Shown here piece after piece: positions 1 to 48,998 of a DNA stretch of 48,998 nucleotides. Position 1 is the stretch's first letter. Each line of letters opens with the position of its first letter. Location: assembly GCA_904420525.1 (NCBI GenBank), contig CAJFVT010000192.1, forward strand, positions 1 through 48,998. Reading direction: 5' to 3'. The translations under genes were made by a program, and so were the position numbers. Below the pieces are notes generated by a model, which searched no databases, was not told the origin of the DNA, and worked only from the letters and a program-made list of their open reading frames with translations. This DNA is from an uncultured Clostridia bacterium. GTDB lineage: Bacteria; Bacillota; Clostridia; UBA1381.

Positions 1-22
1 AAAAAGAGAAATGAGGAGTCAT

Positions 23-697
23 ATGGTACATATAGGCAACGATTGGGATGAACTGCTGAAGGACGAATTCAGCAAGGATTACTATAAAAAGCTCAGAGAT
101 TTTCTGGCGGAGGAATATAAAACACATATTATCCATCCGGATATGTACGATATTTTTAATGCGCTTAAATGGACTTCCTATAAGGACACGAAGGTTGTGA
201 TACTCGGTCAGGATCCGTACCATGAGCCAAATCAGGCACACGGTCTGTCATTTTCGGTAAAAAAGGGTGTTAAGATCCCGCCGTCTCTCGTAAATATATA
301 TAAGGAGCTTAACAGTGAATTGGGCTGCTATATCCCCAATAACGGTTATTTGGAGAAATGGGCGAGACAGGGGGTCATGCTCCTTAACTCGTCGCTTACA
401 GTACGTGACGGGCTTGCAAATTCACATAGGAACAAGGGATGGGAGCAGTTTACTGACAGGGTGATAGAGCTGCTAAATGACAGGAGCGAGCCGGTAATAT
501 TTATGTTGTGGGGCAATAATGCGAAGGAAAAGATGAGAGTGATAACGAACCCTCAGCATGTTATATTAACAGCTGCGCATCCCAGCCCGCTTTCCGCGGG
601 CAGAGGTTTTTTTGGATGCGGACATTTTAAGCTTGCAAATAAGATACTTGAGCGCGAGGGGCGAGGAGCGATAGATTGGCAGATAGAGAATATATGA
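23..697 (+). CDS. ung: Uracil-DNA glycosylase (family 1)
   Basis: Removes uracil from DNA as the first step of base excision repair. The water-activating motif GQDPYH lies at residues 62-67 and the DNA-minor-groove motif HPSPLS at 186-191, followed by the [10 protein letters not shown] stretch typical of the family. Length 224 residues is normal for family 1. An ATG at 11 is in frame, but GAGGAG at 13-18 reads as the ribosome binding site of the ATG at 23, so the shorter start is preferred. The stop overlaps the next start as ATGA, so ung and coaE are probably translationally coupled. Identification is secure; only the exact start is open. Confidence 0.96.
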
Positions 698-1308
698 ATA
701 AATATATATTTGCAATAACAGGCGGCAGCGGAGCCGGGAAATCGACCGTCAGCAACGGATTCAGACGGCTTGGTGTATATGTATCGGACGCGGACAAGGC
801 AGCGAGAGCGGTAACGGTGAAGGGCAGCAAATGCCTTGACGAGCTGCGCTTCTGGTTCGGAGAACAGATAATAAACCGTGACGGGAGCCTTGACCGCGCA
901 GCGCTTGCGGCTATAGCGTTCTCGGATGCTGAAAGTCTTAGGCGATTGAATGAAATAACACATAAATATATATTTGAGTACATCAAGGAGGAGCTGAACG
1001 GCGCGGAAGCCGGTATATGCGCTATAGACGGCGCTGTGATCATAGGCAGTCCTGTAATGAGCATATGCAGTAAGGTGGTTGCAGTAACCGCCGGCAGGGA
1101 TATAAGGATCGAGAGGATAAAAAAACGTGACGGGATATCGCAGCAGCTTGCGGAGAAAAGAATAAATTCTCAAAAGGACGATAGATTCTACATGGATCAT
1201 GCTGATTATATTATAGAGAACAATAATGACGAGAATAGATTGGGAGAGCAAATTGAGTTCATCTACAACAAAATCAAGACTGAGGCAGAGGCAGTATCAG
1301 CGGATTAA
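694..1308 (+). CDS. coaE: Dephospho-CoA kinase
   Basis: Phosphorylates the 3'-hydroxyl of dephospho-CoA, the last step of coenzyme A synthesis, in the cytoplasm. The P-loop GGSGAGKS is at residues 10-17 and is followed by a DADKAAR segment typical of CoaE. Length 204 residues fits the family. An upstream ATG at 676 is in frame, but the ATG at 694 overlaps the ung stop (ATGA) and places the P-loop at the usual distance from the N-terminus, so 694 is chosen. The 3' end overlaps the next gene by up to 83 bases in another frame. Confidence 0.93.
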
Positions 1309-1894
1309 GACACGCAGAAAGAGGGCCAGACGCCGCGCCGCGCTTTTTTTCTGTGCTTTGATCATGCTTTGTCTTACTGTAATAGGCATAAAGAGCGGCT
1401 TGGAAATGAGCAGGAGCATAAAGTATCCTGTCGAATACAGCGGCTATATAACAAAATATGCGCGTGAAAACGACTTGGATCCGTATCTTGTTATTTCCGT
1501 TATTAAACAGGAGAGTAATTTTGTGCCTGACGCACGCTCGCCGTATGCCGGAGGGCTTATGCAGCTTACTGAGGAAACAGCACACGAATATGCTGCAAAA
1601 ATGGGGTTGGAAAATTACGATTATATGGAGCCTGAAACGAACATACAGATCGGCTGCTATGTGCTGAGATGCCTTATCGACAAATATGAAATAGTTGACA
1701 CAGCGCTAGCAGCATACAATGCCGGTATGGGTAACGTTGATAAATGGCTGGCTGATCCGGAATACAGCTCGGACGGTGAGACACTTGACCATATACCGTT
1801 CCCGGAAACACGTCATTACGTGAGTAAAATAAATAATTATATGATTGAATATAAAGAAAATGTTTCGCTGCTGAGCGATGGATCTATGCAATAG
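1226..1894 (+). CDS. Membrane-anchored lytic transglycosylase (SLT domain)
   Basis: Probably cleaves peptidoglycan glycan strands outside the membrane. A strongly basic N-terminus (many Arg/Lys, residues 18-38) precedes one transmembrane helix (about 39-56), then a goose-lysozyme-like SLT domain: catalytic Glu in KQESNF (Glu96), GLMQL (110-114) and AYNAGMGNV (about 163-171). These are the SLT signature positions. It overlaps coaE by 83 bases if it starts at ATG 1226. A TTG at 1253, in frame and preceded by GGGAG at 1242-1246, has the better ribosome binding site and may be the true start. No partner shows its exact role; growth and spore wall remodelling are both possible. Confidence 0.88.
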   Translation: MTRIDWESKLSSSTTKSRLRQRQYQRIKTRRKRARRRAALFFCALIMLCLTVIGIKSGLEMSRSIKYPVEYSGYITKYARENDLDPYLVISVIKQESNFVPDARSPYAGGLMQLTEETAHEYAAKMGLENYDYMEPETNIQIGCYVLRCLIDKYEIVDTALAAYNAGMGNVDKWLADPEYSSDGETLDHIPFPETRHYVSKINNYMIEYKENVSLLSDGSMQ

Positions 1895-1972
1895 AATGGT
1901 TTTGACCACGGCGGAACAGCCGTGTGAAATAAAGCGGGGAACCGCAAAAATACAACGAAAGGAATGAAAAAT

Positions 1973-2599
1973 ATGACTAGAGTAATCACTATAGGAAGGC
2001 AGTACGGTTCGGCAGGGCATGACATCGGCGAGATGGTAGCTAAAGCTCTTGGCTACAGGTTCTATGATAAGGAACTTGTAGAGATGGCGGCTAAAAAGAG
2101 CAATTTGTCTGAGGATGCTGTTAAGGAGATAGACGAAAAAGCGACTTCAAGCTTCCTGTATTCACTTGCAAGCGGAAATTACTCGCTGAGGGGCATGACG
2201 GGACCTCTTTATTATGAGATGCCGCTTAATGATAAGCTGTTTATCGCCCAGTCTGAGGTGATAAAGGATGTGGCAAGCAGAGAAAACTGCGTTATCGTAG
2301 GACGCTGCGCGGATTATGTGCTTGAAGATGTTAAAAATGTGGAGCTGCTGAATATATTCATTTATGCTGATCAGAGTTTTCGTATCAAACGCGTCAGAGA
2401 AGCGTTTGATCTGACCGAAAAGCAGGCAAAGGACAGGGTCGTGAAAACAGATAAGCAGCGTAAGGTATATTACGGCTACTATACGAACCGCGACTGGGGT
2501 GAAATGTCGAATTATGACATGTGTCTTAATACATGCTCTATAGGCATCGAGACTGCTGCTTCAATAATAATAAATTATATTAAGGAATTAAAAAAGTAA
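1973..2599 (+). CDS. Cytidylate kinase-like family protein
   Basis: Belongs to the cytidylate-kinase-like P-loop family common in Clostridia. It opens with MTRVITIGRQYGSAGHDIG, the characteristic N-terminus in which GRQYGSAG replaces a classical Walker A motif. The rest (DKELVEMAAKKS near the N-terminus, IVGRCADYVL in the middle) matches that family. Substrate is not known; it is distinct from the canonical Cmk. ATG 1964 directly abuts the AAAGGA at 1958-1963, which makes it a poor start; ATG 1973 leaves a normal spacer and is chosen. The stop is immediately followed by uppP, so the two are likely co-transcribed. Confidence 0.85.
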   Translation: MTRVITIGRQYGSAGHDIGEMVAKALGYRFYDKELVEMAAKKSNLSEDAVKEIDEKATSSFLYSLASGNYSLRGMTGPLYYEMPLNDKLFIAQSEVIKDVASRENCVIVGRCADYVLEDVKNVELLNIFIYADQSFRIKRVREAFDLTEKQAKDRVVKTDKQRKVYYGYYTNRDWGEMSNYDMCLNTCSIGIETAASIIINYIKELKK

Positions 2600-3424
2600 A
2601 TGGTATTTGAATTTGTTAAATCAATTATATTAGGTATAGTCGAGGGTATAACGGAATGGCTGCCGATAAGCTCGACAGGACATATGATATTAGTAAATGA
2701 GCTGATAGGGAACACTGATCCGGAAGCTTCATTCACGGCAACGGATCTGTATCTCTATGTGATCCAGCTTGGTGCGATACTTGCGGTTGTAACACTGTAT
2801 TTTCACAGACTAAATCCGTTTTCGCCTAAAAAGACAAAGGAGGAGAAAAAGGACACATGGCAGATGTGGTTTAAGGTGATAGCTGCATGTATACCCGCCG
2901 CGGTGATAGGTCTTATCCTGAACGATTTTATGGCGCATTTCGAGAACTGGGAGGTAGTTTCCGCAATGCTCATCGTTTACGGTATCGCATTTATAATAGT
3001 CGAGCGCATACATAAAAAGACGACTGTAACGAGCATAAGCGAGATGAGCTATAAAACAGCGATGCTGATAGGCGCGTTCCAGGTGCTTTCGATAGTGCCG
3101 GGCACCTCGCGTTCGGGCTCGACGATACTCGGCGGTATGATTGTTGGCTGTTCAAGGAGCGTTGCCGCAGAGTTCTCGTTCTTCCTTGCGATACCTGTAA
3201 TGTTTGGAGTGAGTCTTTTAAAGATAGTCACAGCAGGACTCGATATGACAGGGAGCCAGCTGGCCGTATTACTGACCGGAATGGCGGTGGCATATATCGT
3301 GTCGCTTGCAGCCATCAAGTTCCTTATGAACTATGTGAGAAAGCACAGCTTTACGTCATTCGGCTGGTACAGAATAATTTTAGGTATCGTGGTCATAGCC
3401 TTTTTCCTTATAACAGGTATTTGA
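2600..3424 (+). CDS. uppP: Undecaprenyl-diphosphatase (BacA type)
   Basis: Integral membrane phosphatase that recycles undecaprenyl diphosphate to the monophosphate carrier used for peptidoglycan and other wall polymers. Both signature regions are present: [15 protein letters not shown] (residues 15-29) and PGTSRSGST (167-175), with multiple hydrophobic helices between and after. Length 274 residues is typical. The ATG follows the stop of the preceding kinase-like gene without a gap; the nearest purine-rich stretch, AAGGA at 2582-2586, is rather far, so translational coupling is likely. Loss of this enzyme is known to increase bacitracin sensitivity in other bacteria. Confidence 0.96.
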
Positions 3425-3484
3425 TTGGATCTGCCCAATGAACAGAATATGTTTTTTCAATAAAACCGAAATAATATTTTAAGG

Positions 3485-3523
3485 TATGGAATAGCGTTTA
3501 AGGCTATTCCATATTGCTTTTTT
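3485..3523 (+). terminator. Intrinsic terminator after uppP
   Basis: An 11-bp perfect stem, TATGGAATAGC (3485-3495) with GCTATTCCATA (3503-3513), a 7-base loop and a downstream T-rich tract ending in six T. It closes the ung-uppP gene group. Confidence 0.85.
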
Positions 3524-3564
3524 CTTGAAATTATAGACGGCTTTAAAGAAAGGAAGAAAGTACG

Positions 3565-3627
3565 ATGCCATCGTTGAAAACTATAGACAACGGAAAAGTA
3601 TTCGATTGGGTGTTTATGATACCATAA
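3565..3627 (+). pseudogene. Remnant of a class I SAM methyltransferase gene (N-terminus only)
   Basis: A 20-codon ORF beginning MPSLKTIDNGKVFDW, with AAAGGA (3549-3554) upstream. From memory, this is the N-terminal signature of a class I SAM-dependent methyltransferase family widespread in Clostridia, where it normally continues with G-[KR]-x-S-x-D-Y-A-K-Y-R-D. Here the match stops after the Trp codon and the frame ends at TAA five codons later. No later methyltransferase motif is visible before the next promoter at 3643. I read it as the leftover 5' end of a deleted gene; a coincidental short ORF is the alternative. Confidence 0.45.
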
Positions 3628-3642
3628 GTTTTATTAATTTAC

Positions 3643-3671
3643 TTGACATAGCGGTTAAACTATGATAAAAT
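3643..3671 (+). promoter_or_regulatory. SigA-type promoter of the stalk-domain gene
   Basis: TTGACA at 3643-3648, a 17-base spacer and TAAAAT at 3666-3671 with an extended -10 TG at 3663-3664. It lies 36 bases upstream of the start at 3707, just downstream of the methyltransferase remnant. Confidence 0.75.
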
Positions 3672-3706
3672 TAGTATGATAATTTTTTATAAGACAGGTG
3701 ATAAAT

Positions 3707-4135
3707 ATGAAAAAGATCATATCATGCGTCATAGCGGCTGCGGCTGTTTGCTGTACAAGCGCCGCTCTTGCAGATACACCTAAGGTGTTCCTTAACGGCA
3801 CAGAAATGACCTTTGACACAGCGCCTTACATATCCGACGACAGGACAATGGTTCCGTTCAGGGCTGTATTTGAGGCTGTCGGAGCGGATGTTATATGGGA
3901 TGAGGAAACACAGACGGTCATTGCTGTCAAGCAGGATGGAGCAGAAGCAACGAGTGTGACACTGCAGGTAGGAAAAACAGAAGCATTTGTGAACGAGGAA
4001 AAAGTAACGCTTGACAAGGCGGCAGAGATAACGAATGATCTGACATTTGTTCCGCTGCGTTTCGTTATGGAATCGCTCGGCGCGGAAGTGGAATGGGATC
4101 AGGCTGAGTATTCGGTTATAATTACTGCGGAATAA
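3707..4135 (+). CDS. Secreted copper amine oxidase N-terminal (stalk) domain protein
   Basis: A small exported protein of 142 residues: a signal peptide (MKKII, hydrophobic core, cleavage probably after SAALA near residue 22), then a single complete stalk domain. The domain's repeated landmarks are visible: PKVFLNG, a first VPFRAVFEAVGADVIWD and a second VPLRFVMESLGAEVEWD. In Firmicutes this domain decorates many secreted or wall proteins; despite its name it carries no oxidase activity. A GTG at 3698 lies inside the AGGTGA ribosome binding site (3696-3701), so ATG 3707 is the start. It has its own promoter and terminator and is likely monocistronic. Confidence 0.88.
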   Translation: MKKIISCVIAAAAVCCTSAALADTPKVFLNGTEMTFDTAPYISDDRTMVPFRAVFEAVGADVIWDEETQTVIAVKQDGAEATSVTLQVGKTEAFVNEEKVTLDKAAEITNDLTFVPLRFVMESLGAEVEWDQAEYSVIITAE

Positions 4136-4140
4136 TATAG

Positions 4141-4187
4141 AAAGCGCCGGTGTATGTGCTTTACGGAGATTTGCAGCGGCGTTTTTT
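4141..4187 (+). terminator. Probable intrinsic terminator
   Basis: AAAGCGCCG (4141-4149) pairs with CGGCGTTTT (4177-4185), including one G:U pair, and runs into TTTTTT. The 27-base loop is long, so confidence is moderate. Confidence 0.5.
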
Positions 4188-4219
4188 GACGTTTTGATGC
4201 TGAGAGCATTCGGCCATTT

Positions 4220-4255
4220 ATTTAGGTGATTGTGAAACGGCCGTTTCGCAATTAT
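4220..4255. repeat. Intergenic inverted repeat, copy 1 (upstream of trpB)
   Basis: ATTGTGAAACGG (4229-4240) and CCGTTTCGCAAT (4241-4252) form a nearly perfect palindrome with one T:G mismatch. The sequence on its left, TTTAGGTGATTG, is shared with a second element at 40918-40957 between serC and serA. TATAAT at 4254-4259 follows directly, so the palindrome may overlap a promoter of trpB. Confidence 0.6.
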
Positions 4256-4289
4256 ATAATCATTTATTGATTTGGAGGTTAGTTTAGTT

Positions 4290-5507
4290 ATGAGATCAGA
4301 TAAGTTAGAGAAGACAGGCAGCAGAAAGGGAAGATACGGCGAATTCGGTGGTCAGTACGCATCGGAAACGCTTATGAACGCGCTTATAAAGCTTGAAGAA
4401 GCCTTTGAGTACTATAAAAATGATGAAGAGTTTTTAAGAGAACTGAATTACTATCATAAGCAGTATACAGGAAGACCTTCTGTTTTGTATTACGCGAAAA
4501 GAATGACTGAGGATCTGGGCGGAGCAAAGATATATCTTAAACGAGAGGATCTTAACCATACCGGTGCTCATAAGATCAATAATGTTATAGGACAATGCCT
4601 GCTTGCAAAACGAATGGGCAAAAAGAAGGTGATCGCGGAGACGGGCGCCGGACAGCATGGTGTGGCAACAGCCACGTTTGCGGCAGTCCTTGGACTGGAA
4701 TGTGACGTATATATGGGTATGGAGGATACAAAACGCCAGGCACTCAATGTTTTCAGAATGGAGCTTCTGGGCGCCAAGGTCCATGCGGTCACATCGGGTT
4801 CAGCAGTGCTTAAGGATGCGACAAATGAGGCTATGCGCCAATGGACGGCAAATGCTGAGGGTACGTTCTATGTACTCGGCTCCGCGGTGGGTCCGCATCC
4901 GTATCCTGAGATCGTGAAATATTTTCAGAGCATCATATCAAAGGAAACACGTTCACAGATAATGGAGATGGAGGGCAGACTCCCGGATGCTGTTATGGCA
5001 TGCGTGGGAGGCGGTTCAAACGCCATAGGAATGTTTGCAGATTTTATAGATGAGCCGGGAGTCAAGCTCTACGGTGCGGAGGCTGCGGGAGAAGGTGTAG
5101 ATACGGATAAAACAGCAGCAACGATCACATGCGGAAGTGTTGGAGTGCTGCACGGAATGAAATCTATGTTTCTTCAGGATGAGGGCGGAAATATACTTCC
5201 GGTATATTCGATCTCTGCGGGGCTTGATTATCCGGGGATAGGTCCGGAGCATGCTATGCTTGCAAAGACCGGAAGAGCAAGTTATTTTCCGATAACTGAT
5301 GCTGAGGCAGTTGATTCGTTCGTATATTTATCAAGGACTGAGGGTATAATCCCGGCAATAGAGTCGGCTCATGCGATCGCTCTTGCGCGCAAGCTGGCGC
5401 CCAAAATGGGTAAGGATGAGATATTAGTTGTATGCCTTTCGGGCAGAGGCGATAAGGATGTGTATTCTGTTGCAAAGTATCTCGGCCGCAGCATCGAGGA
5501 AGAATGA
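4290..5507 (+). CDS. trpB: Tryptophan synthase beta chain
   Basis: Pyridoxal-phosphate enzyme that joins indole and serine to make tryptophan. The PLP lysine is in [11 protein letters not shown] (Lys95) and the phosphate-binding GGGSNAIG motif lies in the middle of the protein. HTGAHKINN with this length (405 residues) marks the TrpB1 class, which normally works with TrpA, yet no trpA or other trp gene is in the window. An in-frame TTG at 4272 lies within the TTTGGAGG ribosome binding site (4271-4278), so ATG 4290 is chosen. It is followed by the DUF896 gene 23 bases on. It might salvage indole, or trpA may lie elsewhere. Confidence 0.95.
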
Positions 5508-5530
5508 TAAAAGTAAGAGGAGGTTTAGAG

Positions 5531-5719
5531 TTGGACAGTAAAAAGATCGAACGTATAAACTATCTTGCGAGGAAGTCCAAAGCCTCGTCGCTTACAGATG
5601 AGGAGAAAGCTGAGCAGGCAGAGCTGAGACTGGAATATCTTGCGGCCGTGCGCCGTAATTTTAGGGCACAGCTTGATTCTATACGTTACGCTGAGGACTC
5701 TGTAAAACCATTGAATTAA
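5531..5719 (+). CDS. DUF896 (YnzC family) small protein
   Basis: A 62-residue cytoplasmic protein beginning MDSKKIERINYLARKSKA, then LTDEEKAEQAELRLEYL and RRNFRAQLDSI, which are the recognised landmarks of the DUF896/YnzC family of short helical proteins. Function is unknown. It starts at TTG 5531, which sits 7 bases after AGAGGAGG (5516-5523); an ATG at 5504 overlapping the trpB stop has no comparable ribosome binding site. The trpB linkage suggests co-transcription but not a shared role. Confidence 0.88.
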   Translation: MDSKKIERINYLARKSKASSLTDEEKAEQAELRLEYLAAVRRNFRAQLDSIRYAEDSVKPLN

Positions 5720-5780
5720 ATAAATATACCGGCGGTCTATAAATCGGGCTGCCTCAATAATAAGAAAAGGGGTAAGGTTA

Positions 5781-6788
5781 ATGGCATTAGTTATTCCGGA
5801 GGGCTATAGTTCGGCGCTTGACGGCAGAACTACCGAAACAGCAATAAAATTCATTAAGGATACGTTCCAGAAGGATCTTATAAAAGCGATGAATCTTCAG
5901 AGAGTTTCAGCTCCGCTTTTTGTAAGACCGGAAACTGGGCTTAATGATAATCTCAACGGAGTTGAACGTCCTGTTTCTTTTGATGCGCCGTGTATAGGCG
6001 GAGCAACATTGGAGATAGTTCATTCTTTGGCTAAATGGAAACGTCTGACACTGGGCAGATACGGTTTTGAGCCGGGCGAGGGCTTATATACAGACATGAA
6101 TGCTATACGCCGTGATGAAGAGGTGGATAATCTTCACTCAATGTATGTTGATCAGTGGGACTGGGAAGCGGTAATAGAAAAGAAGGACCGTGAGCTGTCA
6201 ACACTTAAGAAGACTGTAAAAAAGATATATGCGGCAATGAAGGATACGCAGAGACAGGTTTGCGAGAAATTCTGCGGTATTGAGGATAACTTTGCCGATG
6301 AGATCGTGTTTGTCACGACACAGGAGCTTGAGGATATGTATCCTGAGGACGAGCCTAAGGAGCGTGAGAACAAGTTCCTTCGCAAACATGGCGCTGCATG
6401 CATCATGCAGATCGGAAAGGTCCTGGAATCCGGGATCCGTCATGACGGACGCGCTCCGGACTATGATGACTGGGAGCTTAATGCAGATATTGTTGTATAC
6501 TATCCTCTGCTTGACTGTGCCTTTGAGCTTTCAAGCATGGGTATAAGAGTAGATGAGAATTCGCTCGTATCACAGGTAGAGGAGGCTGACTGCCTTGAGA
6601 GATTGGAAATGGATTTCCACAAGATGATACTTGAGAAAAAGCTTCCGTATACGATAGGCGGAGGTATAGGTCAGTCGAGACTTTGCATGTTCATGCTGGG
6701 CAAGGCTCATATAGGTGAGGTACAGCAGTCTGTTTGGCCAAATGATATGATAAAAAAATGCAGGGAAGCCGGCATTAACATTATGTAA
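5781..6788 (+). CDS. asnA: Aspartate--ammonia ligase
   Basis: Makes asparagine from aspartate, ammonia and ATP; ammonia-dependent, structurally related to class II aminoacyl-tRNA synthetases. The N-terminal [23 protein letters not shown]-like region (residues 42-64), the VDQWDWE segment and the C-terminal [12 protein letters not shown] motif are characteristic. Length 335 residues fits AsnA. The AAAAGGGG upstream supports ATG 5781. It is followed by asnS 25 bases later, so synthesis of asparagine and its charging to tRNA are probably co-transcribed. Confidence 0.96.
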
Positions 6789-6813
6789 CAAAAATATCCG
6801 AAAGGAAATGCAG

Positions 6814-8202
6814 ATGAAAACAGTTGTTAAAGACATATACCGCAGCATGGATAGCTACGGTGATAAGGAAGTTACGATCTCAGGTTGGGTGCGGACTATA
6901 CGCGCTTCAAAAAACTTTGGATTTATAGAGCTGAATGACGGAAGCTTTTTTTCCGGCATCCAGATCGTTATAGAGGCTGAAAAGCTGGATAATTATACTG
7001 AGATAACAAAATTGAATGTCGGTGCGGCGATAACGGTCACCGGCAGAGTTGAGCTTACTCCCGGAGCTAAGCAGCCCATGGAGATAAAAGCGGAGCATGT
7101 AATTGTAGATGGCGAGTCAACGCCTGATTATCCGCTGCAGAAAAAGAGACACTCATTTGAATATCTTCGCACTGTAGCGCATTTGAGACCGCGCACGAAC
7201 ACTTTTTCGGCAGTGTTCAGAGTAAGATCTATGATAGCGTATGCGATCCATAAATTTTTCCAGGAGCGTGGCTTTGTGTATGTGCATACTCCGATCATAA
7301 CAGGAAGTGACTGTGAGGGAGCAGGAGAGATGTTCAGAGTGACCACGCTGGATATGAATGATCTGCCGATGAAGGACGGAGAAGTGGATTATTCACGGGA
7401 TTTCTTTGGCAAAACCACAAATCTTACAGTAAGCGGACAGCTCAATGTAGAGACCTATTGTATGGCATTCCGTAATGTATACACATTCGGACCGACGTTT
7501 AGGGCTGAGAATTCAAATACGACGCGTCATGCTGCGGAGTTCTGGATGATAGAGCCGGAGATAGCATTTGCCGACCTTAATGACGATATGCAGCTGGCAG
7601 AGGATATGCTTAAGTATATAATCAGCTATTGTCTTGAAAACGCTCCGGAGGAAATGGAGTTTTTTAACAAGTTTGTAGATAAGGGACTGCTTGAAAGACT
7701 TAATAACGTGGTGTCAAATGAGTTTGCGCGTATAACGTATACGGAAGCGATCGAGATACTTAGCAAGAACAATGATAAATTCAGCTATAAAGCTGAATGG
7801 GGAAGCGATCTTCAGACGGAGCATGAGCGTTATCTGACGGAGACAGTATTCAAGCGCCCTGTTATGGTAACTGACTATCCTAAGGAGATAAAGGCTTTCT
7901 ATATGAAGCTCAATGACGATAAAAAGACGGTTGCGGCAGTTGACGTGCTGGTACCCGGTATAGGCGAGATAATCGGCGGCAGCCAGCGCGAGGAGAACTA
8001 TGATGTGCTTGTTTCGCGAATGAATGAGCTGGGACTCGATCCAAAGGATTACGATTGGTATCTTGATCTGCGTAAATACGGCACAAATAAGCATGCCGGC
8101 TTTGGTCTGGGCTTTGAAAGAGCTGTCATGTATATCACAGGAATGCAGAACATACGTGACGTACTGCCGTTCCCGCGTACTGTAGGAACAGCTGATTTCT
8201 GA
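6814..8202 (+). CDS. asnS: Asparagine--tRNA ligase
   Basis: Class II aminoacyl-tRNA synthetase that charges tRNA-Asn. An N-terminal OB-fold anticodon-binding domain (about residues 15-105: [22 protein letters not shown]) is followed by the catalytic core with [21 protein letters not shown] (motif 2) and the C-terminal [15 protein letters not shown] (motif 3). Length 462 residues is normal. ATG 6808 abuts the AAAGGA at 6801-6806; ATG 6814 gives a 7-base spacer and is preferred. Having AsnS means tRNA-Asn need not be made by the amidation route. Confidence 0.97.
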
Positions 8203-8222
8203 TCCCGAAAGGAAGTAGAGCT

Positions 8223-9044
8223 ATGAAATTTATATGGGTCATACTGCTGTGTGCCGCGCTGTTTTTTGTATATCGTTACAGCCTTCTGCTTGGAATAATA
8301 CTTTCAGTCGTATTGGTGCTTTATGGGATATATCATTATCTCCCGCAGATCTACCGGTATAAGGGCAGAGTATATTTTAATGAAGGGAATTATGCGGCAG
8401 CGAAGCGTATGTTTAAAAAGGCTGTCGATACAGGACATGCTAAGGGCGATATACGGATGGAATATTCGTATATACTGCTCAGAACAGGCGATATTGAGGA
8501 AGCAGAGCAGATCGTAAATAACATGCTGTGCTATAAGATAAAGCCGGAGTACAGGGGGCGTGCGATCATACAGCGCTGTATGTGCTATTATAAGCGCGGT
8601 AATATTGATGAGGCTATAGAGGATGGTATGGAGCTGTTCAATGAAGGCTACAGAAGTATCATGCTCTATGGTATGCTTGGATTTTTTAAGATACTAAAGG
8701 ATCCCATGAGTCAGGAGACCTTCGATTTCTGTATGGAAGCATATGATTATGCCGATGACGACAGGGATATATGCGACAATTTGCTTATATGCTATTATAA
8801 CCGCGGAGAGTATGAGAAGGCAAAAGAGATATCAGACCAAATTCTTGAAAAAAGCCCGAAATTTGTCGAAGCATGGTATCATGGCGCACAGATAGATTAT
8901 AAGCTTGGAAATTACGCGGAAGCGCTTGAAAAGCTTGAGAAGATAGGTGAGTGCCACCGCTCGTTCATGACAACGATCCCGGAAAAGGATGTCGAGGCTT
9001 TAACAGAAGAAGTGAAGAAAAAGCTTTCCGATACTGATAAATAA
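8223..9044 (+). CDS. Membrane-anchored tetratricopeptide repeat protein
   Basis: Two short hydrophobic segments (about residues 2-20 and 22-42) anchor the protein; the rest is cytoplasmic helical repeats. TPR-like units are visible: YKGRVYFNEGNYAAAKRMFKK, MEYSYILLRTGDIEEAEQ, CYYKRGNIDEAIED, CYYNRGEYEKAKEI and HGAQIDYKLGNYAEALEK. Such proteins act as scaffolds for protein complexes; no partner can be named. The gene begins 20 bases after asnS with AAAGGAAG as ribosome binding site and probably belongs to the same transcript. Confidence 0.85.
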   Translation: MKFIWVILLCAALFFVYRYSLLLGIILSVVLVLYGIYHYLPQIYRYKGRVYFNEGNYAAAKRMFKKAVDTGHAKGDIRMEYSYILLRTGDIEEAEQIVNNMLCYKIKPEYRGRAIIQRCMCYYKRGNIDEAIEDGMELFNEGYRSIMLYGMLGFFKILKDPMSQETFDFCMEAYDYADDDRDICDNLLICYYNRGEYEKAKEISDQILEKSPKFVEAWYHGAQIDYKLGNYAEALEKLEKIGECHRSFMTTIPEKDVEALTEEVKKKLSDTDK

Positions 9045-9051
9045 TTTTTGG

Positions 9052-9080
9052 ATACGGCTGCGATCTGATTGCAGCCGTAT
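9052..9080 (+). terminator. Hairpin after the TPR gene (weak terminator)
   Basis: ATACGGCTGC (9052-9061) pairs perfectly with GCAGCCGTAT (9071-9080) around a 9-base loop. No T run follows on the + strand, so it may be a weak or Rho-assisted terminator or an mRNA-end stabiliser. Confidence 0.4.
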
Positions 9081-9117
9081 AATTGTAAATACGAAGTTTC
9101 AGAGAGGGGCGGTTTGA

Positions 9118-10383
9118 ATGAATCCGCTTGCAGACAGGATAAGACCTGCAGCGCTTGATGATGTGGTAGGGCAGAAGCATCTTTTGGGCCGCGGGAAATT
9201 GCTCAGACAGATAATTGAGAATAATGAGATACCTAATATGATCTTTTATGGGCCGAGCGGCGTAGGCAAAACGACGGTGGCAAATATAATTGCGGAACGT
9301 ACCGGGAAAACGCTGCATAGACTGAACGCGACAACGGCCTCTGTTTCCGATATAAAAAATATAGTCGGGACACTGGACACGTTCCTTGCCCCGGACGGCG
9401 TATTGCTGTATCTTGATGAAATACAGCATTTCAATAAAAAGCAGCAGCAGTCGCTTCTCGAATTTATGGAAAACGGGAAAATAACACTTATAGCGAGTAC
9501 AACTGAAAATCCGTATTTTTACGTATACAACGCGGTTCTTTCGCGAAGCATAGTATTTGAATTCAAGCCTGTGCCGTCTGAGGAGATCGAAGCGGCGCTC
9601 AGACGTGCCGCGGAGATACTTGCGGATGAACGGTATAAGGGGTGTGAGCTCATAATAGAGCCTGAAGCAATAACACACCTTGCACAAAGCGCGAACGGTG
9701 ATGTGCGCAAGGCTCTGAATTCTCTGGAGGCGGTGTTCCTTGCCGTGTCTCCAGGCTCAGAGCGTATAGAGCTTACGCTCGAAGCCGCTGAGCAGGCGTC
9801 GCAGAGGAAGGCGCTGAGGTATGATAAGGATGGTGACAGCCATTATGATGTGCTGTCAGCTTTCCAAAAATCAGTGCGAGGTTCCGACCCTGATGCGGCT
9901 GTACATTACCTTGCGAGACTGATAGCGGCCGGGGATCTGCAGAGCATATGCCGCAGACTGCTGGTCATAGCGTCTGAGGATGTGGGGCTTGCGTATCCGC
10001 AGGCGGCTGCGATAGTGAAGGCATGTGTAGATTCCGCCCAGCAGCTTGGTTTTCCGGAGGCGCGTATACCGCTTGCTGAGGCTGTGCTGCTGCTCGCGAC
10101 CGCGCCTAAGTCAAACAGTGCTATAAAGGCGATAGACGCGGCTCTTTCAGATATAGAAAAAATGGACACAGGCGATGTTCCGGAGCATCTTAAGGATTCT
10201 CACTATGCCGGTTCCGAAAAGCTGGGACACGGAACAGAATATAAGTTCCCTCATTCATATCCTGATCATTATGTAAGGCAGCAGTATCTGCCGGATCCTA
10301 TAAGGGGAAGGGTATACTATGAATACGGCAGCAACAAGACTGAGCTCGCTGCAAGGGAATACTGGAAAAAGATAAAGAAATGA
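9118..10383 (+). CDS. rarA: Replication-associated recombination ATPase RarA (MgsA)
   Basis: AAA+ ATPase related to clamp loaders that acts at stalled replication forks. It begins MNPLADRIRPAALDDVVGQ, carries Walker A GPSGVGKT (residues 45-52) and Walker B LYLDEIQHF, then the conserved VFLAVSPG-to-DGDSHYDVLSAFQKSVRGSD region and the C-terminal KLGHGTEYKFPH-type region typical of RarA. Length 421 residues is normal. GAGAGGGGCGG precedes the start. nadE follows 22 bases later on the same strand, a loose link without obvious functional meaning. Confidence 0.94.
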   Translation: MNPLADRIRPAALDDVVGQKHLLGRGKLLRQIIENNEIPNMIFYGPSGVGKTTVANIIAERTGKTLHRLNATTASVSDIKNIVGTLDTFLAPDGVLLYLDEIQHFNKKQQQSLLEFMENGKITLIASTTENPYFYVYNAVLSRSIVFEFKPVPSEEIEAALRRAAEILADERYKGCELIIEPEAITHLAQSANGDVRKALNSLEAVFLAVSPGSERIELTLEAAEQASQRKALRYDKDGDSHYDVLSAFQKSVRGSDPDAAVHYLARLIAAGDLQSICRRLLVIASEDVGLAYPQAAAIVKACVDSAQQLGFPEARIPLAEAVLLLATAPKSNSAIKAIDAALSDIEKMDTGDVPEHLKDSHYAGSEKLGHGTEYKFPHSYPDHYVRQQYLPDPIRGRVYYEYGSNKTELAAREYWKKIKK

Positions 10384-10405
10384 GCTTGTAAGAGAGGAGA
10401 TATCC

Positions 10406-12316
10406 ATGAAGGACGGTTTTATAAAGCTTGCGGCAGCAACGGTGGATATTCGTGTTGCTGACACAGAGTACAATACCGAAAATATAATCAGTACGATGAG
10501 GGAGGCCGCTGAAAACGGCGCTAAGGTAATAGTTTTTCCGGAGCTGTGCATAACTGCATATACCTGCTCCGATCTGTTCCTGCAAAAGCCATTGCTTGAG
10601 GGGGCGCTCCGCGGGCTGGAAAAGATACGTACCGCTTCGGAAACACTCGATACAACGGTCCTTGTAGGGCTTCCGCTTGGGATAGGGAATATGCTCTATA
10701 ATTGTGCCGCAGTTGTGAACCGCGGTCATATAAGGGGGATCGTCCCGAAGCGAAAAATACCAAATTACAATGAGTTTTACGAGCTTCGTCATTTCACAGA
10801 GGGCGAAGCTGAGGTGAGATATATAGAAGTACTCGGCGAATCTGTACCGTTCGGCTCTAAAATTCTTTTCATATCGCCGGCAATGCCTGAGCTATGTATC
10901 GGTGTGGAGCTGTGCGAGGATCTGTGGACTGTTGATCCTCCGTCAAATTCGCACGCGCTGGCGGGGGCAACTGTGATAGCTAACCTCTCCGCTTCGGATG
11001 AGCTTATCTCGAAGGCGGAGTACCGTGAAATGCTTATAAAGAGCCAGTCGGCAAGGCTTTATTCAGTATATATGTATGCTGACGCCGGTTGGGGTGAATC
11101 AACGACTGATCTGGTCTTTGCCGGTGATGATATGATCTGTGAGAATGGAACTGTTCTTGCTCGGTCAGAAAAATTTACAAATTCATGTGTATACGCGGTG
11201 GCTGATCTGGAAAGACTAACCTCTGAGAGGAGAAAGACAACCACTTTCAGAAACCTGAGAACGAATGAGTATACGTATGTAGAGCTTGAAATGGAATGCG
11301 CCGATACGGTGCTTGACCGTTTTATTGACAGTAAGCCGTTTGTTCCGGCTGACAGAAAAAGACGGGAGGAACGGAGCGAGGAGATATTGACGATCCAGTC
11401 GCTCGGTCTTGCCAAGAGGCTGGAGCATACATGCGCAAAAACGGCAGTGATAGGTGTCAGCGGCGGACTTGATTCAACTCTGGCGCTGCTTGTTACAGCG
11501 CGTGCATTTGACAGGCTGGGCAGAAACAGAAGTGATATTTACGCGGTGACAATGCCATGCTTCGGAACGACGAGCCGTACCTATAACAACGCTGTCAATT
11601 TTGCAAAGTCGCTTGGAGTAACATTTAAGGAGATACCGATCAGGGAAGCGGTGCTGCTTCATTTTGATGATATCGGGCAAGATGCGGATAAGTATGACGT
11701 GACTTATGAGAATTCTCAGGCCAGAGAGCGCACGCAGGTCCTTATGGATATTGCAAACAAGAGCGGGGGCATGGTAGTCGGCACCGGTGATCTTTCTGAA
11801 ATGGCGCTCGGCTGGGCCACGTACAATGGAGATCATATGAGCATGTATGCTGTAAACGCTGGCGTTCCGAAAACACTTATACGTTATCTTGTGGAGTATG
11901 AGGCCGAAAGGACGGATAATGAGGTGCTTAGGGAAACGCTCCGGGATATTCTTGACACACCTGTCAGCCCTGAACTTCTGCCGCCGCAGGACGGAGAGAT
12001 ATCTCAGAAAACAGAGAGCATAGTAGGTCCGTATGAGCTGCATGATTTCTTTTTGTATTATCTGCTTCGTTACGGCTACAGCCCATCGAAGATACTGCGC
12101 CTTGCAGAAAAGGCCTTTGATGGCGAATATGGCAGAGAGTATATACTCGGTTGGCTCAAGACCTTTTACCGGCGTTTTTTTCAGCAGCAATTCAAGCGCT
12201 CATGTATGCCTGACGCTCCGAAGGTCGGCTCGGTAGCTCTTTCTCCGCGCGGCGACTGGCGTATGCCGTCAGACGCCTCGGTAAATCTATGGAAGAGCGA
12301 GCTTGACAGCCTTTGA
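10406..12316 (+). CDS. nadE: Glutamine-dependent NAD+ synthetase
   Basis: Amidates nicotinate adenine dinucleotide to NAD+, using ammonia released from glutamine. The N-terminal nitrilase-type glutaminase domain shows its triad: Glu46 in FPELCIT, a Lys in PKRKIPNY (about 117) and Cys170 in GVELCEDLW. The C-terminal synthetase domain has the ATP pyrophosphatase P-loop SGGLDS (352-357). Length 636 residues is as expected for the two-domain enzyme. GAGAGGAGA upstream supports the ATG. A hairpin 14 bases after the stop may terminate the transcript while overlapping the next gene's start. Confidence 0.96.
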   Translation: MKDGFIKLAAATVDIRVADTEYNTENIISTMREAAENGAKVIVFPELCITAYTCSDLFLQKPLLEGALRGLEKIRTASETLDTTVLVGLPLGIGNMLYNCAAVVNRGHIRGIVPKRKIPNYNEFYELRHFTEGEAEVRYIEVLGESVPFGSKILFISPAMPELCIGVELCEDLWTVDPPSNSHALAGATVIANLSASDELISKAEYREMLIKSQSARLYSVYMYADAGWGESTTDLVFAGDDMICENGTVLARSEKFTNSCVYAVADLERLTSERRKTTTFRNLRTNEYTYVELEMECADTVLDRFIDSKPFVPADRKRREERSEEILTIQSLGLAKRLEHTCAKTAVIGVSGGLDSTLALLVTARAFDRLGRNRSDIYAVTMPCFGTTSRTYNNAVNFAKSLGVTFKEIPIREAVLLHFDDIGQDADKYDVTYENSQARERTQVLMDIANKSGGMVVGTGDLSEMALGWATYNGDHMSMYAVNAGVPKTLIRYLVEYEAERTDNEVLRETLRDILDTPVSPELLPPQDGEISQKTESIVGPYELHDFFLYYLLRYGYSPSKILRLAEKAFDGEYGREYILGWLKTFYRRFFQQQFKRSCMPDAPKVGSVALSPRGDWRMPSDASVNLWKSELDSL

Positions 12317-12329
12317 TCTGTAATATAGT

Positions 12330-12374
12330 TTTGCCCTTCCGCAGAATGGAGTTGATTTTGTGTCGAAGGGCAAA
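12330..12374 (+). promoter_or_regulatory. Inverted repeat enclosing the EamA ribosome binding site and start
   Basis: TTTGCCCTTC (12330-12339) pairs perfectly with GAAGGGCAAA (12365-12374). The loop holds the GGAG ribosome binding site (12348-12351) and GTG start (12360) of the next gene; the stem's 3' arm is coding sequence. TTTTG follows, so it may also act as the nadE terminator. Confidence 0.5.
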
Positions 12375-13244
12375 TTTTGTTTGATAATCTCTGCCGTGCT
12401 TTACGGTGTATCACCGATACTTGCTGCTGTTGCATACAGGGGCGGTATAAACGGGATAACTCTTACATTTTTAAGGAGCTCGGTGTCAGTGCCTCTTCTG
12501 CTGGCTATAATACTTGCTGACAAACGGCCGCTGAGGCTGCCGAAGCGCGCGCTTGGAAGCGTTGCGGCTCTGGGCGTATTCGGCGGAGCGCTGCCGATCC
12601 TCCTTCTCTATCTTTCTTATAATTTCATATCTACAGGTCTTGCTACTACGCTCCATTTTATTTATCCTATAGTAACGGTCGTAGCGTCTGCGGTCATATA
12701 TCATGAAAGGATGCCCAGGATCATGCTCAGCGCTGTCGTGCTTGTGACAGTGGGTATCTTCATGTTCAGTGATATTGACGCAAGATCTGATAAGGTAGGG
12801 ATAATCCTTGCGCTTCTTTCGGGGCTTTTCTATAGCTTTTACGTGATCTATATCGACCGTTCCGGTCTTGACAGGCTGGATTATATGGTACTGACCTTTT
12901 ATGTTATGCTCATAATGAGCGCGGCAACGCTTATTTTCGGACTTGTTACTGACAGCTTGTCATTTGATTTTTCGCCTCTTTCATGGAGCGTCTCGGTTGT
13001 GATATCTCTTATGGTCACTCTTGGCGCAATGCCATTGTTCCAGGCAGGGATAAGATACGAGGGAGCATCTGCCGCCGGGGTATTGTCAACTGTTGAGCCT
13101 GTAACGAGCGTTGCTTTGGGCGCTCTGTTTTTAGGTGAACGGGTGGAGGCAGGTCAGCTGATGGGAGCCGGCATGATCCTGTTCGGAGTGATCCTTGCAG
13201 AACGGGGGCTTAGAAAAAAAGAGGATCAAGCCGCTCTGCATTGA
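12360..13244 (+). CDS. EamA/DMT-superfamily transporter
   Basis: Integral membrane protein of 294 residues with about ten hydrophobic helices arranged as two EamA repeats (about residues 3-135 and 145-285). MSKGKFCLIISAVLYGVSPI at the start and LSTVEPVTSVALGALFLGE near the end are typical of drug/metabolite transporter family members, which export amino acids, metabolites or drugs. The substrate cannot be told from sequence. It starts at GTG, 8 bases after GGAG. Its stop is only 4 bases from the converging spoIIP stop. Confidence 0.9.
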   Translation: MSKGKFCLIISAVLYGVSPILAAVAYRGGINGITLTFLRSSVSVPLLLAIILADKRPLRLPKRALGSVAALGVFGGALPILLLYLSYNFISTGLATTLHFIYPIVTVVASAVIYHERMPRIMLSAVVLVTVGIFMFSDIDARSDKVGIILALLSGLFYSFYVIYIDRSGLDRLDYMVLTFYVMLIMSAATLIFGLVTDSLSFDFSPLSWSVSVVISLMVTLGAMPLFQAGIRYEGASAAGVLSTVEPVTSVALGALFLGERVEAGQLMGAGMILFGVILAERGLRKKEDQAALH

Positions 13245-13269
13245 GCGCTTATCCGTTCAGCAGAGCGGC
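13230..13269. terminator. Hairpin formed by the converging ends of the EamA gene and spoIIP
   Basis: GCCGCTCTGC (13230-13239) and GCAGAGCGGC (13260-13269) pair perfectly; both arms are coding and the loop contains both stop codons. On the minus strand a run of seven T follows about nine bases beyond the stem, so it may help end the spoIIP transcript. Confidence 0.5.
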
Positions 13270-14403
13270 GGCGATCGCGTCTGCAATATATACAGCTGCT
13301 GTCTTTGCCTCATCGAGGCTGTTTCCGTTGCTGCCCACCTCAAGAAGCAGACTTCCGCGTGTTACGTGCATATTAAATCTTTCACGTCTCAGATTGATCG
13401 GGCGCATCATTCCGGGATACATTATCTCAGCGGCATTCTGGACCTTTGCTGCAAGAGTTAGATTGTCGCGCCAATGAGGATGATACAGACCCATACTGTC
13501 TGTACCCAGCACCAGCATGACCTGCGCTGTTTCGCTGCCGTTCACCTCTGCGGCAACGCGCAGCTTCGATCCATCATTGTATATGTAGGCGTCACGGTGT
13601 ACGTCAAGCACCACCTTGATCGATGGATACTGCTCTATATTTTTATTTATTGTTTCAAGTGTTCGTGTATACGCGCTCTGATATGTAGGATAATCGTGTA
13701 TTGTGGTATCATGTATAGTTTTTATCCCATGAGCTTCAAGCGTCTGCGAGATCACATCCCCAACGGCACACATATTGTAGTCCGGATTGGTCGTCCGTTC
13801 AGATTCACCGCTCATTGCATCTCCGTCATAGCATTCTGTGGTATGAGTGTGAACAATGAGCACCTGCGGCCCGTCAAGAGTAAGCTTTGTCGCAAGCTCA
13901 TCAGAACACATGGCGTCAAGGTCAACACTGTAGTTTGTGGCATTGTTAAGCTCCAGCCCGGTCGAATTTATTATCTCCTCGTGCGTAGGCAGCTCAGCAG
14001 CCGCGGCTGTATGCTCCAGATCAGGCTCGGGAGCAGGTTCAGATACGGCTTCTGTTTCAGGGACCTCATCCGGGGCCTCTGCTGCAGGCGAAGACGCTGC
14101 CTCAAGAACTGCTGAGGAGCTTTCTATTATCGTGTCAGGCTTGTCTGCGTCAAATCCGAAAATACGCTTGATAAGATCCGTTATGCCTGAGGCGCTGTCC
14201 TCCTCGGGCAGACCATCATCAATTATCGTTTTATACAGCTCATCCTCAGCAGGCGAATATGCAGTGACTGCTTCAGGCTCAGTTTCCGGTGTGTTTTTGA
14301 TCACCGCCGCAGATCCGAGGGAGAATGCCGCAATGACCGCGGCCGCGGCCGCAGCACGGTATATTTTCTTTTTTGTTATTATGTATGTTCTGAATTTTCT
14401 CAT
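13249..14403 (-). CDS. spoIIP: Stage II sporulation protein P (peptidoglycan hydrolase)
   Basis: Engulfment hydrolase: in known spore-formers SpoIIP, with SpoIID and SpoIIM, degrades septal peptidoglycan, acting as amidase and endopeptidase. A basic N-terminus and one membrane anchor (about 15-35) lead into a long acidic Pro/Ala/Glu-rich linker (about 36-140) and the catalytic domain: HTHTTE (185-190), DVHRDA (267-272) and LLLEVGSNGNS with Glu355. Length 384 residues is usual. It is strong evidence that the organism forms endospores. It is divergent from hydE and convergent with the EamA gene. No sporulation promoter could be assigned with confidence. Confidence 0.92.
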   Translation of the reverse strand: MRKFRTYIITKKKIYRAAAAAAVIAAFSLGSAAVIKNTPETEPEAVTAYSPAEDELYKTIIDDGLPEEDSASGITDLIKRIFGFDADKPDTIIESSSAVLEAASSPAAEAPDEVPETEAVSEPAPEPDLEHTAAAAELPTHEEIINSTGLELNNATNYSVDLDAMCSDELATKLTLDGPQVLIVHTHTTECYDGDAMSGESERTTNPDYNMCAVGDVISQTLEAHGIKTIHDTTIHDYPTYQSAYTRTLETINKNIEQYPSIKVVLDVHRDAYIYNDGSKLRVAAEVNGSETAQVMLVLGTDSMGLYHPHWRDNLTLAAKVQNAAEIMYPGMMRPINLRRERFNMHVTRGSLLLEVGSNGNSLDEAKTAAVYIADAIAAALLNG

Positions 14404-14466
14404 AACTCTTGTCCTTTCATGTTTGCTTGCCTAAGTTATAATACGTTGCAGAAGTTCAATTTATGC

Positions 14467-14495
14467 TTGATTATTTTGCAGAAATATAGTATAAT
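14467..14495 (+). promoter_or_regulatory. SigA-type promoter of hydE
   Basis: TTGATT (14467-14472), a 17-base spacer and a perfect TATAAT (14490-14495), 47 bases upstream of the hydE start. Confidence 0.7.
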
Positions 14496-14542
14496 AAAAT
14501 AAATATAGCTAGGGCGTTTGAGCGAACAAAGGAGAATGTCAG

Positions 14543-15571
14543 ATGGATGTCCGTGCAATGACCAAGAATGAGCTTGCGGAAGTAATAGAAAGAAACAAGG
14601 AACATCCGGATCCGGCGCTGATCTCCGGAGCCGCGGCAGTACGTGACAAGTATTACGGCAGACGCATATTTGTACGCGGGCTGATAGAATTCACGAATTA
14701 CTGTAAAAACAATTGTCTGTACTGCGGTATACGCTGTGCAAACAGGAGGATAAGCCGGTACAGGCTTACCCGGGCGGAGATCCTAAGCTGCGTTCAAAGG
14801 GGGATGGAGCTAGGTCTTAATACCTTTGTTCTGCAGGGCGGCGAGGATATTTACTATTCCGATGATGTGCTGTGTGATATAGTATTTTCTATAAAAGAAT
14901 ATTCGCCCGAATGTGCGGTGACACTGTCAGTTGGAGAAAGAAGCTATGAAAGCTATAAGCGGCTCAGAGAGGCAGGAGCGGACAGGTATCTGCTCCGGCA
15001 TGAGACGGCGGATAAGGTGCATTACGAGAAGCTGCATCCGTCTGAGATGTCTTTCGACAACAGGCTCCGATGCCTGTATGATCTAAGGTCGCTGGGCTAT
15101 CAGGTCGGAGCTGGGTTTATGGTCGGCTCGCCATACCAGTCTAGTGAAACGCTTGCTGAGGATCTGTTGTTCCTTAAGGAGCTTGAGCCGCATATGGTGG
15201 GGATAGGTCCATTCATATCACAAACAGATACGCCGTTCGGAGACATGCCCAACGGAACGCTTGAGCTTACGCTTACAATGCTTGCACTCGTAAGGCTCAT
15301 GCTGCCTGAAACGCTTTTGCCGGCGACAACTGCGCTCGGAACAATAGACCGGAAGGGAAGGGAAAAGGGCTTCGATGCCGGAGCGAATGTTGTGATGCCC
15401 AATCTTTCGCCCAGTGAACGGAGAGCGGATTATGCCCTATATGATAATAAGCTTTGCACAGGAGCCGAGGCTGCGGAAAGTATAGAAATGCTGCGCGGAC
15501 TTATAGAAAGAGCAGGCTATACGATGGATATGGGCAGAGGCGATTCTCTTGTAAAAACATTTGATAGCTAA
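14543..15571 (+). CDS. hydE: [FeFe] hydrogenase H-cluster radical SAM maturase HydE
   Basis: Radical SAM enzyme of [FeFe]-hydrogenase cofactor assembly. The 4Fe-4S motif CKNNCLYC (Cys54, Cys58, Cys61) lies in EFTNYCKNNCLYCGIR, the signature that separates HydE from its relatives BioB and PylB; NTFVLQGGEDIYY and the GFMVGSPYQ region follow. Length 342 residues is normal. HydF, HydG and the hydrogenase itself are not in this window. RBS AAAGGAGA precedes the ATG. It has its own promoter and is followed 27 bases later by an apparently unrelated CpXC gene. Confidence 0.93.
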   Translation: MDVRAMTKNELAEVIERNKEHPDPALISGAAAVRDKYYGRRIFVRGLIEFTNYCKNNCLYCGIRCANRRISRYRLTRAEILSCVQRGMELGLNTFVLQGGEDIYYSDDVLCDIVFSIKEYSPECAVTLSVGERSYESYKRLREAGADRYLLRHETADKVHYEKLHPSEMSFDNRLRCLYDLRSLGYQVGAGFMVGSPYQSSETLAEDLLFLKELEPHMVGIGPFISQTDTPFGDMPNGTLELTLTMLALVRLMLPETLLPATTALGTIDRKGREKGFDAGANVVMPNLSPSERRADYALYDNKLCTGAEAAESIEMLRGLIERAGYTMDMGRGDSLVKTFDS

Positions 15572-15598
15572 TGAAATATTATGAAAGGATAATACTTT

Positions 15599-16273
15599 AT
15601 GAGCATAAATAGCAAACAGTCTGTTAAGTGTCCGCAGTGCGGGCAGATGTCTGAGGTCACGGTATGGAATTCAATAACGGTAAACGACAGCCCGGATCTG
15701 AAGAGTGATCTGCTGTCCGGCAAGGTGAACATGTTCAGGTGCGCGTCCTGCGGTTACACAGCCCTGATGCCGACACCTATGCTGTATCATGACAGTGATA
15801 AAAAGCTTATGCTCTCATTTTCGCCGACGAACGATCCTGTACTGAAGCAGCAGCTTTTCGAAAATATAAAGAGATCATCGCGTGAATCGGGAGAGCTTCA
15901 GAAGCTTACGGGCTACAATTTGAGGTTTATAACTGATTATAATGAGCTTTTGGAAAAAATATTGATCTTTGACAACAGCTTTAATGACAAGGTCATAGAG
16001 GTAATAAAGCTTATGATACTTTCTCAGGATATAGACAAGTCGGAGCAGCGTGTATGCCGGTTTGGAAAATGTGAAAACGGCACGATCGAATTTATGATAC
16101 AGGATCATATCGAAAATCAGATATACACATCATCAGTGCCTGAAGAGACCTATGACAAACTGTTCAATAGTCTGATGGAGTCGGGAATGAAGCCATATTC
16201 ATTTGACTGGGAGGCGGTGGACGGAACGTATGCAACGCGTCTGCTCAATGGATTTAACAACAATATGAATTAA
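15599..16273 (+). CDS. CpXC zinc-ribbon domain protein
   Basis: Cytoplasmic protein of 224 residues with an N-terminal zinc-ribbon: CPQCG (Cys11, Cys14) and CASCG (Cys48, Cys51), as in the CpXC domain family, named for its Cys-Pro-X-Cys motif. The C-terminal two thirds are mixed helix and strand without a recognised catalytic motif. Function is unknown. AAAGGAT about 10 bases before the ATG serves as ribosome binding site. It lies between hydE and aroE on the same strand and is probably co-transcribed with one or both. Confidence 0.82.
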   Translation: MSINSKQSVKCPQCGQMSEVTVWNSITVNDSPDLKSDLLSGKVNMFRCASCGYTALMPTPMLYHDSDKKLMLSFSPTNDPVLKQQLFENIKRSSRESGELQKLTGYNLRFITDYNELLEKILIFDNSFNDKVIEVIKLMILSQDIDKSEQRVCRFGKCENGTIEFMIQDHIENQIYTSSVPEETYDKLFNSLMESGMKPYSFDWEAVDGTYATRLLNGFNNNMN

Positions 16274-16289
16274 ACAAGCGGGTGATAAC

Positions 16290-17159
16290 TTGAAGGAAAT
16301 AACTGCAAAGACCAAAAAGCTCGGTATAATAGGCTGTCCTGTAGAGCACAGCTTTTCGCCTAGGATGCACAATTATATTTCAGAGAAAGTGGGCGCTGAT
16401 TACATATACACAGGCTTCCATGTTGAGCCTGAAAACGTAGGCGATGCAGTGAGCGGCGTAAGAGCGCTCGGCTTATCCGGAATAAACGTTACAGCTCCGC
16501 ACAAGCAGGCTGTTATGCGGTATCTTGATGAGATAGACGAGCGCGCAGCGCGCCTTGGCTCAGTCAATACCATAGTTAATAATGGCGGTATACTGAGGGG
16601 CTACAATACGGACAGCGACGGCTTCTATATGTCTCTTATAAAAGCCGGGATCGCCGTAAAGGGCAGCAGGATACTTATGATCGGCTGCGGCGGAGTCGTT
16701 AAGCCAACGCTCATGCGTCTTATAGAGGCGGAGCCTGAAGCTGTGACGATCGTAAACAGGACAAGCTCAAAGGCGGTGGCGCTTGCTGGAGCTCTGCGTT
16801 CCGAAACCGGGTTCCCTGTTAATACGGAGGTCGGAGATATGGATTTTGATATAGTTATAAATACGACCTCAGCGGGTATGGAGCCGCAGGAGGATGTTTT
16901 GCCTACAGAGCTTATAGACGGTATAGATGATCTTGATTTCATAAATAAAAATACCGCGGCTGTTGATATGATATATAATCCGCCTAAGACCAGGTTCCTT
17001 GCTGAAGCGGAAAAGCGGGGAGCTAAAATTTTAAACGGACTTGATATGCTGATATATCAGGGATTGATAGCATATGGGCTTTTTACCGGTATAAAGCTGC
17101 CGGAAAACATGGCGGAGCTGATACGGCGTGACGTATTCGGTGTGGAAGGGGAAAATTAA
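16290..17159 (+). CDS. aroE: Shikimate dehydrogenase
   Basis: NADPH-dependent reduction of 3-dehydroshikimate in aromatic amino acid synthesis. Substrate-binding GCPVEHSFSPRMHN (residues 15-28), catalytic Lys72 in NVTAPHK and the NTDSDG segment (about 108-113) are present, as is a dinucleotide-binding GCGGVVKP loop. That loop reads Val-Val-Lys where most AroE proteins have Ala-(A/S)-(R/K). Length 289 residues is normal. The start is TTG, preceded by GGGTGAT. aroK follows after one base, so the two pathway steps are co-translated. Confidence 0.94.
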   Translation: MKEITAKTKKLGIIGCPVEHSFSPRMHNYISEKVGADYIYTGFHVEPENVGDAVSGVRALGLSGINVTAPHKQAVMRYLDEIDERAARLGSVNTIVNNGGILRGYNTDSDGFYMSLIKAGIAVKGSRILMIGCGGVVKPTLMRLIEAEPEAVTIVNRTSSKAVALAGALRSETGFPVNTEVGDMDFDIVINTTSAGMEPQEDVLPTELIDGIDDLDFINKNTAAVDMIYNPPKTRFLAEAEKRGAKILNGLDMLIYQGLIAYGLFTGIKLPENMAELIRRDVFGVEGEN

Positions 17160-17160
17160 A

Positions 17161-17679
17161 ATGAATATTGTACTGACAGGCTTTATGGCGTCGGGAAAAA
17201 CGGAGATATCAAAAGCAATTGCCGCATTATCAAAGTATAAGCTTGCTGATACTGATGATATGATAGTTCAGCGCGAGGGAAAAACGATAAATGAGATATT
17301 TGCAGAGGTGGGAGAGGAAGGCTTCAGAAAGATCGAGCATGAAGCGGTCCTTGAAGCTGCGAGACTTGATGATCATGTTATAGCTACAGGCGGAGGTGTC
17401 GTATTAAACCGAGAAAATATATCCGCGCTTCGCGAGAACGGGATAATAGTAAATCTTGCACCTGATTTTGAGCTGATAAAGTCGCGTCTGCAGGATGCTA
17501 TGAGTACGAGACCGCTTTTACGGGATGGCGGTATAGACAGTATACATAAGCGCTTTTGTGACAGACTGCCGTTTTATGCTGACTGTGATATATCGGTCAG
17601 GATCATAAACGGAAGGACGCCGAGATCCTATGCGCTTGAAATTCTTGATCTGTGTGAAAGGAGGACTGCTTCCGTATGA
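17161..17679 (+). CDS. aroK: Shikimate kinase
   Basis: Phosphorylates shikimate with ATP, the step after AroE. P-loop GFMASGKT (residues 7-14), substrate-binding LADTDDMI and GGGVV motif (about 77-81) are visible. Length 172 residues matches the family. An upstream in-frame ATG at 17128 would overlap aroE; ATG 17161 follows the aroE stop by one base, with AAGGGG upstream, and puts the P-loop at its usual position. The stop overlaps the next start as ATGA. Confidence 0.95.
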   Translation: MNIVLTGFMASGKTEISKAIAALSKYKLADTDDMIVQREGKTINEIFAEVGEEGFRKIEHEAVLEAARLDDHVIATGGGVVLNRENISALRENGIIVNLAPDFELIKSRLQDAMSTRPLLRDGGIDSIHKRFCDRLPFYADCDISVRIINGRTPRSYALEILDLCERRTASV

Positions 17680-18077
17680 AAATAACCAGAGAGGCCGACT
17701 ATGCGCTCAGGATAGTTGCTATGCTTGCTAAAAGCGATAAGCAGATAGAAGCAAAGGTCATAGCAGAGAAAAACGATATACCATACAGATTTACGCTCAA
17801 GATATTGAGAAAGATAGTTCAGGCCGGATATCTTAAATCATTCCGGGGCGTGAACGGCGGATATATGCTAAATAAAAAGCCGTCGGAGATAACATTCCGA
17901 AATATTATTGAGGTCATAGACGGAGAGATAACTCTGAATGTGTGTCTGGGCGAAAACGGCTGCTGTTCAAGCAATGGCAAATGCGCGCTTAAGCAGAAGC
18001 TCCAAAAGGTTCAGGATATAATAACCAGCGAGCTTGATGACATCACATTTGAGGATGTTATAGAAGACATGCAGTAA
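17676..18077 (+). CDS. Rrf2-family transcriptional regulator with probable Fe-S cysteines
   Basis: DNA-binding protein of 133 residues: it begins MKITREADYALRIVAML, has a winged helix with FRGVNGGYML, and a cysteine cluster at Cys90, Cys96/Cys97 and Cys103. The spacing is close to the three cluster ligands of IscR (92, 98, 104), so it may sense iron-sulfur status, oxygen or redox through a bound cluster. It overlaps aroK by four bases (ATGA), so it is translated with the shikimate genes although no link to that pathway is known. Targets cannot be named. Confidence 0.88.
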   Translation: MKITREADYALRIVAMLAKSDKQIEAKVIAEKNDIPYRFTLKILRKIVQAGYLKSFRGVNGGYMLNKKPSEITFRNIIEVIDGEITLNVCLGENGCCSSNGKCALKQKLQKVQDIITSELDDITFEDVIEDMQ

Positions 18078-18080
18078 ATA

Positions 18081-18110
18081 AGAGGCTGCCGCAGCAGCCT
18101 CTGTTTTTTT
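18081..18110 (+). terminator. Intrinsic terminator after the Rrf2 gene
   Basis: AGAGGCTGC (18081-18089) pairs perfectly with GCAGCCTCT (18094-18102) around a 4-base loop, followed by G and seven T. It ends the hydE-to-Rrf2 gene group. Confidence 0.92.
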
Positions 18111-18114
18111 ATAT

Positions 18115-19341
18115 TTATGCATCTGTGCCGGTCTCGCTTTCAGCGCCGGCATCGCTCTGCCCGCCGGCTGTATCTTCAGCTGATGTTCCGGTATCCTGTG
18201 CATCTGTTGCCGGAGTATTCGCGGTCACATCTATATAGCCGCCGTAAGAGATACGAAGCGTAACGTCATTCCACTGATCTCTGGCGCCGAACAGGTAAAA
18301 CTTTGTGTCACACGCATAATACGGAGTCTGATCAGGGATAATGGATGTAAAATCCGCCGTTATATACGATTTTGCCGTATCAAATGAATAATTTTCAATA
18401 TTCTTTATGGTTTCAGCGTCATATTTGTACGCATTCGAGGTGTCGCAGTTTATATAAACTGTTTTAGTATCGGCGTCCCAGGTGACAGCAGCGCCGAATG
18501 CCTCAGAAACCACGCGCAGCGGCACATATGAGCTTGAGTCTATTATTACCGGCTGGAGATCTGTTATAGATATATCTGTCGAATTTGACGATGAGGTATC
18601 AGAAGACTCCCATTTTTTCAGTGTCCATACATTATAGCCGGTATCATTAAAAGTCCTTGAGAACTGAACTATCGTGGAATTCTTGGTACATGTTATTGAC
18701 TGCGCCTTGAGTATGCTGGTTCTCTGATATTCATCCCAGTATACGTTTATACCCATGCTGTCAAAAACGCTCCTGAGCGGCACGTATGTATGGTCGTCAA
18801 TTATGACAGGACTTATATTGTTCGGAAAGCTTACAGTTTCATTGTTCAGAACAACAGAAACGCCGGAGCCTGCCGAGGGCGTTGTATCGGTAAATGCCGG
18901 AGGCTGAGACGGCGCAGTATACGGATCGAGCGTGAACTGCGGATACATTATACCGTCAAACAAATGCTGCCCCTGATCCGAATCACAGGAAAGCCTTACA
19001 CACCAGCTGTCCAGCGTGATGCTCATAGTACCGCCTGAAACATAGCTGCCGTCTTGATAGCTCACTGTAAATCTGACAGTACCGACATTGTCATTCATAG
19101 TGCCTTCGTAGCACTCATATATAAGCTGCTCATTATTGTTTTTAACAAATCTAAACCTTACCGACACAGATGTGTCTGTGCATGTAAGGATGTCAAGACT
19201 GGCAAAGTTATCGTCAGTCGCTCCTGCTGACAGATATGAGCCTGCGAACGCCTCGTTCACAAAGGTATTCGCATAAACCGACGGCACGACCGAAGCCGTA
19301 ACAATGATCGCCGCAGCTATTGCTGCCGTTTTTTTTAACAT
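18115..19341 (-). CDS. Secreted protein with copper amine oxidase N-terminal (stalk) domain
   Basis: An exported protein of 408 residues. Signal peptide at 1-24 (cleavage likely after VYA), a beta-rich region of unknown function (about 25-165), then a stalk domain with VPLRSVFDSMGINVYWDE and VPLRVVSEAFGAAVTWD, and a low-complexity Thr/Ala/Asp/Glu-rich C-terminus from about 375. Between the two VPLR half-repeats there is an inserted Ser/Thr-rich stretch. No catalytic motif is seen. Role unknown; wall-associated or extracellular. It lies downstream of fba on the same strand but a hairpin separates them. Confidence 0.82.
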   Translation of the reverse strand: MLKKTAAIAAAIIVTASVVPSVYANTFVNEAFAGSYLSAGATDDNFASLDILTCTDTSVSVRFRFVKNNNEQLIYECYEGTMNDNVGTVRFTVSYQDGSYVSGGTMSITLDSWCVRLSCDSDQGQHLFDGIMYPQFTLDPYTAPSQPPAFTDTTPSAGSGVSVVLNNETVSFPNNISPVIIDDHTYVPLRSVFDSMGINVYWDEYQRTSILKAQSITCTKNSTIVQFSRTFNDTGYNVWTLKKWESSDTSSSNSTDISITDLQPVIIDSSSYVPLRVVSEAFGAAVTWDADTKTVYINCDTSNAYKYDAETIKNIENYSFDTAKSYITADFTSIIPDQTPYYACDTKFYLFGARDQWNDVTLRISYGGYIDVTANTPATDAQDTGTSAEDTAGGQSDAGAESETGTDA

Positions 19342-19384
19342 TTTTCTCCCACTCCTTTTTACCTGTACAATATACCCTACAAAT

Positions 19385-19417
19385 AACGGAGCACAGCCGA
19401 TAGGGCAGCGCTCCGTT
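19385..19417 (-). terminator. Probable terminator of fba
   Basis: AACGGAGC and GCTCCGTT (19385-19392 and 19410-19417) form an 8-bp stem with a 17-base loop, 28 bases beyond the fba stop. The T tract on the minus strand is short. Confidence 0.45.
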
Positions 19418-19445
19418 TATAGCTTCAGCTAGTAATAATAAACCG

Positions 19446-20309
19446 TTACGCTTTGTTAACAGAGCCGAAAAGCTCCATCTTTTCCTTTACTATTGTTTTT
19501 ATTCCCTCAAATCCGGGCGCAAGCAGCTTTCTTGGATCGAAGCCCTTGCCTACGAGGTCTTTGCCCTCTTCAATATACTTTCTTGTAGCCTCCTGGAAAT
19601 AGAGCTGACATTCTGTATTTACATTTATCTTTGCAACGCCGAGCGATATTGCAGTCTTGATCATATCAGCCGGTATGCCGGTGCCGCCGTGCAGAACGAG
19701 CGGAAGATCCCCTATAAGCTCCTTTATCTTTGCAAGAGCGTCAAAATCAAGCCCCTTCCAATTCTCCGGGTATTTTCCGTGGATGTTTCCTATGCCTGCC
19801 GCGAGAAAATCAACGCCAAGATCGGCGATGCGCTTGCATTCTTCGGGATCAGCTATCTCGCCCGCACCTACAACTCCATCCTCTTCGCCGCCGATAGAGC
19901 CTACCTCTGCCTCGATAGAAAGCCCCATATTGTGCGCTGCATGCACAAGCTCAGTTGTCTTTGCAACGTTTTCGTCTATAGGGAAGTGCGAGCCGTCAAA
20001 CATTATCGATGAAAATCCAGCCTTTATACATTTATAGCAGCCTTCATATGTCCCATGATCAAGATGAAGCGCGACCGGAACTGTTATATTAAGAGATTCG
20101 ATCATTGCCTTTACCATAGCCGCAACTGTACCAAAGCCGGTCATATATTTACCAGCGCCCTCTGAAACGCCCAGAATAACAGGTGAGTTATTTTCCTGCG
20201 CAGTTAAAAGGATAGCCTTCGTCCACTCAAGATTGTTGATATTGAACTGACCTACGGCATAATGTCCTTCCACCGCTTTCTTTAACATTTCTGTTGCTGT
20301 TACTAACAT
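19446..20309 (-). CDS. fba: Class II fructose-bisphosphate aldolase
   Basis: Zinc-dependent cleavage of fructose 1,6-bisphosphate in glycolysis. It starts MLVTATEMLKKAVEGHYAVGQ; ALHLDHGTY carries the catalytic Asp and a zinc-binding His, GNIHGKYP and VLHGGTG supply the other two histidines, and INVNTE binds the substrate phosphate region. Length 287 residues fits class II. AAGGAGG precedes the ATG. It would consume the product of the fru operon at the right end of the window, though the genes are far apart. Confidence 0.95.
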   Translation of the reverse strand: MLVTATEMLKKAVEGHYAVGQFNINNLEWTKAILLTAQENNSPVILGVSEGAGKYMTGFGTVAAMVKAMIESLNITVPVALHLDHGTYEGCYKCIKAGFSSIMFDGSHFPIDENVAKTTELVHAAHNMGLSIEAEVGSIGGEEDGVVGAGEIADPEECKRIADLGVDFLAAGIGNIHGKYPENWKGLDFDALAKIKELIGDLPLVLHGGTGIPADMIKTAISLGVAKINVNTECQLYFQEATRKYIEEGKDLVGKGFDPRKLLAPGFEGIKTIVKEKMELFGSVNKA

Positions 20310-20388
20310 AGAATTAATCCTCCTTGGGTTTGTGTATATTATTCTTATATATTAAAGATCCCCGGACCTTGCCGGACATCACAAATAT

Positions 20389-21006
20389 TTAACTTCCTAA
20401 AATGACTTCGCTGGCATTTATCAGTCTCAGCAGATTGTCCTTGGATACGGAAAATGATTTCTTTCTCCCGCAGCGTCTGCAGGTAAGAACTATACTGCCG
20501 TCTATGTGATCAAAGCTTATGTCCTGACTGCCGCAGATACAGGCTACAGAATGATCTTGGAACCGCCTTTCAAGTATCATAAGTATCTCGGAAAGTATCG
20601 GATCATTATCTGTTACCGGATGATCGCCGATGCTCTCAGCAGTGTTTTCAGCATCTGTGACCGCGTCTGACAGAGCCGCGTTGATCTTTTTTATGCTGCT
20701 GCCGTAAAAGAAAACCTTCATACCAAAAACGGGGCAGGTAACATAGCTGCACTCAGTGTTCCATAGCTCGCTGAATGAAAGGACTTTTTTGTGAGTCTCT
20801 CCGCAGTAAGGACACTCTGCCTTTAGCTCATATTTATCCCTGTTTATCTTTCTAAGCTCCGCGCACTTTGCGCTGCATCGGTGATCGGCGCACAAAAATC
20901 TATACGGCTGCTTATTTGCCAGCACGAAGATATTGAAGCTGCAGCCGCATAATCCAAAGCATGAGGGACACATATATGCGAAGTGGTTTATGTCGTTAAA
21001 TTTCAT
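20389..21006 (-). CDS. Cysteine-rich zinc-ribbon protein of unknown function
   Basis: A 205-residue cytoplasmic protein that I do not recognise. Cysteines occur in pairs suggesting at least two zinc sites: Cys13/16/20/22, Cys39/44/48, CPYC (65, 68) and, near the C-terminus, CIC and CRRC. The C-terminal fragment ITCRRCGRKKSFSV-like (about 173-186) resembles a zinc ribbon. It starts 12 bases downstream of ogg with GGAGAC as ribosome binding site, so it is likely made with that DNA repair glycosylase. Nucleic acid binding is possible but unproven. Confidence 0.72.
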   Translation of the reverse strand: MKFNDINHFAYMCPSCFGLCGCSFNIFVLANKQPYRFLCADHRCSAKCAELRKINRDKYELKAECPYCGETHKKVLSFSELWNTECSYVTCPVFGMKVFFYGSSIKKINAALSDAVTDAENTAESIGDHPVTDNDPILSEILMILERRFQDHSVACICGSQDISFDHIDGSIVLTCRRCGRKKSFSVSKDNLLRLINASEVILGS

Positions 21007-21018
21007 ATCAGTCTCCGA

Positions 21019-21900
21019 TCAATTTATCCCTATTTTGCACTCGCGCGCATAGAAGAATAGGTATTGCTGAGCCATTCCGCCGAGCGCACCGAATTTTTTA
21101 TCGGCAAATTCTGATATAGTCTTGATAGCCTGCGGTACGTTGTCAAAATAGCAGTATTCCATAATGCGCTTGATCCATACATCGACCGGAAAGGAATCGC
21201 ATCGCCCCAGACCGAATAGCAGAATGCAGTCGGAGACCTTGTTGCCGATACCCCAAATACTCATGAGCGCTTTTTTTGCCTCCGGTGTCGGCATAGCCTT
21301 TATCGCTTCAAGATCGAGTTCACCCGACACAACTTTTTTTGCGCAGCTGAGAATGTACTTGTCACGAAAACCGGCGCGGATAACAGAAAGATCCTCAAGC
21401 GACAGCTCAGCTATACGTTCCGCAGAAGGGAAAGAGTAGTATATGCTGTCCTGATATGTATGGCTTTCTCCGAAATTAGAGCAAAGCAGCTCTATTATTT
21501 TTTTTATGCGCGGTATGTTGTTGCTTGCAGAGATTATAAAGGAAATAACTGTTTCCCAAAGCTCCTGATTCAGTATGCGGATGCCGCTTCCGTAGCTGAC
21601 CGCTTTTTCCATGACAGGATCTCCGTCTCGTGTGAGCGTATTCTTTATATTTGAATAGTCGCGTCCCAGATCCAGATAGTCATACCACACATTATTAAAA
21701 TCCTCTATTGAGGTATCGTGAAGGATGATCTCTCCGTTCACGGATGAGATCTTTACCGTTTTTCCGAATGCTGTGCCTATATAGGCATTTTCTCCGCACG
21801 GATTAAAGCGAAAGCATTGGCCGCAGTCGAATATATGCTGCAGAACGAAATCCTTTTGCCCGATCAAATGAATATCTTTATCTATAATTTTAGTTTCCAT
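21019..21900 (-). CDS. ogg: 8-oxoguanine DNA glycosylase/AP lyase (Ogg1 type)
   Basis: Excises 8-oxoguanine and nicks the abasic site. The N-terminal fold contains FDCGQCFRFN (residues 24-33), then SASNNIPRI (124-132) and the helix-hairpin-helix GPD region with catalytic Lys221 in GIGNKVSDC and Asp240 in FPVDVW. Length 293 residues. The frame stays open for 81 codons further upstream, but that stretch is AT-rich, contains the promoter and does not look coding; METKIID at 21900 matches the expected domain start. The -10 box ends only nine bases before the ATG, so the mRNA is probably leaderless. The zinc-ribbon gene follows. Confidence 0.92.
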   Translation of the reverse strand: METKIIDKDIHLIGQKDFVLQHIFDCGQCFRFNPCGENAYIGTAFGKTVKISSVNGEIILHDTSIEDFNNVWYDYLDLGRDYSNIKNTLTRDGDPVMEKAVSYGSGIRILNQELWETVISFIISASNNIPRIKKIIELLCSNFGESHTYQDSIYYSFPSAERIAELSLEDLSVIRAGFRDKYILSCAKKVVSGELDLEAIKAMPTPEAKKALMSIWGIGNKVSDCILLFGLGRCDSFPVDVWIKRIMEYCYFDNVPQAIKTISEFADKKFGALGGMAQQYLFFYARECKIGIN

Positions 21901-21909
21901 GATATATTT

Positions 21910-21938
21910 ATTATAACACATGTGCGCGCTATTATCAA
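21910..21938 (-). promoter_or_regulatory. SigA-type promoter of ogg, giving a near-leaderless mRNA
   Basis: On the minus strand: TTGATA (21938-21933), 17-base spacer, TATAAT (21915-21910) preceded by an extended -10 TG. The ogg ATG begins at 21900, so transcription would begin within about 0-4 bases of the start codon. Confidence 0.7.
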
Positions 21939-22036
21939 GAAAATAATCAAATTTTTTGGATTTTGTAAAAACTGCAAACATTAGAAACCTTGTATACTTA
22001 TTTGATATAAATATTGAATAAAAGAAATTATCATAC

Positions 22037-22065
22037 TTGAAATAATCAAGAAAATGTGATAATAT
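22037..22065 (+). promoter_or_regulatory. SigA-type promoter of the M18 aminopeptidase
   Basis: TTGAAA (22037-22042), 17-base spacer and TAATAT (22060-22065) with an extended -10 TG. The -35 lies in a small inverted repeat, CTTGA and TCAAG. It is 35 bases before the start codon and divergent from the ogg promoter. Confidence 0.6.
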
Positions 22066-22099
22066 GTAGTTATAGATTTTTATGAAAGAGGGTATATAG

Positions 22100-23506
22100 A
22101 TGACAGACAAGGAGCTGTATAAAAGCCTTTCGTACGAGCGCAAAAATGCTTATCTGGAAATGGATGCGGATGAACACAGCGCTATGAAAGAGCTTTGCTG
22201 CGATTATATGAAGTTCCTCGATAAAGGAAAGACTGAGCGTGAATGTGTGGCTGAGGCTGAAAAGGCTGCCGCTGCCGCCGGATTTAAAAATATGAACGAT
22301 GTTTCGGAGCTAAAGCCGGGAGACAAGATATACAAGATCAACAGAGGCAAAAATATATTCATGGCAGTTATAGGAACAGAAGATATAAGCTGCGGATTGA
22401 ATATAGCGGGAGCGCATATTGACTCGCCGCGTCTTGATCTGAAGCAGAACCCGCTGTATGAGAGCACCGATATGGCGCTTTTGAAAACGCACTATTACGG
22501 CGGGATAAAGAAATATCAATGGCCGACTATCCCGCTTGCGATACACGGAGTCGTATTCAACAGCAAGGGAGAAAAGATAGATATATGCATAGGTGAATGT
22601 GACAGCGATCCTGTGTTTGTTATAACGGACCTGCTGCCGCATCTGGCCAAGGACCAAATGTCAAAGAAAATGACGGAGGGCGTTGCGGCCGAGGATATGA
22701 ATGTTCTTATCGGAGGGATGCCGATAGAGGCTGAGGATGTGAAGGAAAAGGTCAAGTTCTCTATACTTAAGCTGCTCAATGAGCGTTATGATATAACGGA
22801 AAAGAGCCTGCAGAGCGCGGAGATCGAGATAGTTCCGGCGCAGAAGGCGCGGAATGTCGGACTTGACGAGAGCTTTATCGGAGCGTATGGTCATGATGAC
22901 AGAGTCTGCGCATATACTACTCTGCGCGGCATACTGGACATAGATATGCCGAAAAAGACTGCTGTTGCCATTCTTGTAGACAAGGAGGAGATAGGCTCAA
23001 CAGGGAACACCGGCGCTCAGAGCGCATTTATGATGATGGCTATAGCCGAAATGACAGAAAAGCTTACCGGGACCTGTACAGTAACTCAGCTCAACAGAGT
23101 GATAGAGAATTCAGCATGCATGTCGTCAGACGTGTCTGCTGCTGTGGATCCGAATTTCCTGAGCGTGTCTGAGGAACGAAATTCTTCGTATGCCGGATAT
23201 GGTGTAGCTATAATGAAGTATACCGGATCAAGAGGCAAGTATGATTCTTCTGATGCAAATGCAGAATTCGTTTATGAGATAGGCAGGATAATGGACGAAA
23301 ACGGAGTTATCTGGCAGACCGGCGAGCTTGGAAAGGTCGACCAGGGCGGCGGCGGAACGATAGCGCAGTACGTTGCAAATCTCAACATGAACGTTATAGA
23401 CTGCGGTGTGCCTGTGCTCTCGATGCACTCGCCTTTCGAGGTGGTCGCAAAAAGCGACGTCTATATGGCATATAAGGCATACAAGGCGTTTTATATGAAT
23501 AGATAA
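22100..23506 (+). CDS. M18 family metallo-aminopeptidase
   Basis: Dinuclear zinc aminopeptidase removing N-terminal (in the family often acidic) residues from peptides in the cytoplasm. Metal and catalytic positions are visible: AGAHIDSPRLDLK with His106 and Asp108, GHDDRVCAY, DKEEIGS with the Glu pair, and the C-terminal MHSPFEV histidine. Length 468 residues fits the bacterial M18 type. GAAAGAGGG precedes the ATG. It has its own promoter and a strong terminator, so it is probably monocistronic. Confidence 0.94.
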   Translation: MTDKELYKSLSYERKNAYLEMDADEHSAMKELCCDYMKFLDKGKTERECVAEAEKAAAAAGFKNMNDVSELKPGDKIYKINRGKNIFMAVIGTEDISCGLNIAGAHIDSPRLDLKQNPLYESTDMALLKTHYYGGIKKYQWPTIPLAIHGVVFNSKGEKIDICIGECDSDPVFVITDLLPHLAKDQMSKKMTEGVAAEDMNVLIGGMPIEAEDVKEKVKFSILKLLNERYDITEKSLQSAEIEIVPAQKARNVGLDESFIGAYGHDDRVCAYTTLRGILDIDMPKKTAVAILVDKEEIGSTGNTGAQSAFMMMAIAEMTEKLTGTCTVTQLNRVIENSACMSSDVSAAVDPNFLSVSEERNSSYAGYGVAIMKYTGSRGKYDSSDANAEFVYEIGRIMDENGVIWQTGELGKVDQGGGGTIAQYVANLNMNVIDCGVPVLSMHSPFEVVAKSDVYMAYKAYKAFYMNR

Positions 23507-23509
23507 GAG

Positions 23510-23559
23510 CATTCTGCCCGTATCAAGTCAAGATGCGGGCAGAATGTTTTTCTTTTTTT
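23510..23559 (+). terminator. Intrinsic terminator after the aminopeptidase
   Basis: CATTCTGCCCG (23510-23520) pairs perfectly with CGGGCAGAATG (23536-23546), followed by TTTT and seven more T after one C. Confidence 0.9.
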
Positions 23560-23569
23560 CAAAAAGGTA

Positions 23570-23598
23570 TTGACAGACTACAAATTGTAGTGTATAAT
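23570..23598 (+). promoter_or_regulatory. Consensus SigA promoter of the blaI operon
   Basis: TTGACA (23570-23575), 17-base spacer, TATAAT (23593-23598). The spacer is filled by a BlaI-type palindrome, so repressor binding should block RNA polymerase directly. Confidence 0.88.
23577..23591. promoter_or_regulatory. BlaI/MecI-type operator O1
   Basis: ACTACAAATTGTAGT, a perfect 15-base palindrome matching the TACA/TGTA core known for BlaI/MecI operators. It sits between -35 and -10 of the blaI promoter. Confidence 0.8.
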
Positions 23599-23606
23599 AA
23601 CTATAG

Positions 23607-23621
23607 ACTACAAAAAGCAGT
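23607..23621. promoter_or_regulatory. BlaI/MecI-type operator O2 (imperfect)
   Basis: ACTACAAAAAGCAGT: the left half is identical to O1, the right half is degenerate. Its centre is exactly 30 bases from that of O1, about three helical turns, so two BlaI dimers could bind the same face of the DNA. Confidence 0.6.
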
Positions 23622-23659
23622 CATGATCAGATTGCGCAATTGAACAGGAGGCGGTATCC

Positions 23660-24037
23660 ATGTCAAAGCAGAGGATAACGGAATCGGAATATGCGATAAT
23701 GCAGGTGCTGTGGGATGCGAATAAGCCTATGGAGCTAGGGGAGATAATGAAAAGACTGCCTGAAAACAAATGGGCGCGCAACACAGTTGCAACGCTGCTT
23801 ATGAGACTTTCAGAAAAGGGAGTTGCCGCATACGAGAAGAAGGGCAAATTCAATATGTATTATGCCGCAATGACAAAAGAGGATTACGGCGCTGCGGAAA
23901 CAAGATCATTGCTGTATAAGCTCTATAACGGCTCTGTAAAAAATCTTGTCGCATCGCTTTATAACAAGCGGGCGATCTCGCAGGACGAGATAGACTCACT
24001 GCGGGAGATGCTGAATTCGGAGAATAAGGATGTTTGA
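23660..24037 (+). CDS. blaI: BlaI/MecI/CopY-family transcriptional repressor
   Basis: A 125-residue winged-helix repressor beginning RITESEYAIMQVLWD, with the helix-turn-helix region NTVATLLMRLSEKG and the wing KKGKFNMYYAAM. The C-terminal half forms the dimer and is cleaved in characterised systems by the signalled BlaR1 pathway. The operator pair just upstream indicates autoregulation. AGGAGGCGG precedes the ATG. It overlaps the blaR1-like gene by eight bases. No beta-lactamase or penicillin-binding protein is encoded next to it, so the signal is probably another envelope ligand. Confidence 0.92.
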   Translation: MSKQRITESEYAIMQVLWDANKPMELGEIMKRLPENKWARNTVATLLMRLSEKGVAAYEKKGKFNMYYAAMTKEDYGAAETRSLLYKLYNGSVKNLVASLYNKRAISQDEIDSLREMLNSENKDV

Positions 24038-24857
24038 GCTGTTTAAAACGATACTGTGTCTGAGCGCGGTCGGCAGCGGTGTTGTCATAATACTCATGTT
24101 GGCTAAGCCCTGGGCAGTAAAAAGGCTTTCAGCAAGACTTCATTACAGTATATGGCTCATCGCAGTGCTGTTTATGCTGATCCCATTCTGGAAAGCTGTC
24201 CCTCAGCGGGCGGTGGAGCCTGTAGCAGATCAGAGCGTAACGCGGCAGGCAGAGCAGAACGGCGGGACAGCAGAGGACAACACACAAACAGTCATCATAG
24301 ATCAACCCCCTATAGAGTATCGGGAGATACGGCTTACAGCAGACAGGAGTATACGCATATATGATCTTATAGCTTATATATGGGCGGCAGGAGCAGGTGT
24401 TTTTATGTTTGCGGCGATAGGGAGCTATACTGTGTTTCTTATAAAGAAGAAACGCGGCAGTGTTGAACTAGTTTCGTATGAGATGCTTGAGGATGTAAAA
24501 AGAGAACTGAATATAAAACGAAGAATACGCATCAGAGTATCGGATGAAGCTGAGTCACCGATGCTTACCGGAGTCTTTTTCCCGATAATATATATCCCGC
24601 GTGAAAGTATCAGCGAAACAAGACAGCGTATGATACTAAAGCATGAGCTTACGCATTATAAAAGCAGAGATCTGCTGTCCAAGTGGCTTACTTTGTTTGT
24701 GAATGCACTGCACTGGTTCAATCCATTTGCGTATTTTCTCAGTGCGAATATAAATCAGGCATGTGAGGTCGCATGTGATATGTCAGTGGTCCAAAATATG
24801 AGTGATGAAGATAAATGGCTTTATATGGAAACTATACTCGATCTGGCAGAGAGGTAA
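24030..24857 (+). CDS. blaR1: M56 family (BlaR1-type) membrane metalloprotease, sensor domain detached
   Basis: Signal-transducing zinc protease of 275 residues. Three transmembrane segments are evident (about 5-27, 36-54, 112-138), then a cytoplasmic protease domain with HELTH (205-209) and the third ligand Glu246 in CEVACD. BlaR1 proteins normally continue through a fourth helix into an extracellular sensor; here translation ends after ILDLAER. The next gene continues in the same frame and supplies exactly that missing part, so this is best read as the N-terminal portion of a split BlaR1. It overlaps blaI by eight bases. Confidence 0.88.
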   Translation: MFELFKTILCLSAVGSGVVIILMLAKPWAVKRLSARLHYSIWLIAVLFMLIPFWKAVPQRAVEPVADQSVTRQAEQNGGTAEDNTQTVIIDQPPIEYREIRLTADRSIRIYDLIAYIWAAGAGVFMFAAIGSYTVFLIKKKRGSVELVSYEMLEDVKRELNIKRRIRIRVSDEAESPMLTGVFFPIIYIPRESISETRQRMILKHELTHYKSRDLLSKWLTLFVNALHWFNPFAYFLSANINQACEVACDMSVVQNMSDEDKWLYMETILDLAER

Positions 24858-24887
24858 ATTATTTATGAAGAACGGAGGTAAACTGGT

Positions 24888-26051
24888 ATGTTTGAAAGAT
24901 TCTATACAACGAAAATGAGCACGAGCGGAAAGGAACTGCGCATGCGGTTTGAGAGGATCCGCCGCGGCAAAGGGAAACTTTCAAGACTTGCCGGCACTGT
25001 TACGGCAATAGTGATGCTTACAGTTCTCGCATGCGGCACTATAGCCATGGCGGCGGTTGGAGCTGATGGCTTGGAGCATTGGGATAAAAACGAGGTATAT
25101 TTTATAGACGGTACTCAGACAAGTCTGTCGGTCGGTGGAAAAAATGTTCCTGCTTGGGTCTATGAGGATATAACGGACGATGGTAATATCAGTATAGCAC
25201 TGAAACGATATCAGATAAGAGGTGTTGACGGCTGGGTCGATCCGATGAACCTTATCGAGGTACGGGGCAATAAAGGGAATATGACTCTTATGGCAAGCGG
25301 GGTCGGTACGGGCGTGCATACGTTGCAGGAGATCGAAAGCAATCCTCAAAATCGTTCATGGGCTTTGATCGGACCTGATAAATTGAATATCAGATACAAA
25401 TTTATTGAGTTTGCGAATGAAGGATACAGCGGGATATGGCAAGGAGCGTGTAAGGATTTTATAAGTCCTATATCTGGAAAGTACAGAGGGATAAATCTGA
25501 TTTTTGTAATATCTGACGATTGGAGCATAGAAAAAGCGATTATTGAGTTTACGGTAAATGATAAGAATGACAATCCTTCGGGTCTCGAATTTTCATACAT
25601 GGAACTGCCGTACAGTAATTTTGAGGATATTGGTTTTGAGGACAATATAAAAGATAATTGTATTAAGTCCTCAAACAACTGCTTCACAGCATATGAAAGT
25701 GGATATGTAAATAAAAACGTTGATGGAATAAACATTTCTGTAAGCTACGCACATGCTGACGGGATAGAGGTCAATATACAAAATGATATGCCGGATATCC
25801 GAAAGGCAGAAATACGCGTCTATAATGATTACGGAGCCACGGTATTCACAGAGATAAGTGATACTGAGAAAGTAAGCGGCAGTTTTGAGATAAAACCAAG
25901 GAGCGAGAAATGGCCAACATATATGGAATGGGAACAAGAAAATGAAGCTGGTCAATTTCTTTCAGGACATACATACAGAATAATTGTCGCTCTTGTCGGA
26001 AATGACAACAGACTTGTATACCGTTGGCAGGACTATGTAACGATTCCGTGA
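24888..26051 (+). CDS. Membrane-anchored extracellular sensor-like protein (detached BlaR1 C-terminus)
   Basis: A 387-residue protein: a basic cytoplasmic stretch (residues 1-33, with GKELRMRFERIRRGKGK), one transmembrane helix (about 34-57) and about 330 extracellular residues of beta-rich sequence. The basic stretch plus helix is what usually joins an M56 protease domain to its sensor in one chain. It lies in the same frame as blaR1, separated by 30 bases holding two TAA codons, and has its own GGAGG (24874-24878). No SxxK/SxN/KTG set of a penicillin sensor is evident, so the ligand is likely not a beta-lactam. The external domain is unrecognised and more AT-rich than its neighbours. Confidence 0.72.
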   Translation: MFERFYTTKMSTSGKELRMRFERIRRGKGKLSRLAGTVTAIVMLTVLACGTIAMAAVGADGLEHWDKNEVYFIDGTQTSLSVGGKNVPAWVYEDITDDGNISIALKRYQIRGVDGWVDPMNLIEVRGNKGNMTLMASGVGTGVHTLQEIESNPQNRSWALIGPDKLNIRYKFIEFANEGYSGIWQGACKDFISPISGKYRGINLIFVISDDWSIEKAIIEFTVNDKNDNPSGLEFSYMELPYSNFEDIGFEDNIKDNCIKSSNNCFTAYESGYVNKNVDGINISVSYAHADGIEVNIQNDMPDIRKAEIRVYNDYGATVFTEISDTEKVSGSFEIKPRSEKWPTYMEWEQENEAGQFLSGHTYRIIVALVGNDNRLVYRWQDYVTIP

Positions 26052-26069
26052 TTTTGGGAGGTGCTTAAA

Positions 26070-27050
26070 ATGAAGAAAATAATAAGTACAGCTTTAACTG
26101 TCTGTATGCTTTATGGAATTGCTCCGGCGGCCTTTGCGGCTGAAACTATCGGAGGTCAGATAACACTCACACAGCTTTTAGGCGCAGGACGCGAAAGCGT
26201 TGTATCCGTAAGACTTGACGCTGCCGGTAATACGGCAGCCCCAGCTGTAAGCGAGTTCTACGATCTGGCTGACTCAATGATGCTCACATCGTCATTAAGT
26301 CCTGAGCAGGCCGAATTTGACGGTGTATTCATAACAGCTGAAACAAACGGCGGAGAGTTTTTATATGCTTATGTGAGTGCTTCCGGCGGTGCGGACAGGT
26401 ATTCTGCGATGATGAGCCGATATCCTTACGCTATCTATACTGTAAATGACAGCAGCCAGCTCCATGCGCTGCTCCAAATGGCAGGTATTACCGTGCCAAG
26501 CATCTATACAGACGGTCCCGGAACCGTTTCTGAATGGGCAAAGGATCCTGTGAATAAGGCATATGCGGCAGGACTTATACCATCAGATCTTGAAGTGTCT
26601 GATCTCACCGCACCGATAACACGCGAACAGTTCTGCGAACTTGCTCTATGCACGCTTGCAAAAGACGGTGCGGAAACAATTGACGCATCGTCTGACGTGT
26701 CGGCTTTTTCAGATACCGACAATGCCAGTGTTAATATACTTCATTCGTTGGGAATAATAAACGGAAGGAATGAAACAGAATTCATGCCCGATGAAAGAAT
26801 AACAAGAGAGGAAGCTGCCGCCATACTCTATAGGATGGCGGGATATATGGAGCTTGAGAGTACAGGAAACAGCACTGTTTACAGCGATATGGAGAAGGTC
26901 TCAGATTATGCTAAGGAAGCGGTCGCCGCAGTAACCGAACTTGGTATAATGAATGGAATGAGCGAGACGGAATTTGCTCCTAAGGAGTGCTATACCTCCG
27001 AGCAGGCTGTTATAACTATGCTGAGATTGTATGAAGCAGCTGCGAGATAA
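26070..27050 (+). CDS. Secreted S-layer homology (SLH) domain protein
   Basis: A 326-residue exported protein: signal peptide (1-24), an unrecognised N-terminal domain (about 25-150), then three SLH-like modules, the first divergent (ITREQFCELALCTLAKDG), the second clear (FSDTDNASVNILHSLGIING, ITREEAAAILYRMAG) and the third YSDMEKVSDYAKEAV through MLRLYEA. SLH modules bind secondary wall polymers and hold proteins to the cell surface. GGGAGGTG (26056-26063) fixes ATG 26070; a GTG at 26061 lies inside that site. As last gene of the BlaI operon it is the likely regulated output, or a surface partner of the sensor. Confidence 0.87.
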   Translation: MKKIISTALTVCMLYGIAPAAFAAETIGGQITLTQLLGAGRESVVSVRLDAAGNTAAPAVSEFYDLADSMMLTSSLSPEQAEFDGVFITAETNGGEFLYAYVSASGGADRYSAMMSRYPYAIYTVNDSSQLHALLQMAGITVPSIYTDGPGTVSEWAKDPVNKAYAAGLIPSDLEVSDLTAPITREQFCELALCTLAKDGAETIDASSDVSAFSDTDNASVNILHSLGIINGRNETEFMPDERITREEAAAILYRMAGYMELESTGNSTVYSDMEKVSDYAKEAVAAVTELGIMNGMSETEFAPKECYTSEQAVITMLRLYEAAAR

Positions 27051-27054
27051 CATA

Positions 27055-27087
27055 AATGCCCCTCATGACGCAAGTCTGAGGGGCATT
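27055..27087. terminator. Bidirectional hairpin between converging genes
   Basis: AATGCCCCTCA (27055-27065) pairs perfectly with TGAGGGGCATT (27077-27087). It ends the BlaI operon and probably also the converging gene at 27151-28848; T tracts on both sides are short. Confidence 0.65.
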
Positions 27088-27150
27088 TGTATGTGTGTCT
27101 GTTTAATGATTCATAAGCAAGTCTGTCTTTATAATTTATGAAAAATACTA

Positions 27151-28848
27151 TTAATAACCCATGTAATATACTACGTCAGCAACGTAACCATCAATAGTCC
27201 TTATAAACGCAAGCGGAGGCCGTACATCCTCGGTCACTGCAGTAATCAATGATGTATCCCCGTCCCAAGCTATATATTCTTCAGTATTTAATGTAGTTAA
27301 GATATTTGAGTATATAGACACAGCATTATAGAATGGATCTGATACATATACGAAATCTTTATCATCGAAATCGCTCCAATAATTACATACATATGAATTT
27401 TTTTCAAAAAGCCAAAAATCTTTAATATAATCATTGTTGTACATGATTATTGGAGTTGCAAGACATTCTCCATCTGATGTTTCTATAATTTGAGCTCCGG
27501 TGATAAGCTCAAGAGAATTATTTATTTTTTCGTATATCGGGCCGAAATACACCTCTGTCGGATACCGGCTGTCTGACCATCTATACTCATTCGTTGAAGG
27601 ATCTGCCAATACGTTGCTGTTTAGAATAGAAGAAAAACTTCCGCCTGACTTAGCAGCCGATAAAGCCGAACTGAATAAGCTATCATAGTCAATCATCGTA
27701 CTCATATCAAGCACCTTATATAATTCTCTTATTACTCCTTTATCATTTGTAGAATACACTATAATATCGCCCTTAGTAAATGTGGCTTCTGTATCTGTAT
27801 AATACACGGTATCTTCCATGCCGTTGACCAATACCGGTATGGAGAGATATTGTGAGCCATTGATACCGGAAATTTCAGGCTCAGAGCGTACTATTGCCAA
27901 TGGAGTCAGCGCATATACGCCGACAGATGATGTGATGACTGCATAGCGGTAGACTTCTGTATCAGGTTCAGGATCACAAAGATATACCGTATATTCGCTC
28001 CCATCCGTAAGTTTATCGGGGGTTAGGATACCGGCTTGATCGTTTCCCCGTTCTAAACAAATATTGATATCAATGAGCAATGATGTTTCATCTATCTTGT
28101 ATTTGCCGAAGCTCATGGTCTCTGCGTCATATGTCAGTACACCGCCTACAGCATTACGCTTTTCATCCATAGTAAGCGCTTCATCAGTTATGCTGTAGAC
28201 CACCTCAAGATCATCTATGCGTGAGATGTCAATATCATCTTTTGTGATGATTTCACCATTATATGACGGAGCATTCTCTTTGCCGTAGGTGCCAGTGAGT
28301 ATCTGATAGAACTTATCAGCCTCTGTCTGTTCATTGACCGGGTATTCGCCTACAAATCCAGTATCTGTTACAATGGTGATCATGGGCAGTTTTGAGGCTG
28401 TAGACGGACGAATGCCGATAACGATCCCTTGTTCTCCTGATGAGTCCGGCTCAGCACTATCCTCTGCAAGCTCTGATGCGTTGCTTATAGGAGTACAATT
28501 TCCATCAGCGGTCCACAAAAAAGCTTTTACACTGACTCGATCTGCATCGTAAGGCAGTTTGATCCTGCACCATCCCATATCGAAGCTCGTCTCACCTTCA
28601 TCTATACTTATTATCTCGGAAGCTATGAGAGTCTCGCTGTCATACACGGCAAATATCAGATTTGCCGCACGTTCATCCTTTTCTATCGCTTCCTGTTGCA
28701 TGATAAGCACACTGCTGCCGGTGTTGTCAAATAAAAATTTGGAGGTTTCCGCATCAGATGCGGAAGCCTGCACCATTGTCCCTAAAAAGCAGCATATAGC
28801 TGAGGCAATAAGAACCTTGATCTTTGTTGATATAATTGATGATCCCAT
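27151..28848 (-). CDS. Large secreted protein of unknown function
   Basis: An exported protein of 565 residues that I do not recognise. A signal peptide (about 1-32: basic residues, hydrophobic core, then QASASDA) is followed by beta-rich, acidic sequence without transmembrane helix, catalytic motif or cell-wall sorting signal. The frame is open 35 codons further upstream, but GAGGAGG directly precedes the ATG at 28848 and the promoter lies within the extension, fixing the shorter start. It converges on the SLH gene of the BlaI operon and, like the sensor there, is more AT-rich than its surroundings; a shared envelope role is only a guess. Confidence 0.75.
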   Translation of the reverse strand: MGSSIISTKIKVLIASAICCFLGTMVQASASDAETSKFLFDNTGSSVLIMQQEAIEKDERAANLIFAVYDSETLIASEIISIDEGETSFDMGWCRIKLPYDADRVSVKAFLWTADGNCTPISNASELAEDSAEPDSSGEQGIVIGIRPSTASKLPMITIVTDTGFVGEYPVNEQTEADKFYQILTGTYGKENAPSYNGEIITKDDIDISRIDDLEVVYSITDEALTMDEKRNAVGGVLTYDAETMSFGKYKIDETSLLIDINICLERGNDQAGILTPDKLTDGSEYTVYLCDPEPDTEVYRYAVITSSVGVYALTPLAIVRSEPEISGINGSQYLSIPVLVNGMEDTVYYTDTEATFTKGDIIVYSTNDKGVIRELYKVLDMSTMIDYDSLFSSALSAAKSGGSFSSILNSNVLADPSTNEYRWSDSRYPTEVYFGPIYEKINNSLELITGAQIIETSDGECLATPIIMYNNDYIKDFWLFEKNSYVCNYWSDFDDKDFVYVSDPFYNAVSIYSNILTTLNTEEYIAWDGDTSLITAVTEDVRPPLAFIRTIDGYVADVVYYMGY

Positions 28849-28900
28849 AACAAAAACCTCCTCTTTTGTATGTATATAGGATATCTCCAAATCTGAGATT

Positions 28901-28929
28901 ATTATAACACAGATAGAAATATTTTGCAA
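28901..28929 (-). promoter_or_regulatory. SigA-type promoter of the large secreted protein gene
   Basis: On the minus strand: TTGCAA (28929-28924), 17-base spacer, TATAAT (28906-28901) with extended -10 TG. It lies 53 bases before the start codon. Confidence 0.75.
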
Positions 28930-28967
28930 TGGTTTTAATCGGATTTTATTCAAATATTGTATTTCAA

Positions 28968-29210
28968 TTACATCACGCGCAATTGGGGCGGTCTATGTGC
29001 GGCGGAGACGGCATGCGGTACTTTTATAAGTGTATTGGGGTACAGCGTAAGCAGTCTGCGAAGCTCATACTCCGCTTCGTTTTCATCGTAAATAGGACAG
29101 TATATCACTTTTACATACCTGGCGGAGAATGAATTGACCGCGAGTCTTATACCGAAAAAAAGACCGCAGCCTATAGTCAGTATCACGATAGAATATGCAA
29201 ATATGTACAT
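28968..29210 (-). CDS. Small single-pass membrane protein of unknown function
   Basis: An 80-residue protein: one N-terminal transmembrane helix (about residues 4-26), then a cytoplasmic or external tail with YVKVIYCPIYDENEAEYELR and a proline-containing C-terminus. I do not recognise a family. GGTG (29217-29220) six bases upstream supports ATG 29210 over the TTG at 29219. The reading frame, ribosome binding site and membrane segment make it a likely gene. It points towards the large secreted protein, which has its own promoter. Confidence 0.6.
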   Translation of the reverse strand: MYIFAYSIVILTIGCGLFFGIRLAVNSFSARYVKVIYCPIYDENEAEYELRRLLTLYPNTLIKVPHAVSAAHRPPQLRVM

Positions 29211-29334
29211 AGATAACACCTCTAGCTTTCAGTCAGATTTCTTATTTATATTATGATTTCCATTGTGATTTTGTGAGATTTACCGAAAGTTTCGTGAAGA
29301 AGGTCCGCTTATTGACGAACGGGTCAAAAACGGC

Positions 29335-29363
29335 TTGACAAACGATAAAAAAAAAGGTAAAAT
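29335..29363 (+). promoter_or_regulatory. SigA-type promoter of the aconitase gene
   Basis: TTGACA (29335-29340), 17-base spacer, TAAAAT (29358-29363), followed by a leader of about 65 bases with no obvious terminator. Confidence 0.7.
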
Positions 29364-29435
29364 ATAATTGTTATACCACGTTCGGCCCAGCTGCCGCCGG
29401 GTATTCAGACAGATAACTTTCGAGGAGGAATTACA

Positions 29436-31367
29436 ATGGGATTAACTTTGACCGAAAAGATCCTGTCGGCTCACCTTGTTGAGGGAGAGATGGTAAAGGG
29501 TACCGAGATCGGTATCAGGATAGACCAGACGCTGACACAGGACGCAACAGGTACTATGGCGTATCTTGAATTTGAGGCTATGGGGGTTCCGAGAGTAAAG
29601 ACAGAGCGCTCAGTCGCATATATCGACCACAATACTCTGCAGAACGGATTTATGAACATGGATGACCACCGCTTTATCGGCTCTGTGGCAAAGAAGCATG
29701 GGATCTATTTTTCACGCCCCGGCAATGGTATATGCCATCAGGTTCATTTGGAGCGCTTCGGTGTTCCCGGAAAGACACTTATCGGTTCGGACTCGCACAC
29801 ACCTACCGGCGGCGGTATAGGCATGATAGCTATAGGCGCGGGCGGCATGGACGTTGCAGTCGCTATGGGCGGCGGAACATATTATATAACATGTCCAAAG
29901 GTAGTCAAGGTGGAGCTTACCGGTAAGCTTCAGCCATGGGTAGCGGCAAAGGATGTTATCCTTGAGGTGCTGAGACGGCTTTCAGTTAAGGGCGGCGTAG
30001 GCAAGGTGATCGAATACTGCGGCGAAGGAGTCAAGACACTTTCAGTACCGGAGCGTGCGACAATAACAAATATGGGCGCAGAGCTTGGTGCTACCACATC
30101 TATATTCCCGTCGGATGAGATAACGCGTGAATTCCTTAAGGCCCAGGGCAGAGAGGAAGTATATACTCCTTTGTCAGCTGATGAGGATGCTGTTTATGAT
30201 GAGATCGTAGAGATCAATCTGGGCGAGCTTGCTCCGATGGCAGCCTGCCCGCATTCACCTGATAATGTAAAAACAGTTGATGAGATAGGACCTATGAAGA
30301 TAGATCAGGTATGCATCGGCTCATGCACGAATTCATCGCTTATGGATATGCTTAAGGTCGCGTATATATTAAAGGGCAAGACTGTTCACCCCGATGTTTC
30401 GCTTTCGATAGCTCCGGGCTCAAAGCAGGTGCTTTCAATGCTGGCAGAGAACGGCGCGCTGGCAGATATGCTTGAGGCAGGGGCAAGGGTCCTTGAGAGC
30501 GCATGCGGACCATGTATCGGAATGGGTCAGTCACCGAATTCGGGCGGTATATCGCTCAGGACCTTTAACAGAAACTTTGAGGGGCGTTCAGGCACGGCAG
30601 ACGGACAGATATATCTTGTATCGCCTGAGCTTGCGGCGGCATCCGCGCTTACAGGCGTGCTTACAGATCCGAGAACTCTCGGCGAGATGCCTGAATTTGA
30701 AATGCCGGAGAAGTTCCTTGTAAATGATAACATGATAGTAGAGCCTGTTCCTGAGGAGGAAATGGACAGTGTGGAAGTCCTGCGCGGACCAAACATAAAG
30801 CCGTTCCCGACATCGGAGCCTATGCCTAAGGATATTGAAGCGAAGGTAAGTCTCAAGGTGGGCGATAATATAACAACAGACCACATAATGCCGGCGGGCG
30901 CAAAGATACTTCCGCTCCGTTCAAATATACCGGAGATATCAAAGTATTGCTTCGCTGTATGCGATGAGAGCTTCCACGACAGAGCGCTTGAGATGGGCAA
31001 GAGCATAGTTATAGGCGGTTCAAACTACGGTCAAGGATCATCGCGTGAGCATGCGGCTCTTGCGCCGCTATATCTTGGCGTTAAGGCTGTTATAACGAAG
31101 TCCTTTGCACGTATCCATATGGCGAACCTTATAAACGCGGGTATAGTTCCTATGACCTTCGCAAACGAGGCTGACTATGACAGGATAGATCAGGAGGATG
31201 AGCTTCGGATCGAGAATATAGCAGAACAGATCGCTGCCGGAAACACGGTAAAAGTCACAAATGTGACAAAGGGTTTTGATTTTGATTGTTCTGTTAATTT
31301 CTCTGACAGACAGAAGGAAATGCTTTACGCGGGAGGACTTCTCAACTATACGAAAAATAATTCTTAA
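29436..31367 (+). CDS. acn: Aconitate hydratase
   Basis: Iron-sulfur dehydratase interconverting citrate and isocitrate. The 4Fe-4S ligands are Cys297 in CIGSCTNSS and Cys357 and Cys360 in ACGPCIGMG; GSDSHTPTGGGIGM, and YGQGSSREHAALAP in the swivel domain, are further signatures. At 643 residues it is the short single-chain aconitase common in Clostridia, not the 900-residue AcnA. No citrate synthase or isocitrate dehydrogenase is adjacent. CGAGGAGG precedes the ATG. It has its own promoter and a strong terminator. Relatives acting on homocitrate or isopropylmalate share the fold but differ in length and organisation. Confidence 0.93.
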   Translation: MGLTLTEKILSAHLVEGEMVKGTEIGIRIDQTLTQDATGTMAYLEFEAMGVPRVKTERSVAYIDHNTLQNGFMNMDDHRFIGSVAKKHGIYFSRPGNGICHQVHLERFGVPGKTLIGSDSHTPTGGGIGMIAIGAGGMDVAVAMGGGTYYITCPKVVKVELTGKLQPWVAAKDVILEVLRRLSVKGGVGKVIEYCGEGVKTLSVPERATITNMGAELGATTSIFPSDEITREFLKAQGREEVYTPLSADEDAVYDEIVEINLGELAPMAACPHSPDNVKTVDEIGPMKIDQVCIGSCTNSSLMDMLKVAYILKGKTVHPDVSLSIAPGSKQVLSMLAENGALADMLEAGARVLESACGPCIGMGQSPNSGGISLRTFNRNFEGRSGTADGQIYLVSPELAAASALTGVLTDPRTLGEMPEFEMPEKFLVNDNMIVEPVPEEEMDSVEVLRGPNIKPFPTSEPMPKDIEAKVSLKVGDNITTDHIMPAGAKILPLRSNIPEISKYCFAVCDESFHDRALEMGKSIVIGGSNYGQGSSREHAALAPLYLGVKAVITKSFARIHMANLINAGIVPMTFANEADYDRIDQEDELRIENIAEQIAAGNTVKVTNVTKGFDFDCSVNFSDRQKEMLYAGGLLNYTKNNS

Positions 31368-31373
31368 ACATCT

Positions 31374-31422
31374 GAGGCCGATGCAAAACTCGTTGAGTTT
31401 GCATCGGCCTCATTTTTCTTTT
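31374..31422 (+). terminator. Strong intrinsic terminator after the aconitase gene
   Basis: A 17-18 bp stem, arms 31374-31391 and 31395-31411 with one bulged A and a GTT loop, then ATTTTTCTTTT. Its tip, GCAAAACTC-GTT-GAGTTTGC, resembles the tip of the hairpin at 45129-45165. Confidence 0.93.
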
Positions 31423-31450
31423 ATCACCGTTAGATTTCTCTATTTTTCTA

Positions 31451-31479
31451 TTGCAAAAAAAACGGTCTTGTGGTAATAT
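31451..31479 (+). promoter_or_regulatory. Probable promoter of the uxuA gene group
   Basis: TTGCAA (31451-31456), 17-base spacer, TAATAT (31474-31479) with an extended -10 TGG. A TATAAT at 31479-31484 overlaps it and is an alternative -10. Confidence 0.55.
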
Positions 31480-31524
31480 ATAATTAAGAGAGAGAAGTAT
31501 TATATATATTCGGGAGGAACCGCT

Positions 31525-32595
31525 ATGAAAATGACATTTCGCTGGTACGGCGAGGGCAATGACAGTGTCACGCTTGATCAGATACGTCAGATACCGGGCG
31601 TGGAAGGAATAGTCTGGGCACTGCATAATAAGCAGCCGGGCGAGGTATGGGAAAAAGATGAGATCGCTGAGGTAAAGAGGCAGCTTGATGAATATGGCTT
31701 CAATATGGACGTGGTTGAATCTGTAAACGTGCATGACGACATCAAGATAGGTCTGCCTGCGCGTGACGAATATATTGAAAATTACCGAAAGACACTGCGA
31801 AATCTGAAGGAATTCGGTGTAAAGGTAGTGTGCTACAATTTTATGCCTGTTTTCGACTGGACGAGAACAGATCTCTTCCATCCTGTGGGTGACGGCTCGA
31901 CAGCTTTATTTTATGAAAAAAACAAGATAATAGACGATCCGCAGGAAATGGCAAAATACATACTTGACAAGTGCGGCGATTATACGATGCCCGGATGGGA
32001 GCCTGAGAGAATGGCAAAGCTGCAGGAGCTTTTTGCGGCGTACAAGCCGGTGACAAAGGAGATACTATGGGATAACCTTAAATATTTCCTTGAAGCGCTC
32101 ATGCCTACCTGCCATGAATGTGATATAAAGCTTGCAATACATCCGGATGATCCCCCATGGGACATATTCGGTCTGCCGCGGCTGCTGGTCGACGAGGATT
32201 CGGTCACGCGTTTTGTAAATATGGTGGATGATCCATATAATGCTTTGACTCTATGCTCAGGGTCGCTCAGTGCGAACCCTAAAAATAATGTTGCGGATAT
32301 AGTGAGAAAGCACTGTGACCGGATAGCCTTTGCGCATGTCAGGAACGTAAAGCATTTTGACAACGGTGATTTCAGTGAAGCATCGCACCGTGACTGTGAC
32401 GGTGATACCGGTATACTTGATATTATGAAAGCGTATCATGACTGCGGCTTTAACGGCTACATGCGCCCGGATCACGGCAGACATATATGGGGCGAGAAAT
32501 GCAGACCGGGTTATGGTCTGTATGACCGCGCTCTTGGTATAATGTATCTGCTTGGCATATGGGACACTCTTGAGAAATACGGCATAAACAGCTGA
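31525..32595 (+). CDS. uxuA: Mannonate dehydratase
   Basis: Converts D-mannonate to 2-keto-3-deoxygluconate in glucuronate breakdown. It begins MKMTFRWYGEGNDSVTLDQIRQIP and contains GIVWALHNKQPGEVW, VCYNFMPVFDWTRTDL and LAIHPDDPPW, all characteristic of UxuA; the HPDDPP histidine is among the metal ligands. Length 356 residues is typical. GGGAGG precedes the ATG. uxaC, two steps earlier in the pathway, is 2.3 kb downstream with two unrelated genes between, and the oxidoreductase linking them (UxuB) is not in the window. Confidence 0.95.
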   Translation: MKMTFRWYGEGNDSVTLDQIRQIPGVEGIVWALHNKQPGEVWEKDEIAEVKRQLDEYGFNMDVVESVNVHDDIKIGLPARDEYIENYRKTLRNLKEFGVKVVCYNFMPVFDWTRTDLFHPVGDGSTALFYEKNKIIDDPQEMAKYILDKCGDYTMPGWEPERMAKLQELFAAYKPVTKEILWDNLKYFLEALMPTCHECDIKLAIHPDDPPWDIFGLPRLLVDEDSVTRFVNMVDDPYNALTLCSGSLSANPKNNVADIVRKHCDRIAFAHVRNVKHFDNGDFSEASHRDCDGDTGILDIMKAYHDCGFNGYMRPDHGRHIWGEKCRPGYGLYDRALGIMYLLGIWDTLEKYGINS

Positions 32596-32642
32596 CAGCT
32601 CGTAGCGGAGCGGGATCGGCGCTTCACACGGAGGTAATAGCT

Positions 32643-34250
32643 ATGAGGATAATGTTTATCGGAGCGGCTCACGAGGTGACAGGTTCTTGTACTCTTGTAG
32701 AGGCCGCCGGAAGAAAGATACTTATTGACTGCGGTATGGAGCAGGGAGTGGATCTGTATGAGAATACACCCCTGCCGCTGGAACCATCGGAGATAGACTG
32801 CGTGCTTCTCACGCATGCGCATATAGACCATTCCGGAAAGCTTCCGCTTTTATCAGCGCGCGGCTTTAATGGCAGGATATATGCAACCGAGGCTACGGTA
32901 AAGCTGTGCGAGATCATGCTTATGGATTCTGCGCATATACAGGAGCAGGAGGCTAAATGGCGCACAAGGAAGTCGCTCAGAGGCGGCGGCGGGGAATACA
33001 TACCTTTGTATACGACCCTTGATACAGAGGAGGCTCTGAAAAAATTCAGAGGCTGTTCCTATGACCGTGAATACCCGCTCTATGACGGAGTAAGCATACG
33101 TTTTCTGGATGCCGGGCACCTTCTTGGCTCATCAAGCATAGAATTATCCGTAACGGAAAATGGTGTAACACGTGTTATACTGTTTTCCGGCGATCTGGGC
33201 AATACTGACAGACCACTGATACGCGATCCGCAGAAGCCGGAAAATGCCGACATTGTAATTGTCGAATCGACTTATGGAACACGCACTCATCCGGAGCGAA
33301 AGGATTATAAGGCGCAGCTTACAGATATCTGCCAAAGGACCTTTGACCGCGGAGGAAATGTCGTTATCCCGTCATTTGCAGTCGGGAGAACTCAGGAGCT
33401 GCTGTTCCTGTTCCGCGAGATAAAGGAAGAGGGACTTGTAAAAGGGCATGACGGATTTCCTGTTTGGGTGGATAGTCCTCTATCTGTTGCCGCAACAAAT
33501 ATATACGACGGCGGCATGGAGGAATATTACGATGATGAAACGCTTCGGCTGATCGCGCAGGGAATAGATGTTTTGAAATTTTCCGATCTTCGTCTTTCAG
33601 TCTCTACAGAGGATTCAATGGCCATCAATTTTAACGAAGAGCCGAAGGTCATTATTTCATCGAGCGGCATGTGCGAGGCAGGCAGGATAAGGCACCATTT
33701 GAAACACAATCTCTGGAAGCCGGAAAATACTATACTGTTTGTAGGCTATCAATCTGAGGGTACGCTCGGAAGAAAGCTTTTGAATGGCGCAGATGAGGTA
33801 AAGCTGTTCGGCGAAATGATCCATGTTAACGCAAGGATCGAGCAGATGGACGGCATAAGCGGTCACGCTGACAGGACTATGCTTCTCGGCTGGCTTGGGA
33901 GCCTGAAGAGGCCGCCCATGCAGGTGTTTGTAAATCATGGAGCTGACGAGGTGACGGACCTGTTTGCAGCAAGTATAAAGGAGACGCTTGGCTTCAACGC
34001 GCTTGCGCCTTACAGCGGCGGCACGTACGATCTGAAAACACTTGAATGTATAGCTGAGGGCAATAAAGAAAGATTTATAAGACCTGCGGCGCAGGGTCAG
34101 AAGAAAAAGACTTCTCTTGTATTTGAGAGACTCATCAGCGCCGGAAAACGGCTTATGGTTGTTATTGAGCATAACCGAGGCGGGGCAAATAAGGATCTTG
34201 CAAAATTTGCTGACCAGATCGATGCGCTTGCGCGTAAATGGGACAGATAA
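32643..34250 (+). CDS. Metallo-beta-lactamase/beta-CASP RNA-processing family protein
   Basis: A 535-residue cytoplasmic hydrolase of the beta-CASP group, whose members include RNA nucleases of the CPSF type. The metal motif HAHIDH is at 58-63, further ligands in DAGHLLGSS and FSGDLGN; the beta-CASP part has VIPSFAVGRTQELL, SSSGMCEAGRIRHHL, and ISGHADR with VFVNHG. The C-terminal 80 residues (LVFERLISAGKRLM onward) form an extra domain. Substrate unknown. CGGAGG upstream supports the ATG. It sits between uxuA and uxaC, which suggests co-transcription without a known metabolic connection. Confidence 0.88.
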   Translation: MRIMFIGAAHEVTGSCTLVEAAGRKILIDCGMEQGVDLYENTPLPLEPSEIDCVLLTHAHIDHSGKLPLLSARGFNGRIYATEATVKLCEIMLMDSAHIQEQEAKWRTRKSLRGGGGEYIPLYTTLDTEEALKKFRGCSYDREYPLYDGVSIRFLDAGHLLGSSSIELSVTENGVTRVILFSGDLGNTDRPLIRDPQKPENADIVIVESTYGTRTHPERKDYKAQLTDICQRTFDRGGNVVIPSFAVGRTQELLFLFREIKEEGLVKGHDGFPVWVDSPLSVAATNIYDGGMEEYYDDETLRLIAQGIDVLKFSDLRLSVSTEDSMAINFNEEPKVIISSSGMCEAGRIRHHLKHNLWKPENTILFVGYQSEGTLGRKLLNGADEVKLFGEMIHVNARIEQMDGISGHADRTMLLGWLGSLKRPPMQVFVNHGADEVTDLFAASIKETLGFNALAPYSGGTYDLKTLECIAEGNKERFIRPAAQGQKKKTSLVFERLISAGKRLMVVIEHNRGGANKDLAKFADQIDALARKWDR

Positions 34251-34274
34251 ATAACAGAAAGGAATTGTTTAAGT

Positions 34275-34856
34275 ATGAAGATTTGTGTATTCGGTGCAGC
34301 AAGCAATGAGATAGATTTAAAATATGTAGACAGTGTCGAAAATCTTTGTGAATCGCTTGCAGGACGCGGACATGAGCTTGTTTTCGGAGCAGGAGCAAAC
34401 GGACTCATGGGCGCCGCGGCGCGCGGAATGAAACGGGGAGGCGGAAAGATCACGGGTGTGATTCCTAAGTTTTTCCGTGACGAGACTATAGAAGAGATAT
34501 ATTCTGAGTGTGACGAGCTTATTTTTACAGATACCATGCAGGAACGAAAGAAAACAATGGAGGACATTGCAGATGCGTTTGTAATCGTTCCGGGAGGGAT
34601 CGGAACATTTGAAGAGCTTTTTGAGGTGCTCACACTTAAACAGCTCGGCAGACACCGCAAGCCTATAGTATTCTACAATCTGTTTGGATATTACGACAAT
34701 CTAATGGCGTTCATGCATCACTGCTCAGATGAGGGCTTTATACGTAAAAACTGCCATATGCTCTATAATGTAACAGATAATAATGAGGATCTGTTCGATT
34801 TTGTAGAGAACAGCGCACCGCTGAATTTCTCGGTAAGCGACCTGAAGCACAGTTGA
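34275..34856 (+). CDS. LOG-family (TIGR00730) nucleotide phosphoribohydrolase-like protein
   Basis: A 193-residue Rossmann-fold protein: FGAGANGLMGAAARG (about residues 38-51) and PGGIGTFEE (106-114), the PGGxGTxxE signature of the LOG family, whose studied members cleave nucleoside 5'-monophosphates, including cytokinin ribotides, to base and ribose phosphate. In bacteria the usual role is probably nucleotide salvage or housecleaning. AAAGGAAT upstream supports the ATG. It lies 24 bases after the beta-CASP gene and about 80 before uxaC. Confidence 0.9.
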   Translation: MKICVFGAASNEIDLKYVDSVENLCESLAGRGHELVFGAGANGLMGAAARGMKRGGGKITGVIPKFFRDETIEEIYSECDELIFTDTMQERKKTMEDIADAFVIVPGGIGTFEELFEVLTLKQLGRHRKPIVFYNLFGYYDNLMAFMHHCSDEGFIRKNCHMLYNVTDNNEDLFDFVENSAPLNFSVSDLKHS

Positions 34857-34935
34857 TATTGTGTGCCGTGATCGCGGCATATGATCATATATTAGGGCAG
34901 AGAGAGAAATTTATATATGGAGGTACTTTTTTGAA

Positions 34936-36336
34936 ATGAAACAGTTTATGGATGAGGATTTTATGCTCCGCAGCGATACGGCAAAGAGGCTGTATCATGA
35001 TTATTCGGAAAAACTTCCGATAATCGATTATCACTGCCATCTCAGTCCTCAAATGATGCTTGAGGACAAGCCGTTCGAGAATATAACTCAGATATTCCTT
35101 GGAGGCGACCATTATAAATGGAGATACATGCGCTCATGCGGTGTAGATGAGGAGTATATAACAGGCTCGGCAAGTGACAGGGATAAATTTAAAGCGTTTT
35201 GCAGCTGTTTGGGCTATGCTATAGGAAATCCGCTGTATCATTGGACACATCTTGAACTGCGCAGATATTTCGGCATCGATGAGATAGTTTCAGAGGACAC
35301 GGCCGATATTATCTGGGAAAAGGCCAATAAAGTGATAGCTGAAACAAAGATGAGCCCGTCAAGGCTTATCAATTCGTCAAATGTCGATGTTATCTGCACT
35401 ACAGATGACCCGGCAGACAATTTGGAGTATCACAGGGCAATAAAGGAGAAAGGACATATCAGCGCCAGTGTGTACCCGGCATTCAGGCCGGATTTTGCAC
35501 TGAATATAGAGAAGGACACCTTTGCGCCGTATGTACATAAGCTTGAAGCTGTGTCGGGAAAGGAAATAAATAGTTTCAGAGCTCTTGCAGATGTGCTGGT
35601 TGAAAGGATACGTTTCTTTGATGAAAATGGATGCAAGGTAAGCGATCATGCGCTTGACGGTGCGCCGTACTGTGAGCTGAGCAGCGACGAGCTGGAAGCA
35701 GCCTTCGAAAAGGCTATGCGGGGTGAAAGTGTTTCTTCAGCAGAAGCAGATGGATATAAAACAGCGCTGCTCGCAGTGATGGCTGAGGAGTATCATAAGC
35801 TGGGCTGGGTAATGCAGCTTCACATGGGCGCTCTCAGAAACAACAATTCGAGGATGTTTAAAAAACTGGGTGCTGATACCGGCTTTGACTCGATAAATGA
35901 CTATGCGATAGCCGAAAATCTTTCAAAGCTCCTTGATTCTATGGAGAAGAATGATGCGCTTCCCAAAACCATCCTGTACACATTAAATCCGAAGGATAAT
36001 TATACTCTGGCAACAATGCTGGGAAACTTCCAGAGCAGCGAGATACCCGGAAAGATACAATTCGGCTCGGCATGGTGGTTCAATGACCAGCGCGATGGTA
36101 TGACTGAACAAATGAAGTCTCTTGCAAATCTGGGCGCTCTCTGCAAATTCGTGGGTATGCTTACGGATTCGAGAAGCTTCCTTTCGTATACCCGCCATGA
36201 GTATTTCAGAAGGATTATGTGTAATATTATCGGCAGCTGGGTAGAAAACGGTGAGTTCCCGTGTGATTATACTATACTCGGCAAGATAGTAAGTGACATC
36301 TCATATTACAACGCAAAAAATTATTTTGGATTTTAA
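34936..36336 (+). CDS. uxaC: Glucuronate (uronate) isomerase
   Basis: Isomerises D-glucuronate to fructuronate, and galacturonate to tagaturonate, as entry to the hexuronate pathway. It begins MKQFMDEDFMLRSDTAKRLYHDY; the zinc-binding HCHLSP has His33 and His35, with ICTTDDPADN and LHMGALRNNNSRMF further on. Length 466 residues is normal for the amidohydrolase-type enzyme. TGGAGG sits 12 bases before the ATG, a rather long spacer. With uxuA upstream it indicates growth on host or plant uronic acids. Confidence 0.96.
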   Translation: MKQFMDEDFMLRSDTAKRLYHDYSEKLPIIDYHCHLSPQMMLEDKPFENITQIFLGGDHYKWRYMRSCGVDEEYITGSASDRDKFKAFCSCLGYAIGNPLYHWTHLELRRYFGIDEIVSEDTADIIWEKANKVIAETKMSPSRLINSSNVDVICTTDDPADNLEYHRAIKEKGHISASVYPAFRPDFALNIEKDTFAPYVHKLEAVSGKEINSFRALADVLVERIRFFDENGCKVSDHALDGAPYCELSSDELEAAFEKAMRGESVSSAEADGYKTALLAVMAEEYHKLGWVMQLHMGALRNNNSRMFKKLGADTGFDSINDYAIAENLSKLLDSMEKNDALPKTILYTLNPKDNYTLATMLGNFQSSEIPGKIQFGSAWWFNDQRDGMTEQMKSLANLGALCKFVGMLTDSRSFLSYTRHEYFRRIMCNIIGSWVENGEFPCDYTILGKIVSDISYYNAKNYFGF

Positions 36337-36358
36337 AATTAAAAAGGGGAGATAAAGG

Positions 36359-37249
36359 GTGACCGAGCTGGTATTTAGTAATTCTGCTTACGCCGGTATT
36401 AAACAGGCTCAGGGGATGGGGAAGAATTACTGCGGCGGCGCTTTCGCTGTTGGCTTTGTTAATAAAGAGCTTAGTGCGGAGCAGCTTAAAGAATTATCGG
36501 AAAAGGTGAAGAGCGAAGAGGAGGAACGGTGCAGGAATGCCGTTCCTCTGCCTCGCAATGAGGTGTGCTGGATAGATCCTGTTCTTTCCTTTGGTAAGAT
36601 AAATAACGCGGATTTCTGGGATATGCGTGCTAAGGTATACAGAGAGCTGTATTATGAGCCGTCGGCGGAGGATCTCGCCGAAAGAAATATAATAGAAAGC
36701 AAAAAAAATACGGCAAAGCTTGCTGAATGCGATGACAGGATCCGCATATGGTCTGATCATACGCCTGACAGCATGTGTGCCATGCTTTTTGCCGCATATA
36801 TACTGAAGGATACAAGGGCGGAGCTTTCGTACGTTGAACTGCCGTACGCGGCAGCAAACGGTACAATGTATCGCTGTTGGGGTGAAATTCGCCCATACGA
36901 ATTCAGCCGTTTAGCGGAAGAATATGAACATCCTGTCACAAAGGATCAGCTGACCAATATGGCTGATGCATGGGTCAGGCTATATTTTGAAAATTCGTCC
37001 TTACGAGCAGTCATAAACAATAGAGTGTTAAGTGTAAGTGAAGATTTTTACGACAGCATAATTATTGAGCATGTACCGTATGAGCCGAAAATGATGGGGA
37101 AAATCATTGCAGAGCTTGTCGAAGCGCTGAATATCAGAGATACATTTATCGCTTACAGGATCAAAGCGATGACAGAAGCTGAGCTTGTTGAAACTGTAAC
37201 CAGGGGAAGCTGGGCATACGGTGATAATATAAGGAGAATTAAGGTATGA
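36359..37249 (+). CDS. DUF1835/DUF3658-like protein of unknown function
   Basis: A 296-residue cytoplasmic protein. The opening TELVFSNSAYAGIKQAQG resembles the DUF1835 start (hydrophobic strand, then S-x-A-x-G), and the following DDRIRIWSDHTPDSMCAMLF and the C-terminal part resemble DUF3658, the usual partner domain. Function is unknown in this family. The start is GTG, preceded by AAGGGGAGA; it overlaps the next gene by four bases (ATGA), so translational coupling to the membrane protein is likely. Family assignment is by memory of the pattern and is moderately sure. Confidence 0.68.
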   Translation: MTELVFSNSAYAGIKQAQGMGKNYCGGAFAVGFVNKELSAEQLKELSEKVKSEEEERCRNAVPLPRNEVCWIDPVLSFGKINNADFWDMRAKVYRELYYEPSAEDLAERNIIESKKNTAKLAECDDRIRIWSDHTPDSMCAMLFAAYILKDTRAELSYVELPYAAANGTMYRCWGEIRPYEFSRLAEEYEHPVTKDQLTNMADAWVRLYFENSSLRAVINNRVLSVSEDFYDSIIIEHVPYEPKMMGKIIAELVEALNIRDTFIAYRIKAMTEAELVETVTRGSWAYGDNIRRIKV

Positions 37250-38004
37250 AAAAGGCGGAAAAAATAATATTATCTGTACTTCTGATTACAATAGCAGCCG
37301 GACTGGCATATACGGTCCTAGGGATCGTATCGATCCTCCGCGCCGGCTCAGAAACGAGCTTTCCATGGAGCTTTGCCTGTTTTATGGCAATGATATATTT
37401 CGGACCGGCAGTGCTTATTGAGCTTGCCATTTACATATTTATAAAATACAGAGGTCAGAAAGAAATAAACAACAAATTACTGAAGCTCAGCGAATATTTT
37501 TTATATTTTCTGGCATACTCTATAATAGGTTGGTGCTATGAGGTATTTCTTGAGACCATTGTATATAAATGGGGTTTTACGAATAGAGGTGTGCTTTTTG
37601 GACCGTATTGTCCGGTTTACGGCTTTGGGATGCTCCTTTTTATATTTACAGTATACAGATTGATCAAAAACAAGCCGTTGAAAACAAAGCTGTGTATGAT
37701 ACCTGTCGTTGTGATCGGCTGCGCTCTGACAGCTACAGCGGTTGAACTGCTGACCTCATATATATGTGAGTTTTTTACCGGCGCATGGCCATGGCAGACA
37801 TACGCGGACTATAAATATAACTTTCAGGCGCGGATAGCATTGTCTCCGTCGATACGTTTCGGGTTGGGAGGCGCTTTGTTCCTTTATCTGATCCAGCCGC
37901 TGTTTGAAAGGGCAGTCAAGAAATCAAACCCTAAGGCCCTGTATATAACATTTGTTGTCACTGCATATATTGTTTTGGCAGATTTTTTAATAACCATAAT
38001 GTAG
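37246..38004 (+). CDS. CmpB-like multi-pass membrane protein (putative ABC transporter permease family)
   Basis: A 252-residue membrane protein with about six to seven hydrophobic helices. The central YSIIGWCYEVFLE, followed by NRGVLFGPYCPVYGFG, is the hallmark of the CmpB-like family annotated as putative ABC transporter permeases in Firmicutes. No ATPase gene is nearby, so the transporter label is uncertain. ATG overlaps the preceding stop by four bases. A terminator follows within 15 bases. Confidence 0.82.
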   Translation: MKKAEKIILSVLLITIAAGLAYTVLGIVSILRAGSETSFPWSFACFMAMIYFGPAVLIELAIYIFIKYRGQKEINNKLLKLSEYFLYFLAYSIIGWCYEVFLETIVYKWGFTNRGVLFGPYCPVYGFGMLLFIFTVYRLIKNKPLKTKLCMIPVVVIGCALTATAVELLTSYICEFFTGAWPWQTYADYKYNFQARIALSPSIRFGLGGALFLYLIQPLFERAVKKSNPKALYITFVVTAYIVLADFLITIM

Positions 38005-38014
38005 ATCGAGAGAT

Positions 38015-38042
38015 ACGGCCGTTTTAAACGGCTGTTTTTTTT
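38015..38042 (+). terminator. Intrinsic terminator after the CmpB-like gene
   Basis: ACGGCCGTTT and AAACGGCTGT (38015-38024, 38026-38035) pair around a short AT loop and run into eight T. Confidence 0.85.
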
Positions 38043-38046
38043 GAAA

Positions 38047-38092
38047 GCAAGAAAGCTGCGCTGGCTCACAGGGAGCTGCGCAGCTTTCTTGC
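38047..38092. terminator. Stable hairpin between converging genes
   Basis: A perfect 15-bp stem, GCAAGAAAGCTGCGC (38047-38061) with GCGCAGCTTTCTTGC (38078-38092), loop 16 bases. There is no good T run on either side; it may serve the minus-strand genes at 38141-39533 as an RNA end or pause structure. Confidence 0.55.
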
Positions 38093-38140
38093 GGGACTGC
38101 TGAAACATACGGTTTAGCGAGTCACACTATATGAAATTTG

Positions 38141-39019
38141 CTATGACAATAAATTCAGGACCTCAAGAACTATGAGAACTGCCGAAAGGATACTGATCAG
38201 AGTTATTCCCACTGTCATTTTTTTCTTCAAATATCTAAAAGAGGTCTCAAGCTCATCGATCGAATTACGAGTATTCATTTGTGTGTTTTTCAGATCGAAT
38301 ACACTGTCATTAAGCTTGGAAACACTTCCGAGCGAGGACGTTATATCGGTAAGCCGCTCGTCCTGCGCATTAAGCTTGGCATTTATATTGACTACGGATT
38401 TTGTTGAACTGTCGCTTTGTTTTTCCAGCATATTTTTTATAGTGGAAAGTCTGCGTGATATATCATCAAGCTTTTGTGACTGATCATCAGCTCCGCTGTC
38501 CTTAGCGATCAATGCGGCGTCTGCCGCTTCAATGCGTCCGATCCCGGCTTTGATATCATCAATACATTTTTTTAGCTCTTCAACGATCGGTTCTGAATTT
38601 GCTTCAGGTGTCATAAAAACGGGTTTTTCCCGTTCTGCCTGAGATGATATCGGCTGTTTTTCCGGTTTTTTAGCCTGCTCTCCTGACACAGTACTGAACG
38701 CGCCATCATCCGTATCCATGCTATCAGCTTGCTCAGCGTTGTCGGCATCATCATTTTCATCATATAAAAAATCCTGACTCTTCTTTTTCAGCTCAGACAG
38801 CATATCACGAAGATTGAAACGCTTTGTACTGCCGAGAGAGGTATCGTCATCAGGCGAAGCACCGTCCATAACGACATTCATTTTTTCGGTGAAGGCGTTG
38901 AACTCCCTTGTCTCTTCAGCCGGATCCTCATGTAGATCCTTATCGTCCGGTTGTTCTTTAAATATTTTGAAGGACATGGTTTTATCCCATGCCGCCTTTT
39001 TTAGTTTATCAAGATCCAT
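38141..39019 (-). CDS. Tail-anchored coiled-coil protein of unknown function
   Basis: A 292-residue protein not recognised as a family. The first half is acidic, Ser/Asp/Glu-rich and probably disordered; residues about 145-265 are helical and coiled-coil-like (IVEELKKCIDDIKAGIGRIE, KLDDISRRLSTIKNMLEK and later repeats); the last 24 residues form one transmembrane helix with only a few residues after it. That is the layout of a C-terminal tail anchor with a cytoplasmic body. It begins 13 bases after the zinc-ribbon gene's stop, with GAGGATG as ribosome binding site; the two are likely one operon and may act together at the membrane. Confidence 0.78.
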   Translation of the reverse strand: MDLDKLKKAAWDKTMSFKIFKEQPDDKDLHEDPAEETREFNAFTEKMNVVMDGASPDDDTSLGSTKRFNLRDMLSELKKKSQDFLYDENDDADNAEQADSMDTDDGAFSTVSGEQAKKPEKQPISSQAEREKPVFMTPEANSEPIVEELKKCIDDIKAGIGRIEAADAALIAKDSGADDQSQKLDDISRRLSTIKNMLEKQSDSSTKSVVNINAKLNAQDERLTDITSSLGSVSKLNDSVFDLKNTQMNTRNSIDELETSFRYLKKKMTVGITLISILSAVLIVLEVLNLLS

Positions 39020-39032
39020 TACGCATCCTCGT

Positions 39033-39533
39033 TTATTCAGGTTTTTTGGGATTTATGATAATGATCTCCTCATCATCATCCTCATCATTTTCAACGGCAT
39101 CTTCAAATGCAGCCTCTATATCCTCTTCATTCTCCCCGTCCTCCGCTTCATCTGCAAGATGAGAACCGCATTTTATACAGTAGTCAGCATCAGATGGATT
39201 AAAGGCTCCGCATTCAGGACATTTAAGTGAATTTTTAAGCTCTGCAAGCTTTTCGGTCAGAACGGCAACTTCATCCATAAGCTTATCTACCTGCTCAAAG
39301 GAGAGCAGAAAGCTTTCATCATATTCTTCACCGTCAAGATATTTTTCATACATGGTCTTGCCTATTTCTGTATAGATATCCTTGACCTTGTTTTGAGTTT
39401 CATTGAGCGAAAAATTAAGCTTTGTGTATGTTATAGCATTTGTTGTACGCTTTGCAACTTCTTTGGCAATACGCTCAGCGCCGCCCTTTGCCTTGTAAGC
39501 CCCATCTTTTAATTTGTCAAAAAATTCATCCAT
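39033..39533 (-). CDS. Zinc-ribbon protein with acidic tail
   Basis: A 166-residue protein: an amphipathic N-terminal helix (MDEFFDKLKDGAYKAKGGAE), a helical coiled-coil-like region (about 20-103), a zinc ribbon CPECGAFNPSDADYCIKCG with Cys105, 108, 119 and 122, and a very acidic tail (about 130-157). The family is not recognised; similar zinc-ribbon proteins in Clostridia are of unknown role. GGAGG upstream supports the start. TATAAT with an extended -10 TGG lies 36-41 bases upstream (39569-39574, minus strand), without a good -35. The tail-anchored coiled-coil gene follows. Confidence 0.78.
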   Translation of the reverse strand: MDEFFDKLKDGAYKAKGGAERIAKEVAKRTTNAITYTKLNFSLNETQNKVKDIYTEIGKTMYEKYLDGEEYDESFLLSFEQVDKLMDEVAVLTEKLAELKNSLKCPECGAFNPSDADYCIKCGSHLADEAEDGENEEDIEAAFEDAVENDEDDDEEIIIINPKKPE

Positions 39534-39683
39534 AATAAATACCTCCTTATGCGTTTATCATAATATTTATTATACCACATATTTGTGTACAGCGCTACAG
39601 TTTTCGCTGAATTTAATTATGTTTTTGCAACTTACACAAAAAAAACTAAAAATTTTGTGCAACTAAGTCGAAAGAGACTGCAT

Positions 39684-39723
39684 AAAAATCGGGACTGTAA
39701 GCAGAAAACTGCATACAGTCCCG
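39684..39723 (-). terminator. Intrinsic terminator after serA
   Basis: On the minus strand CGGGACTGTA pairs perfectly with TACAGTCCCG (39723-39714 and 39699-39690), with an inner GCAG/CTGC, followed by ATTTTTA. Confidence 0.85.
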
Positions 39724-39737
39724 GTAAAAGATCCGTT

Positions 39738-40892
39738 TTATCTTATTATCCGTACAGCAACGACTGAATCAAGAGCCTCGAGCTGCTTGGCTGTTTCCTC
39801 AGAGACAGTATGATCGGTATTCATTATGGTATAAGCGTAATCGCCCTTTGATTTATTGATCATATCTGCAATATTTACATCCTTAAGGATATCCGTAAAT
39901 TTAGCTATGACATTCGGGAAGTTTTTGTGGATCACAGTTATTCTGCCGAGTTTATCATCAGGAAGCGAGCAGTTCGGGAAATTTACAGAATTGGTGATAT
40001 TTCCGTTCTCCAAAAAATCCTTGATCTCATCAGCAGCCATCTTAGCACAATTATCCTCAGACTCTTCAGTAGATGCGCCGAGATGGGGGATAGCGATGAT
40101 ACCGGGCTGGTTTATGGTTTCAGCATCCGGGAAATCAACAACATATTTCTTTATTTTGCCTGAAGCAAGTGCTTCCTTCATATCATCATTGTTTACAAGA
40201 CCGCCGCGAGCAAAATTAAGAACGACCGCTCCGTCCTTCATCATTGCGATAGTATCTTTGTTAATAGTATTTTGGGTAGACTCAAGGAGCGGTACATGGA
40301 TGGTGATATAATCCGACTCCTTGTACACCTCAGCCGGATCACTGACACATTTTACATGCCTGTTGAGCTGAAGAGCATTGCCTACACTCAGATACGGATC
40401 GTAACCTATAACCTCCATGCCAAGACCTACAGCCGCATTTGCGACAAGGATCCCAATAGCTCCTAGTCCTATGACACCAAGCGTCTTGCCTTTGATCTCA
40501 CAGCCCGCAAAGTTAGACTTGCCTTTTTCGACCTGCTTTGCGGCATCATCACCTGTGAGCGTATTAGCCCATATATTTCCGCCTATTATGTCGCGCGACG
40601 CGATAAGCATTCCTGCGATAACAAGTTCTTTAACGGCATTCGCATTTGCGCCCGGAGTATTGAACACAACAATACCCTTTTCGGTACATTTATCGATAGG
40701 GATATTATTGGTTCCAGCACCTGCACGCGCGATCGCCTTAAGAGATGCGGGAAGCTCCATATCGTGCATTTTATAGCTTCTTAGAATGATGCCGTCAACG
40801 TCTGCCGACACATCGTCTGTAACCGTATAGTTGTCACCCAGACGCTCGAGACCGCAGGCTGCGATCTTATTTAATGTTAAAATATTATACAT
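39738..40892 (-). CDS. serA: D-3-phosphoglycerate dehydrogenase
   Basis: First step of serine synthesis, NAD-dependent oxidation of 3-phosphoglycerate. Substrate-binding RAGAGTNNIPI (about 56-66), the NAD loop GLGAIG (142-147), FARGGLVNN and the catalytic His in IPHLGASTEES are present. The C-terminal 70 residues form an ACT domain (IAKFTDILKDVNIADM), suggesting serine feedback. Length 384 residues is the shorter ACT-only type. AAGGAG precedes the ATG. serC lies upstream in the same direction, and a strong inverted repeat occupies the spacer between the two genes. Confidence 0.95.
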   Translation of the reverse strand: MYNILTLNKIAACGLERLGDNYTVTDDVSADVDGIILRSYKMHDMELPASLKAIARAGAGTNNIPIDKCTEKGIVVFNTPGANANAVKELVIAGMLIASRDIIGGNIWANTLTGDDAAKQVEKGKSNFAGCEIKGKTLGVIGLGAIGILVANAAVGLGMEVIGYDPYLSVGNALQLNRHVKCVSDPAEVYKESDYITIHVPLLESTQNTINKDTIAMMKDGAVVLNFARGGLVNNDDMKEALASGKIKKYVVDFPDAETINQPGIIAIPHLGASTEESEDNCAKMAADEIKDFLENGNITNSVNFPNCSLPDDKLGRITVIHKNFPNVIAKFTDILKDVNIADMINKSKGDYAYTIMNTDHTVSEETAKQLEALDSVVAVRIIR

Positions 40893-40917
40893 TACAAATT
40901 GCTCCTTTGTGGTTAAT

Positions 40918-40957
40918 TTTTAGGTGATTGCGAAAAGTGCGTTTTGCAATCACCTAA
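40918..40957. repeat. Intergenic inverted repeat, copy 2 (between serC and serA)
   Basis: TTAGGTGATTGC (40920-40931) and GCAATCACCTAA (40946-40957) are perfect inverted arms; the inner AAAA and TTTT also pair. The left arm matches the flank of the palindrome upstream of trpB (4220-4255), so the two are copies of one element type. It could also be an RNA hairpin controlling serA relative to serC. Confidence 0.7.
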
Positions 40958-40967
40958 GTTGATTTTA

Positions 40968-42053
40968 TCAAGCATTTTCCTGCTCAAATTTCTTCATGAA
41001 TTCAACAAGAGCTTTAACGCCCTCAACAGGCATAGCATTGTAGATCGACGCTCTCATGCCACCGACTGTTCTGTGACCCTTGAGGTTTACGAGCCCGGCT
41101 TCCTTTGCTTCCTTGACGAATTTAGCATCCAGCTCGTCATTGCCTGTGACAAACGGAACATTCATGAGCGAGCGGTCCTCCTTAACGACCGTCCCCTTGA
41201 ACAGCTTCGATGAATCAAGATAATCATAGAGGATCTTTGCCTTTGCCTCGTTGATCTTCTGGAGCTCTGCTATGCCGCCCTTTGATTTGATCCATTCAAG
41301 AACAAGCTTAAATATATATATGCCATATGTAGGCGGTGTATTGTAAAGCGAGCCTGCATCAGCATGAGTTTTATAGGTGAGCATTGTCGGTGTTCCCGGC
41401 TGAGGCTCGCCTATGAGATCTTCTCTTGCTATAACAAGAACGACTCCGGCAGGTCCAAGATTTTTCTGTGCGCCTGCAAAGAGCAGACCAAATTTCGAAA
41501 CATCTATTACCTCAGACATAGCGCACGATGAAATATCTGCTACCAGCGTAGCTTCTGTTTTAGGAAGCTCTGTAAAACGAGTGCCGTATATGGTATTATT
41601 GTAGCAGATATAGCAATAGTCAACATCATCCTTTGAGGAATATGCATCTGCGTCCGGCTTAGGGATATATGAGAAGGTCTTATCAGCTGATGAAGCGACC
41701 TTATTTACTTTTACATATTTTTCAGCCTCCGCGGCAGCCTTCTTTGCCCACTGACCAGTGATAAGATAATCGGCAGCCTTACACTTAACGCCAAGATTCA
41801 TTGGAACCATAGCAAACTGTGTCGAACCGCCGCCCTGAAGGAACATGACCTTATAATTATCAGGAACGTTCATAAGCTCTCTTACAAGCTTTTCAGCACC
41901 TTTGATTATATCGTCAAAATCCTTCGAGCGATGACTCATCTCCATAACGGACATACCGCTTGTACCGTACTCAAGCATTTCTTCCTGAGCTTTTTTCAGC
42001 ACTTCTTCAGGCAGCATCGAAGGACCCGCCGAAAAATTGTATACTCTACTCAT
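40968..42053 (-). CDS. serC: Phosphoserine aminotransferase
   Basis: PLP enzyme making phosphoserine from 3-phosphohydroxypyruvate and glutamate, the step after SerA. It begins MSRVYNFSAGPSMLP; FLQGGGSTQFAMVPMNL binds cofactor phosphate, DISSCAMSE follows, and the PLP lysine is Lys197 in FAGAQKNLGPAG. Length 361 residues is standard. CGGAGG precedes the ATG. It is transcribed from a good promoter about 85-115 bases upstream, with serA as second gene. SerB, the phosphatase for the third step, is not present. Confidence 0.96.
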   Translation of the reverse strand: MSRVYNFSAGPSMLPEEVLKKAQEEMLEYGTSGMSVMEMSHRSKDFDDIIKGAEKLVRELMNVPDNYKVMFLQGGGSTQFAMVPMNLGVKCKAADYLITGQWAKKAAAEAEKYVKVNKVASSADKTFSYIPKPDADAYSSKDDVDYCYICYNNTIYGTRFTELPKTEATLVADISSCAMSEVIDVSKFGLLFAGAQKNLGPAGVVLVIAREDLIGEPQPGTPTMLTYKTHADAGSLYNTPPTYGIYIFKLVLEWIKSKGGIAELQKINEAKAKILYDYLDSSKLFKGTVVKEDRSLMNVPFVTGNDELDAKFVKEAKEAGLVNLKGHRTVGGMRASIYNAMPVEGVKALVEFMKKFEQENA

Positions 42054-42137
42054 ATTATGATAACCTCCGTATTCTTAGCCGGGCAGCTGCAAAAGACATA
42101 GCCTGCATCAGCTCGGTATGATTAGTTTATAACCTAT

Positions 42138-42167
42138 ATTATACACCTTTTAGCCCCTATAAGTCAA
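42138..42167 (-). promoter_or_regulatory. SigA-type promoter of serC-serA
   Basis: On the minus strand: TTGACT (42167-42162), 18-base spacer, TATAAT (42143-42138). The 5' leader to the serC start is about 78 bases. Confidence 0.75.
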
Positions 42168-42228
42168 TAGTTTCTGATGAAAAATACAGCATTTTGTGAA
42201 AAAAAACACAATATTCTGCGGTGCAGGT

Positions 42229-42951
42229 CTATTTTACCATATCATTAGAAATAATGCCGTCCATAATAGCATCTGCTATGGCATAGGCGATCATCGATTG
42301 GTATTCGTCTGTATTAAGGAGCTTTTCCTCATCCGGATTGCTTATGAACCCGCATTCTATGAGAATAGACGGAGGAACGGGCTCCTTCATAAGGAAAAGC
42401 GACTCAGAAGCAGTTTTGACGGCATGCGTTTTTGATCCGGTCACTTCAGCGATCTTTTCCTGTATTGCATCAGCTGCATATTCTGCTTCAGGATGATTTC
42501 TGGAATAGAATACATGCAGTCCGCTGGAGGATGGATCCGAAAAGGAATTCATATGTATTGATATGAACAGATCTGCACCGCTGTTGTTTATGATGGAAAG
42601 ACGGTTATGCATATCAGATATTTTCTTTTGCCGTATCGTGGCAGAGTCATCGTCGAATATTCCTGAGTCACCCTTGCGCGTGAGCACGACCTCGGCTCCG
42701 CGCCCTTCTAATATTTCCTGTAGTTTAAGTACTATGGCAAGATTGATGTCTTTCTCCAAGGTGCCGGATAAACCTACAGCGCCGCCATCCGGCGCGCCGT
42801 GTCCGGCGTCCAGCACGACTTTTATACTGCTGCCGCCTGACAGATAGCTGAACGACGGCGCCGATCTGAGATTTACCAGAAACAGCGCCGCCGAAGCAAA
42901 AAGTAAAATAATTAGGAGGAAAAACAATGAATCAGATACTTTCGGTTTCAT
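42229..42951 (-). CDS. cwlD: N-acetylmuramoyl-L-alanine amidase, CwlD-like
   Basis: Zinc amidase of the Amidase_3 family; CwlD makes the muramic-delta-lactam of spore cortex in known spore-formers. An N-terminal membrane anchor or uncleaved signal (about 9-28) precedes the catalytic domain: zinc ligands in DAGHGAPDGG, Glu in SGTLEKDINL and His in FISIHMNSF, plus the catalytic Glu in LIECGFISN. Length 240 residues matches CwlD. AGAAAGGA precedes the ATG. A SigG-like promoter can be drawn upstream. A vegetative amidase is the alternative. Confidence 0.87.
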   Translation of the reverse strand: MKPKVSDSLFFLLIILLFASAALFLVNLRSAPSFSYLSGGSSIKVVLDAGHGAPDGGAVGLSGTLEKDINLAIVLKLQEILEGRGAEVVLTRKGDSGIFDDDSATIRQKKISDMHNRLSIINNSGADLFISIHMNSFSDPSSSGLHVFYSRNHPEAEYAADAIQEKIAEVTGSKTHAVKTASESLFLMKEPVPPSILIECGFISNPDEEKLLNTDEYQSMIAYAIADAIMDGIISNDMVK

Positions 42952-42985
42952 ATATCATATATCCTTTCTGGAAGATATATATCTA

Positions 42986-43015
42986 TAATATGCGTGAGCC
43001 CGGATCAAAATTGCA
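42986..43015 (-). promoter_or_regulatory. Possible forespore (SigG-like) promoter of cwlD
   Basis: On the minus strand: TGCAAT (43015-43010), 17-base spacer, CATATTA (42992-42986). CATATTA fits the CATnnTA -10 known for SigG/SigF; the -35 fits only partly. The rest of 42952-43184, up to the amtB promoter, is AT-rich and holds no gene that I can see. Confidence 0.3.
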
Positions 43016-43184
43016 TACAGCAAGGACTTTTTTTCGTATGCTGTAACAATGTATAAGCGTTATTGATTTTGTGTCCCTTGCGTTATAATTATAGAATGTA
43101 AAAAAATTAGTGAACCACAACTTTGAATTAATTGTGCTAAATTACTAAAAAAAATCAAATCTTCAAAAAAATCAGAAAAATTTC

Positions 43185-43213
43185 TTGACAGCGTGGTCTG
43201 ACAGTGCTATAAT
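43185..43213 (+). promoter_or_regulatory. Perfect-consensus SigA promoter of amtB-glnK
   Basis: TTGACA (43185-43190), 17-base spacer, TATAAT (43208-43213), with an extended -10 TGC. Such a promoter should fire strongly, so control is likely exerted after initiation, by the hairpin starting about 12 bases after the predicted transcription start. Confidence 0.9.
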
Positions 43214-43231
43214 GACCTTGTTGATAGAACA

Positions 43232-43275
43232 AAGGAGTTCGTGATGTTTATACATCGTGGACTCCTTATTTTTTT
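43232..43275 (+). promoter_or_regulatory. Leader attenuator (intrinsic terminator) of amtB-glnK
   Basis: The arms at 43232-43247 and 43252-43267 form a 16-bp stem (with G:U pairs) around TTAT, followed by A and seven T: a complete intrinsic terminator in the amtB leader. In Clostridia, leaders of nitrogen genes are often controlled by ANTAR RNA-binding antiterminators; I cannot see the usual pair of hexaloop hairpins, so the antitermination signal is unknown. Confidence 0.8.
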
Positions 43276-43354
43276 CGCTGTGAGCATTTACTGCTCTGCA
43301 GCGCTGGTAAGCTTATCGTCGCGCAGCGGCTCAACAAATTTATATTTGTTTTAG
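43244..43354 (+). CDS. Possible 36-residue leader peptide of amtB
   Basis: The ORF begins MFIHRGLLIFFAV, is hydrophobic in its first half and Ser-rich later, and ends at TAG inside the amtB ribosome binding site TAGGAGGAG. AAAGGAG (43231-43237) lies six bases before its ATG, and both that site and the first codons are in the attenuator stem. Translation would open the terminator and be coupled to amtB. It could also be a chance ORF; there is no homology evidence. Confidence 0.35.
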   Translation: MFIHRGLLIFFAVSIYCSAALVSLSSRSGSTNLYLF

Positions 43355-43367
43355 GAGGAGTTTTATT

Positions 43368-44615
43368 ATGATTGATACTGGCAATACAGGATTCGTACTG
43401 ATATGTGCGGCTTTGGTATTTTTCATGACACCAGGACTTTCGCTGTTTTACGGCGGTTTGGTAATGAGAAAAAATGTTATTAATACTATGATGTCATCGG
43501 TATTTCTGATAGGTGTGGCAATAGTATTATGGGTGCTGTTCGGTTATTCGCTCTCATTCAGCGGCAATATCGGAGGTGTGATCGGAAACCTTGATTGGTT
43601 CGGCATGAACGGAGTAGGCATGGAGCCGGGACCGTATGCTGATTCGATCCCCAATCTAGCATTTGCGTGCTTCCAGATGATGTTTGCGATAATCACGCCC
43701 GCTCTTATAACGGGAGCTACCGCAGGCAGAATGAAGTTTAAGGCTCAGTTCATATTCATGGTTTTATGGTCGTTCATCGTATACTATCCGATGGCGCATA
43801 TGGTATGGGGACAGGACGGTTTTCTTGGAACGGGCTTCCTTCATTCCGTAGACTTTGCAGGCGGTAATGTTGTACATATAAGCTCAGGTGTAAGCGCTCT
43901 CGTGCTTTGTATAATACTTGGCAAGAGGGAGGGATATGAAAGACAGTCATACAGAACCCACAATATTCCGATGGTCGCGTTCGGCGCGGCAGTGCTGCTG
44001 TTTGGATGGTTTGGATTTAATGCCGGAAGCGCACTTGCGGCGGACGGACTCGCAGCTCATGCGTTTATGACGACAGCTGCGTCATGCGGCGCTGCGATCG
44101 TTACATGGATGCTTATGGATGTTATCATATCGGGCAAGCCGACTCTTGTAGGCGCATCTACTGGTATGGTAGCAGGGCTTGTAGCCATTACACCGGGAGC
44201 AGGATTTGTTCCGGTATGGGCAGCGGTTATTATAGGCGCAGTTGTATCACCTCTCTGTTACATGATGATATCATTTGCTAAGAAGAGGTTCGGCTATGAT
44301 GACGCTCTCGACGCTTTCGGGTGCCACGGTATCGGAGGTATGTGGGGCGGTATAGCGACCGGTCTGTTTGGTCTCAGCTCTATAAACAGCGCTGCTGAAT
44401 GGGACGGACTTTTGTTCGGCGACTGGCACCTGTTCGTGGCACAGCTGCTCAGTATCGTAATAACGATAGCTGTCGCTGTTGTAGGTACGCTTATCTGTGT
44501 AGCTATAACAAGGATATTCACTCCGCTGAGAGTATCGCAGAGAGAAGAACGTGTTGGTCTGGATATTTCAGAGCATAATGAAACTGCATACCCGTCATTT
44601 AACGGTCTTGACTGA
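43368..44615 (+). CDS. amtB: Ammonium transporter
   Basis: Trimeric membrane channel of the Amt family that takes up ammonium when it is scarce. About eleven transmembrane helices; the pore twin histidines are His170 in NVVHISSGV and His320 in FGCHGIGGMWG. Length 415 residues is usual. It lacks a clear signal peptide; the first helix starts near residue 8. GGAGGAG (43354-43360) precedes the ATG. glnK follows 21 bases later. Expression is probably set by the leader attenuator. Confidence 0.96.
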   Translation: MIDTGNTGFVLICAALVFFMTPGLSLFYGGLVMRKNVINTMMSSVFLIGVAIVLWVLFGYSLSFSGNIGGVIGNLDWFGMNGVGMEPGPYADSIPNLAFACFQMMFAIITPALITGATAGRMKFKAQFIFMVLWSFIVYYPMAHMVWGQDGFLGTGFLHSVDFAGGNVVHISSGVSALVLCIILGKREGYERQSYRTHNIPMVAFGAAVLLFGWFGFNAGSALAADGLAAHAFMTTAASCGAAIVTWMLMDVIISGKPTLVGASTGMVAGLVAITPGAGFVPVWAAVIIGAVVSPLCYMMISFAKKRFGYDDALDAFGCHGIGGMWGGIATGLFGLSSINSAAEWDGLLFGDWHLFVAQLLSIVITIAVAVVGTLICVAITRIFTPLRVSQREERVGLDISEHNETAYPSFNGLD

Positions 44616-44636
44616 TTAAGGGGAGGTTGATTTTAA

Positions 44637-44990
44637 GTGATAAAGATAGAAGCGATAGTAAGGGAAGACAGATTTGAAGATGTAAAGCAGGCATTGCAGG
44701 ACATCAATGTTCACGGTATAACCGTATATCAGGTCATGGGCTGCGGTACTCAAAAAGGCTATACCGAGTACGTGCGCGGTCAGAAGGTGGATATAACTAT
44801 GCTGCCCAAGATCAAGTTTGAGATCGTCGTTTCCACAGAAGCGTGGGCCGAAAAAACGATGGATGCTATCCAGAAAGCGGCATACACAGGTATGCCCGGC
44901 GATGGAAAGATATTTGCATACAAGCTTGATAATGCTATGAGGATAAGAACAAGAGAAACAGGTCCGGAGGCTATCCAGCCGCGCGATTGA
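44637..44990 (+). CDS. glnK: PII nitrogen regulatory protein (GlnK type)
   Basis: Small trimeric signalling protein that binds ATP/ADP and 2-oxoglutarate and plugs or frees the partner AmtB. The 117-residue sequence aligns without gaps to E. coli GlnB through residue 58: GCGTQKGYTEYVRG of the T-loop, then LPKIKFEIVV; nucleotide-binding GMPGDGKIFAY is near residues 83-93. The residue at position 51, uridylylated Tyr in E. coli, is Val here, so GlnD-type modification is excluded at that site. Start is GTG with GGGGAGG nine bases upstream. It ends at a strong terminator. Confidence 0.94.
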   Translation: MIKIEAIVREDRFEDVKQALQDINVHGITVYQVMGCGTQKGYTEYVRGQKVDITMLPKIKFEIVVSTEAWAEKTMDAIQKAAYTGMPGDGKIFAYKLDNAMRIRTRETGPEAIQPRD

Positions 44991-45002
44991 GCATCTTGTT
45001 AA

Positions 45003-45048
45003 AAAAGAACACTTCGGTGCTGATCCTGCGCCGAAGTGTTCTTTTGTT
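45003..45048 (+). terminator. Intrinsic terminator of amtB-glnK
   Basis: GAACACTTCGG (45007-45017) pairs perfectly with CCGAAGTGTTC (45031-45041), extended by A4 and T4 outside, with TTTTGTT as the tail. Confidence 0.9.
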
Positions 45049-45128
45049 GCATTTTGAAATTCAAATGCCGCGCTTAATCAGATACTATGTTTCGTAAAAA
45101 TTCTTGTAAATTATGCTCAAATTCGAAG

Positions 45129-45165
45129 GGGCTATAGCAAAACCCGTTGGGTTTTGCTATAGCCC
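45129..45165. repeat. Strong hairpin downstream of ptsH and glnK
   Basis: GGGCTATAGCAAAACCC and GGGTTTTGCTATAGCCC pair perfectly over 17 bp around GTT. No T run follows on either strand. The tip GCAAAACCC-GTT-GGGTTTTGC parallels the tip of the aconitase terminator at 31374-31411, pointing to a recurrent element. Confidence 0.75.
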
Positions 45166-45182
45166 GGTAAAAATATAGAATA

Positions 45183-45440
45183 TCAAAGATTATTTTTGAG
45201 AAAATCCTCAAGCGCCGCAGCCGCCGCAGCCTCGTCAGCTCCCTCTGCTGTGACTTCGATCACATGTCCCTGCTTAGCGCCCAGCCCCATAACACCGAAT
45301 ATCTTCTTCGCGTCAACGGACTTGCCGTCCTTTGCTATAGTGATCTTTGATTCAAATGCTTTAGCGGCCTTAACGAACTCGCCTGCGGGTCTTGCGTGTA
45401 TGCCCTCAGGATCTGTTATTGTGTAGGAAAACTGTTTCAT
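45183..45440 (-). CDS. ptsH: Phosphocarrier HPr without the Ser46 regulatory site
   Basis: Carries phosphate from enzyme I to the fructose EIIA through His15 in GIHARPAG. Length 85 residues is normal. The regulatory position 46, Ser in Gram-positive HPr (context xxSIMGVM), is Lys here (DAKKIFGVM), so HPr kinase cannot modify it. It is the last gene of the fru operon, 124 bases after fruA with alternative RNA stems in between. AAAGGGG precedes the ATG. It may be a fructose-dedicated HPr; a second general HPr may exist elsewhere. Confidence 0.94.
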   Translation of the reverse strand: MKQFSYTITDPEGIHARPAGEFVKAAKAFESKITIAKDGKSVDAKKIFGVMGLGAKQGHVIEVTAEGADEAAAAAALEDFLKNNL

Positions 45441-45471
45441 TCCTGAAAACCCCTTTCTTAAAATATATTTA

Positions 45472-45556
45472 TAATTATTTAGGACATATCTGAAAACTCG
45501 CTTTTTTTAGATATCTAGACGAATGAATGGGATTTTTAGATATACCCTAATTATTA
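45472..45556 (-). promoter_or_regulatory. Two alternative RNA stems between fruA and ptsH
   Basis: The segment 45487-45496 can pair with either of two copies of TTTTTAGATAT, at 45504-45514 and 45533-45543, which are 29 bases apart. The outer pairing extends into AGG/CCT and AATTATT arms. In the minus-strand transcript the extra positions pair as G:U. This would set the level of ptsH relative to fruA or regulate it. Confidence 0.45.
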
Positions 45557-45564
45557 ACATTTGG

Positions 45565-47463
45565 TCATGACTTCTTTCTTTTTACTGCCCCAAGGATCAC
45601 CGCTGTAACAACTGTTCCTGCTGCCAAAGCTACAAGATATAGTATCGGGTGATCCACAACAGGGAAAACGAATATCCCGCCGTGCGGAGCCATGAGTGTA
45701 CAGCCGAACAATGCTGAAAGCGCGCCGGCAAGAGCAGATCCGATAACACACGACGGAATGACTCTGAGCGGATCAGACGCGGCAAACGGGATAGCTCCTT
45801 CAGTTATGAAGCCGAGACCCATAACAAAGTTTGTAGGACCTGATTTTCTTTCCTCTGCTGTGTATTTGTTCTTAAACAATATCGTTGAAAGAGCTATAGC
45901 ACAGGGAGGAACCATTCCGCCTATCATGACTGCTGCCATGATATAATAATTTCCTGCGGCGATCGAGGCTGTTCCGAATACGTATGCAGCTTTATTGATA
46001 GGTCCGCCCATATCAACAGCCATCATCCCGGCAACGATTATGCCCACTATGACCTTGCTTGAGTTGCCTAGTTCATTAAGCGATGTGTTCATCCATACAT
46101 TCAGCATCCCCACCGGAGGCTCTACAATGTAATTCATGAAAAGCCCGGTTATAAGAACACCGAATACCGGATAGAGCAGTACAGGCTTAATACCATCAAG
46201 TGCCTTTGGAAGACCTGCAAATATTTTTTTGAGAAGGACTACCAGATAGCCTGCTGCAAAGCCTGCAACCAGCGCTCCGAGAAATCCAGATGTACCGTTT
46301 GCAGCTATAAGACCGCCTACGAAGCCCGGAGCCAGTCCCGGACGGTCCGCTATGCTCATAGATATATAACCAGCCAGCACAGGAAGCATAAGACTGAATG
46401 CCAAGTCGCCTATGGACTTAAACATTGCCGCTGCTGTAGTTATCGTACCGAAGTTCGCTCTTTCAGCATCGGAAAGACTGTTTATATCTACTGACAGCCC
46501 ATCGATCAAAAAGGCTATGGCTATAAGTATTCCTCCGCCTACAACGAACGGAAGCATATGTGAAACACCGTTCATCAGCTGCGTATAGACCCTGTGCCAG
46601 AAGCTGCCTCCTGAGCTTCCTCCGCTTTCATCAGCGCTGTTGTCTGAGCTGTGATAAACGGGCGCGTCTCCATCGATCGCACGATGTATAAGCGTATCGG
46701 CCTTGCTTATGCCGTCTGAGACCTGGCACTCGATCAGCTTTTTTCCATTGAAGCGGCTCATAGGCACCTTTGTATCGGCTGCGATTATAACAAAATCAGC
46801 CTCGGCTATATCTTCGCTGGTCAGTATATTTTTAGCGCCGCCTGAGCCTCTCGTTTCAACCTTTATTGAACAGCCGTTTGCCTTTGCCGCTTTTTCAAGC
46901 GCTTCAGCAGCCATATATGTGTGTGCAATACCTGTCGGACAGCCGGTAACAGCAACTATGCTGCATTTGGCATTTTCTGAGGTAGCTCCATAGCTGTCTA
47001 TTGATGCTGCTTCATCAGCCGCGTCTATTATTTTTAAAAATTCATCTACTGACTTTGCATTTCTCAGATCATCCGCGAATGAGTCATCCATGAGCATTAC
47101 AGAGAGCTTGCTTAGCACGTCCAGATGAACATTATCCTTTGTATTTGGCGCCGCTATAAGGAATATAAGCGTGACCTTTTCATCATCAAGAGAGTCAAAA
47201 TCCACTCCGCCGCGCACTACCATAGCCGCGAGCCCCGGAGATTTTACTGCGTCACATTTTCCATGAGGGATAGCGATACCTTCTCCGGTGCCGGTAGTAC
47301 CTTCCTTTTCGCGTTCAAACACCTTTTCCGCATATGCCTTTCTGTCGGATATCTTTCCGCTCCTGCACATTAAATCGATGACCTTGTTGAGGACTTCTTC
47401 CTTTGATACTGCCGAGCCGTCTATCTCAATAGAACGGCGGTCAAGTAAATCTGTGATTTTCAT
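45565..47463 (-). CDS. fruA: Fructose PTS transporter, EIIABC
   Basis: Imports fructose and phosphorylates it at C1. Three domains in one chain of 632 residues: EIIA (about 1-150, phospho-His67 in IAIPHGK), EIIB (about 165-265, phospho-Cys175 in AVTGCPTGIAHTYMA) and EIIC (about 290-630, some eight to ten helices, GFITEGAIPFAASDP and VDMGGPINKAAY). A Ser/Gly-rich linker joins EIIB to EIIC near 275-290. AAAGGAAGG precedes the ATG. It lies between fruK and ptsH. Confidence 0.96.
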   Translation of the reverse strand: MKITDLLDRRSIEIDGSAVSKEEVLNKVIDLMCRSGKISDRKAYAEKVFEREKEGTTGTGEGIAIPHGKCDAVKSPGLAAMVVRGGVDFDSLDDEKVTLIFLIAAPNTKDNVHLDVLSKLSVMLMDDSFADDLRNAKSVDEFLKIIDAADEAASIDSYGATSENAKCSIVAVTGCPTGIAHTYMAAEALEKAAKANGCSIKVETRGSGGAKNILTSEDIAEADFVIIAADTKVPMSRFNGKKLIECQVSDGISKADTLIHRAIDGDAPVYHSSDNSADESGGSSGGSFWHRVYTQLMNGVSHMLPFVVGGGILIAIAFLIDGLSVDINSLSDAERANFGTITTAAAMFKSIGDLAFSLMLPVLAGYISMSIADRPGLAPGFVGGLIAANGTSGFLGALVAGFAAGYLVVLLKKIFAGLPKALDGIKPVLLYPVFGVLITGLFMNYIVEPPVGMLNVWMNTSLNELGNSSKVIVGIIVAGMMAVDMGGPINKAAYVFGTASIAAGNYYIMAAVMIGGMVPPCAIALSTILFKNKYTAEERKSGPTNFVMGLGFITEGAIPFAASDPLRVIPSCVIGSALAGALSALFGCTLMAPHGGIFVFPVVDHPILYLVALAAGTVVTAVILGAVKRKKS

Positions 47464-47494
47464 AATATATCCCTTCCTTTATCAGCCTGAACTA

Positions 47495-48400
47495 TTATCC
47501 TAACTGTTTATATACAATTTCAATTTCGTCCTTTGTCGCAAGCTCCTCTGAGAATGCGCTTGCGCTTCCGCTAGCGACTCCCAATTTGAATGCATGTTCA
47601 GCGCTTTGACTTTCATGCCATCCGGCAATAAAACCGGCTACCATAGAATCGCCCGCGCCTACCGAATTTATGACTTTGCCTTTCGGAGCCGGACTTTTTA
47701 TTATTTCTCCGCTTTCTGAAACCAGTACGGCACCCTCGCCGGCCATAGAAACAAGAACATTCCTCGCGCCTTTTTTGACAAGCTTTTCGGCATACGGAAC
47801 TACTTCTTCGCGTGTATTCAAGGCCGCGTCAAAGATCTCACCCAGCTCATGATTATTCGGTTTTATGAGAAACGGTCTGTATTCAAGAACATTCATAAGC
47901 AGATCACGTGTAGCATCGACAACAAACATAATATCTCTGCCCGAAAGTCTCTTGAGTATATCGCTGTACAGCGAGTCCGGCAGGGAAGGGGGGATAGAGC
48001 CTGCAAGCACAAGAGTGTCGCCTCCCTTGAGTCCGTCAAGCTTATCCATAAGCGCTTCGAGTGACCCATTGTCTATATCCGGTCCTGATGCATTTATCTC
48101 TGTTTCCTTATCCGATTTTATCTTAACATTTATCCTTGAAAATCCGCTTTTCAAAGTTATAAAATCACTTTTGCAGCCCTTTTCTCTGAAACGCCGTTCT
48201 ATCTCTTGACCCGTGAAGCCTGCTATAAATCCCAGAGCGGTATTGTCTATATTAAGGTTCGTGAGGATCGTTGAAACGTTCAAGCCCTTGCCGCCCGGCA
48301 AAAGCTTCTCAAAATATGAGCGGTTCGTCATACCAGGCTCAAGATTTTTAACCCCTACCGCGTAGTCGAGTGCTGGATTGAAGGTTACTGTATATATCAT
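47495..48400 (-). CDS. fruK: 1-phosphofructokinase
   Basis: Phosphorylates fructose 1-phosphate to fructose 1,6-bisphosphate, the substrate of the aldolase also in this window. PfkB-family landmarks: MIYTVTFNPALDYAVGV, LLPGGKGLNVS near residue 37 and the ATP-site signature GAGDSMVAGF near 248, with the catalytic Asp in GAGD. Length 301 residues is normal. AAAGGAGG precedes the ATG. It is the second gene of the fru operon, 38 bases after fruR. Confidence 0.95.
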   Translation of the reverse strand: MIYTVTFNPALDYAVGVKNLEPGMTNRSYFEKLLPGGKGLNVSTILTNLNIDNTALGFIAGFTGQEIERRFREKGCKSDFITLKSGFSRINVKIKSDKETEINASGPDIDNGSLEALMDKLDGLKGGDTLVLAGSIPPSLPDSLYSDILKRLSGRDIMFVVDATRDLLMNVLEYRPFLIKPNNHELGEIFDAALNTREEVVPYAEKLVKKGARNVLVSMAGEGAVLVSESGEIIKSPAPKGKVINSVGAGDSMVAGFIAGWHESQSAEHAFKLGVASGSASAFSEELATKDEIEIVYKQLG

Positions 48401-48438
48401 AGGGCAATCCTCCTTTGATGTGGATATTTATAGGTGAG

Positions 48439-48998
48439 TTACTCGGCTATAATTATATTGCGGCAGTCGGAATAGATCTCATCCGCTTTGTCCGTTATGA
48501 CCGAGGCGCTTTTAAAATCAGCAAAGGTCACAGGACTTACAGTACCGAATTTAGAGCTGTCTGCCACTATATATTTTCTTTTGCAGCGTGTCATTGATAC
48601 CTGTTTTACCGCGGCTTCTTCCGGATCCGGAGTGGTGAAGCCCGTTGTTCTGTGGATACCGTTTGCGCCCCAGAAGCCTATAGTAAAGTTATAGCGTTTG
48701 ATATGATCAAGCGCGGAGCTCCCTATGACCGCTTCTGTCGACTGCTTGAGTCTTCCGCCGACAAGGTAGACTGTAAATCCGCTGTTCGCCAGCTTTCTCG
48801 CATGCGCCGCGGCGTTTGTTATATACACGGCATCCTTTTCATTTAGGTAGTCAACGATATATTCGGTTGTCGTGCCGGCATCTATATATACAACATCATT
48901 GCTTTTTACAAGCGACGCGGCGTGCTTTGCAATACGTTTTTTTTCCTCGGGGAATAGGATCTTACGGTTTTTTATATCATCATCGTGTGCTTTTACCG
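48439..48998 (-). CDS. fruR: DeoR-family regulator of the fructose operon (C-terminal part, cut by window end)
   Basis: Only the C-terminal 186 residues are in the window; the N-terminal helix-turn-helix lies beyond the right edge. The visible part is the sugar-phosphate-binding DeoR C-terminal domain: IDAGTTTEYIVDYL with its phosphate-binding Thr cluster, VYLVGGRLKQSTEAVIGS and the typical FWGANGI. Adjacent to fruK, it is probably the fructose 1-phosphate-responsive repressor of the operon. No start can be given because the gene enters from outside. Confidence 0.9.
   Translation of the reverse strand, partial: VKAHDDDIKNRKILFPEEKKRIAKHAASLVKSNDVVYIDAGTTTEYIVDYLNEKDAVYITNAAAHARKLANSGFTVYLVGGRLKQSTEAVIGSSALDHIKRYNFTIGFWGANGIHRTTGFTTPDPEEAAVKQVSMTRCKRKYIVADSSKFGTVSPVTFADFKSASVITDKADEIYSDCRNIIIAE

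Follow-up and report, generated by a model that had tools for sequence, protein, structure and literature searches.

We found that the leader of amtB in the DNA of an uncultured Clostridia bacterium is very probably an ANTAR attenuator, with a small hexaloop hairpin as the antiterminator that an ANTAR protein would hold in place. The basis for this reading is a pair of mutually exclusive structures, covariation, the distribution of the element, a single ANTAR gene behind glnA and the recurrence of the element at other nitrogen genes; binding, the direction of control, the start site and the signal are the parts of it that we infer. The window, by which we mean the whole stretch of 48,998 nucleotides that was analysed, carries the following features.

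43185 to 43213, plus strand: sigma-70-type promoter with extended -10, TTGACA-17-TATAAT; the same promoter stands at a fixed distance from the hairpin in relatives.
43227 to 43240, plus strand: putative antiterminator, ANTAR-type hexaloop hairpin GAAC-AAAGGA-GUUC; assigned from covariation, nascent folding and control terminators.
43232 to 43267, plus strand: intrinsic terminator stem-loop of 16 bp with a 4-nt loop; U tract at 43269-43275.
43241 to 43354, plus strand: open reading frame (ORF) of the earlier annotation, judged spurious; present, with frame and start not kept in relatives.
43276 to 43331, plus strand: clade-specific conserved structured segment lying between the terminator and the ribosome binding site, with a hairpin CGCUG..CAGCG, the palindromic GRTAAGCTTATC and a stem GUCGC/GCGGC.
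43353 to 43360, plus strand: amtB ribosome binding site, AGGAGGAG, assigned from its sequence.
43368 to 44615, plus strand: amtB, ammonium transporter of 415 aa and first regulated gene (Pfam PF00909, E 3.5e-117; TIGR00836).
44637 to 44990, plus strand: glnK, PII protein of 117 aa with a GTG start and second gene of the amtB-glnK unit (Pfam PF00543, E 8e-26).

The promoter comprises TTGACA at 43185-43190, a 17-nt spacer and TATAAT at 43208-43213, with the TG of the extended -10 at 43205-43206, and is the sole 12/12 promoter match within 6 kb, bearing out the perfect promoter described in a previous sequence-only reading of this DNA. The 16-bp terminator stem that the same reading placed about 12 bases after the start was likewise recovered, with 16 pairs at 43232-43267 that begin 12 nt past an RNA start at ~43220, a position predicted by the usual +7 rule. 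RNA from 43220 to 43276 folds with -21.5 kcal/mol (z = -5.9), and 0 of 200 shuffled sequences folded equally well. The amtB genes of this subfamily mostly have a TG-extended -10 promoter with a terminator right behind it (16 genus-mates; 80 loci from species-level genomes). Dozens of related species have this same arrangement ahead of amtB, and the promoter with its immediate terminator is therefore not a chance occurrence. Directly 3' of glnK, a strong 18-bp terminator (45003-45045) closes the amtB-glnK unit.

The hexaloop of the window occupies 43231-43236, with A at loop position 1 (A1; 43231) and G at position 4 (G4; 43234), and is closed by a stem of at least 3 bp. Nucleotides 43232-43240 are common to the hexaloop hairpin and the terminator, and the two structures are mutually exclusive. 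When folding of the growing transcript was modelled, the hexaloop hairpin, at -3 kcal/mol, was predicted until at least nt 41, and the terminator was favoured (-20.8 kcal/mol) once the last 7 nt of its arm were present; by this model, leader RNA without help should terminate. The suggestion of the sequence-only reading that an attenuator controls readthrough into amtB-glnK is borne out by this pair of structures, which recurs across related leaders, and we judge its ANTAR lead to be correct, given a hexaloop with A1 and G4 that excludes the terminator and an ANTAR gene behind glnA.

In the mechanism that we propose, the amtB-glnK transcript would begin at ~43220 from a strong promoter, and the hairpin GAAC-AAAGGA-GUUC would be the first structure to emerge from RNA polymerase. 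When active, presumably in nitrogen shortage, the ANTAR protein encoded downstream of glnA would grip the loop through a contact with G4; the gripped hairpin would stay folded and block the overlapping 5' arm of the terminator, and the polymerase would then pass the U tract and make amtB-glnK. With the ANTAR protein inactive, the terminator (-21 kcal/mol) would displace the weak hairpin (-3 kcal/mol), and transcription would abort after ~55 nt. The protein may be active under nitrogen limitation and held by glutamine synthetase (GS) or PII when nitrogen is plentiful; in Bacillus, TnrA and GlnR are held by GS.

Among related species, the conserved core of the amtB leaders is ACAAnGnnGU at the base of the terminator, and not the ORF. 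An automatic scan for stems of at least 3 bp that overlap a folded terminator and carry a loop with R at position 1 and G at position 4 found the hexaloop hairpin in 72/83 amtB leaders. Manual curation brought this to 74/83: one match (L053) was spurious and removed, and visual inspection added L007 as well as L089 and L092, each of which has one A-C mismatch in L089 and L092. The hairpins vary (GAC-AAAGGC-GUC, GGAC-AAUGGC-GUCC, UCAAGC-AAGGAC-GUUUGA and others), and the loop is always six bases. Among the leaders that have no such hairpin, four come from genomes with no ANTAR gene (L026, L027, L046 and L080), two belong to operon-internal copies of amtB (L098 and L100) and three have a bulged stem (L053, L058 and L083). 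These last three, from Ruminococcus/Oscillospiraceae, have the bulged hexaloop stem at the terminator upstream of amtB, and a second hexaloop-like hairpin (GGAC-AAAGGC-GTTC and similar) lies 3' of that terminator. A1 was present in 65/72 amtB and 26/26 glnA leaders, with G1 in the remainder; the frequencies of R1 and G4 are not independent evidence, as both are part of the detection rule, and A2 and the closing C-G pair lay outside it.

Covariation supports the stem. Across 50 distinct amtB hairpins, 35 cells were changed on both sides versus 13.4 in shuffles, and across 74 distinct amtB and glnA hairpins there were 64 double-changed cells versus 17.0 ± 9.2 (0/500 shuffles). In the latter set 93% of stem cells were paired, against at most ~50% in any slid register, and stem pairs 2 and 3 alternate among A-U, G-C, U-A and G-U. 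The strict hexaloop, a C followed by AANG, sat at the base of 55/93 terminators upstream of amtB versus 2/1182 other terminators of the same loci.

The inverted repeat beside the promoter has a constant 6-nt spacing in all species, as would also be expected if the GAAC-N6-GTTC dyad were a DNA operator to which a repressor binds at the start site, with the terminator incidental. We consider this very unlikely. G-T (G-U) partners are tolerated at each of the three variable stem pairs (11, 6 and 10 cells), which speaks against an operator because such partners break a DNA dyad and not an RNA helix. The spacer is moreover conserved on one strand only (AANG), the stem sequences vary widely, and an operator gives no reason to expect the fixed-register overlap with the terminator. 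A LexA-like box, GAAC..GTTC, was rejected as a candidate, the spacing being 6 and not 4 and other species having GAC/GUC or TGC/GCA.

We regard control of the terminator by a metabolite riboswitch or another small RNA as exceedingly improbable. A structured leader before a nitrogen gene, and in this clade the extra conserved structured segment 3' of the terminator, would suit such control, but the leader matched no Rfam family at gathering score (the hit to snR83, a eukaryotic family, at E 0.016 was far below it), and the conserved part, a 14-nt hairpin, is smaller than an aptamer would have to be. It further counts against such control that this hairpin precedes several distinct nitrogen operons where a genome has an ANTAR gene. 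A plasmid search with the leader sequence gave no match.

The sequence-only reading had also described a 36-codon ORF, with its start in the 5' arm of the stem and its TAG in the amtB ribosome binding site, and had proposed that its translation melts the terminator and couples to amtB. The ORF is present as described, running from GTG 43241 or ATG 43244 to TAG 43352-43354 (37/36 codons), with its start within the terminator 5' arm and its TAG overlapping the amtB Shine-Dalgarno sequence. ORFs of at least 30 aa are common by chance, 92 of them overlapping the last 10 kb of the window. Several observations favour leader-peptide attenuation or translational coupling: AAAGGAG is well spaced from the start codon, the TAG falls within the amtB ribosome binding site, and in five close genomes, counting that of the window, a frame of at least 36 codons stays open from the same place, three of these frames ending 11-13 nt before amtB. 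We nonetheless hold this explanation to be extremely unlikely. The apparent ribosome binding site, AAAGGAG, is the conserved ANTAR hexaloop AAAGGA plus the next G; outside the clade the hexaloop (AAAGRC GUC) is unlike any ribosome binding site, and no ORF is common to these leaders. The hexaloop and the ATG lie 137, 134, 132, 133 and 140 nt apart in the nearest relatives, and these distances do not all differ by multiples of 3. Reading from the ORF position gives 37 codons in the window and 36, 38, 34 and 22 in L017, L019, L021 and L020, and in L021/L020 the ORF ends 39 or 88 nt upstream of amtB. The frame is open into amtB, out of frame, in L016 and fused in frame with amtB in L024, and when the window and eight relatives were compared, L018 and L025 had no start codon at this position. 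The conserved frame and start of a leader-peptide attenuator are thus missing. Asking of related amtB leaders whether frame or stem is kept, as the sequence-only reading had proposed, gave a clear answer: the stem and the hexaloop hairpin covary and the frame does not, and the frame-breaking indels between close relatives that it had named as counter-evidence were found, 1-2 nt long and located in hairpin loops. With the start lost or the frame shifted in close relatives, melting and coupling by translation are unsupported.

The ANTAR attenuator requires an ANTAR protein, and the genome encodes exactly one (PF03861, E 5e-13; 48.2 bits versus a cut-off of 27.3). Its gene lies directly downstream of glnA in a glnA-ANTAR operon (contig C87; L119 6962-7483, minus strand). 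The 174-aa protein is predicted to consist of a receiver-like domain and an ANTAR three-helix bundle, and the solved structures nearest to the predicted model include Rv1626, RNA-bound EutV and AmiR. Across 24 family proteins, QAHRFxQKRSMD is kept in nearly all, and the equivalent of EutV Met172, the plug, is invariant. At the position of EutV Tyr164, the residue that stacks on G4, most have His and some have Tyr or Phe; the protein of this genome has His. At the phospho-acceptor position all 24 have Gly53 in place of the receiver Asp. As the receiver-like domain has no phosphate-accepting aspartate, the protein probably receives its signal through contact with another protein or a ligand, such as GS or PII, and not through phosphorylation.

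The ANTAR gene and the amtB leader co-occur, with the leader in 39-42/42 genomes that have an ANTAR gene and 3/7 that have none (Fisher p = 0.005; 0.0002 with bulged forms counted). In three draft genomes, searched in contigs of at least 3 kb, a hexaloop leader precedes amtB and no ANTAR protein was found (G091, leader L042; G103, leader L064; G107, leader L074), and these three count against the ANTAR attenuator. Loop position 1 is G instead of A in L064 and L074, and G103 and G107 have further matches of the leader model despite having no detectable ANTAR protein.

A strict IUPAC pattern (ACAA..) was too narrow, missing even the window and glnA in its own genome, and was replaced by a covariance model trained on no leaders other than those of amtB and glnA. 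The model matched the window at 43226-43272 with 41.3 bits, by construction, as the window is a seed sequence. The glnA gene of this genome is preceded by the same element (G000:C87:8973-9010, E 0.0015, this leader also being a seed), and the element was present in 26/41 regions upstream of the glnA-ANTAR unit (40 others and that of this genome). In relatives, the model picked out leaders of glnN (GSIII), of a class-II glutamine amidotransferase (GOGAT-like) gene and of PII, and also of a second type of amtB, an amidase/carbon-nitrogen hydrolase, OCD-family enzymes, an AsnC-type regulator and transporters. It gave 0-2 matches in five genomes that have no ANTAR gene, against 1-12 in the others. 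In the glnN leaders L219, L220, L222, L227, L234, L237 and L247 of relatives, this hexaloop-terminator has AAGGGT, or a sequence close to it, as its loop, and the promoter lies ~30 nt further upstream. The glnA leader of this genome (L119 ~9015-9060, minus strand) exceeds that of most species in length. An additional hairpin, GAUCGGC-AGUUCA-GCUGAUC, stands upstream of its hexaloop and has no G4 in the loop; glnA leaders of close relatives have a hairpin at the same place with a loop that is not conserved.

Published ANTAR antiterminators have two hexaloops, both called obligatory; deletion of the first (P1) abolished eutP induction (PMC3369931) and EutV antitermination (PMC3369931, PMC8934654). 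In most of the leaders described here, the hexaloop stem starts 6-13 nt after the -10 hexamer, which for a +7 start leaves 0-7 nt of RNA before it (~7 nt in the window, from the predicted start). As a hexaloop hairpin needs 12 nt, most leaders have only one. In 100/121 leaders of amtB, glnA and other genes the stem lies at most 18 nt from the -10, with at most ~12 nt of RNA before the hairpin, and 19 longer leaders of the 121 have no consistent second hexaloop (P1) upstream. The element is kept out of the dual-hexaloop family because P1, a defining feature, is missing; it would work like an ANTAR antiterminator and is best called a single-hexaloop, 5'-terminal variant of one. The missing P1, together with His for Tyr at the G4-stacking position, counts against the ANTAR attenuator. 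In the crystal structure, the ANTAR dimer holds just one loop at a time, and a single hexaloop is the smallest site that it binds (PMC8934654); the window hairpin fits this minimal motif (Walshe 2022) in sequence and predicted structure.

Known systems share much of this design. EutV/EutW of Enterococcus faecalis (PMC3369931, PMC8934654) use an A1/G4 hexaloop on a 3-4 bp stem that excludes an overlapping intrinsic terminator, and an ANTAR protein with a receiver-like domain, at nitrogen genes; they have two hexaloops, whereas here there is one, at the 5' end of the RNA, and the protein differs from EutV in its pseudo-receiver without the phospho-acceptor Asp, in its His for the G4-stacking Tyr and in having no evident kinase partner. 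AmiR of Pseudomonas aeruginosa and NasR/NasT are alike in their ANTAR output, pseudo-receiver or ligand-sensing control and amidase/nitrate (nitrogen) genes, but their leaders have two hairpins, and their AmiC/NasS partners or nitrate domain were not seen here. In the Ramesh 2012 survey, genes for PII, ammonium transporters and GS, the class of gene targeted here too, have dual-hairpin ANTAR targets upstream; the survey demanded the dual hairpin, and the present leaders would fail that model. We found no report of single-hexaloop, 5'-terminal ANTAR leaders in the literature searched; work on Clostridial glnA-ANTAR, single stem-loops and Lachnospiraceae targets gave only Ramesh 2012, actinobacterial surveys and Walshe 2022.

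We think it likely that the nitrogen regulon of a large group of gut Clostridia is controlled by single-hexaloop ANTAR antiterminators a few nucleotides from the RNA 5' end, that the recruitment hairpin, regarded as obligatory, is dispensable when the antiterminator leaves the polymerase first, and that the regulator is a kinase-free pseudo-receiver from the glutamine synthetase operon. Walshe 2022 (PMC8934654) left open why two hexaloops were needed and whether a single one can act in antitermination, and these leaders offer a natural, widespread and easily assayed test. If they work, ANTAR target searches based on dual hairpins have overlooked a major nitrogen regulon of gut bacteria that are abundant (Blautia, Roseburia, Anaerobutyricum and their relatives), and one protein with an element of 14 nt would make a very compact genetic switch.

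Within the clade-specific segment at 43276-43331, the stretch GRTAAGCTTATCGTCGCRCRGCG, a 12-nt palindrome plus a stem GTCGC/GCGRC, is nearly invariant in six genomes, and in five of these it is preceded by a covarying hairpin CGCTG..CAGCG. The exact stretch occurs as one copy each in three of 70 family genomes searched, always before amtB.
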